Below, one piece after another: positions 1 to 40,566 of a stretch of DNA of 40,566 bases (positions are counted from its first letter, which is position 1; the number at the start of each line of letters is the position of its first letter). Location of the stretch: the NCBI GenBank assembly GCA_014730065.1, contig WJIW01000117.1:1-40566 (forward strand), written 5' to 3'. The position numbers and the translations under genes are program-made. The DNA is from Armatimonadia bacterium. GTDB taxonomy: Bacteria > Armatimonadota > Zipacnadia > UBA1398. Under the pieces are notes generated by a model. The model was given only the letters and a program-made list of their open reading frames with translations, was not told where the DNA came from and ran no database searches.

Positions 1-1
1 C

Positions 2-355
2 GGCACCTGGCCCGACCCCGCGGGCAAGCCCCAGGCCCAGGCCATGGCGCTCTACGCGCTCTGCGCCCACGCCCTGGCGACAGGGGATCGCGCGTGGACC
101 GAGCAGGCGTGGCCCGCCATGACCCGGGCAGCGGTGGCATTGGCCCAAGGCGAGGTCCCCTGCGAGTGGGTGCTCGATGCCTACCGCAGGGTCTGCGGGG
201 AGCTCGATCTCGAGTGCCCGAAGGCAGTGGGCTCGCCGACCACGGGCGGCGGGCTGCCGGTCCCGCCGGATGAAGCGATCGACGCGGCCGGTGGGCCGTG
301 CCCAGTGTCGGCGGCGGCCAGAGCGGTGCTGCTGAATGCCGGCGGCGACGCGTAG
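2..355 (+). CDS. C-terminal part of an unidentified protein (5' truncated by window edge)
   Basis: Open frame from base 2 to stop at 355 (GTWPDPAGKPQAQAMALYAL...); followed closely by the permease gene; no family recognised. Confidence 0.5.
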   Translation, partial: GTWPDPAGKPQAQAMALYALCAHALATGDRAWTEQAWPAMTRAAVALAQGEVPCEWVLDAYRRVCGELDLECPKAVGSPTTGGGLPVPPDEAIDAAGGPCPVSAAARAVLLNAGGDA

Positions 356-373
356 GAGGGGACGTGTGGGTCC

Positions 374-2296
374 ATGGCAGCAGGAAGACAGCCGCGACGC
401 ATCCTGGCACCCGTGACGGGGCTGCTTGGGGGGTGGGTCGACGACCTCCGGATGGCGGGGAATCCGTACGCCATCCGCGACATTCGCTCCCGGGTTCGGG
501 GCCTGCGGTTCCCCTTGCTGCTTCTCATCTACCACGTCATCGTCATCGGCGTGGGGCTCATCGCCGTGGCCGCCTATGCCGCCAGCGCGAATCCCACTAC
601 CCCGGCGGGACGGTACGTCTTCCCATCCCTCGTGTACACCCAGCTCGTACTCGCTCCCATCGTCTCGGCGGTGCTGACGGCCACGTGCGTCTCCACCGAA
701 CGGGAGAAGCAGACCATCGATCTGGTGGTAATGACACCCATGCGCGGCGTCGAGATCGCGCTGGGGAAGCTGGCCATCCCGTGGGGACTCACCATGATGG
801 TCGCCATCACCTCGGCGCCGTACGCCGTGTTGTGCATGGTGGGCGGCGGGGTTAACTCGGGCTCGGTGCTGCTGCTGTACCTGGGTTTGGCCATCTTCTG
901 CGGGATCACCGCCACCTTCGGCCTGCTCATGTCCGTCGTGTCTCGAAGCTCGGCATCGGCCGTCATCGTGACCCTGGTCGTGTATGTGATCTGCCTGATC
1001 ACGGGTCTCGTGGGCAATGGACTGTTGGTTCAGGGCTCCTTCGGGGCCGGCATGTTCGGCCCGCCCAACTGGACCTTCGGCCCGTACACCTACCTTTACC
1101 CGACCACTTGGGCGAGCGGGATGCTGGCCGCCGGCGATGCCCAGTGCCTGGCCTTCGGTCGCGGCGTCCCCTTCTGGCTCGCCGGGGTGGCCGTCTGGGG
1201 CCTCCTGGGGGCCTACATGACCATGGTCGCCAGTTGCCGGCTGAGCATCACGCCGCCCAGGCACCTCATCGCCCGGCGAGTCTTGGGCCTGTTGACGTGG
1301 ACAGCGCTCGCAGCCATGGTCATCGGCGGGGTATGGGAGGACTTGGCTAGCGGATCGACCTTCTCCATGGCCAACCTCGGCGGGTACGGGGGCGGTGGGG
1401 CGAGCATGCTGGTCATCGTGTCTACCATCGCGACCATGGCGGCCTCGGTGGTTGCCATGCAATCGGGGCTGGGCGACTATCCGGACCTGTGGTGCCGACC
1501 CTTTGGCCAGGTGCTTCGGCGCATGGCCGTCCTGTGGAAGGTGCTGAGCCCCCGGCCCGAGTCGGGCCTGGCCATCGGTCTCCTTGGCTGGGCGGCGGCC
1601 GTGGCGGTCCCCTTCCTCGGGAACCACCTCGTCTTCGGGAGTGCCATCCCGCCATCCTTGGCTCCAGGTCATCTGCTGGGATTGCTGATCCCCCAGGTCC
1701 TCTGCATCGTCTTCGCCAGTTTTGTGGGGCTGTGGGCGAACGCGCGGTTCCCCTACGCGACCAACGCCCGCCGCAACGCCGCCGCCGGCCGACTGGTGCC
1801 GCTGCTGGCGTGGCCCATCGTCATGGCGATCGTGTTCGCCGCCATCGCGGGCCCTGTGGGTGCCCGCAACCCGGAGGCGGGATACATCACGTCGGCCATC
1901 GGAGCGCACGTGTCTGCCCTCAGCCCCTTCTCCCACCCCATGCTTCTGGGAATGGCGGGTCTATCGACGCCCATGGCGATGAAGGCATGGGTCGAGATCG
2001 GCCCCCTGAGCCTGCACCCACATATGGTGGCCGCCCTGATCGCCTTGGGACTGGCCATCGGCATGCTCGTGGTGACCGCTCGCCGGTGGCGGGAGAACGC
2101 CCGGTGGCTCCAGAGCCAGGGGTACTCCATGGGCAGGCTCGAGGAGCAGCAGGACCACACCGCCGTCACCCCGGCTCACGCCGTGTACCCCACCGATCCG
2201 TCGGTGCAGAAGACGGTTACCGCACCGGCCCAGGAGACGCCCGCGGAGCCATCCGAAACCGAGCCGCCGGGTCCCTACTCACCTGGCTCCAGGTAG
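374..2296 (+). CDS. ABC-2 type transporter permease, multi-TM
   Basis: 640-aa ORF with many hydrophobic segments; 'STEREKQTIDLVVMTPMRGVEIALGKLAIPWG' resembles ABC-2 permeases (TERE...T.dlL..tP.....ilgGK). Confidence 0.75.
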   Translation: MAAGRQPRRILAPVTGLLGGWVDDLRMAGNPYAIRDIRSRVRGLRFPLLLLIYHVIVIGVGLIAVAAYAASANPTTPAGRYVFPSLVYTQLVLAPIVSAVLTATCVSTEREKQTIDLVVMTPMRGVEIALGKLAIPWGLTMMVAITSAPYAVLCMVGGGVNSGSVLLLYLGLAIFCGITATFGLLMSVVSRSSASAVIVTLVVYVICLITGLVGNGLLVQGSFGAGMFGPPNWTFGPYTYLYPTTWASGMLAAGDAQCLAFGRGVPFWLAGVAVWGLLGAYMTMVASCRLSITPPRHLIARRVLGLLTWTALAAMVIGGVWEDLASGSTFSMANLGGYGGGGASMLVIVSTIATMAASVVAMQSGLGDYPDLWCRPFGQVLRRMAVLWKVLSPRPESGLAIGLLGWAAAVAVPFLGNHLVFGSAIPPSLAPGHLLGLLIPQVLCIVFASFVGLWANARFPYATNARRNAAAGRLVPLLAWPIVMAIVFAAIAGPVGARNPEAGYITSAIGAHVSALSPFSHPMLLGMAGLSTPMAMKAWVEIGPLSLHPHMVAALIALGLAIGMLVVTARRWRENARWLQSQGYSMGRLEEQQDHTAVTPAHAVYPTDPSVQKTVTAPAQETPAEPSETEPPGPYSPGSR

Positions 2297-5200
2297 AGGC
2301 CCAGCTCCGACAGGGCGGGGCAGACGGGCGACTCCACCACGCGCACCCGCACGCGCTCGATCGTGGTGGGCTCCAGGCGGATCAGCCGCCTAGCCCCAAT
2401 ACCTGTGACCGCCGCGACCTCGCGCCACTGGCCGCCTTCCCACACGTCCACGGCGATGGTCTCGATGCGCTGGCCCAGCGGCAGGTGCTCGCGAAGGGAG
2501 ATCACGTTGAAGGTAGTGGGCTGGCCCAGATCCAGCACCAGCTCCGGAGCCGTGACGCCATCGTCCGTCGCCCAGTACGTGTCGCGGTCGCCGTCGAGGA
2601 GCGCCTCGGGACCATAGGCCGGGTGGTCGCCGCGTACATCGCTGGCGGTAAGCTCCGCGCCGGCGGCCAGGTTCTCGTCGAACGTCTCCTCGATGATGCG
2701 CCCGAACTCAGCTAGCGACGCCGCATCGGCCTCGTGGATCTGTCCGCGCCGGTCGGGCGGCAGGTTCAGTAGTAGTGACGCGCCCCGCCCGATGGAGGCG
2801 TAGTATAGGTCCACGAGCTGCTGGGGTGTCTTCACATCGTCGTCCTCGGCGGGATGGTAGAACCAGCCCGGCCGGATGGAGACATCGGCCTCGGCGGGGA
2901 TCCACTCCGACCCTCCGCGCTCGCCCGATGTGTTGCGTGGGATGTCGATCTCGCCCACTGTGCCCTCGGGCGTGATGGTCGCCCAGCAAGGATCGCCGGC
3001 GACGCCGCTCTCGTTGCCGACCCACCGCACGTCGGGCCCTATGTCGCTGAAGATCACCGCGCCGGGTTGAAGCTCCCGGATCAAGCCCCAAGTCTCATCC
3101 CAGCCGTAGTAGCCGTGCTTGTCCACGCGCCGAGTCTCGTTGGCGCCTCCGTAGTAGCCGTCCCCGCCGTTGGCGCCATCGAACCAGACCTCGAAGATCT
3201 CGCCGTACTCGGTGAGCAGCTCCCGAAGCTGGTTACGGTAGTATTCCACGTAGGCCGGTGAGCCATAGTCCGCATGATTCCGGTCCCAGGGAGAGAGGTA
3301 CACGCCGAATTCGAGGCCATGGCGGCGACACGCCTCGGCCACCTCGCGTACCACGTCGCCTTCGCCATCGCGCCACGGACTCGCGGCAACGGAGTGGTCG
3401 GTGTACGCGCTCGGCCAGAGGCAGAAGCCGTCGTGGTGCTTGGCCGTCAGGATGAGGCCCTTCAGTCCCCCCTCGGCGGCGACCCGGGCCATCTGGTCGG
3501 CATCGAAGTCGGTGGGCTCGAAGATCGATGGGGACTCGTCCCCGAAGCCCCATTCCTTGTCGGTGAACGTGTTCACGGTGAAGTGCAGGAAGCCGTACAG
3601 CTCCAGATCATGCCAATCGAGCTGCCGGTCGCTGGGTAGGGCGCCGTAGGGCTCGGGCGGATCGGGCGCGGGACCGGTTCGGCGTACCACGCGGACGCCG
3701 AAGAGGCCGCCGGCGAAGTTGCCCTCATGGCCCCTCAGCTCGACGGTCACCCGGTCCTTGTTTTCGATCAGGTCCCCGGGCAGGGGGTAAGTGATCTGGA
3801 AGAACTCGTCGGGGGCGTCCATGTCCAGGGTCTGGGTGGCGATGACCTGGCCGTCCACCACGATGTCGAAGGTCCGGGCGCCCACATCGCTCCCCCAGTA
3901 CGTGCAGATCAGGTCCAGCGGCTCCGAGGGATCGACGGCCATCTCGAAGGAGAACCAGCCGCCATCGAAGCCATGCCGGAACTTCCGGCCCAGGTGTTCG
4001 CCCACGCCCGTGTTCTCGCCCTGGACGCTATGATCGCGCTCGTCCTGCATCTCCCCCGGCTGCATCCAGTCCACGGTGATGGCCTCGAGAACCTTCTGGC
4101 GCCGCCGCTCCTCGCGATACTCGGCCTGTCGCCGCTCCCAGCCCTCGGGGCTGAACCGTTCCCAGTAGACGGTGTACCTTTCGCCGTGGACCTGGTGGAA
4201 GGGCTTCAGGGGGACGTTCCTGGGATGGCCCGCTCCCCGCAGACGGAAGGTCAGGGGCTCGTCGCCCGCCACGATCCACTCCTCCAGATCGCGATCGCCC
4301 GGCACCAGAACGGGCACGTAATCCACTTCGGTGGCGCGGGGATCATTCTCGGGCCCTAATAGGCCCGCCAGCACGAGGGGGCCGTACAAGATGGCCACTC
4401 GGTCCGCATCGTCGGGCATGGGCTCCAGCCGGAGCTCCATGGGGAGGCGCACTCGAACCGTATCGCCGTCCTCCCACTGGCGGCGGATGTGGGCGTAGCC
4501 ATCCCTGACCTGCGCCGGCGCCTCTTCGCCGTTGACCTCGATGGCGAACCCGTCGCCGACCCAGCTCGGCTTGCGCACGGCCAGGGACATCTCGGTGGGT
4601 TCGGCCAAGTCCAGGGTCAGGGTGGTCGCCTCCTCGGAGGGGAAGTCGGTGGCCTGGCGGAGGGTCAGGCCTCGCTCATTCCAGTTCAGTGTCGAGGCGA
4701 TGAAGAGGTTGACGTACAAGGTGTCACCGGAATGGTAGTAGATCGACTCCCCGTACTTGGCGTGGTTCTCGATGCCCGTACCGACGCAGCACCAGAAGCT
4801 GTCGTCGATGGTGGAGTAGGTCTTGTGGGAGCCCGGCTCCAGGGGCACGTAGTAGCACACCATGCCCGTATCCGGGTTCTGCGAGGCCAGGATGTGGTTA
4901 TAGAGGGCCCGCTCGTAGTAGTCGGCGTGCCGGGCCGAGGGGTCCCAGGCCATGAGGTGCCGGGTCAGCTTGAGCATGTTGTACGTGTTGCACGTCTCGG
5001 TGGTCGAGCTCCCGAGGCGGTTGCTTAGCTGGTCCGGGGGCCCGAAGTGCTCGCTGGTCGTGTTCCCGCCGGTCACGTACGAGTGATGATCGATCACCGT
5101 GGACCAGAGGTTCTCGGCGATGGTCCGGTCGCGCTCGTCGCCCGTCAGCTCGTAGCGCCGGGCTACGCCGATGATCTTGGGGATCTGGGTGTTGCCATGA

Positions 5201-6024
5201 AGGCCGGGGAGGGGGTCCTCGCCTTCGGCCAGGGGCTCGAGCACCGCCTCGTGGTGGAACTTGCGCGACAGCTCGAGGTATCTCTCCTCGCCCGTCACGG
5301 CATACAGCTCAGCGAAGGACTCGTTGATGCCGCCATGCTCGCACGCCAGCATGGTCTGCCATTGGTCGTGGGTCAGGTTGGCTGTGAGCTGGTAGGCCCA
5401 GTCCGCCAGCTCGATGGCGACCTGGAGAGCCAGCTCGTTGCCGCAGTGGCGGTGCGTGTCCAGGAGTCCGGCGAACTGCTTATGAAGGGTGTACCAGGGC
5501 ACCCAGATGCCATTCAGGTCGAAGCCCGCGCTACGGATGTCACCGGCCTTGATCTCGGCGAAGGCCCGCCGGCCATCGGGGATCGCGGCCACGTAGCCGT
5601 CCCCGTTGGCCCGCTGGCACTCGCGCAGCTCGTCCACGATGTAGGCCGTTCGGTCGCCGAGCCGCTCATCGCCGGTGGAGGCGTACATCTTGGCGCAGGC
5701 GGTGAGATAGTGGCCCAGAGTATGCCCGGCGACGCCCTCCGATTCCCATGCGCCATAGGACTCGGCCTTGGGCTCCAATCCGGCCTCGGAGCGGAACCGT
5801 GCCAGCAGCCGGTCGGGCTCCAGCGCCAGGAGCCACCGACCATCCAGCTCCATGGCGTGCTTGAAGGGCCCCTCCTCCAGCCGCACCGACTCGAGAGGGA
5901 AGGGCAGTGCGACGACGGCGTCCACGTTGGGGACGGCGGCGTCGGGAGGCGGGAGCTGGCCGATCAGGGCGGGCAGGAGAGACGCTGCGGTGAGAACGGT
6001 GGGCATGTAGGGCTCCTCCGGCAT
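2275..6024 (-). CDS. Multidomain glycoside hydrolase: GH127 (beta-L-arabinofuranosidase, DUF1680) + DUF6805-like region + GH29 alpha-L-fucosidase-like + F5/8C-like domain
   Basis: GH127-type motifs (TSEHFGPPDQLSNRLGSSTTETCNTYNMLKL, YERALYNHILASQNPDTG, FWCCVGTGIENHAKYGESIYY); GH29 motifs (LYGFLHFTVNTFTDKEWG, LILTAKHHDGFCLWPS, EVWFDGANG); C-terminal NLAAGAELTASDVRG..YGPEALLDGDRDTYWATDD typical of F5/8C. ATG at 6024 or 6006. Confidence 0.88.
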   Translation of the reverse strand: MPEEPYMPTVLTAASLLPALIGQLPPPDAAVPNVDAVVALPFPLESVRLEEGPFKHAMELDGRWLLALEPDRLLARFRSEAGLEPKAESYGAWESEGVAGHTLGHYLTACAKMYASTGDERLGDRTAYIVDELRECQRANGDGYVAAIPDGRRAFAEIKAGDIRSAGFDLNGIWVPWYTLHKQFAGLLDTHRHCGNELALQVAIELADWAYQLTANLTHDQWQTMLACEHGGINESFAELYAVTGEERYLELSRKFHHEAVLEPLAEGEDPLPGLHGNTQIPKIIGVARRYELTGDERDRTIAENLWSTVIDHHSYVTGGNTTSEHFGPPDQLSNRLGSSTTETCNTYNMLKLTRHLMAWDPSARHADYYERALYNHILASQNPDTGMVCYYVPLEPGSHKTYSTIDDSFWCCVGTGIENHAKYGESIYYHSGDTLYVNLFIASTLNWNERGLTLRQATDFPSEEATTLTLDLAEPTEMSLAVRKPSWVGDGFAIEVNGEEAPAQVRDGYAHIRRQWEDGDTVRVRLPMELRLEPMPDDADRVAILYGPLVLAGLLGPENDPRATEVDYVPVLVPGDRDLEEWIVAGDEPLTFRLRGAGHPRNVPLKPFHQVHGERYTVYWERFSPEGWERRQAEYREERRRQKVLEAITVDWMQPGEMQDERDHSVQGENTGVGEHLGRKFRHGFDGGWFSFEMAVDPSEPLDLICTYWGSDVGARTFDIVVDGQVIATQTLDMDAPDEFFQITYPLPGDLIENKDRVTVELRGHEGNFAGGLFGVRVVRRTGPAPDPPEPYGALPSDRQLDWHDLELYGFLHFTVNTFTDKEWGFGDESPSIFEPTDFDADQMARVAAEGGLKGLILTAKHHDGFCLWPSAYTDHSVAASPWRDGEGDVVREVAEACRRHGLEFGVYLSPWDRNHADYGSPAYVEYYRNQLRELLTEYGEIFEVWFDGANGGDGYYGGANETRRVDKHGYYGWDETWGLIRELQPGAVIFSDIGPDVRWVGNESGVAGDPCWATITPEGTVGEIDIPRNTSGERGGSEWIPAEADVSIRPGWFYHPAEDDDVKTPQQLVDLYYASIGRGASLLLNLPPDRRGQIHEADAASLAEFGRIIEETFDENLAAGAELTASDVRGDHPAYGPEALLDGDRDTYWATDDGVTAPELVLDLGQPTTFNVISLREHLPLGQRIETIAVDVWEGGQWREVAAVTGIGARRLIRLEPTTIERVRVRVVESPVCPALSELGLYLEPGE

Positions 6025-6097
6025 GGGATTGGTGAAGCGGAGTTCGCGCCCTTTCGCGGGTACCCTTGCGAGTGATGAGGCGATCGCGGTAGCTGAA

Positions 6098-6127
6098 AGG
6101 GGCGAGGCCCCCATGGACCTCGCCCCT
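6098..6127 (-). terminator. Rho-independent-like terminator for the 6186..6554 gene
   Basis: Perfect 10-bp inverted repeat AGGGGCGAGG / CCTCGCCCCT with 10-nt loop, followed on the minus strand by TTTC; lies downstream of 6186..6554 (-). The T-tract is short. Confidence 0.45.
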
Positions 6128-6185
6128 CCCTGACCAGCGTCCCCCTTCCGGCACCCCCCCGGGGCCGGAAAGCCTCTCGGAGTCG

Positions 6186-6554
6186 CTACTCTTCGCCGCC
6201 CGGACGGGGTCGCTGCGGGGGCTCGGGCCGGGGCAGCTCCGTCTCGGCCAGTAGCTCGAGGGTGTTGCCGTCGAACTTCATCAGCTTGGGCCCAGCCAGC
6301 ACATAGACGGCGCCGCGATCAGCGGAGATCGCCGGTCCGCCGCCACCGCCGGGTCGCATCATGCCCGGACCTCCGGGGCCGCCGGGCCCACCCGGTCCGC
6401 CGGGGCCCATCATGCCTGGGCCGGTGCCCGGGCCGGTTCCGCCACCGGGGCCTCGGAACCCCTGGGCTTGGGCGATGGCCGCCGCCCCGGCAACGACCAC
6501 CAGTACGATCAAGACTAACGTCAGAACGCCATAGCGTGTGGTCATTCCGATCAC
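6186..6554 (-). CDS. Small secreted Gly/Pro/Met-rich protein with a single propeller-like repeat at the C-terminus
   Basis: 122 aa: hydrophobic leader (GVLTLVLIVLVVVAGAAAIAQAQG), GPGMMGPGGPGGPGGPGGPGMM tract, then AISADRGAVYVLAGPKLMKFDGNTLELLAETELP. Confidence 0.7.
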   Translation of the reverse strand: MIGMTTRYGVLTLVLIVLVVVAGAAAIAQAQGFRGPGGGTGPGTGPGMMGPGGPGGPGGPGGPGMMRPGGGGGPAISADRGAVYVLAGPKLMKFDGNTLELLAETELPRPEPPQRPRPGGEE

Positions 6555-6703
6555 CCTACCTTCTCTCTTGGAGTTACCGACGGGCTCTTCTTGCTCCCCG
6601 TCGATGGTGTCATGCTACCCAGCCCGCATGACAAGAACTGGCGGCCTACCATGACAGAGTTGTAATCTGCCAGCCTGGGTGCGGGTGATGCGGGAGCGAA
6701 GGG

Positions 6704-7738
6704 ATGGACCCCATGATCCCGAGGGAGCGCCAGCTCGCCGCGATCGAGCATGAAGAGGCCGACCGGCCGTCGGTGGATGTCATCTGCATCGAGATCATGC
6801 CGGAGCTGGCCGAGACCCTAGGCGTGGCCGAAGACCAAGTGTACGAAGCTCTCGGGATCGATGGCCGTATCGTGGGCGCGGGGCACCTGGGCCCGCCCCG
6901 GCAGACACCCGATGGCCAGCTACTGAGCGAATGGGGCACGGGTAGCGACTGGGTGTACTCGCATCGCCACCAGCGGCCTCTGGCGGGGGCCGAATCTGTG
7001 GCCGACGTGGAGGCCCACCCATGGCCCGACCCCGACTGGTACGGCTACGATCAGGCGGCCAAGCTGGCCGCTACCATCTCATCGAATTACGCCGTCCGCG
7101 GGCCGACGTGGATGCCGATAGCCTGCCGGGTCTTCGAGCTCTTCGGTGTCGAGCGAGCCCTCATGCACCTGGCCGGCGAGCCCGCCGTCTTCGAGGCCGC
7201 GGCCCGGCACGTGCACCGCTTCGTGCGCCGTTACTCGGAGCGTCTCTTGGATGCCTGCGGCGACCACATGCCCATCTACTCCATCGGCGACGACTTCGCC
7301 ACCCAGCGCGGCCTGATGATCAGCCCCGATGCTTGGCGGCGCGTGCTGAAGCCTCTCTATGCGGACCTCTTCGAGATGGCCCGCCAGAGGGGCAGGTACG
7401 TGTGGCTCCATTCCTGCGGGGACATCACCGCGGTGCTTCCCGATCTGATCGACATAGGGATGGATGTGTGGGAGACGGTGCAGCTCCATACCTTGCCCAT
7501 CGACGCCCACGCCCTGAAGCGGGAGTACGGCCGGGATGTGTGCTTCTTCGGCGGGATCAACACCCAGCGGCTGCCCTTCGCCACGCCCGACGAGATACGG
7601 CGGGAGGTGGATGAAGTGATGCGTGCTCTGGCGCCCGGGGGAGGGTTCATCTGCGGCCCGGACCATCACATCAAGCCCGACGTTCCGGCGGAGCGCGCCA
7701 TCGCCCTGTTCCGCGCGGCGACAAGCGAGCCCCGATAG
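6704..7738 (+). CDS. Uroporphyrinogen decarboxylase / MtaA-like methyltransferase family protein
   Basis: UroD-fold motifs: MIPRERQLAAIEHEEADRPSVD, YVWLHSCGDITAVLPDLIDIGMDVWETVQ, FFGGINTQRLPFATPDEIRREV; HxCG motif as in MtaA/MtbA-type proteins. Confidence 0.82.
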   Translation: MDPMIPRERQLAAIEHEEADRPSVDVICIEIMPELAETLGVAEDQVYEALGIDGRIVGAGHLGPPRQTPDGQLLSEWGTGSDWVYSHRHQRPLAGAESVADVEAHPWPDPDWYGYDQAAKLAATISSNYAVRGPTWMPIACRVFELFGVERALMHLAGEPAVFEAAARHVHRFVRRYSERLLDACGDHMPIYSIGDDFATQRGLMISPDAWRRVLKPLYADLFEMARQRGRYVWLHSCGDITAVLPDLIDIGMDVWETVQLHTLPIDAHALKREYGRDVCFFGGINTQRLPFATPDEIRREVDEVMRALAPGGGFICGPDHHIKPDVPAERAIALFRAATSEPR

Positions 7739-7794
7739 TCCCTGGGCGCCAAAGGCTGCTATCCTGGAGACGAGAGTCGAGAGGATGGAGAGTC

Positions 7795-8223
7795 ATGGCC
7801 ACCGCCAATGTGAAGATCGTCCTGGAGGACGCGGATGGCTACACCTTCCGCGCCGAGTTCCCCACAGGCCACCAGATCAAGATGGACATCCCCGAAGAGA
7901 GCGGGGGCGCCGACGAGGGTCCCCGGCCCATGCAAGTCATGCTCGCCGCCCTCGGCGGCTGCACGGGCATCGATGTCATGTCGATCCTGAACAAGATGAA
8001 GCAGCCCGTTGAGGGTTACGAGATCCACATCGAGGCCGACCAGTCCGAGGAGCACCCCAAGGTCTACACCGAGATCCGGGTCACCCACGTCATCAAGGGC
8101 GATGTGGAGGATGACCGAGCCGCCCGGGCCGTTGAGCTGAGTAGCGAGAAGTACTGCTCGGTCAGCGCCCAGATCAAGCAGGAGGGTACCGTGGAGTCGG
8201 ACTACCGTCTGGAGTCTGACTAG
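7795..8223 (+). CDS. OsmC family protein
   Basis: ATANVKIVLEDADGYTFRAEFPTGH..GPRPMQVMLAALGGCTGIDVMSILNKMKQPVEGYEI with both conserved Cys (GGCTG; KYCSVSAQI). Confidence 0.88.
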   Translation: MATANVKIVLEDADGYTFRAEFPTGHQIKMDIPEESGGADEGPRPMQVMLAALGGCTGIDVMSILNKMKQPVEGYEIHIEADQSEEHPKVYTEIRVTHVIKGDVEDDRAARAVELSSEKYCSVSAQIKQEGTVESDYRLESD

Positions 8224-8226
8224 CCC

Positions 8227-9675
8227 ATGGCCAAACCCGAATGGGATGTCGTTACCCTAGGCACTGGGGCCGCCGGTCTGGTCGCTGGACACATCGCTGG
8301 GGGGCTGGGCCTGAGGACCGCGTGCATCGAAGCCGATCGAGTGGGCGGGGAGTGCTCCTGGACAGGCTGCGTGCCGAGTAAGGCACTCCTCCATGTGGCC
8401 GACCGGGTGCATCGCATCCGGCGCGGCATCCCTGGTGTGGAGCTGGAGACGGACGGCTTGGACGCGTCCGGCGCCCTTGAGCATGTGCGCCGGATCACAC
8501 GAGACATGGGCGGAGAGCTTACCGCCGACGCCCTTGCGGCAAAGGGCATGGAGCTGGTCGAGGCCCGGGGCACGCTGCTGCCCGAGTCCCAGCCGGTCGC
8601 CGACGCCGCGGGCCGAGGCCTCGCCGCCCGATGCGTGCTTATCGCCACCGGATCCCGGCCCAAGATCCCACCCGTACCGGGGCTGGCCGATCTGCCGTAC
8701 CGCACAAACCAGACCCTGTTCGATCTGGACCAGCCGCCAGGCTCCATGGTCATCTTGGGCGCGGGACCCATCGGGATCGAGATGGCCCAGGCCTTCAACC
8801 GCCTGGGCACCCGGGTCACGGTCGTCGACCGGGGCTCCGAGATCCTGGCCCAGGACGATCCCGAGCACGCCCGGTGGCTGCGCGAGATCCTACAAGCCGA
8901 AGGCGTGGAGTTCCTCCTGGGTTCGAACATCGTACGGGCCAGGCTCCTGGACGGGTGGCCGGCACTGGTGCATGAGGACGAGACTGGCGAACGGGTCGTG
9001 GCCGGCGAGCAGCTCCTGGTCGCGGCGGGCCGGGAGCCGAATACCGCGGGACTGGGTCTGGACGAGGCGGGGATCGAGCATTCGCCGCGAGGTGTTGAGG
9101 TGGACGACCTGCTGCGTACGACCCGCCGGGGGATCTACGCGGTCGGTGACGTGAACGGCAGATGGCCCTTCTCGCACATGGCCGAGTACGAGTCCACCAT
9201 CGCCACCAGCCACGCCCTCTTCGGCCTGCGGCGTAAGGCGAGCTACCGGGACGGCGGATGGTGCACCTTCACCGACCCCGAGGTGGCGAGCTGCGGGATC
9301 AACGCCGCCGAAGCGGAGCATCGCGGCCTGGCCTACGGCGTCCACCGCTGGGGCTTCGACTCCGACGACCGAGCCCGGGTGGACGGCCAGGCGGTGGGGG
9401 AGGTCAAGGTGGTCGCCGACCCGCGCACCGGCCGCCTCTTGGGCGCCCAGATCATCGGGCCTCGGGCCGGCGAGGCCATTCAGGAGTACATCCTGGCACT
9501 TGGTCGGCGGATCCCCGTCCACGCCCTCGCCCAGACGGTTCACGTCTACCCCACCGTTAGCGTGACGGCTCAGCGCGCCTCCCAGATGTGGATGCGCGAC
9601 CGGCTGCAGGTGGGCTGGACCTCGCGCCTGGCGCGCCAGTATCTGGCCCTTCGGGGCTTCGGCCGCGGGGGGTGA
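8227..9675 (+). CDS. FAD-dependent pyridine nucleotide-disulfide oxidoreductase (dihydrolipoamide dehydrogenase / mercuric reductase-like)
   Basis: GGECSWTGCVPSKALLHVADRV redox disulfide motif (CxxxxC), MVILGAGPIGIEMAQAFNRLGTRVTVV Rossmann motif, IYAVGDVNG FAD motif. Confidence 0.9.
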   Translation: MAKPEWDVVTLGTGAAGLVAGHIAGGLGLRTACIEADRVGGECSWTGCVPSKALLHVADRVHRIRRGIPGVELETDGLDASGALEHVRRITRDMGGELTADALAAKGMELVEARGTLLPESQPVADAAGRGLAARCVLIATGSRPKIPPVPGLADLPYRTNQTLFDLDQPPGSMVILGAGPIGIEMAQAFNRLGTRVTVVDRGSEILAQDDPEHARWLREILQAEGVEFLLGSNIVRARLLDGWPALVHEDETGERVVAGEQLLVAAGREPNTAGLGLDEAGIEHSPRGVEVDDLLRTTRRGIYAVGDVNGRWPFSHMAEYESTIATSHALFGLRRKASYRDGGWCTFTDPEVASCGINAAEAEHRGLAYGVHRWGFDSDDRARVDGQAVGEVKVVADPRTGRLLGAQIIGPRAGEAIQEYILALGRRIPVHALAQTVHVYPTVSVTAQRASQMWMRDRLQVGWTSRLARQYLALRGFGRGG

Positions 9676-9679
9676 GCCG

Positions 9680-10357
9680 GTGATCTCGGTGGTGATCCCG
9701 GTACTGAACGAGGCCCAAGCTCTGCCCCCGGCGCTGGAGCGCGTCCGGCCGCTATTCAGTGGCCACGAGATCATCGTGGTCGATGGCGGTAGCGACGACG
9801 GCACCCCCGACTTGGCCGCGTCCTACGCTGGCGTGCGGGTCATCGAATCTCCGCCGGGCCGGGGGCGGCAGATCGACTGCGGGGCGGAGGGGGCCGAGGG
9901 GGATGTCCTGCTGGTGCTCCATGCCGACGCCGGGCTGGATGGCGGCAGTCCCGCGGCCATCGAGGAGGCCGTGGCATCGGGCGCCCGATGGGGGTGGCAT
10001 CCGGTGAGGTACCGCTCGACGTGCAAGGCGCTGGGCCTCATCGCTCGGAGCATCAACGCGGCGGCCCGGGTGCTCAGCGCACCCTTCGGCGAGCACGCCA
10101 TGTTCGCGACACGGGAGGCGTGGGCGGAGGCCGGTGGGTGTCCGCACGTGCCGCTGCTCGAGGACCTGATCCTGGCCCGTCGACTACGGGCCCTGTGCAG
10201 GGGCGTGCCCCTGGCTGCTGGTGTCGAGGTCAGCGCCCGACGCTACGAGCGGTGGGGCGTGATGCGAATGGGCTTGGTTAGCTCGGCCATCCTCGTGGGG
10301 GGGGCCCTCGGCATCGATCCCCGCAAGCTCGAGAGGCTCTACCCGGACGTCCGGTGA
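9680..10357 (+). CDS. Family 2 glycosyltransferase, TIGR04283-like (rSAM/selenodomain-associated)
   Basis: GTG start; ISVVIPVLNEAQALPPALERVRP..EIIVVDGGSDDGTPDLA..GRGRQIDCGAEGAEGDVLLVLHADAGL. Confidence 0.82.
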   Translation: MISVVIPVLNEAQALPPALERVRPLFSGHEIIVVDGGSDDGTPDLAASYAGVRVIESPPGRGRQIDCGAEGAEGDVLLVLHADAGLDGGSPAAIEEAVASGARWGWHPVRYRSTCKALGLIARSINAAARVLSAPFGEHAMFATREAWAEAGGCPHVPLLEDLILARRLRALCRGVPLAAGVEVSARRYERWGVMRMGLVSSAILVGGALGIDPRKLERLYPDVR

Positions 10358-10362
10358 TCCCG

Positions 10363-11352
10363 CTACTTGGCGAACATCCCCCCACCCGAGCGCTCCTCGT
10401 CGCGATCCGTGGCCATGGGCACGGGGGGCGTGAGGGCGGAGATGTCCTCCCACTCTTCGGGCGTCATGGAGTAGTCGGCGGCTTCCAGAGAGGGCTGAAG
10501 CTGCTCGGGGTTGCGGGCGCCGATGATGGGCGCGGTAATCGCCGGATGGGCCTTGACCCACGCCACGGCCAGGGTCACGGGGTGGATGCCCTTGATCGAC
10601 GCGAACTCCGTGAAGCGCTCGGCGGTCCGGTGGTACATCTCGCGCCGGTAGCGCTCGGCGTACATCTCGTTGGAGGAGAGGCGGCCTTCGGCGTCACTGG
10701 TGCCAGCGTACTTGCCCGTTAGCAGCCCGCCGCCCAGGGGGCTGTACGAGATCACGCCCAGGTTCTCTTCGGCGGCCATGGGCAGGATCTCCACCTCCGC
10801 CGTCCGCTTGGCCAGGCTGTACATGGGCTGCAGGACGTGTATGGAGTTGAGACCCAGGCGGTCACACTCCCCGAGGGCCTTGGCCGTCCGCCATGCGGGC
10901 CAGTTGCTCACTCCGGCGTACCGGATCTTCCCTTGGGTGACCAGATCATCGAGGGCTCGGAGGGTCTCGTGGAGGTCGGGGCGGCCGTCGTAGGTATGGC
11001 AGAAGTACACGTCGATGGTGTCGGTTCCGAGGCGCTTGAGGGACGTCTCCACGCGCCGCATGATGTACCGCCGGCTGAGGCCCTTGGCGTTCCGGTCCTC
11101 GCCCGACGGCATGCCCACCTTGCTGGTGATGACCAGCTCGTCGCGCATCCCCGCCATCAGCTTGCCCAGGATCTCCTCGGAGCGGCCGCCGGCGTAGATG
11201 TCGGCACAGTCGAAGAAGTTGATGCCGGTGTCCAGGCACATCTCGAAGAGCTTGGCCGAGGTCTCCTCATCGGCCTCTCGGCCGAAGGTCATGGTGCCGA
11301 AGCACAGGGTCGAGACGCTCACGCCCGTGCGTCCGAGTAGGGTGTAGTCCAT
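10363..11352 (-). CDS. Aldo/keto reductase
   Basis: MDYTLLGRTGVSVSTLCFGTMTFG, FFDCADIYAGGRSEEILGKLM, GVSNWPAWRTAKAL, IISYSPLGGGLLTGKY-type motifs. Confidence 0.92.
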   Translation of the reverse strand: MDYTLLGRTGVSVSTLCFGTMTFGREADEETSAKLFEMCLDTGINFFDCADIYAGGRSEEILGKLMAGMRDELVITSKVGMPSGEDRNAKGLSRRYIMRRVETSLKRLGTDTIDVYFCHTYDGRPDLHETLRALDDLVTQGKIRYAGVSNWPAWRTAKALGECDRLGLNSIHVLQPMYSLAKRTAEVEILPMAAEENLGVISYSPLGGGLLTGKYAGTSDAEGRLSSNEMYAERYRREMYHRTAERFTEFASIKGIHPVTLAVAWVKAHPAITAPIIGARNPEQLQPSLEAADYSMTPEEWEDISALTPPVPMATDRDEERSGGGMFAK

Positions 11353-11396
11353 CTCCGTCGCCTCCCATGGTGCGCGGCCGTGGTATCCTCTGCCCG

Positions 11397-12578
11397 ATGC
11401 AGACCTCGGGGAGCCGCGCCTTAGTCATCGCACGCATCTTCCTGATGGCCTGGGTGCTCATCGCCGGGGCCATCTTCACCGGGCTCATCGGGCCCGTTCG
11501 AAGCTCCATCCAGGAGACCTTCGGCATCGATGAAGCCCAGTTCAGTCTGTGGCTGGCGGCGGTTCAGTTCGTGTCGTCGGGGGTCGTCCTCGCCGCCGCG
11601 CCCAGACTAGGCCGGCTGAACCCCATGAAGCTCATGGTGGCGGGGCTCGCCGTCAGTACCCTTGGCCTCTTCGTCTGCTACCGGGTGCCCACCTTGGCGG
11701 GCTGGCTGGGCGGCTGGTCGGCGGTGAGCTTCGGCCGGTCCCTGGGAGCCATCGCCAACAACATCGCCATGGACCTGTGGCCCGACCGTCCGCGGCGGGG
11801 TGTGGTCCTGCTCCATGCCTGGAACAGCGGGGGCAAGGTCCTCGGGCCCATCGTGGTCGCCCTAACCCTGGGCTGGTTCGCGATCCAGTGGCGGGGGAGC
11901 TTCCTGGCCCTGGCGGTGCTGTCGGCCGCCTTGCTGGGGTTCTTCTCCCTGACGGGCGGGCCGACGATCCGGCACATGGCTCTGCCGAAGGAAGAGGTGC
12001 CCGCACCCAGCCACCGGGCCTTCCGCAATCCTCTGTTCTGGCACTGCGCCACCCCCTTCGCCCTCATCGCCGGTAGTGAGGCGGCCTTCTCGTCGCTGGC
12101 GCCCCTGTACTTCGAGCGGATGCATGGCATGACCCGGGAGGTGGCCAGCCTGCTTCTCACGGTCCACGTCTTGGGGCTCATGTGCGGCCGGTTCGCCGTG
12201 GGGCTGTTCGGGGAGCGGCTCAGCAACCGGACCATCATCGGCATCTGCGTCGGCGCGGGCGTCGCGCTGTTCCCGTGCATGTTCATCGCAGACCCCTACT
12301 TGGTCTCGATCCCGCTGTTCGTGTACGGCCTGACCTTCAGCGCGACCTGGCCCACCTTCTATGCCCAGGCGGCCCGGTTCATCCCCGAGGACCGGGACAT
12401 GCTGGCGTACACGAGCCAGCTCGCCAATCTGGTGGGCATCAGCGCATGCATCGCCCTCAGTGGATACATAGCGAGGCAGAGCCTGCCGTGGTCGCTCGTG
12501 TTCAGCGTGGCGGTGATGTGGATCTTCGCTCTGTGGTTCTACCTGGGCCCGGTGAGTCGGGAGCCGGCTAGCGGATGA
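11397..12578 (+). CDS. MFS transporter
   Basis: About 12 hydrophobic segments; ATG at 11397 (MQTSGSRALVIARIFLMAWV) preferred over the longer ORF start. Confidence 0.78.
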   Translation: MQTSGSRALVIARIFLMAWVLIAGAIFTGLIGPVRSSIQETFGIDEAQFSLWLAAVQFVSSGVVLAAAPRLGRLNPMKLMVAGLAVSTLGLFVCYRVPTLAGWLGGWSAVSFGRSLGAIANNIAMDLWPDRPRRGVVLLHAWNSGGKVLGPIVVALTLGWFAIQWRGSFLALAVLSAALLGFFSLTGGPTIRHMALPKEEVPAPSHRAFRNPLFWHCATPFALIAGSEAAFSSLAPLYFERMHGMTREVASLLLTVHVLGLMCGRFAVGLFGERLSNRTIIGICVGAGVALFPCMFIADPYLVSIPLFVYGLTFSATWPTFYAQAARFIPEDRDMLAYTSQLANLVGISACIALSGYIARQSLPWSLVFSVAVMWIFALWFYLGPVSREPASG

Positions 12579-14109
12579 CGAGCCCCGTGACCCAGTCGCC
12601 AATGACCAGCCGGGGATCGTCTGCGGCCAGGGCCCGCCCGTTCACCGTCACGTTCTCGAACACAATGTCCCGAACGGGGCTATCCGGGCCGTCAGCCATG
12701 ACGACGACATGGGGCGTCTCAGAGTGGATCACGTTGATATTCCGGAACACCACGCCAGTGATCGAGCCCCGGGGCTGTTCGCGTGGTGGCGGGTCCGATT
12801 GCTTGTAGGGGTTCTGTGGGACCGTTGGCAGGTTCATGTGCCATCCGTCCCAGTTGTTGACCACCTTGATGGGCGCGTGGCTTTCTCCGCGAACATCCTC
12901 GATGACGATGTTCTCGAAGCGGAAGTTGGAGACGTTCCCCGGTCCCTGGAGCTCCAGACCGATGGCGCCTCGGGACGTGGGCGAGTCGGTGACGTGGATC
13001 GCGGTGCAGCCCTCGAAGATCACGTTCGAGAGATCGGCGTCGGTCTCATGGCAGAGGCCAAAGGCACCGCCCACGTCGTTCCACACCACGCAGTTGCGGA
13101 ACGTGACGTTGCTTTGGGGGACCCAGACCTTGATCTCCAGAGAGTCGTCGGCGTTGTGGCTGAAACAGTTCTCGACCAAGGCGTCGGAGGTGCCTCCGAC
13201 CACGATGCCGTCGTTGTTGACGTAGTGCCCGACGATTTTGACGTTGTCGATGTGCACGCCGCGGCTGTTGACCACATTCAGCGACCATACCGAGGACTCT
13301 CGGATGATGATGCCCTCGATGCTGAGATCCTCGATCTCCTGCACGCGGATCAGGTGCCCTCGCTGAAGCTGATCCAGGGCTCGGCGACCACACAGGATCC
13401 CGCGACCCCGGATGGTTACATCGCGCTGGTAGCTGCTGGTGAACATCCCGGGCTGCTCCCAGAGCTGGAGGCCATAGAGGAGCCCCGGCCAAGGCGAGAG
13501 GTCGCCTTCGGGAGCGGGTTTCAGGTGGAGCACGGCGCCCCCGGCGACGTACACCGTCTGGCCGCTCTGGATGTCCGTTACTCCGAGCTCATGGGAGCCA
13601 GGCCCGAAGTACAGGATGCCGGGGTCATCGGGGCTCGGAGGGTCGACCTCGAGGGGGTTGGCGAACAGGTGCAGGGCATGGGTTAGGCTGCCCCCGGGTT
13701 CGATGCTAAGCTGGCAGGGCTCGTCCAAGCTGAATCGTATCTCGTCATCCTCGACCGTCGGCTCGATGTCGTGGGCGAGGGGGCGCACCACGACGGTCCG
13801 AGTGTCCAGCCCCGCCTCGGTCAGGCCCGGCAGCAGGCGGACACGGACATCGACCGACCCCTCGAAGTCGAAGTAGGCAAAGGTCAGCGGGGATACGGGT
13901 CGGCCCGCTATGGTGTGATCCGAACGGGGGTCATAGCGGTAGGACGTATAGCAGAACACGGGCTGTCCATCTATCCAGACGCGGTAGTCGGGTGATGGTG
14001 CCTCGTCCTCGGGGGCAGGGTAGGTCACGACGCGGGCCGGGCCTGTGGAGTCTTGCCCAGCCGCCGTTACCATGCCCAGGGCAAGGTGGAGAGCTACAGC
14101 GAGGGTCAT
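12568..14109 (-). CDS. Secreted GH28-like / parallel beta-helix glycosidase
   Basis: Hydrophobic leader MTLAVALHLALGMVTAAG; beta-helix repeats VTIRGRGILCGRRALDQ.., SIEGIIIRESSVWSLNVVNSRGVHIDNVKIVGHYVNNDGIVVGGTSDALVENCFSHNADDSLEIK. Confidence 0.72.
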   Translation of the reverse strand: MTLAVALHLALGMVTAAGQDSTGPARVVTYPAPEDEAPSPDYRVWIDGQPVFCYTSYRYDPRSDHTIAGRPVSPLTFAYFDFEGSVDVRVRLLPGLTEAGLDTRTVVVRPLAHDIEPTVEDDEIRFSLDEPCQLSIEPGGSLTHALHLFANPLEVDPPSPDDPGILYFGPGSHELGVTDIQSGQTVYVAGGAVLHLKPAPEGDLSPWPGLLYGLQLWEQPGMFTSSYQRDVTIRGRGILCGRRALDQLQRGHLIRVQEIEDLSIEGIIIRESSVWSLNVVNSRGVHIDNVKIVGHYVNNDGIVVGGTSDALVENCFSHNADDSLEIKVWVPQSNVTFRNCVVWNDVGGAFGLCHETDADLSNVIFEGCTAIHVTDSPTSRGAIGLELQGPGNVSNFRFENIVIEDVRGESHAPIKVVNNWDGWHMNLPTVPQNPYKQSDPPPREQPRGSITGVVFRNINVIHSETPHVVVMADGPDSPVRDIVFENVTVNGRALAADDPRLVIGDWVTGLVIR

Positions 14110-14177
14110 CGTCGCCTCCCGAGACGGGCGCCCCACAGCGCGGCGGGGCGCCCGGGTGTTCGACCAGATGATGACGA

Positions 14178-14921
14178 CTAGTTGTAGTCGACCTCCTCGA
14201 TGGGGAATGGCGTGTAGGTGCCCTCTTGGCAGGCCAGGTTCTCGGGCTTGATGCTGGCGAACCGGCCCCACTTGGCGTGGCCATCGCCGTAGGCGAAGTT
14301 CAGGCCACCGTTGTGGCGGACCCGAACTTGGCAGCCGAACATGCCCCAGCCATAGTAGTGGGAGTCAGACCATGCGTCGGGAGCGCAGCTCTCCCACATC
14401 ATCACCGTCTCGGCGGGATGGGCGAAGTCGGCGAGATGCCCCAGCCCCCAACCTACCATGGGCCCATGGTAGGCCCAATCGTTGTCCCACTCGGTCCAGA
14501 TCCACGATCCGGGCCCCGTCCCGATGCCATTGGTGCCGTAGGAGACCTCGAAGCCCCAATTGCCGTTGGAGTCCTGAACCGCATCGACATTAGCCGGTGA
14601 TACCCACGGAGCATGGTTGGGGTGGCTATGGCTCGGGCAGATCCGAAGCTGGGAGTTCTTGACATAGGGGTCGCACAGTGTGTGCCAGTAGATGAAAAGG
14701 CCATCGGCGGGGTTCTGGATGGTCGTCGGACAGTTCAGCTCATCGTAGTCCTGGGCGTAGGACATGAAGGCCGTGCCCCACTGCCGTACGTTGCTCAGGC
14801 ACGAAGTCTGGCGGGCCTTCTCCCTCGCCTTGGCGAACACGGGGAACAAGATGGCGGCCAGGATGGCGATGATGGCTATGACTACGAGCAGCTCGATCAG
14901 TGTGAAGCCGCGTGTCTTCAT
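14178..14921 (-). CDS. Prepilin-type N-terminal cleavage/methylation domain protein (H-X9-DG type)
   Basis: [47 protein letters not shown].. and C-terminal [28 protein letters not shown] upstream. Confidence 0.93.
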
Positions 14922-15040
14922 GGTGCGACCTACCTCCTCATGGTTGCCAGGCCCGGTACCGCCCGGCGCGTGGTGCTCTCCCCCATACGGCTTGCCTGAC
15001 CAGACTCAGGCCGCCTCTGCTGGGTCGGCATCACCTCCAG

Positions 15041-16024
15041 TCATCTCAGGGCCGATCCCCTCAGCTCGAAGGGCGCCTCCAGCTGGTGCCCGACGACGGG
15101 GCCATCGGGATGCTCCAGCCGCTCGCGGAGCAGATCCCAAGCCGTCTCGGCGGTCTGCTCCAGGGGCTGCATGACGGTGGCCAGCGGCGGGTTAATGTAC
15201 CGTCCTTCGATGATGCCGTCACACGCCACCACGGCCACGTCATCGGGGATCCGCGCCCCGACATCGAACAATGCCCGGTACGCGCCCAACGCCAGATGAT
15301 CGCTGTTACAGAACAGACCGTCGGGCGGACCGTGAGTCTCGATGTACCTGAGGAGCCCTCGGCGCCCGCCCTCGGCATCAACGGTGGGAGAGAGGATCCA
15401 TGCAGGCTCTCTCCCCTCGCTTGCCATGAGTCTGGCGTACTCGGTGTGGCGGGCATCCCAGCGGTCGAAGCTCCCGGCCACGGTCAGCATGCAGATCGGT
15501 CCCTGGCAGACGCGGACGAGATGCTTCAGGGCAGCGGTAACGCCAGGTAGCAGATCGATGCCCACCCAATCCACTGACGTGGAATGGAATACCCCAACGG
15601 ACACGATGGGCGTGCCGCGGTGGGCCCAGTTGTCGGCGACCTCGACCAGGTCGGCGAGTACGATGCCATCCACGAAGTGCTCCAGCGAATCCAGGCGCGT
15701 GCTCTGGACGCTTAGGTCCTCTCCGGCCTGGGCGGTGATGACGTGATGGGACCGATCCTCGGCCACGCCCTGAAGGCGATCGAGGAAGTCGGGCACGTAG
15801 GGATGGTCGAGGGCCGGGACGGACAGGAGGATCATCTGGGTCCTGCCGGAGACGAGGGCGCGCGCCACACGGTTGGGCCGGTAGCCCAGCTCCGCCGCTA
15901 CCTTACGAACCCTCTCCGCAGTCTCGATCCCGACACTTGGCTGGCCGCTGCCGCTGAGGGCGGAGGAAGCCGCAGCCAAGGAGACCTTGGCGTGGCTGGC
16001 GACCTGTTTGAGGGTGACGCCCAT
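15041..16024 (-). CDS. LacI family transcriptional regulator
   Basis: MGVTLKQVASHAKVSLAAASSALSGSG..GIETAERVRKVAAELGYRPNRVARALVSGRTQ HTH plus periplasmic-binding-like effector domain. Confidence 0.93.
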   Translation of the reverse strand: MGVTLKQVASHAKVSLAAASSALSGSGQPSVGIETAERVRKVAAELGYRPNRVARALVSGRTQMILLSVPALDHPYVPDFLDRLQGVAEDRSHHVITAQAGEDLSVQSTRLDSLEHFVDGIVLADLVEVADNWAHRGTPIVSVGVFHSTSVDWVGIDLLPGVTAALKHLVRVCQGPICMLTVAGSFDRWDARHTEYARLMASEGREPAWILSPTVDAEGGRRGLLRYIETHGPPDGLFCNSDHLALGAYRALFDVGARIPDDVAVVACDGIIEGRYINPPLATVMQPLEQTAETAWDLLRERLEHPDGPVVGHQLEAPFELRGSALR

Positions 16025-16060
16025 GGCTTCGTCCGTTCGAGGGCACTTACACACTACCAT

Positions 16061-16095
16061 TTGACAATACTAAAACGCTTTAGTAGGATTGTCAA
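16061..16095. promoter_or_regulatory. Overlapping divergent promoters with a central LacI-type operator
   Basis: ttgacaaTACTAAAACGCTTTAGTAggattgtcaa: inner palindrome TACTAAA-ACGC-TTTAGTA (16068-16085), outer inverted repeat TTGACAAT/ATTGTCAA. Plus strand TTGACA-17-TAGGAT; minus strand TTGACA-17-TAGTAT. Confidence 0.75.
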
Positions 16096-16199
16096 GCGCC
16101 GTTCGAGTCCGCGCTTCCATGCCACAGGCGACGGGCGCCAGATGGATCCACAGTCGGCCTCGAACGAGACAAGCGCGCGCGACCGAGGAGGGAACGGCA

Positions 16200-16405
16200 T
16201 GTCCAGAAGTCAGTGGTGGACGACGGCATTGGTGCTCGCTTCACTGATGGCAGGTCTCTTGGTGGCCATCGCCGGGTGCACATCCAAGGGCGAGAACGTG
16301 GGTGCTGCCGCATCGGGCGATCCCGAGAAGAAGGCTCAGGGCAAGGCGATGATGGAGAAGGCACAGCGCGAGCGGATGGGTGGCGGCGCGAAGAAGGGCG
16401 GCTAG
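16200..16405 (+). CDS. Small putative lipoprotein (68 aa)
   Basis: RBS GAGGAGGG then ATG; MSRSQWWTTALVLASLMAGLLVAIAGC lipobox-like signal peptide; charged tail EKKAQGKAMMEKAQRERMGGGAKKGG. Confidence 0.68.
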
Positions 16406-16486
16406 CACCCACGGATCTGGGCCGCGGCGTAGCGGCGCGGCCGCCGATTCCGGTGCTCGGATGATCGACGGCCACGCCTCGCCACA

Positions 16487-17785
16487 TCACAACTTGACGG
16501 CGAACTCCTCCAGTCGCCCGCGCAGGTCCTCGGGCACTCGGGCGACGACGCGTATGCCGTCCTCCGTGTACTCCTGCTCGAGCAGGCTGCCCCGCTCGTG
16601 CAGCTCCGAGACCAGGCTCATCTGGTCGAAGGGAAGATGGGCCTCGATCTGACGATCACCCGCCTCGGCGTGGCCGTCGATGGCCTGGATGAGCTCCTCG
16701 ATACCGTCGCCCGTGCGCGCCGAGACCTTCAGCACGTCGGGCTCGGAGGTCGAGGGCAGTCCATCGTCCAGCTTCGCGACGGTATCGCACTTGTTGAGTA
16801 CGGTCACGATGGGCAGGTCCAGGGCGCCGATCTCGTCCAAGGTCTCCAGGACGCTGCCGATCTTCTCCGCCGCTTGGGGATCGCCGGCATCGACCACATG
16901 GAGCAGGAGGTCCGCGTCCCGCGCCTCCTCCAGCGTCGAGCTGAAGGCGGCGATGAGGCTCGTCGGCAGGCGGTCGATGAATCCGACGGTATCGGTAACG
17001 ACCACGCGCCTGCCGCCCGGCAGCTCGACGCCCTTGGTGGTGGCGTCGAGGGTCGCGAAGAGCATGTTGTCCACGTACGTCTCCGCCCCCGCCAGCCGGT
17101 TGAGCAAGGTGGATTTGCCCGCATTGGTGTACCCCACCAGGGCGACCCGGAAGGGTCCCACGCCATCGCGCGAATCCCGCTCCATCCGCCGACGCTTGCC
17201 GATCTCCTCGATCTCCTTGCGTAGCCTGGAGATGCGGTTGCGGATGCGCCGGCGATCCACCTCCAGCTTCGTCTCACCGGGGCCTCGGGTGCCGATGCCG
17301 CCGGCTAGCCGGGAGAGCACCTCGCCCCGACCCATGAGCCGGGGCAGGCGGTACTCGAGCTGGGCCAGCTCCACCTGGACCTTGCCCTCGCGAGACCGCG
17401 CTCGGTGGGCGAAGATGTCCAGGATCACCTCGGTGCGATCCACCACGGGCGTATCCAGGATCTTCTCCATGTTGCGCTGTTGGGCGGGGGTCAGGGGGTC
17501 GCTGGTAGCGACCACCGTGGCCTCCTCCAGCACCAGCAGCTCCTTGGCTTCCTGGACCTTGCCCTTGCCCAGGTACGTCTTAGGATCGGGCTTACTTAGC
17601 TTCTGGCTCACCATGGCCACGGGGTCGAGCCACGCATTGCGAGCCAGCTCCTCCATCTCGGCGAAGGTGCGCTCGAAGGTGCCATCGCCCGGATCCATGC
17701 CGAGGACGATCGCACGCTCGGCCTGCTGGGCCAGGCCCTTCTCGGCGCGTATGTCTACCCAGTCAAAGCGTTGCTGTTCCGCCAT
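16487..17785 (-). CDS. hflX: GTPase HflX
   Basis: GIGTRGPGETKLEVDRRRIRNRISRLRKEI and GYTNAGKSTLLNRLAGA, DTVGFIDRLPTSLIAAFSSTLEE: diagnostic HflX motifs. Confidence 0.96.
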   Translation of the reverse strand: MAEQQRFDWVDIRAEKGLAQQAERAIVLGMDPGDGTFERTFAEMEELARNAWLDPVAMVSQKLSKPDPKTYLGKGKVQEAKELLVLEEATVVATSDPLTPAQQRNMEKILDTPVVDRTEVILDIFAHRARSREGKVQVELAQLEYRLPRLMGRGEVLSRLAGGIGTRGPGETKLEVDRRRIRNRISRLRKEIEEIGKRRRMERDSRDGVGPFRVALVGYTNAGKSTLLNRLAGAETYVDNMLFATLDATTKGVELPGGRRVVVTDTVGFIDRLPTSLIAAFSSTLEEARDADLLLHVVDAGDPQAAEKIGSVLETLDEIGALDLPIVTVLNKCDTVAKLDDGLPSTSEPDVLKVSARTGDGIEELIQAIDGHAEAGDRQIEAHLPFDQMSLVSELHERGSLLEQEYTEDGIRVVARVPEDLRGRLEEFAVKL

Positions 17786-17825
17786 GTGTCACTCCCTTGC
17801 ACAGGGAGGCACGCTTCCTCGGGGC

Positions 17826-19010
17826 TCACCCAAAGCTGAGGCCCAGGCGGCTGATCCGCGCTATGGCCTCGGCGATGCGAGCCTCCACGTCATCGGCCCT
17901 AAGGGTCAGCGAGAACCTGATGAATCCCTCGCCGTACTCGCCGTAGGACGAGCCGGGAATGGTGATGACGTGAGCCTCGGAGAGGATCCTCGCCGACGCG
18001 TCGGCCGAGGTCATCCCCTTGGGGCTCGGAGCCCATACGAAGAAGGTGCCCTGGGGCGGGTCCACCGGCCATCCGATGGACCGAAGCCCCTCGACTAGAG
18101 TATCCCGCCGCGACTGGTAGACGTCGCGCACCATGCGGGCGTGGTCCCCTCCGCGAGCGAGGGTGACGGCGCCCGCCTGCTGCAGGGCGGGGAAGACGTT
18201 GGAGTCCACGTACGACTTCATGCGCGACACGCCGGCCACGCCGTCCCTGGATCCGCAGACCCAGCCGAGTCGCCAGCCGGTCATGCAGTAGGTCTTGGAG
18301 AAGGAGTGGAACTCGATCGCCCGCTCCATCCCTCCATCGACCGCCAGGATCGAGGGCGGGGCCTCGTGGCCGTAGTACAGCTCCGAGTACGCCGCATCGT
18401 TGCAGATGAGGATGTCGTGCTTCTCGGCGAACTCGATGGCCCGCTTGAAGAACTCCTCGGTGGCCACGGCTCCCGTGGGGTTGTGGGGGTAGTTCAGGTA
18501 CAGGAGCTTGGCTCGACCGGCGATGTCCTCGGGTATGGCGTCCAGATCGGGCAGGTAGCCCGCCTCGGGGAGCAGAGGCATGGCGTAGGCCTCACCGCCG
18601 GCGAACTGGGTGTTGAAGGTGTACACGCCATAGCCGGGGGTGGGCACCAAGCTGACGTCGCCCGTGTCGATGTACGCCCAGGCCGCCTTGGCCAGGGCCT
18701 CCTTGGAGCCGATGGTGACCTTGACCTCACCCTTGGGGTCGAGATCGACGCCGAACCGCTCCCCGAACCAGGTAGAGACCGATTCCAGGAATGCGGGCAG
18801 GCCGTACGAGCTCTCATCATAGTTGTTCATCGGTCCAACTTCGATGGCGCTCGCCAGGGCTTGCTTGGCGCACTCCGGTGGCGGCAGGTCGGGGTCACCG
18901 ATGCCGAAGTCGATCAGATCCCAGCCTTCCGCCAGGGCCCGGTCTTTGAGCCGGGCTATCTCGGCGAAGGGGTAGGGTGGTATGGCCTGTAGGCGCTGGG
19001 CTTGCTCCAA
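17826..19010 (-). CDS. dapL: LL-diaminopimelate aminotransferase-like class I aminotransferase
   Basis: LQAIPPYPFAEIARLKDRALAEGWDLIDFGIGDPDLPPP, YLNYPHNPTGAVA, HSFSKTYCMTGWRLGWVCG; adjacent to dapF. Confidence 0.82.
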   Translation of the reverse strand: MEQAQRLQAIPPYPFAEIARLKDRALAEGWDLIDFGIGDPDLPPPECAKQALASAIEVGPMNNYDESSYGLPAFLESVSTWFGERFGVDLDPKGEVKVTIGSKEALAKAAWAYIDTGDVSLVPTPGYGVYTFNTQFAGGEAYAMPLLPEAGYLPDLDAIPEDIAGRAKLLYLNYPHNPTGAVATEEFFKRAIEFAEKHDILICNDAAYSELYYGHEAPPSILAVDGGMERAIEFHSFSKTYCMTGWRLGWVCGSRDGVAGVSRMKSYVDSNVFPALQQAGAVTLARGGDHARMVRDVYQSRRDTLVEGLRSIGWPVDPPQGTFFVWAPSPKGMTSADASARILSEAHVITIPGSSYGEYGEGFIRFSLTLRADDVEARIAEAIARISRLGLSFG

Positions 19011-19094
19011 AGGGGCTCCTCCTCAGTAGCCGGGTATGTCCGCCGACCCCTGGGGCCGGCGCTAGGTCGCGAGAAGTCGATCCATGGAATGGGG

Positions 19095-19964
19095 TTAGAG
19101 TCGAGGAAGCCGATCGAGCTCGATCTCGCCCACGAAGGCGGTTACCGCCGGTCCGCGCATCAGTACGTTCCCCTCGGGTTTCCAGTGGATCCGTAGGTCC
19201 CCTCCGGGCATGTGGACCACGGCCTGTCTTCCCGAGCGGCCGGAGACGGCGCCGGCGACCGTGGCTGCGCACGCACCCGTGCCGCACGCTAGGGTCAGTC
19301 CGGCTCCGCGCTCCCAAACGCGCAGGGAGAGCTCGTCATCGGCTATCACTTGGACCAGATGAACATTGGTTCTCTCCGGAAACTCCTCATGGTGCTCGAT
19401 CGCCGGACCGAGATGGGCGAGATCCATCGCGCTCGGGTCCTCGACGAATATAACACAATGGGGGTTGCCCATGGAAACGCAGGTTACCGGGAAGGCCTGA
19501 TCGCCCACCATCAGGGTCTCGTCGATCACGTGGGCGGCGGGGTCTTGGCCCGGTCCGACGCGCATGGGGATGGACGCGCGTCCCAGCAGGGGACGCCCCA
19601 TGTCCACCTCCACCTCGCCGGCATCGGGACGCTCGGAGGCCAGCAGCCGGGCCGTCGTCACTCCGCCCGGAGTGTCTATGGTAATCGCGTCGGCCGTGGT
19701 TCGTCCCGTATGCCTCAGGAACCGGGCGAAGCAGCGGAGTCCGTTGCCGCACATGCCGCGGGTGCCGTCGGGGTTGACCATGATCATCTCGAAGTCGGCG
19801 GCGTCGGAGGGCACAGCGATGAGGACCCCATCGGATCCGATGCCGAAGGTGCGGTCACACAGACCCGGCGCTGCCTCCTCCGCGTCCCTCGCCACCTCGG
19901 GGTCGTCCAGAGCATCCACCACGACGAAGTCATTGCCTAGTCCGTGTAACTTATGGAACGTCAA
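19095..19964 (-). CDS. dapF: Diaminopimelate epimerase
   Basis: FHKLHGLGNDFVVVDA, NPDGTRGMCGNGLRCFARFL, SMGNPHCVIFVED, ERGAGLTLACGTGACAA: both catalytic Cys contexts present. Confidence 0.96.
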   Translation of the reverse strand: MTFHKLHGLGNDFVVVDALDDPEVARDAEEAAPGLCDRTFGIGSDGVLIAVPSDAADFEMIMVNPDGTRGMCGNGLRCFARFLRHTGRTTADAITIDTPGGVTTARLLASERPDAGEVEVDMGRPLLGRASIPMRVGPGQDPAAHVIDETLMVGDQAFPVTCVSMGNPHCVIFVEDPSAMDLAHLGPAIEHHEEFPERTNVHLVQVIADDELSLRVWERGAGLTLACGTGACAATVAGAVSGRSGRQAVVHMPGGDLRIHWKPEGNVLMRGPAVTAFVGEIELDRLPRL

Positions 19965-19991
19965 AGAGCGGCCAGCACCTTCCCGGCGGAA

Positions 19992-22211
19992 TCAGCGCGA
20001 TGCCTCATCCTCATTGGTCGGCGGGAGTTCGACGCGGGTAACCTCGCCTCCTCGTACCACAATCTCATCATCGTAACTGGCCCCCTGGGGGCTGAGGACG
20101 CTGACGGCGTAGCGCCCCGGCAGTACCTCGACGAGCTCACCCGAATCCAGGGTCGCCGCGGGCTCGGGCTCCGCGCCCTCGGTCAGCCGGTACAGCCCGA
20201 TACGCGCCTGGGTTCCCAATGCCAGGGAGACCGCTCCCGTGGCTCCGAACTGCACGACTCCGTCCTCGGCCTCGCGGATCTCCAGGTCGGTGACCAGAAG
20301 CCGGGGATAGGTCCACAGATCCAGCTCGTAGGAGCCCGGCAGAATGTCCTGACCCCGGCCCGTGACGCCGCTGGCCAGGGCATCGCCGGTCACCGCGTCG
20401 ATGACGTTGTACTTGACCCTGGCGGGGTCTCCAGCGTGATTCAGCAGCCCAACGAGGAGGCGGACCAGTCGGCCCAGGGAGTGGGTGGTCACCTGCCCGG
20501 ACGTCACGTCCAACTCCAGGCTCGCATCGGGCCAGCCTGCCAAGGAAACCTCGTACCGGCCCGGGGACACGAGCACCGTGTCGCCCGTCAGGCCCGCGAT
20601 CAGCTCGTCGGGATTGTGCACCGGGCGTGCCGTCCAGGCCCACTCGACGGGCTGGCCATCGGAGCTCAGCAGCTCCACACGAATGGCGCCCTGGGCGGGT
20701 ACGTCGATCCGACGCCCTTGCCCCGGCTCCAGGCGTACCTGCATCTCCGTGGGCGGCCGGGTGTCGAGTCGGAGATCCCATGATCCGGGCGGAGCGAGCA
20801 GCGCCCTATTCGTCTCGCCGGTCAGCGGGTCGCCGCCATCGCGGCTAAGGCTGAAGGCCACGGTGGCCTCGGCCTCCGGACCCTCCAGCGTCACGTGCAG
20901 GCGAACCCAGTCGGACAGATCCACCTCGGTAAGCTCTCCGGCCACAACGCCAACGCGATCACTTCGGTACTGGGGTCCGTCGGTGCTGACGACCCGGTAA
21001 GTGCCCGGCGGAAGTGGAACCCACTGCCCCATGCGAGCCCCGCCCACGCGCTGGCTCGATCCGTCGACCTGGATCTCGATGGGATATGCCTGGCCTTCGG
21101 GCTCGGGCGGAGCGACCCGCAGCGCGCCCATCTCGCCCAGCCTCTGTACTCCGCTGGCGTACATCTCCACGGCGCGCGTCAGGTTGGGCCGGGTGAAGAC
21201 TAAAGCCCGGTACAGCCCCTCGTCCAAGGCGATGGGGCGTCCCGCAAGGATCCAGCCACGGGGACCGGGCTCGCCCGGCTCATAGAAGATAATGGGGGTG
21301 GGCGGCAGGTCGATGGGCGAGTGGATCACCGGCGTGAGGGTGAGGGCGCCTCCGACGGGGGCCAGATAGCCCCCCGCATCGACCGCGATGTCGTCGTCCC
21401 AGAGCAGCTCGACGTTGCGCCACCCATCCGCCTCCTCGGGTGACTGGTAACTCAGTGCGACGGCTCTGCCAAGGCTGGATGCGATGTCCTCGGCGGCGGC
21501 TCCAGCCCCGGCTACATCGCCTAGGGACACGACCTGCCCGCCGCTGGCCCGGGCGGCCTCGACGACCGATGGCTCCCCGCCGACCGATGCCGAAAGAGAG
21601 TGGATCACGCCGCCGGCGAAGGGCGCCAGCACCGCGGGGGCGTTCCTGGCCACATGGGATACGGGGTCCTGGCCGGCGTGCAGCACGACCATGCAGCGGG
21701 GACCGGGGGCTTCGGCCAGGGCATCGATGGCCGCCACTATGCCGTCCCGCACCCGGCCCACGGGATCGGCGAAGAGCTCCGCGACCACGCTCCGGAGCCG
21801 GTCGCCCCCTCGGGCGAATCCGACGGTCCGGACCGTCTCTCCCGCTAGCACGATGCCGATCTGGGTCTCGGGTGGCAGGCTCGAGGCAAGAGAGGCCAGG
21901 GCCGCGGCGAAGACCGCGCGCTCCTTCTCAGCCTCGGGTCCGCACTCGATGACCACGACGAGCCAGAAGGGCTCGGTCTCGCGCACCTGGATGGGAACTG
22001 GCGGGGCGTCGCCCTCCACGGCACGAGCGGCCGGGAGCTGGCCATCCTCCAGCTCACCCGGATCCACGATCACCTCGACACACGGGGGCTGGGACGAGTA
22101 GGTGGACAGGACCTCGGGAGCGACGGTCTGCGCCGTCGCCGCCCCGACGAAACAGAGACACGCCCAGGCGCCCAGGGCTGCACGTAGGATGTTGGTCGGC
22201 ACCGTTCTCAA
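19992..22211 (-). CDS. Secreted VWA-like protein with tandem C-terminal beta-sandwich-like repeats
   Basis: Signal peptide MRTVPTNILRAALGAWACLCFVGAATAQ; Rossmann-like segment PFWLVVVIECGPEAEKERAVF..; recurring LxPGxYxVxL..V..G..T.V units. Confidence 0.6.
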   Translation of the reverse strand: MRTVPTNILRAALGAWACLCFVGAATAQTVAPEVLSTYSSQPPCVEVIVDPGELEDGQLPAARAVEGDAPPVPIQVRETEPFWLVVVIECGPEAEKERAVFAAALASLASSLPPETQIGIVLAGETVRTVGFARGGDRLRSVVAELFADPVGRVRDGIVAAIDALAEAPGPRCMVVLHAGQDPVSHVARNAPAVLAPFAGGVIHSLSASVGGEPSVVEAARASGGQVVSLGDVAGAGAAAEDIASSLGRAVALSYQSPEEADGWRNVELLWDDDIAVDAGGYLAPVGGALTLTPVIHSPIDLPPTPIIFYEPGEPGPRGWILAGRPIALDEGLYRALVFTRPNLTRAVEMYASGVQRLGEMGALRVAPPEPEGQAYPIEIQVDGSSQRVGGARMGQWVPLPPGTYRVVSTDGPQYRSDRVGVVAGELTEVDLSDWVRLHVTLEGPEAEATVAFSLSRDGGDPLTGETNRALLAPPGSWDLRLDTRPPTEMQVRLEPGQGRRIDVPAQGAIRVELLSSDGQPVEWAWTARPVHNPDELIAGLTGDTVLVSPGRYEVSLAGWPDASLELDVTSGQVTTHSLGRLVRLLVGLLNHAGDPARVKYNVIDAVTGDALASGVTGRGQDILPGSYELDLWTYPRLLVTDLEIREAEDGVVQFGATGAVSLALGTQARIGLYRLTEGAEPEPAATLDSGELVEVLPGRYAVSVLSPQGASYDDEIVVRGGEVTRVELPPTNEDEASR

Positions 22212-22501
22212 CCGTCGTCTTCCTCCCTACCCGTATTGTAGGGGCGTCGCCCCCCGATGGGTAGGGTAGCGGCTCGGGAGGCCAATGGGAACGAGGATAG
22301 GCGAAGGAGCCGCCGGTGGCGAATGTCATCTCCCACCCAACCGCCGGGGGATGGCGAGGGGCTCGGTCCAGCCGGGTCGAGCCACCGCAACCCTCCGTTC
22401 GGACGCGAAACCTGGCCGTTGGGCCGCCGGCGGAGGAGAAGGGTACGCCCGGGGTGTAACCTGAGTACTCCGACCGGCCATTGGGAGGGGAGTGAGGTAC
22501 C

Positions 22502-23554
22502 CTGAAAGCAGTCGTTCTCGCCGCGGGCGAGGGAACGCGGATGCGGCCTCTGACGCTTACCCGGCCGAAGGTGCTGGTCCCCGCCGCGGGCTCGCCTCTC
22601 CTCGATCACGTCTTCCGCCGCCTGGCCGTCGCGGGCGTGGACAGCGCGCTCCTGGTGACCATGTACCTGCCCGAGCAGGTCGAGTCATGGGCCCGGGCGG
22701 CCGATCGCTATGGCATCGACATCGATCTGATCCACCAGCCCCGGGACCGCTACGGCACCGGGGCAGCCACACTCACGGCCAGGGATTGGGTCGACGGATC
22801 GGCCTTCCTCATGACCTTTGGCGACGTACTTGCCTCGGAGAGCCACTATCCAGCCCTCGTCGGGCTCCACAAGCGCCATCCCGATGCGACCATCCTCTCG
22901 GCCCATCGAGAGGAGATGGTGCGAGGAGGCCTGGTGCAGATCGATGGCGATGGCATTCTGGAGGCGATCATCGAGCGTCCGTCGGCTCCCGTGCCGTCGG
23001 GCCTGATCAACGCCGGCATCTTCCTGCTGCAGCCTGGCATCTTCGACGACCTCCAAGACTTGGCGCCCTCGCCTCGGGGCGAGTACGAGCTGACGGACGT
23101 GTTCCAGAAGATGGCCGAAGAGGGCCGGGCGCCCAAAGTGCTGGAGACCGACGACTACTGGGTGAACGTGAGCGGCGGCCCCGAGATCCTCGAGGTGCAG
23201 CGCCGGGTGCTCGATGAGTGGACTTCCGCGGCCGACGGCGACGGGGTCTTCATCGAGGAGGGTGCCGAAGTCTCCGGCGATGCTGAGCTGCGCGGGCCCC
23301 TGCGAATCTCGGCGGGGGCCAAGGTCGGGGCGGCTCATATCGGACCGTACGCTTCGGTCGGCGATGGGGCCCATGTGGACGATGGATCGGCGCTCGAAGA
23401 GTGTGGCGTCCTCCCCGGCGCCCACGTCGGCAGCGATTGCCGGCTGAGGTACGCCATTATCGGCGCGGGCGCGCGCATGGCCGACCGTGCGCGCCTCTGG
23501 GGCGAGGTGGACCGCACCTCGATCCTGGCCGACGGTGAGGAGCATGGTACCTGA
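22502..23554 (+). CDS. Sugar-nucleotide nucleotidyltransferase (NTP_transferase + left-handed beta-helix); probable CTG start
   Basis: LKAVVLAAGEGTRMRPLTLTRPKVLVPAAGSPLLDHVFRRL signature; GGGAGGGGAG upstream of CTG at 22502; in-frame TGA at 22493. Confidence 0.82.
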   Translation: MKAVVLAAGEGTRMRPLTLTRPKVLVPAAGSPLLDHVFRRLAVAGVDSALLVTMYLPEQVESWARAADRYGIDIDLIHQPRDRYGTGAATLTARDWVDGSAFLMTFGDVLASESHYPALVGLHKRHPDATILSAHREEMVRGGLVQIDGDGILEAIIERPSAPVPSGLINAGIFLLQPGIFDDLQDLAPSPRGEYELTDVFQKMAEEGRAPKVLETDDYWVNVSGGPEILEVQRRVLDEWTSAADGDGVFIEEGAEVSGDAELRGPLRISAGAKVGAAHIGPYASVGDGAHVDDGSALEECGVLPGAHVGSDCRLRYAIIGAGARMADRARLWGEVDRTSILADGEEHGT

Positions 23555-24045
23555 TGTACCGTCGGCGTCCGTCTCGCCAGCAATCGGGGGGGCACGAGCC
23601 ACGGGATTGGGCGAAGATCGATCATGTCGTCCAGCGGCTGACGGCTGTGCTGGAGACACATGCGGCCCTTTCGGAGCGCATGCTGAGAGCGGCCGAGGCC
23701 GGAGATGCCGACAGCCTGGACAGCCTGATCGACGAGGCCGGACGTGAGCTTCAGCAGCTACCGCCTCTACAGATGGAGCTGGAGACCCACTGGCCGGGAG
23801 AGCCGGAGGAGCGGGAGCGCCATCTCGAGCAGGCTCCAGGTGATGTGCGAGACCGATGCCACCGCCTGACTGAGCTCACGCGCAGGGCGGAGGATCTGGA
23901 TGGGCGGGTGGCTGCGGCCCTGGAGGCCCAGATAGGCACACTGGAAGGTCAGCAGCGTGCGGTACGGCACGAGAAGAGGACGGGATCGAAGTTCCACCGT
24001 GGCATAGATGATAGGGGCGGCGGCCTCATCGACCGCACCCGGTAA
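23554..24045 (+). CDS. Predicted helical protein, possibly FlgN-like
   Basis: Overlaps upstream stop (TGATG); helical WAKIDHVVQRLTAVLETHAALSERMLRAAEAGDADSLDSLIDEAGRELQQL; position ahead of chemotaxis/flagellar-type genes. Confidence 0.5.
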   Translation: MYRRRPSRQQSGGHEPRDWAKIDHVVQRLTAVLETHAALSERMLRAAEAGDADSLDSLIDEAGRELQQLPPLQMELETHWPGEPEERERHLEQAPGDVRDRCHRLTELTRRAEDLDGRVAAALEAQIGTLEGQQRAVRHEKRTGSKFHRGIDDRGGGLIDRTR

Positions 24046-24150
24046 GAGGCGGCGTACGTAGCCACCGGCTAGGGCTTGATCGAGCGTGAAGGGAACGACG
24101 CGACCTCGGTAGCGAGGTCCGGATTCCACACACGGAAGGGGTGGACGGCG

Positions 24151-24753
24151 ATGCAGTTCAACGAGATCCAGCTGGATGCCTTACGCGAGATCGGCAACAT
24201 CGGGGCCGGCAACGCCGCCACGGCCTTATCCGAGCTGATCCAGACGAAGGTGGACATCACCGTCCCCGAGGTGCGGGTGATCGAGACCACCAAGATCCCG
24301 GACATGGTGGGAGGGCCGGAGCGGGAGGTGGTAGCGTGCCTCTTCGGTCTGTCGGGTGGGCTCGAGGGAGCGGCGATGTACGTGTTCCCATTGGAGGAGG
24401 CGAAGTACCTCTCCGACCGCATGCTCCAGCAGCCCGAAGGCACGACCACGGAGATGGGCGAGATGGAGCAGTCGGTGATCGGCGAGGTGGGCAACATCCT
24501 GACAGGCTCCTACATGACCGCCATGCAGGGCTTCACAGGCATCGCGTCCAACCTCAGCCCCCCGGCGGTCACGGTATCGCAGGCCATGGTGATCTTCAGC
24601 GAGGCATCGGTGATCGCCAGCACCTTCGCTGACTGGACCATCTGGGTCGAGACGGACTTCATCGTGGAGGAAGGTCACCTCAAGGCTTACCTGTTCCTAT
24701 TGGCCAGCCCCGAGGCCATGGAGCAGGTGCTCACCTCCCTTGGGGTTGGTTGA
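24151..24753 (+). CDS. cheC: Chemotaxis protein CheC (CheY-P phosphatase family)
   Basis: LDALREIGNIGAGNAATALSELI..(first D/ExxN-type site) and EMEQSVIGEVGNILTGSYMTAM (second site). Confidence 0.93.
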   Translation: MQFNEIQLDALREIGNIGAGNAATALSELIQTKVDITVPEVRVIETTKIPDMVGGPEREVVACLFGLSGGLEGAAMYVFPLEEAKYLSDRMLQQPEGTTTEMGEMEQSVIGEVGNILTGSYMTAMQGFTGIASNLSPPAVTVSQAMVIFSEASVIASTFADWTIWVETDFIVEEGHLKAYLFLLASPEAMEQVLTSLGVG

Positions 24754-24755
24754 CG

Positions 24756-25250
24756 ATGGGCTCAACGGTCGCGGTGGGGATGTCCGAGGTCAAGGTATCG
24801 GCACGAGCGGGGGACACCTTGGTTGCCTTGGGACTAGGATCCTGTATAGGGGTGTGTCTCTACGACCGTAGAGCGAAGGTTGCGGCTATGGTTCACGTGA
24901 TGCTGCCGGAGAGCAATGGCCGGGGCCAGAGTCCGGGCAAATTCGCCGACACGGGAGTGCCGCTGCTGGTGGAGACGATCGAGAAGGCGGGCGGCAGCAA
25001 GAAGGACTGCCTCTGCGCTATCGGGGGCGGCGCGGAGGTCTTCTCGTTCAGCTCATCGACGCCGGGCTTGGCCATCGGGAAGCGCAATGGCGAGGCGGTG
25101 AAGGCAGCGCTCAAGACTGCCGGGCTGAGGATCATGGCCGAGGACCTGGGTGGCAACGTGGGACGCACCGTATCCCTGGACGTGGCGACGGGCGTCGTCA
25201 AAGTTCGTCCGGTAGGCGGACAAGAGCGTGAACTTGCCAAATTGGGCTAA
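24756..25250 (+). CDS. cheD: Chemoreceptor glutamine deamidase CheD
   Basis: LVALGLGSCIGVCLYDRRAKVAAMVHVMLPES (catalytic GSC and H), KFADTGVPLLVETIEKAG, GGGAEVF. Confidence 0.94.
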   Translation: MGSTVAVGMSEVKVSARAGDTLVALGLGSCIGVCLYDRRAKVAAMVHVMLPESNGRGQSPGKFADTGVPLLVETIEKAGGSKKDCLCAIGGGAEVFSFSSSTPGLAIGKRNGEAVKAALKTAGLRIMAEDLGGNVGRTVSLDVATGVVKVRPVGGQERELAKLG

Positions 25251-25341
25251 TGTTCCGGCGAATCGTTGGCATAACCAGACCAGTAGCATCATATTCCCCA
25301 GGGCGCGCAGAGCGATGCGCCCGAAGGGACGGCGATAAGAC

Positions 25342-25830
25342 ATGTCCGCACCCAAACTGAAGAACTGCTCCCGATGCCGAAACGCCTTCATGGCGGTGCC
25401 CGGTCAGCGCATCTGCCCCAACTGCGTGCGGCAGGAGGAGGAGGTCTTCCTGGAGGTCAAGGAGTTCCTTCGGGACAACCCCGGCTCGTCCATGAAGGAG
25501 GTGGCCGATGCCACGGGGGCTGCCGCCGATGTGGTGATGGGATTCCTCCGCTCGGGCCGTCTGGATGCCAAGCTCGCGCCCAAGGACGCTGGGCTGAGCT
25601 GCGCATCGTGCGGGACCAGCATCTCCTCGGGCCGGCTCTGCGCCAAGTGTGAGGAGAAGACCACCAGCCAGCTCGGCGGTGGCGGGGCCCCCCGCAAGGA
25701 GCCGAAGGAGGAGCCTTCCCGCGGCCCGGGCTACCGGAAGACCAGTACCGACAGCACGCGCAAGACGGCGGGATCGGGTACGACCGAGGTCCGCAGCGGG
25801 TTCGTGGATTACAAGCGCGGGAGGTCCTAG
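25342..25830 (+). CDS. YvyF-like (TIGR03826) flagellar-region zinc-ribbon protein
   Basis: Two Cys4-type motifs (CSRCRNAF..ICPNC; CASCGTSISSGRLCAKC) flanking 'EEEVFLEVKEFLRDNPGSSMKEVADATGAAADVVMGFLRSGRL', matching YvyF architecture. Confidence 0.78.
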   Translation: MSAPKLKNCSRCRNAFMAVPGQRICPNCVRQEEEVFLEVKEFLRDNPGSSMKEVADATGAAADVVMGFLRSGRLDAKLAPKDAGLSCASCGTSISSGRLCAKCEEKTTSQLGGGGAPRKEPKEEPSRGPGYRKTSTDSTRKTAGSGTTEVRSGFVDYKRGRS

Positions 25831-25892
25831 TGGTGCTCCCGGTCGAACCAGACGAAGACGCCAGACACCGCGCAGTCCGAGGATGATGCACT

Positions 25893-26753
25893 GTGGCTGA
25901 GATGCTCACGGCCGAGGAAGTCGCGGCACGAGTAAGAGACTTGCCAGCCCTCCCGACCGTGGTCACGGAGGTGCTCCGGGTTACCCGGGATCCCGACAGC
26001 TCGGTGTTCGACCTTACCGAGGTGCTGGCCCGAGACCAGGCCCTGACCGCCAAGGTCTTGAGGCTGGCCAACTCGGCCCTGTTCGGCTTCCCCCGGCGCA
26101 TCGCAACCTTGTCCGATGCCGTCGTGCTGCTGGGCTTCCACACGATCAAGAGCTTGGCCATCGCCGGCTCGGCATTCAGCGTGATGGATCGGGCGGTAGA
26201 GGGGTACGGACTGGAGCGCGGGTGGATGTGGCAACACGGTATCGCCGCGGGGGCCGCTGCCAGGTTTCTGGCTAAGAAATGGCGACCCGCACTGGCCGAG
26301 GAGGCCTTTATCGGCGGACTCCTCCACGATCTGGGCAAGATCGTCCTGGACTCCTACGTGGGTGAGGCCTTCGACGAGATCATCAAGAAGGTGCGGAGGG
26401 AGAACAAGCCCTTCGCGAGCGCTGAACGCGACATCCTGGGCTTCGACCATGCGGCGGTGGGCGCGCTGGTCGCCGAGGCCTGGGCGCTTCCCGGCGACCT
26501 GGTCGCCGCGGTGAGATACCACCACTCGCCGTCGGAGGCGACGGAAGACACGGCACTGGTGGGCTTGGCGCACCTTGGGAACATCGTTGCCCTCTCGACG
26601 GGCTTTGGGGTTGGAGCCGACGGCTTGGCCGCACCCCTGGATGGCGATGTTCTGGCTCAGCTCGGCCTGGGGGTTGGACACGTGGAGGAGGCCATCGCCC
26701 AGATGCCCGACGCCCTGGCCGACTCCGAGCAGCTCCTCGAGCTGGAACGCTAG
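25893..26753 (+). CDS. HDOD domain protein
   Basis: DLPALPTVVTEVLRVTRDPDSSVFDLTEVLARDQALTAKVLRLANSALFGFPRRIATLSDAVVLLGFHTIKSLAI. Confidence 0.93.
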   Translation: MAEMLTAEEVAARVRDLPALPTVVTEVLRVTRDPDSSVFDLTEVLARDQALTAKVLRLANSALFGFPRRIATLSDAVVLLGFHTIKSLAIAGSAFSVMDRAVEGYGLERGWMWQHGIAAGAAARFLAKKWRPALAEEAFIGGLLHDLGKIVLDSYVGEAFDEIIKKVRRENKPFASAERDILGFDHAAVGALVAEAWALPGDLVAAVRYHHSPSEATEDTALVGLAHLGNIVALSTGFGVGADGLAAPLDGDVLAQLGLGVGHVEEAIAQMPDALADSEQLLELER

Positions 26754-26812
26754 CGCCGGGGGCCGCCTCGGGCGGCGAGCCCCACGACGAGATACCTGTT
26801 GAGGTAAACGCT

Positions 26813-27904
26813 ATGGGTCGGATCCGGGCTCTGATCGTCGATGATTCCGCCTTCATGCGGAAGATGGTCGGGGACATACTTTCACGGAGTGACAAGATCG
26901 AGGTCGTGGGGACGGCTCGAAACGGTCAGGAGGCACTCGACAAGCTCGAGGCCCTCGCACCCCATGTCATCACCCTCGATGTGGAGATGCCTGTCATGGA
27001 CGGCATTGAGACCCTCCGGCGGGTCATGGAAGTCCGCCCGACCCCCATCGTGATGCTCTCCAGTCTGACCGAGGAGGGGGCGGAAGTCACGCTCCGGGCT
27101 CTACACATGGGTGCGGTCGATTTCATACACAAGCCGTCGGGGGCCATCTCCCTGGACATCGAGAAGGTCTCCGACGACATCATCTCCACCGTGGAGGCGG
27201 CCGCTGGGTCCAATATGAGCAGTCTGGCTCGCCGGCCGCTGGCGGGGCCCAAGCCCGTGTCACCCCCGCCTCCGGCGGCTCCGGCTGCGCCAAGGCCCGC
27301 GCCCCATGCGGATGGGACGGGTCATCGAGCCGTGGTCGTGATCGGCACATCCACGGGTGGACCCCGCGCCCTTCAGGAGGTCATACCGCGGCTGCCAGCC
27401 GATCTGGAGGCGCCGGTGGTCGTTGTCCAGCACATGCCGCCGAAGTTCACCAAGTCGCTGGCCGAGCGCCTTGACATGCTCAGCGCCGTGGAGGTGCGTG
27501 AGGCCAGGGATGGGGATCCGATCCGCGCCGGCACGGTTTTGCTGGCGCCGGGCGGTCGCCACATGAGGATCGGTGATGGACACAAGATCGTGTTGAGCGA
27601 TGAGCCTCCCCTGTGGGGGGTGCGGCCCGCTGCGGACCTGCTCATCGAGTCGGTGGCCCAGCGCTACGGCGCGGGGGCCGTCGGCGTGATCATGACCGGA
27701 ATGGGCCACGACGGCGCCAGGGCCATGCAGTACCTCAGGGAGCACGGGGGATCCACCATCGCCGAAAGCGAGGAGACGTGCGTCATATACGGGATGCCCC
27801 GAGCCGTCGTGGAAGCGGGGGCGGCGGACGAAGTCGTGCCGCTGCAGAGAATTGCCGAGCGCATTGTGCGTCTCGTCAGAGAGCGGGCCGCCAAGGTCCG
27901 GTAG
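26813..27904 (+). CDS. cheB: Protein-glutamate methylesterase CheB
   Basis: Receiver (RALIVDDSAFMRKMVGDIL..TLDVEMPVMDG) + CheB catalytic domain (IGTSTGGPRALQEVIPRLP, VVQHMPPKFTKSLAERLD, GVIMTGMGHDGA). Confidence 0.97.
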   Translation: MGRIRALIVDDSAFMRKMVGDILSRSDKIEVVGTARNGQEALDKLEALAPHVITLDVEMPVMDGIETLRRVMEVRPTPIVMLSSLTEEGAEVTLRALHMGAVDFIHKPSGAISLDIEKVSDDIISTVEAAAGSNMSSLARRPLAGPKPVSPPPPAAPAAPRPAPHADGTGHRAVVVIGTSTGGPRALQEVIPRLPADLEAPVVVVQHMPPKFTKSLAERLDMLSAVEVREARDGDPIRAGTVLLAPGGRHMRIGDGHKIVLSDEPPLWGVRPAADLLIESVAQRYGAGAVGVIMTGMGHDGARAMQYLREHGGSTIAESEETCVIYGMPRAVVEAGAADEVVPLQRIAERIVRLVRERAAKVR

Positions 27905-27916
27905 GAGCGTGACGCA

Positions 27917-28729
27917 GTGGCCAGTCCGAATCCGCCAGCTACGCCCAAGGAGGACGCCGAGTTTGCGTCTTTCTGTCGGCGCGTCTATACGCTAACGGGC
28001 ATCGATCTAGCCAGCTACAAGTCAAACCAGATGCGGCGCCGGATCAAGTCCATGGCTGCCCGGGACGGTGCCGCCGGCTTCGAGGAGTTCGCGGGGCTGC
28101 TCGAGAGCGACCCGGAGAAGCTCAACGCCTTCCTCGATAAGGTAACCATCAACGTATCGGAGCTTTTCCGGAACCCCGAGAAGTTCGACCAGCTCCGCGA
28201 TGACTTCCTGGGGCCCATGGCGCGCCAGAACCAGGCCCTCAAGATCTGGTCGGCGGGATGCTCCTATGGCGCCGAGATCTACTCCGTCGCCATGATCCTC
28301 GCCCAGCTCGGCTCCGGACGACGGGACAAGCTCCTGGCGACGGACATCGACGCCCGCATCCTCGAGAAGGCTCGGGCGGGGGAGTTCACCAACCAGGATA
28401 TGAAGAACGTGTCCGACACGCTACGGCGCCAGTACTTCAGCCAGAAGGCCCCGGACGTGTGGGCCATCAGCGACGACATCAAGCGCCGGGTGGAGTTCCG
28501 GCGTCACGACCTCCTGCGCGACCGGTTCGACCGGGGGTTCAATCTAATCCTGTGCCGGAATGTGGTTATTTACTTTACCGACGGGGCTAAGGACAAACTG
28601 TACAAACACTTCTACGAGTCACTGGCTCCAGGCGGTATCCTCTTCGTTGGTGGCACCGAGAGAATCATGGGCGCTAAGGAGATTGGCTTCGAGGTGCCCA
28701 AGACGTTCTTCTACCAGCGGCCCGGGTAG
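27917..28729 (+). CDS. cheR: Chemotaxis protein methyltransferase CheR
   Basis: GTG start; IWSAGCSYGAEIYSVAMIL, LLATDIDARILEKARAGEF, FNLILCRNVVIYF, GGILFVGGTE. Confidence 0.96.
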   Translation: MASPNPPATPKEDAEFASFCRRVYTLTGIDLASYKSNQMRRRIKSMAARDGAAGFEEFAGLLESDPEKLNAFLDKVTINVSELFRNPEKFDQLRDDFLGPMARQNQALKIWSAGCSYGAEIYSVAMILAQLGSGRRDKLLATDIDARILEKARAGEFTNQDMKNVSDTLRRQYFSQKAPDVWAISDDIKRRVEFRRHDLLRDRFDRGFNLILCRNVVIYFTDGAKDKLYKHFYESLAPGGILFVGGTERIMGAKEIGFEVPKTFFYQRPG

Positions 28730-28850
28730 CGGGGCCAGGCAGGACGACGGCGACCGGGTCTTGAAACATAGAGACTCGGGACACCGTTCGCCCTAGCGGG
28801 CCCCAAGAGGGCTGATATGATCGAACGTGGTGAAGGGAGGCAGGTGTCCA

Positions 28851-29213
28851 TTGGCCCAGATTCTGATCGTCGACGACGCCATGTTCATGCGAGTGACGTT
28901 GCGGAACATGCTCACTAAGGAAGGCCATGAGATCTGCGGGGAGGCTGAGAACGGCGAAGAAGCGGTGGCGAAGTACCACGAGCTGAAGCCCGACGTGGTG
29001 ACCATGGATATCACCATGCCCAAGATGGACGGCATTGCCGCGGTGAAGGAGATACTCTCCACCGACCCCGATGCCAAGATCATCATGTGCACGGCCATGG
29101 GCCAGAAGAACATGGTTCTCGAGGCGATTCAGGCGGGGGCGAAGGATTTCATCGTCAAGCCCTTCCAGCCCGAGCGCGTTACCGAGGGCATCCAGAAGGT
29201 TCTGGGCGAGTAG
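28851..29213 (+). CDS. cheY: CheY-like single-domain response regulator
   Basis: TTG start after GGGAGGCAGG; AQILIVDDAMFMRVTLRNML..VVTMDITMPKMDGI..CTAMGQKN..GAKDFIVKPFQ. Confidence 0.94.
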   Translation: MAQILIVDDAMFMRVTLRNMLTKEGHEICGEAENGEEAVAKYHELKPDVVTMDITMPKMDGIAAVKEILSTDPDAKIIMCTAMGQKNMVLEAIQAGAKDFIVKPFQPERVTEGIQKVLGE

Positions 29214-29282
29214 TGGCCGTGGGCTCGTATTCGGGGCGTCTTCGCATCGAGCCGAGCCTGGGCCGGAGGCGATTGGCGGGCC

Positions 29283-30011
29283 ATGACCCTGGATGAGTGC
29301 CGGAGGATTCTGGAGCTGGAGGGTCGGCTCGAGGTTGCCGACCTCAAGCGAGCCAAGCGGCGCCTCCTGATCCTCTACCATCCCGACCAGAATCCCCAAC
29401 GCCGGCAGTGGGCTGATGAGCGGACCCGCCGCGTGCTACTGGCCTATGACCTGCTCATGGCTCACCTGGGGTCGGGCGGGGCGGCGCCGTCGCTCCAGCC
29501 CGGCAGGAGAGCCCGCGGCGGCGGATTCGCTACCGTCTCCGAGCGCGGCCCCAAGCCGACCCGGCCCCGCCCGCGGGAGCCCGAGCATCGGGACCTGAGC
29601 TACCTGCTGGTCCGGGCCTCGGGCCAGTTGCTGGGTCTGCCTCTGGCGTCGGTGGTTCAGGTGATGCCCCTCAGCGCGGAGTCGGTTCAGGCCACGGGTG
29701 TGGCCAAAGGCCTGGGGTGGGCCGGGACGCTCCTCTACCGCCAAGACCGCATCCCGCTGGTGGATCTGGGCGTCGTCATGGGGCTGGACGCGGAAGACCT
29801 GGAGGAGTGCAAGCACTACGTGGTGGTCCGCTCCGGATCGGGCAGTGTGGCGGTGGCCGTCGAGGAGGTCAGTGAGCTTGTAACCGTGAACGCCACGGCA
29901 ATTGAGCCGGCTGAGGCGGTCTTCGCCGGCCTGGGTAGCCATACGAAGGGGTTCTTCCGCTACGAGCAGACGTACGCGGTAATCCCCGATCTCGAAGCCC
30001 TGCTGGGCTGA
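29283..30011 (+). CDS. J-domain-like/CheW fusion protein
   Basis: N-term: CRRILELEGRLEVADLKRAKRRLLILYHPDQNPQRRQWADERTRRVLLAYDLLM (HPD motif between two helices); C-term CheW: YLLVRASGQLLGLPLASVVQVMPL..LLYRQDRIPLVDLGVVMGL..AVAVEEVSELVTV..GFFRYEQTYAVIPDLEALL. Confidence 0.8.
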   Translation: MTLDECRRILELEGRLEVADLKRAKRRLLILYHPDQNPQRRQWADERTRRVLLAYDLLMAHLGSGGAAPSLQPGRRARGGGFATVSERGPKPTRPRPREPEHRDLSYLLVRASGQLLGLPLASVVQVMPLSAESVQATGVAKGLGWAGTLLYRQDRIPLVDLGVVMGLDAEDLEECKHYVVVRSGSGSVAVAVEEVSELVTVNATAIEPAEAVFAGLGSHTKGFFRYEQTYAVIPDLEALLG

Positions 30012-30072
30012 CGGGCGTTGAACGGGCCGGACGAAGGCGGCCGCGCTCCCGCCCTCGAGGAGGAAGCTCCAC

Positions 30073-30525
30073 GTGTCGCAAGCTGGCCACGAGTCGAAGG
30101 TGCGCTTCGAGTTGTCTCTGCCGTCGGTAGCGGGGTCGTGCCGCAAGGCGCGGCTGGTAGCGTCGGAGATCTGTAAGGACGCCTCCCTATCGCCCACCAG
30201 CGAGTACCGCATACTCCTGGCGGTCGATGAGCTGTGCCAGAACGTGATCCACTACGCATACGGCGGTCCCACCGACCAGCAGAACTTCCAGATCGTGTTC
30301 GAGTATGTACCGGGCTGTGTGTGGGCGGAGGTGCGGGACGAAGGGTGCGGGTTCGATGAGGCCCTTCTGGAGCCCATCGAGGCCGGCAGCCAGGATCTCG
30401 AGAGCCTCATGTACCTGGAGCAGCGCGGGCTCGCGCTGGTGGGAGCCCTCATGGATTCCCGGGAGATCCAGTCGGGTCCCGGTGGAGGCACCACGGTACG
30501 GATCAGCCTGAACCAGCCCACATAG
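30073..30525 (+). CDS. RsbW-like anti-sigma factor / serine kinase (HATPase_c_2)
   Basis: RILLAVDELCQNVIHYAYGG (N-box), AEVRDEGCGFD (G1), QRGLALVGALMDS (G2), GGGTTVRISL. Confidence 0.9.
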   Translation: MSQAGHESKVRFELSLPSVAGSCRKARLVASEICKDASLSPTSEYRILLAVDELCQNVIHYAYGGPTDQQNFQIVFEYVPGCVWAEVRDEGCGFDEALLEPIEAGSQDLESLMYLEQRGLALVGALMDSREIQSGPGGGTTVRISLNQPT

Positions 30526-30586
30526 CCGGGTCTGTCGAGCGTCGGCACGGCGCGGTACAACGCTACCACTTGGAGGATCAGCCCTG

Positions 30587-30928
30587 ATGGAGTTCAAGCA
30601 GCGACAACCGGAAGGCAAGCCGGGCGTGGTTATCGTGGAGGTCGCGGGCGAGGTAGATTCGGCATCGGCCGAGCAGTTTCGGGAGCAGCTCGTCTCCCTC
30701 ATCGAGGGACCCACGAAGCACCTCATCGTGAATCTGGCCGACCTGACGTACATCAACAGCAGCGGTCTGGGGGCCCTCGTCGCCGGCTACAAGCGAGTGC
30801 GCAGCCTGGATGGCACCCTCAAGCTCTGCAACGTCCGCGGCTCCATCGCCGAGGTCATGAAGCTGATCCGGCTGGACAAGATCATCGACATCTACGACAG
30901 CGAGGAAGAGGCCCTGGCATCCCTCTAG
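30587..30928 (+). CDS. STAS domain anti-sigma factor antagonist
   Basis: VVIVEVAGEVDSASAEQFREQL..HLIVNLADLTYINSSGLGALVAGYKRVRSLDGTLKLCNV, with conserved phospho-acceptor context NSSGL. Confidence 0.94.
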   Translation: MEFKQRQPEGKPGVVIVEVAGEVDSASAEQFREQLVSLIEGPTKHLIVNLADLTYINSSGLGALVAGYKRVRSLDGTLKLCNVRGSIAEVMKLIRLDKIIDIYDSEEEALASL

Positions 30929-30965
30929 GCCGCTCGGCGGCTTCTGCCTCGGCTCGCCAAGGAGC

Positions 30966-31478
30966 ATGCGGCCCTTGACCCAGCCCGCCCTTCCAGAGGA
31001 GAGCCCCCTCGGCCATCGGGAGCAGCTCGTCACCATCCGTATCGGGGCCGAGGAGTTCGCCTTGCCTGTGGGGCAAGCCCGGGAGATCGTCCCTTACCGG
31101 CGCGTCACGCGCGTACCCGGAGCCGCCTACCAGTTCGCGGGGGTCATGAACCTGCGGGGCGACGTGATCCCTGTCGTCGAGCCCAAGCGGCGCATGGGCG
31201 TGCCCGAGCGCGAACCCGACGAGGAGACATGCATCATCGTGCTCGATGCCGGTGATCATGACATCGGCCTGATGGTGGACGCCGTGCGGGAGGTCGTCGC
31301 CATCGACCCGGACTGTGTCCAGCCGCCGGCGGGGGCCATGGCCGAGGTGCCGTACTTGGTGGGCGTCGTCGAGCTCGCCGACCGCCTCGTGGGCGTGGTG
31401 GATCCCGAGGCCATGATCCAGCCCTCCGGCGTGCCCGCGAGCGATGCCGATGGCTCCACGGCTCGGGAGAGCCCATAG
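30966..31478 (+). CDS. cheW: Chemotaxis protein CheW
   Basis: QLVTIRIGAEEFALPVGQAREIVPYRRVTRVPGAAYQFAGVMNLRGDVIPVVEPKRRMG..VDAVREVVAI. Confidence 0.94.
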   Translation: MRPLTQPALPEESPLGHREQLVTIRIGAEEFALPVGQAREIVPYRRVTRVPGAAYQFAGVMNLRGDVIPVVEPKRRMGVPEREPDEETCIIVLDAGDHDIGLMVDAVREVVAIDPDCVQPPAGAMAEVPYLVGVVELADRLVGVVDPEAMIQPSGVPASDADGSTARESP

Positions 31479-31499
31479 AAGCCGGCGGGAGGTGAGCCC

Positions 31500-33254
31500 G
31501 TGGATACCGCTGACTACATGGGAGTGTATGCCGACGAATCCGATGAGCACCTGCGGGCTCTCTCGGACAACATTCTGCGCCTGGAGGCCGAGCCCGAGGA
31601 CCTATCCGTTGTGGCCGACATCTTCCGCTCATCACACACGCTCAAGGGCATGTCGGCGACCATGGGCTTCGACGAGATCGCCGATCTCACCCACCGCATG
31701 GAGTCGGTGCTCGACCAGGTTCGGCACGGGCGGATGCCCGTCACCCGGGGTCTGATCGATGCGCTGTTCCTCTGCCTGGACGCTCTTCAGGAGATGGTGG
31801 ACCAGGCGGTGGAGGGCCAGGCCATCAGCACCCAAACGGCCCCCCTGCTCGCCCGGCTCGAAGAGCTGGAGGCCGGTACTCGAGGGGGCGGAGCCCGGAT
31901 CCCCCTGCGCCACCCAGCGCGCTCCCCGGCTCAGGGCCAGGAAGGCGTCCACGTCGTGGATCCTCTCGCCGACTCCCAGCCGGGCCAGCGAGCCCAGGCA
32001 GCCACCTACGAGCCTCGGGAGACGCGGGAGCCCGACTCCGGAGCGGTCCCCGCGACGACCGAAGCAGCCGTGCCGGCACCGAGGTCCGCGGATAGCAAGG
32101 TGCAGCGCACCGTGCGAGTGGACATCCACAAGCTCGATGATCTCATGAACCTGACGGGCGAGCTAGTGATCGCGCGCACCCAGCTCGCCGAGCTGACCAG
32201 CCGGCATGACGTGCCGGGCCTCTCCGAGACCGTGGCCGGCATCGGCCGGATCTCCAGTGATCTTCAGCGGGTGGTGATGCGGGCCCGGATGATGCCCATC
32301 GAGCAGGTGTTCAGCCGCTTCCCCCGCATGGTGCGGGACTTGGCCCGAGCCGCGGGCAAGGAGGTGGACTTCCGGATCACGGGCGCCGAGACCGAGATCG
32401 ACCGAACGGTGATCGACGAGATCGGCGAGCCCCTCGTGCATCTCCTACGGAACGCCGTGGACCACGGCATCGAGCCCCCCGAGACTCGGCGCGAGCATGG
32501 GAAGCCCCTTCCCGCCCACGTGTACCTGGATGCCCGCCAAGAGGGCGAGAGCGTCTACGTGACGGTGGAGGACGATGGTGGCGGTATCGACCCCGACCGG
32601 GTGAAGGCGAAGGCTGTGCACCAGGGCCTCATCACCCAGGGGGAAGCCGATTCGATAACAGACGCCGAGGCCGTGCATCTACTCTTCCGCTCGGGGTTCA
32701 CCACGGTCGATCACGCGACGGAGGTGTCGGGCAGGGGGGTGGGCATGGACGTGGTTCGGAGCAAGATCCAGGCCCTGGGTGGGCGGGTCGAGGTGGACTC
32801 GGCCGTGGGCGAGGGCACGACCTTCACCATCGAGCTACCTCTGACCCTGGCCATCGTCGAGGCCCTCCTCGTCGGTGTGGGCGAGGAGCAGTACGCCATC
32901 CCCCTCAGCGCCATCGAGGAGACCCACGCCATCGCCCCCAGCGCGCTCACGACCGTGCACCAGGAGCGGGTCATCTCGCTGAGGGGATCGATGCTGCCCC
33001 TGGCCTTCTTGCGCGAGATCCTGGAGGTGCCGGGCGATCCCCCGGTGGATCCTCTAGAGATACCCATCGTCGTGGTCAAGCAGGGCCAGCGACGCGTTGG
33101 GCTGGTCGTGGACCGGCTGATCCGGCAACAGGAGATCGTCATCAAGCCCCTGTCGGGGGCCCTGGGGGTGCTGCCCCACGTAACGGGAGCGGCCATCCTG
33201 GGTGACGGGTCCCTGGCGCTTATACTGGCCGCCGAGGACGTGGCCGCGGCCTAG
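31500..33254 (+). CDS. cheA: Chemotaxis histidine kinase CheA
   Basis: Hpt SSHTLKGMSATMGF; dimerisation VRVDIHKLDDLMNLTGELVIARTQL; HATPase LLRNAVDHGIEPPETR, GRGVGMDVVRSKIQALGG; CheW-like C-terminus. Confidence 0.96.
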   Translation: MDTADYMGVYADESDEHLRALSDNILRLEAEPEDLSVVADIFRSSHTLKGMSATMGFDEIADLTHRMESVLDQVRHGRMPVTRGLIDALFLCLDALQEMVDQAVEGQAISTQTAPLLARLEELEAGTRGGGARIPLRHPARSPAQGQEGVHVVDPLADSQPGQRAQAATYEPRETREPDSGAVPATTEAAVPAPRSADSKVQRTVRVDIHKLDDLMNLTGELVIARTQLAELTSRHDVPGLSETVAGIGRISSDLQRVVMRARMMPIEQVFSRFPRMVRDLARAAGKEVDFRITGAETEIDRTVIDEIGEPLVHLLRNAVDHGIEPPETRREHGKPLPAHVYLDARQEGESVYVTVEDDGGGIDPDRVKAKAVHQGLITQGEADSITDAEAVHLLFRSGFTTVDHATEVSGRGVGMDVVRSKIQALGGRVEVDSAVGEGTTFTIELPLTLAIVEALLVGVGEEQYAIPLSAIEETHAIAPSALTTVHQERVISLRGSMLPLAFLREILEVPGDPPVDPLEIPIVVVKQGQRRVGLVVDRLIRQQEIVIKPLSGALGVLPHVTGAAILGDGSLALILAAEDVAAA

Positions 33255-33285
33255 CGGAGTCCCGCATCCTTGAGGGAGGATTACG

Positions 33286-34359
33286 ATGGCACCGATCGGC
33301 GTGGGAGTTCTCTCCTTTGCCCATGGACACGTGAACGCGTACTGCAGTCAGATGAAGAGCTGGAACGACGAGGTGAAGCTCATCGCGGCTTGGGACGCCA
33401 ACGAGACGCGAGGCGCTCGCCAGGCCGAGGCCTTCGGGATGGATTACCGGGCCGACGTTGCGGACGTTCTGTCCGACCCGGAGATCGAGGCCGTCTTCAT
33501 CGCGTCGGAGACCAGCGAGCACGCGCGCCTGGTCGAGGCCGCCGCGGCGGCGGGCAAGACCATTGTGCTTCAGAAGCCCCTGGCGTTTCGGATCGAGGAC
33601 TGTGATCGCATCGAGGCCGCCGTGGAGTCGGCGGGCGTGCGCTTCACCGTGGCCTACCAGATGCGCCACGATCCGGCGAACCAGAAGATGCGGGAGCTGG
33701 TCCTCGGCGGCGAGATAGGCCGGGTGGGCCTGCTGCGGCGTCGGCACTGCATTCCCGTGCTGTTCAACGAGGGCTTCTACAGCAACCCCGAGACCCAGTG
33801 GCACGTCCAGGCGGACAAGAACTTCGGCATGTTCATGGACGATGCGTGCCATGCCGCCGACTTCATCTACTGGATCATGGGGATGCCCACATCGGTGATG
33901 GCCGAGATCGACAATGTGCTCACCGACATAGCGCCCGACGACACCGGAGTGGCGCTCTACCGCCACGACTCGGGGGCCATGTCGATCCTCACCAATGCAT
34001 CGGTCACCCACGCGGGGGTCAATACCACTGAGATCTACGGCGACGAGGGGGTCATCATCCAAGATTACGGCGACGGCCCCTCCAACGGCGCGGTCAAGCC
34101 GCCCGAGGACGCCGTCGGGGTGAAGATCTTCAAAGCCTCGGAGTCGGGCAAGGGGTTCCAGCCCCTGGACGTGCCGGTGCCCGAGGGCCATGGCGAGCGT
34201 ATCCACGGCGTGGCCCGGCCCATGGTGGATTGGCTAAAGGACGACAACGCGCCGCCCCCATGCCCCCTTCGGGAGGCCCGGTGCTCGGTGGAGATGTGCC
34301 TGGGGGCTTACGCGTCGGCGGAGTCGGGCAGCCGGGTGGCCTTCCCGCTGGCGGGGTAG
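33286..34359 (+). CDS. Gfo/Idh/MocA family oxidoreductase
   Basis: IGVGVLSFAHGHVNAYCS.., VFIASETSEHARLVEAAAAAGKTIVLQKPLAF (EKP-like), VAYQMRHDPANQKMRELV. Confidence 0.88.
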   Translation: MAPIGVGVLSFAHGHVNAYCSQMKSWNDEVKLIAAWDANETRGARQAEAFGMDYRADVADVLSDPEIEAVFIASETSEHARLVEAAAAAGKTIVLQKPLAFRIEDCDRIEAAVESAGVRFTVAYQMRHDPANQKMRELVLGGEIGRVGLLRRRHCIPVLFNEGFYSNPETQWHVQADKNFGMFMDDACHAADFIYWIMGMPTSVMAEIDNVLTDIAPDDTGVALYRHDSGAMSILTNASVTHAGVNTTEIYGDEGVIIQDYGDGPSNGAVKPPEDAVGVKIFKASESGKGFQPLDVPVPEGHGERIHGVARPMVDWLKDDNAPPPCPLREARCSVEMCLGAYASAESGSRVAFPLAG

Positions 34360-34409
34360 ACCCCGATCCCAGAGCGGGGAAGGACAAGCCCGGCCGGCGC
34401 CGAATACCA

Positions 34410-34572
34410 GAGCCGACATCGAGTGCAGGGGCCTTTGGCCCTCGGAAGACGGTGCAATTCCGTCGCTGCCCCGCAACTGTGACCGGGGACGAAAGCCGCA
34501 GCAGCCACGAGCATTGGCTTGGAAGGCGCGGCGAGTAGGTCGATCCGGAAGCCAGGAGACGGCTCGATGAAC
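34410..34572 (+). ncRNA. Cobalamin (AdoCbl) riboswitch
   Basis: Core elements in order: GGTGCAATTCCGTCGCTGCCCCGCAACTGTGACCGGGGACGAAAGCC..CAGCCAC..TTGGAAGGCGCGGCGAGTAGGTCGATCCGGAAGCCAGGAGACGG; B12-box and downstream BtuFDC-like genes. Boundaries approximate. Confidence 0.93.
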
Positions 34573-34725
34573 CTGGGATCGCGCTCCTCGAGGGTGGGAG
34601 AACGCGGACATGCCATCGACCCCTGACGCCGGAGGCTCCTCCGGCAGCCGCTTCGCCGGATCAGGCCGAGAGCCATCGCCCGCACCGTCCCGTGGGATCG
34701 CGACCCCGCAAGGGGCCCTACGCCC

Positions 34726-34935
34726 ATGTACAGTGTGAAGCTCGACAGTGCGCTCTTCGCACCACCGAGAAGTCGGCTCGACTCGCCCGACCTCGCCTAC
34801 GCCGCCAAGCTGGCCGAGGTGCTGGACCACGAGGAATGCCGCCGTGACCCTGAGCTGAGGAAGTGGGCCGCCGCCTGCGTGCTCGCAGCCGCGCCCTTCC
34901 CGACTTGCCTGACCATCGGAGGCGATGCGCAGTGA
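34726..34935 (+). CDS. Small uncharacterised ORF (69 aa)
   Basis: First ORF after the riboswitch; stop TGA overlaps the GTG start of the prepilin gene (GTGA). Confidence 0.5.
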
Positions 34936-35657
34936 GCCGCATCCGCCGAAGCCCGCGGGGCTTCACCCTCATCGAGCTGCTGGTGGTCATCGCCATCATC
35001 GCCATCCTGGCGGCCATCCTGTTCCCCGTCTTCGCCAAGGCGCGGGAGAAGGCCCGCCAGACGAGCTGCCTCTCGAACCTGCGGCAGCTCGGAACGGCGT
35101 GGAGCATGTACGCTCAAGACTACGACGAGATGGCGTGCATCTCGTACTACTTCACGCCCGACTTCAGCATGGAGTACGCCTGGGACTACACCATCGACTG
35201 GAATGCGGGGATCACAGATCTGGGCCTCCTGGGTCCATACACCAAGAACTCCCAGATCAACCAGTGCCCGAGCTTCCAGGCCGAGACCTGGGGCCGGCCC
35301 CACACGGGCTACGCCTATAACATGCGCATCGGCGGCGATGTCTTCGCATGGCCCCCCACCAACCCCGTGTCCATCGGGGCGATCCAGAAGCCCACGGAGA
35401 CGGCTCTGCTGGCCGACAGCGCATACTGGAGCACATGGCCCTCTCCGGGCCTGTCGGGGAACAACTACCTCCGCAGCCCGAGCGACCCGTCGTACGCCTT
35501 CGTGGGGCCCAACGTACACTTCCGCCACAACCAGGCGGCCAACGTGACCTGGGCCGACGGCCACGCCAAGGCCGCTACCCAGGCCTTCAACATCAGCGCC
35601 GAGGACGACAGCCTGGGCGACCTGTCGCCCGATGATGAGCTTTACGACCTGAACTAG
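34932..35657 (+). CDS. Prepilin-type N-terminal cleavage/methylation domain protein (H-X9-DG type)
   Basis: GTG start [66 protein letters not shown]..; C-terminal [17 protein letters not shown]. Confidence 0.92.
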
Positions 35658-35662
35658 AGGAG

Positions 35663-35693
35663 CTGGGGGAGCGTCCGCGCGGCGCTCCCCCAG
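35663..35693 (+). repeat. Intercistronic inverted repeat / RNA hairpin
   Basis: Perfect 11-bp inverted repeat CTGGGGGAGCG - TCCGCGCGG - CGCTCCCCCAG between prepilin stop and btuF-like start; no T-run follows. Confidence 0.8.
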
Positions 35694-35707
35694 AACCGGA
35701 GGCAGAG

Positions 35708-36658
35708 ATGCAGAAGAGCCAACTCTTGATCGTGTTAGTCGTGGGGTTGATCCTAGGGGCGGGCACCTTCGTGCTCATCGGCGGCAACCCCGACGCGCCG
35801 CCCCCCGAGCAATCCGGCGATCCCGCCCCCCCGCCGGAACCGACCGAGGAAGGGGGGCCCCAGCGAGTCATCGTCCTCTCTCCCGCCCTGGCCGAGATGG
35901 TCTACGCCATGGGCGAAGGCGACCGGGTGGTGGGGGTCAGCGACTTCTGCGAGTATCCGCCCGAGATCAAGAGCGTAACCACCTGCGGCGGCTTGATCAC
36001 GCCGAGTTACGAGGTGATGGAGTCACTGGACCCCGACCTGGTCATCGTGCAGGGGCTGGCGGATTCCATCGTGGAGTACTGTGACTCCGCCGGCATCCCG
36101 GTTTTGGATGTGCCCCTTGATTCCCTGGACGACATATACGCAGCCATCGAGATCCTGGGCGAGGAGCTGGGAGCGACGGAGTCGGCCGATGGTCTCATAG
36201 AGTCCATGCGCTCGGATATGGATGATGTCCGGGAGGCCGTTGCGGGTGAGGGCAGGCCGCCGGTGTTCCTGGCGACGGGCCGAAGCCCCGGCCGGCTGAA
36301 GGACATGATGACCGCGGGCGGCGGCAGCTTCCTGAGCGATCTGGTGGGCGTAGCGGGCGGGGAGAACGTGTTCGCGGACTCGGAGCAGCTCTGGCCCCAG
36401 CCCGCCGTGGAGGCCATCGTTGCCGCCGAGCCCGAGGTGATCATCGACATCCAGCCCAACCTGGATGTGGGCGAAGTGGAGCTGGACGCCGTTGCCGAGC
36501 AGTGGAGCGAGCTGAGGACGGTGCCCGCGGTGCGCGAGGGCCGAGTTCATGTGACCACCGAGGACGCGCTGCTGATACCGGGCCCACGCGTCACCGGTAC
36601 GGCGCGTGTGTTCGCCCGGCTGATCCACCCCGAGGTCTCCTTCGATGACTCCCCCTGA
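35708..36658 (+). CDS. btuF: BtuF-like ABC transporter substrate-binding protein
   Basis: N-terminal TM; RVIVLSPALAEMVYAMGEGDRVVGVSDFCEYPPEIKSVTTCGGLITPSYEVMESLDPDLVIV; downstream of cobalamin riboswitch. Confidence 0.85.
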   Translation: MQKSQLLIVLVVGLILGAGTFVLIGGNPDAPPPEQSGDPAPPPEPTEEGGPQRVIVLSPALAEMVYAMGEGDRVVGVSDFCEYPPEIKSVTTCGGLITPSYEVMESLDPDLVIVQGLADSIVEYCDSAGIPVLDVPLDSLDDIYAAIEILGEELGATESADGLIESMRSDMDDVREAVAGEGRPPVFLATGRSPGRLKDMMTAGGGSFLSDLVGVAGGENVFADSEQLWPQPAVEAIVAAEPEVIIDIQPNLDVGEVELDAVAEQWSELRTVPAVREGRVHVTTEDALLIPGPRVTGTARVFARLIHPEVSFDDSP

Positions 36659-37454
36659 GAGCGCGTATGATCTGCATGGCCTGAGCTTCCGGTACGACGA
36701 GGATCCGGTGCTGTCGGACCTGACGGGCTCCGCTCGCTCCGGCGAGTTTCTCGGGGTTCTCGGCCCCAACGGCGAGGGCAAGTCGACCCTCCTGAAGCTG
36801 CTCCTCGGCACCCTCCAGCCGGCGCAGGGGAGCATCAGCCTCTTCGACAAGCCCCTGCGCCAGATCCCCGCTCAGGAGCGGGCGAGGGCGGTGGGGTACC
36901 TCCCCCAGGAGGTCGGCGTCACGTACCCCTTCAGCAGCTTCGAGGTGGTCCTCATGGGACGCTACCCCCACCTGTCGACCTTCGCTCTGGAATCGGCACG
37001 CGACGAGGCCATCGCCGAGAGCTGCATGGAGCGCACCGGCACCCTCCATCTGGCTCGCCGGGCTTTCGCTACCTTGAGCGGGGGCGAGAAGCAGCGGGTG
37101 CTGATCGCATCGGTGCTGGCCCAGGAGCCACGGGTGCTGCTCCTCGACGAGCCCACCGCCTCCCTGGACATCAGCCACCAGTACAGCTTGATGGAGATGC
37201 TCCGCGGCCTGGCCCGAGAGGGCATCACCATCTTGATGGTCACCCACGACGTGACGCTGTCGGCGGGATACTGTGACCGCCTGTGGCTGCTCTCCGAGGG
37301 CCGGATCCTCGCCGAGGGGCCGCCCGAGTCGGTGGTGACCGAGGACAACCTGAAGCAGCTTTACGGCGCGGAGTTCCGCGTCACCACCGATCCCGGCACG
37401 GGGCTGCCCTTGATCCTCCCGCCCGCTCGCCGAGGGGCGTCCACATGCGCCTGA
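36645..37454 (+). CDS. btuD: ABC transporter ATP-binding protein (BtuD/FecE-like)
   Basis: Walker A GPNGEGKSTLLKLLLG, signature LSGGEKQRVLIASVLAQEP, Walker B VLLLDEPTASLD, H-loop THD. Confidence 0.92.
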   Translation: MTPPESAYDLHGLSFRYDEDPVLSDLTGSARSGEFLGVLGPNGEGKSTLLKLLLGTLQPAQGSISLFDKPLRQIPAQERARAVGYLPQEVGVTYPFSSFEVVLMGRYPHLSTFALESARDEAIAESCMERTGTLHLARRAFATLSGGEKQRVLIASVLAQEPRVLLLDEPTASLDISHQYSLMEMLRGLAREGITILMVTHDVTLSAGYCDRLWLLSEGRILAEGPPESVVTEDNLKQLYGAEFRVTTDPGTGLPLILPPARRGASTCA

Positions 37455-38458
37455 CGCCCCTGCGATTGGCTACCGTTTTGATCGTATGCGTGGGCCTGGC
37501 CTTGGCTGCCCTCGCCGGGTCGCTCTTCGTCGGCGCCGTGGACATCGACCTGGCCGAGGGGTGGCGGGCCTTGTTCCATGCCGAGCTGCGCGAGGGCAAC
37601 GTGAGCTACCAGATCCTCATCGCCCAGCGGCTGCCCAGGGGCCTGCTCGGGTTCCTGGTAGGTCTGGGGCTCGGGGTGGCCGGCGCGGCTCTCCAGGCCA
37701 TTCTGCGCAACCCCCTGGCCGATCCCTATGTGCTGGGGATCTCCACGGGCAGCGCCCTGGGCGCCGTCCTGGCCATGACCTTGGGCCTGTCCTTCGGCCT
37801 GGGGCCCTTCCGCGCCGTGGAGATCTTCGCCCTCATCGGGGCGGGCCTGGTCATGCTGCTCCTCTACCGTCTGGCTCGGCGCCGGCGCGAGTTCTCCATG
37901 AACGCACTGCTGCTCTGCGGGGTGACCATCGCGCTGGTGGGCTCCTCGGGGATCCTGCTCATGCGCTACTTGGCCGAGCCCCAGCTTCTGGTGATCATGG
38001 ACCGGTGGATGATGGGCGGCTTGGCCATCGTGGGCTACGACGAGCTGGCCGGCCTCTTCCCCCTGCTGCTGCCCGGAGTGCTGCTGATTCTGTGGATGTC
38101 GGGCGCCCTCAACCAGCTCAGCGTGGGGGAGGAGCTGGCCATGGGCAGGGGCGTGGATGTGGAGAGCACCCAGCGATGGGTGTTCGCAGCCGCTTCCCTG
38201 GTGACCGCCGCTGTGGTGGCCATGGCGGGGCCCATTGGTTTCGTCGGGCTCATCGTGCCCCACGCGGTGCGCGGAGTGGTAGGCCCCGACCACCGGCTTC
38301 TGGTGCCGGCATCGGGGCTGGTGGCGGGGGCCTTCCTGGTGTTCTGCGACAGCTTGGCCCGCACCGTCCTGTCGCCCACGGAGCTGCCCGTCGGCGTGGT
38401 CACGTCGCTTCTGGGTGGGCCGGTGTTCGTCTACCTGCTGCTGCGCCGCTCGGGGTGA
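37445..38458 (+). CDS. btuC: BtuC/FecCD family ABC transporter permease
   Basis: QRLPRGLLGFLVGLGLGVAGAALQAILRNPLADPYVLGISTGSALGAVLA; GPIGFVGLIVPHAVRGVVGPDHRLLVPASGLVAGAFLVFCDSLARTV. Confidence 0.93.
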   Translation: MRLTPLRLATVLIVCVGLALAALAGSLFVGAVDIDLAEGWRALFHAELREGNVSYQILIAQRLPRGLLGFLVGLGLGVAGAALQAILRNPLADPYVLGISTGSALGAVLAMTLGLSFGLGPFRAVEIFALIGAGLVMLLLYRLARRRREFSMNALLLCGVTIALVGSSGILLMRYLAEPQLLVIMDRWMMGGLAIVGYDELAGLFPLLLPGVLLILWMSGALNQLSVGEELAMGRGVDVESTQRWVFAAASLVTAAVVAMAGPIGFVGLIVPHAVRGVVGPDHRLLVPASGLVAGAFLVFCDSLARTVLSPTELPVGVVTSLLGGPVFVYLLLRRSG

Positions 38459-38519
38459 GCCGAGGTGCAGGACCCCCCACGGCCGCCCCCGAACTGCTCC
38501 CCTTGAGGAGGAGTCACCG

Positions 38520-39704
38520 GTGCAGGCTTCACCCACGGATCTCAGCATCCTGGTCGTCGAGGATGACGGCCTGTTCCGCGCCATGCTCGAGGCTGCGCTC
38601 AAGGCCCAAGGCCACGAGCCCGTCGCGCGCGCCAGCCTGGAAGAGGCCCTAGCGGCGTACGATGCCGGCCGGTTCGACCTGCTCCTGACTGACCTCCACC
38701 TACCCGATGGCGATGGCATCGAGCTGATGCGTCGTATCCGGTCGACCGACGGCGACATCAGCATCATCTTGATGACCGCCCAGCCCTCCGACGAGTCCCT
38801 CGGTGAGGCCATCGAGGCGGGCGTTGACGACTACCTGGTCAAGCCCTTCCCCGTGGGCGGCGAGTACAATCCCCTACACTTCGCCATCCAGAAGGCCCAG
38901 GCGTACCGGCGTCTGGCCATGGAGAACCGCCGGCTGGTTGGCGACCTGCGGGATCTCAATGAGAGCATGACCCACGAGATCGAGATTGCCGGACGAGTCC
39001 AGCGTGCCCTGCTGAGCCGGCCCTTCCAGCACCCATCCCTGCGAGTCACCACCTCCATCGAGCAATCCTCCGGGATCGGTGGCGATCTGTTCGAGGCAAC
39101 CCCCGCGACCGACGGACGGGTGTTCGTGTCCATGGGAGACGTATCGGGCCACGGACCCGCGGCGGCCCTGGTGATGAGCCTGGTCTACGGCCTGATGCAG
39201 GAGATGAGCCACCGGCCCGTCGGCCCCTCGGAAGCGGTGGACACCATCAGCGAAGCCATGTGCGGTCTCTTCGGGAGCCCCGAGGATACCGTCTTCCTCA
39301 CCCTGTGCCTGGGGTTCGTCGATCCGCATACCGGTGAGCTCGAGCTGGCCAGCGCGGGCCACTGGCCACCCATCTCCGTCCTGCCCGATGGGCGGCTGAA
39401 GGTCCATGACATCTGGAACGGCCTCCCGTGCGGGATCTCCGAGACCTGCGGCACCGAGACGTACCAGACGACCCTGGAGCCGGGCGAGACGCTGGTCCTG
39501 TACACCGATGGCATCACCGAGTCCTATGGACCCTACGGCCGCCAGTTCGGCCTGTCGGGCGTCCAGCAAGCCCTGAGAACGGCGGCGGCGGCGGGCAAGG
39601 ACATCACCGCCGACGTGGTCCAGCGAGCGGCCACCCGGTACCGCAAGGGCGCCGAGCCCGAGGACGATGCCGCCGTCCTCACCGCGACTTATCTGGAGAG
39701 CTAG
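38520..39704 (+). CDS. Response regulator with PP2C-type (RsbU/SpoIIE) phosphatase output
   Basis: GTG start after GAGGAGGAG; receiver ILVVEDDGLFRAMLEAAL..LLLTDLHLPDGDG..YLVKPF; SpoIIE domain AGRVQRALLSRPF, GGDLFEATPATDGRVFVSMGDVSGHGPAAALVMSL, ASAGHWPPISVLPDG, LVLYTDGITES. Confidence 0.93.
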   Translation: MQASPTDLSILVVEDDGLFRAMLEAALKAQGHEPVARASLEEALAAYDAGRFDLLLTDLHLPDGDGIELMRRIRSTDGDISIILMTAQPSDESLGEAIEAGVDDYLVKPFPVGGEYNPLHFAIQKAQAYRRLAMENRRLVGDLRDLNESMTHEIEIAGRVQRALLSRPFQHPSLRVTTSIEQSSGIGGDLFEATPATDGRVFVSMGDVSGHGPAAALVMSLVYGLMQEMSHRPVGPSEAVDTISEAMCGLFGSPEDTVFLTLCLGFVDPHTGELELASAGHWPPISVLPDGRLKVHDIWNGLPCGISETCGTETYQTTLEPGETLVLYTDGITESYGPYGRQFGLSGVQQALRTAAAAGKDITADVVQRAATRYRKGAEPEDDAAVLTATYLES

Positions 39705-39728
39705 CCCGGCGGAGGGATTCCCCAGCCC

Positions 39729-40566
39729 ATGACCGCGCGACAGCGCTACCTGGAAGCCATGCTGTTCGGCAAGCCCGACCGCGTGCCCCTTACCCCCGGC
39801 GGCCCACGGGAGTCCACCCTCCGCGCATGGCATGGGCAAGGCCTGGATCCGGGTGAGCCGTGGCTCCACCAGCTTCTGGAGGCCATCGGGCTCGGCCGCG
39901 ACGACCAGGTCGGCATCCCCGCCGTGGGTCCGGGCGTGTCCTTCAAGATGATCCCCGAGTTCGAGGAGGAGATCCTCGAGCATCGGGATGGCCACTACCT
40001 GCTCCGGGACTGGATGGGGGCCATCGTCGAGATCTCCGACGTGTACGATGCTTCGTACCTGCGCGCCGCCAAGGACTTCGTTACCCGGAAATGGTACCGC
40101 TTCCCCGTGGAGTGCCCCGCCGACTTCGAGAGCATGAAGACCCGTTACGACCCCTTGGCGCCGGAGCGCTACCCCGATGACTTCGCCGAGCGGATGGCCG
40201 GCGTGGACCCCGAGCGGCAGTTGGTCTTCGTGGTCTTCAACGGTCCCTTCTGGCAGCTTCGGGAGTGGTGTGGGTTCGAGGGCCTGTGCATGCTCTTCCT
40301 GGACCAGCCCGGCTTCGTGCGGGAGATGGTCTCCTTCTGGCGCGAGTTCGTGACCACCATCCTGGCCCGGATCGGGGAGCACGGACCCATCGACCGGATC
40401 CTGATCAACGAGGATATGGCCTACAAGGCCCACTCGATGATCTCGCCGGAGATGACCCATGAGTTCCTCGGCCCGGCCTACAGGGAGTGGGTCGAGGTGG
40501 CCAAGGGGGCCGGGTGTCAGGTGCTGGAGGTGGATTCCGACGGCTACGTGGGCGAGCTGATACCCG
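39729..40566 (+). CDS. Uroporphyrinogen decarboxylase-like family protein (3' truncated by window edge)
   Basis: Open frame from ATG 39729 to window end: MTARQRYLEAMLFGKPDRVPLTPGG..FGLxxx..HSMISPEMTHEFLGPAYREWVEVAKGAGCQVLEVDSDG, typical of UroD-like methyltransferase relatives. Confidence 0.75.
   Translation, partial: MTARQRYLEAMLFGKPDRVPLTPGGPRESTLRAWHGQGLDPGEPWLHQLLEAIGLGRDDQVGIPAVGPGVSFKMIPEFEEEILEHRDGHYLLRDWMGAIVEISDVYDASYLRAAKDFVTRKWYRFPVECPADFESMKTRYDPLAPERYPDDFAERMAGVDPERQLVFVVFNGPFWQLREWCGFEGLCMLFLDQPGFVREMVSFWREFVTTILARIGEHGPIDRILINEDMAYKAHSMISPEMTHEFLGPAYREWVEVAKGAGCQVLEVDSDGYVGELIP

Follow-up and report, generated by a model that had tools for sequence, protein, structure and literature searches.

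How chemosensory arrays are assembled, renewed and dismantled, and what part chaperones play in these processes, are largely open questions. A chemotaxis/flagellar gene cluster in an Armatimonadota draft genome (G000) bears on them: one of its genes, here called J·CheW, encodes a J-domain joined to a CheW domain, raising the question of what a J-domain would do on a chemosensory adaptor. The fusion itself points to a chaperone (DnaK) and to the CheW ring as its site, and it offers a test by a single residue change (HPD to QPD). We examined this gene within its window, meaning the whole analysed stretch of 40,566 nucleotides, and compared it with related genomes and with known systems.

A J-domain and a CheW domain share one open reading frame

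The original prediction had read a J-domain with an intact HPD tripeptide, a Pro/Arg-rich linker and a full CheW domain from positions 29283-30011, a layout that translation, Pfam and AlphaFold confirm (Table 1). Residues 64-106, spanning the linker, hold 7 Pro, 8 Arg and 7 Gly. A Pfam scan of the protein returned the J and CheW domains only, and neither the G/F region nor the beta-sandwich C-terminal domains of DnaJ/CbpA; the best NCBIfam DnaJ score was 21.5 against a cut-off of 338, which places the protein outside the class A/B DnaJ/CbpA members. J·CheW is a new domain architecture joining two known families, and not a new kind of system. We found no description of a J-CheW protein in the literature searched; the architecture survey of Barriot et al. 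2020 (J Mol Biol) could list one.

The surrounding cluster runs in the order CheC, CheD, YvyF-like, HDOD, CheB, CheR, CheY, J·CheW, RsbW-like, STAS, CheW, CheA, with every gene on the + strand and neighbouring genes either overlapping by 4 bases or separated by 12-97 bases. The plain CheW, previously placed four genes downstream, is in fact the third gene after J·CheW. Genome-wide searches gave 8 CheW-domain matches, 12 chemoreceptor signalling-domain matches and one full-length DnaK.

A link of J·CheW with the RsbW-like and STAS genes was considered and dropped, because this pair is absent beside J·CheW in the related genome G002 (see below). The two genes (30073-30928) are accompanied, about 7.5 kb downstream, by a receiver-SpoIIE phosphatase (38415-39704), and the three possibly form a partner-switching module wired to chemotaxis. 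Elsewhere in the window, positions 2275-6114 of the minus strand encode a 1279-aa protein combining GH127 beta-L-arabinofuranosidase, alpha-L-fucosidase and F5/8 type C domains.

Table 1. Positions of J·CheW, its parts, the neighbouring cluster genes and the related J-propeller proteins (window coordinates unless a locus is named).
Feature	Position	Strand	Evidence
J·CheW fusion protein (P0001)	29283..30011	+	single ORF, ATG start, 242 aa; Pfam, AlphaFold, Foldseek
J-domain, residues 1-63	29283..29471	+	PF00226 25.0 bits; AlphaFold; shuffle control
HPD tripeptide, residues 33-35 (H33-P34-D35)	29379..29387	+	translation; kept in G002 orthologue and two sister J-domains
Flexible Pro/Arg/Gly-rich linker, residues 64-103	29472..29591	+	low pLDDT; G002 comparison
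CheW domain, residues 104-242	29592..30008	+	PF01584 64.5 bits; fold match 6s1k_C, 2ch4; alignment
CheC phosphatase-like	24076..24753	+	Pfam PF04509; syntenic in G002
CheD	24750..25250	+	Pfam PF03975; NCBIfam CheD; syntenic in G002, 57%
YvyF-like flagellar-region protein (P0002)	25342..25830	+	TIGR03826 107.1 bits, below cut-off 124.15; syntenic in G002, 37%
HDOD protein	25893..26753	+	Pfam PF08668; syntenic in G002, 55%
CheB	26813..27904	+	Pfam; NCBIfam CheB above cut-off; syntenic in G002, 56%
CheR	27917..28729	+	Pfam; syntenic in G002, 57%
CheY-like receiver	28827..29213	+	Pfam; syntenic in G002, 76%
RsbW-like HATPase_c_2 protein	30073..30525	+	Pfam; not beside J·CheW in G002
STAS anti-sigma-antagonist-like protein	30587..30928	+	Pfam; not beside J·CheW in G002
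Plain CheW	30966..31478	+	Pfam 123.9 bits
CheA (Hpt, dimerisation, kinase, CheW-like P5)	31500..33254	+	Pfam
J-propeller protein, HPD intact	L032:1498-2781 (G000:C472)	-	sister J-domain of J·CheW
J-propeller protein, HPD intact	L002:1171-1701 (G001:C4)	-	sister J-domain of J·CheW

The J-domain keeps the fold and the HPD motif and lacks helix IV

The Pfam DnaJ profile (PF00226) matches residues 9-59 of J·CheW with 25.0 bits (E 2e-5), below the gathering score of 27.8, so that routine annotation would miss the domain; in the genome search, which used the entire open frame, it scored 27.6 bits (28 with neighbours, called over the 27.8 cut-off). In a phmmer search against solved structures J-domains ranked first (DNAJB2, E 3e-5). 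A profile made from 16 J-domains gave the N-terminus 44.8 bits, whereas none of 20,000 shuffles of these 66 residues exceeded 8.4 bits. A chance HPD or a J score due to composition is therefore ruled out by the shuffles, together with the Pfam match and the fold.

The structure predicted for the N-terminal part is a J fold, as had been anticipated, with helix I at residues 3-9, helix II at 18-31, the HPD loop, and helix III at 38-63 (AlphaFold; pLDDT 92-97). The same helices were predicted when the two J·CheW sequences alone were supplied, without other J-domains (pLDDT 82-92). Foldseek matched this part to J-domains, among them the one bound to DnaK in 5nro_B (E 0.33; rmsd 1.7 A over 53 columns), the weak E-values being due to the shortness of the J-domain.

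The domain departs from the canonical pattern in several respects. Helix IV is absent from the AlphaFold model, where helix III reaches residue 63-66 and is followed by disorder, and there is no QKRAA-type tail. To our knowledge helix IV is not required for Hsp70 stimulation, and the family assignment stands on the HPD motif and the fold despite its absence. In addition, the domain carries a one-residue insertion with an invariant Trp (W43), Lys/Arg at what we take to be Tyr25 of E. coli DnaJ, and Thr at the presumed Phe47. With helix IV missing, W43 inserted and these two residues replaced, the affinity of this J-domain for DnaK is uncertain.

The CheW domain is complete and divergent

The C-terminal part of J·CheW matches the CheW profile (PF01584) over residues 107-241 with 64.5 bits (E 1e-17; cut-off 23.5), and all ten CheW strands are predicted by AlphaFold, forming a complete double barrel. 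Foldseek matches it to E. coli CheW of the core signalling unit (6s1k, E 1e-11) and also to the T. maritima CheA-CheW complex (2ch4). The score is low, however, when set against the 123.9 bits of the neighbouring plain CheW, and the NxRG motif reads YRQD and FRDA in the two known J·CheW copies, with Asn and Gly replaced in both; binding of J·CheW to CheA may therefore be weak. Arginine 153, the R62 equivalent, and the IP.VDL that follows are kept in both copies. A loss of CheA-binding strands of the kind seen in FrzB was rejected, as the alignment contains no 20-residue deletion and the strands are modelled.

The fusion and its gene order recur in a second family

A J·CheW fusion of 268 aa is also encoded by G002 (Armatimonadota MAG JPNA_maxbin.160), a genome of the same order and another family. 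Its J-domain scores 33.2 bits, above the Pfam cut-off, its CheW domain 77.5 bits, its HPD is intact, and it is 34% identical to the window copy. The recurrence of the fusion in this independently assembled genome rules out an assembly artefact. By part, identity between the two proteins is 48% in the J-domain, 32% in CheW and 22% in the linker, which also differs in length and is hence variable in both length and sequence; the higher identity of the J-domain as compared to CheW points to purifying constraint on J. The HPD motif is kept in this only orthologue and in both sister J-domains, which are carried by the J-propeller proteins of G000 and G001, in line with what was expected of its homologues.

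The two genomes share the gene order from CheC through CheD, YvyF, HDOD, CheB, CheR and CheY to J·CheW. An extra CheC/CheX-like gene precedes J·CheW in G002, and flagellar FlgB/FlgC and FliF genes come after it. The third genome of the order, G001, which belongs to the window's genus, gave no MCP match and no J·CheW, and keeps the sister J-domain on the propeller protein. In G017, of the same class, CheY and a CheC/CheX-like gene are directly followed by two genes that we read, from their sequences and without a profile, as FliG- and FliM-like; with J·CheW missing from this cluster, the gene looks inserted in the window's order.

No further single-frame fusion of J and CheW was found in the class (46 genomes) or in the Armatimonadota (291 genomes). 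Nor did samples of four other phyla, about 1,340 genomes in all, yield any; they comprised the Chloroflexi MAG (390), Planctomycetota MAG (382), Deltaproteobacteria MAG (195) and Bdellovibrionales MAG (369) groups, with no positive at all among the 195 Deltaproteobacteria MAG genomes. Since the phylum-wide searches were limited to the 6-13 top-ranking candidates of each genome, and the four outside samples were searched at E <= 1e-12, distant fusions could be missed. A scan of 84,980 species with two peptide patterns returned one J·CheW, that of G002, plus ordinary J-domain proteins.

The closest relatives of the J-domain are on beta-propeller proteins

The nearest J-domains, about 50% identical, form the N-termini of beta-propeller (PQQ-like) proteins of G000 and G001. 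A tree of 25 rows places these two J-domains and those of the two J·CheW proteins in one group, with a support of 93/85 that does not reach the 95/80 mark, and its neighbours are J-domains of other, apparently membrane-anchored, Armatimonadota proteins. All four members of the group have the HPD, a basic helix II, N37, the extra residue with the invariant Trp, and Thr at the Phe47 position. Given the sister J-domains on propeller proteins, an accessory CheW probably acquired a mobile module that recruits DnaK; the branching order inside the group is unsure, so that one and two fusion events cannot be told apart.

DnaK as the likely partner

One canonical DnaK is encoded in each of G000, G001 and G002, keeping the arginine equivalent to R167 (VVRIINEPTAAALAYG). 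In Hsp70, R167 is the residue to which the HPD loop points. DnaK and chemoreceptors are both present in each of the two fusion-bearing genomes. The HPD motif is critical for stimulation of the Hsp70 ATPase, and it is invariant, whereas other residues of the J-Hsp70 contact vary and coevolve (PMC7289447). CheW uses strands 4-5 of its subdomain 2 to bind the P5 domain of CheA, and it contacts the receptor tip where its subdomains meet (PMC6952110). The J-domain is all that class C J-proteins have in common with DnaJ; they aim Hsp70 by means of other, often protein-interaction, domains, and some of them seem to have gained their J-domain late (PMC8215388).

Since J-proteins aim Hsp70, the HPD and the R167 arginine are both in place, and the CheA-binding region is undeleted, recruitment of DnaK to the array is the simplest mechanism. 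On balance, we favour the reading of J·CheW as a class C J-domain protein that binds to the array of receptors, CheA and CheW and recruits DnaK to it; since a related bacterium has this fusion in a conserved gene order, J·CheW is probably a genuine means of bringing a chaperone to a sensor array. Its CheW domain would be the client-binding part and would dock in the receptor-CheA-CheW baseplate in the role of an accessory coupling protein; carried on a flexible tether of about 40 residues, the J-domain would bring ATP-bound DnaK to the array, where the HPD motif would trigger ATP hydrolysis and DnaK might act locally on array components in assembly, turnover or lattice remodelling. The chaperone-recruiting coupling protein of the original prediction is thus retained as the best-supported function, owing to the gene order, the stronger conservation of J than of CheW and the DnaK arginine. 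The part in array assembly or disassembly that it added, and which of the two directions prevails, is something we infer, as are binding and stimulation of DnaK and docking on CheA or receptors. A more specific form, in which J·CheW is a dedicated Hsp70 recruiter placed within CheA/CheW rings, where it makes DnaK remodel the receptor lattice as a bacterial counterpart of auxilin-directed Hsc70 on clathrin, is a tentative possibility. We counted it against DnaK recruitment that J·CheW was found in two genomes only.

Several known systems resemble parts of this arrangement. As in the class C proteins DjlA, HscB and auxilin, a separate domain would pick the client and the J-domain would recruit Hsp70, but we found no class C protein described with a CheW domain, and J·CheW is without helix IV and has a predicted activity. 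It has the full ten-strand fold of CheW coupling proteins (PF01584) and their setting in a che cluster with CheA, CheB, CheR, CheY, CheC and CheD, and differs from them by its N-terminal J-domain, the linker, the changed NxRG and the low Pfam score. FrzB of Myxococcus xanthus is likewise a second, divergent CheW, which modifies array formation beside the core CheW (PMC6952110); it is devoid of the two CheA-binding strands, whereas J·CheW keeps both, according to the model and the alignment, and adds a J-domain. Hsp70-family proteins also work with chemosensory-controlled motility machinery in Nostoc, where DnaK1/DnaJ3 are recruited to type IV pilus motors (PMC9239167), and in Myxococcus, where the Hsp70-like StkA acts upstream of the Dif chemosensory proteins (PMC4319316), but these are separate proteins of type IV pilus systems and not fused to a chemosensory adaptor. 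Together with the binding of RecA to CheA/CheW described below, they set a precedent for an involvement of Hsp70 or stress proteins in motility and chemosensory systems.

Alternative explanations

The same structural facts would also fit a rather unlikely stress-to-chemotaxis switch. Here DnaK would be the signal rather than the worker: array occupancy or coupling of J·CheW would depend on free DnaK, and DnaK busy with misfolded proteins would change the coupling, so that proteotoxic stress alters motility. There is precedent in Salmonella, where the stress protein RecA binds CheA and CheW and alters array assembly (PMC7154110), although that contact is non-covalent and RecA is neither an Hsp70 nor a J-domain protein. 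The nearby RsbW-like/STAS pair and receiver-SpoIIE phosphatase would also suit such a switch, but the pair does not accompany J·CheW in G002. Moreover, the contact between a J-domain and DnaK is transient, which fits catalytic loading of clients better than stoichiometric sensing. Equally concerned with DnaK, and in our judgement unlikely, is a flagellar or basal-body chaperone, whose CheW domain would have left the arrays to bind a flagellar or switch component and deliver DnaK for flagellar assembly. The position of the G002 gene between CheC/CheX-like and FlgB/FlgC, with FliF further downstream, the presence of YvyF in both clusters, and the reported Hsp70 dependence of swimming and swarming in pathogenic bacteria (PMC8215388) speak for it; on the other hand, J·CheW keeps the CheW fold with every strand, and in the window a plain CheW and CheA follow downstream with no flagellar structural gene between.

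A passive adaptor, in which a J-like domain makes protein-protein contacts without productive Hsp70 stimulation, is a shade more doubtful still. It would account for the missing helix IV, the changed Tyr25 and Phe47 equivalents and the DnaJ score below the Pfam cut-off, but not for the retention of HPD, basic helix II and N37 in 4/4 J-domains of the clade or for J being the best conserved part of the protein; and changed contacts need not be fatal, since contact residues vary around an invariant HPD (PMC7289447). That the fusion arose by chance, as an accessory CheW with a passenger N-terminus and no J-specific role, or by misassembly, seems highly improbable. It would agree with a distribution limited to two genomes of one order, but is largely refuted by the G002 orthologue, since the fusion occupies one and the same position in separately assembled genomes of two families, and by a J-domain more conserved than CheW. 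Recruitment of DnaK to the array is thus the reading that we retain.

Other J-domain proteins in the Armatimonadota

The presence of one J-module on different targeting domains (CheW, propeller) makes the Armatimonadota an example of how specialised J-proteins originate. Other J-domain architectures were also seen in this phylum. Three loci (L013, L020 and L030, in G096, G013 and G103) encode a recurring arrangement of a J-domain, a Cys-rich segment that looks zinc-binding, and apparent membrane helices, while short proteins at L009 (G113), L136 (G281) and L004 (G119) start with an M[SP]L.EC-type J-domain and continue into hydrophobic, membrane-like stretches. A 751-aa frame at L005 (G051:C56) joins a Ser/Thr kinase to a J-domain and a DnaJ C-terminal domain, forming an Armatimonadota kinase-DnaJ fusion.
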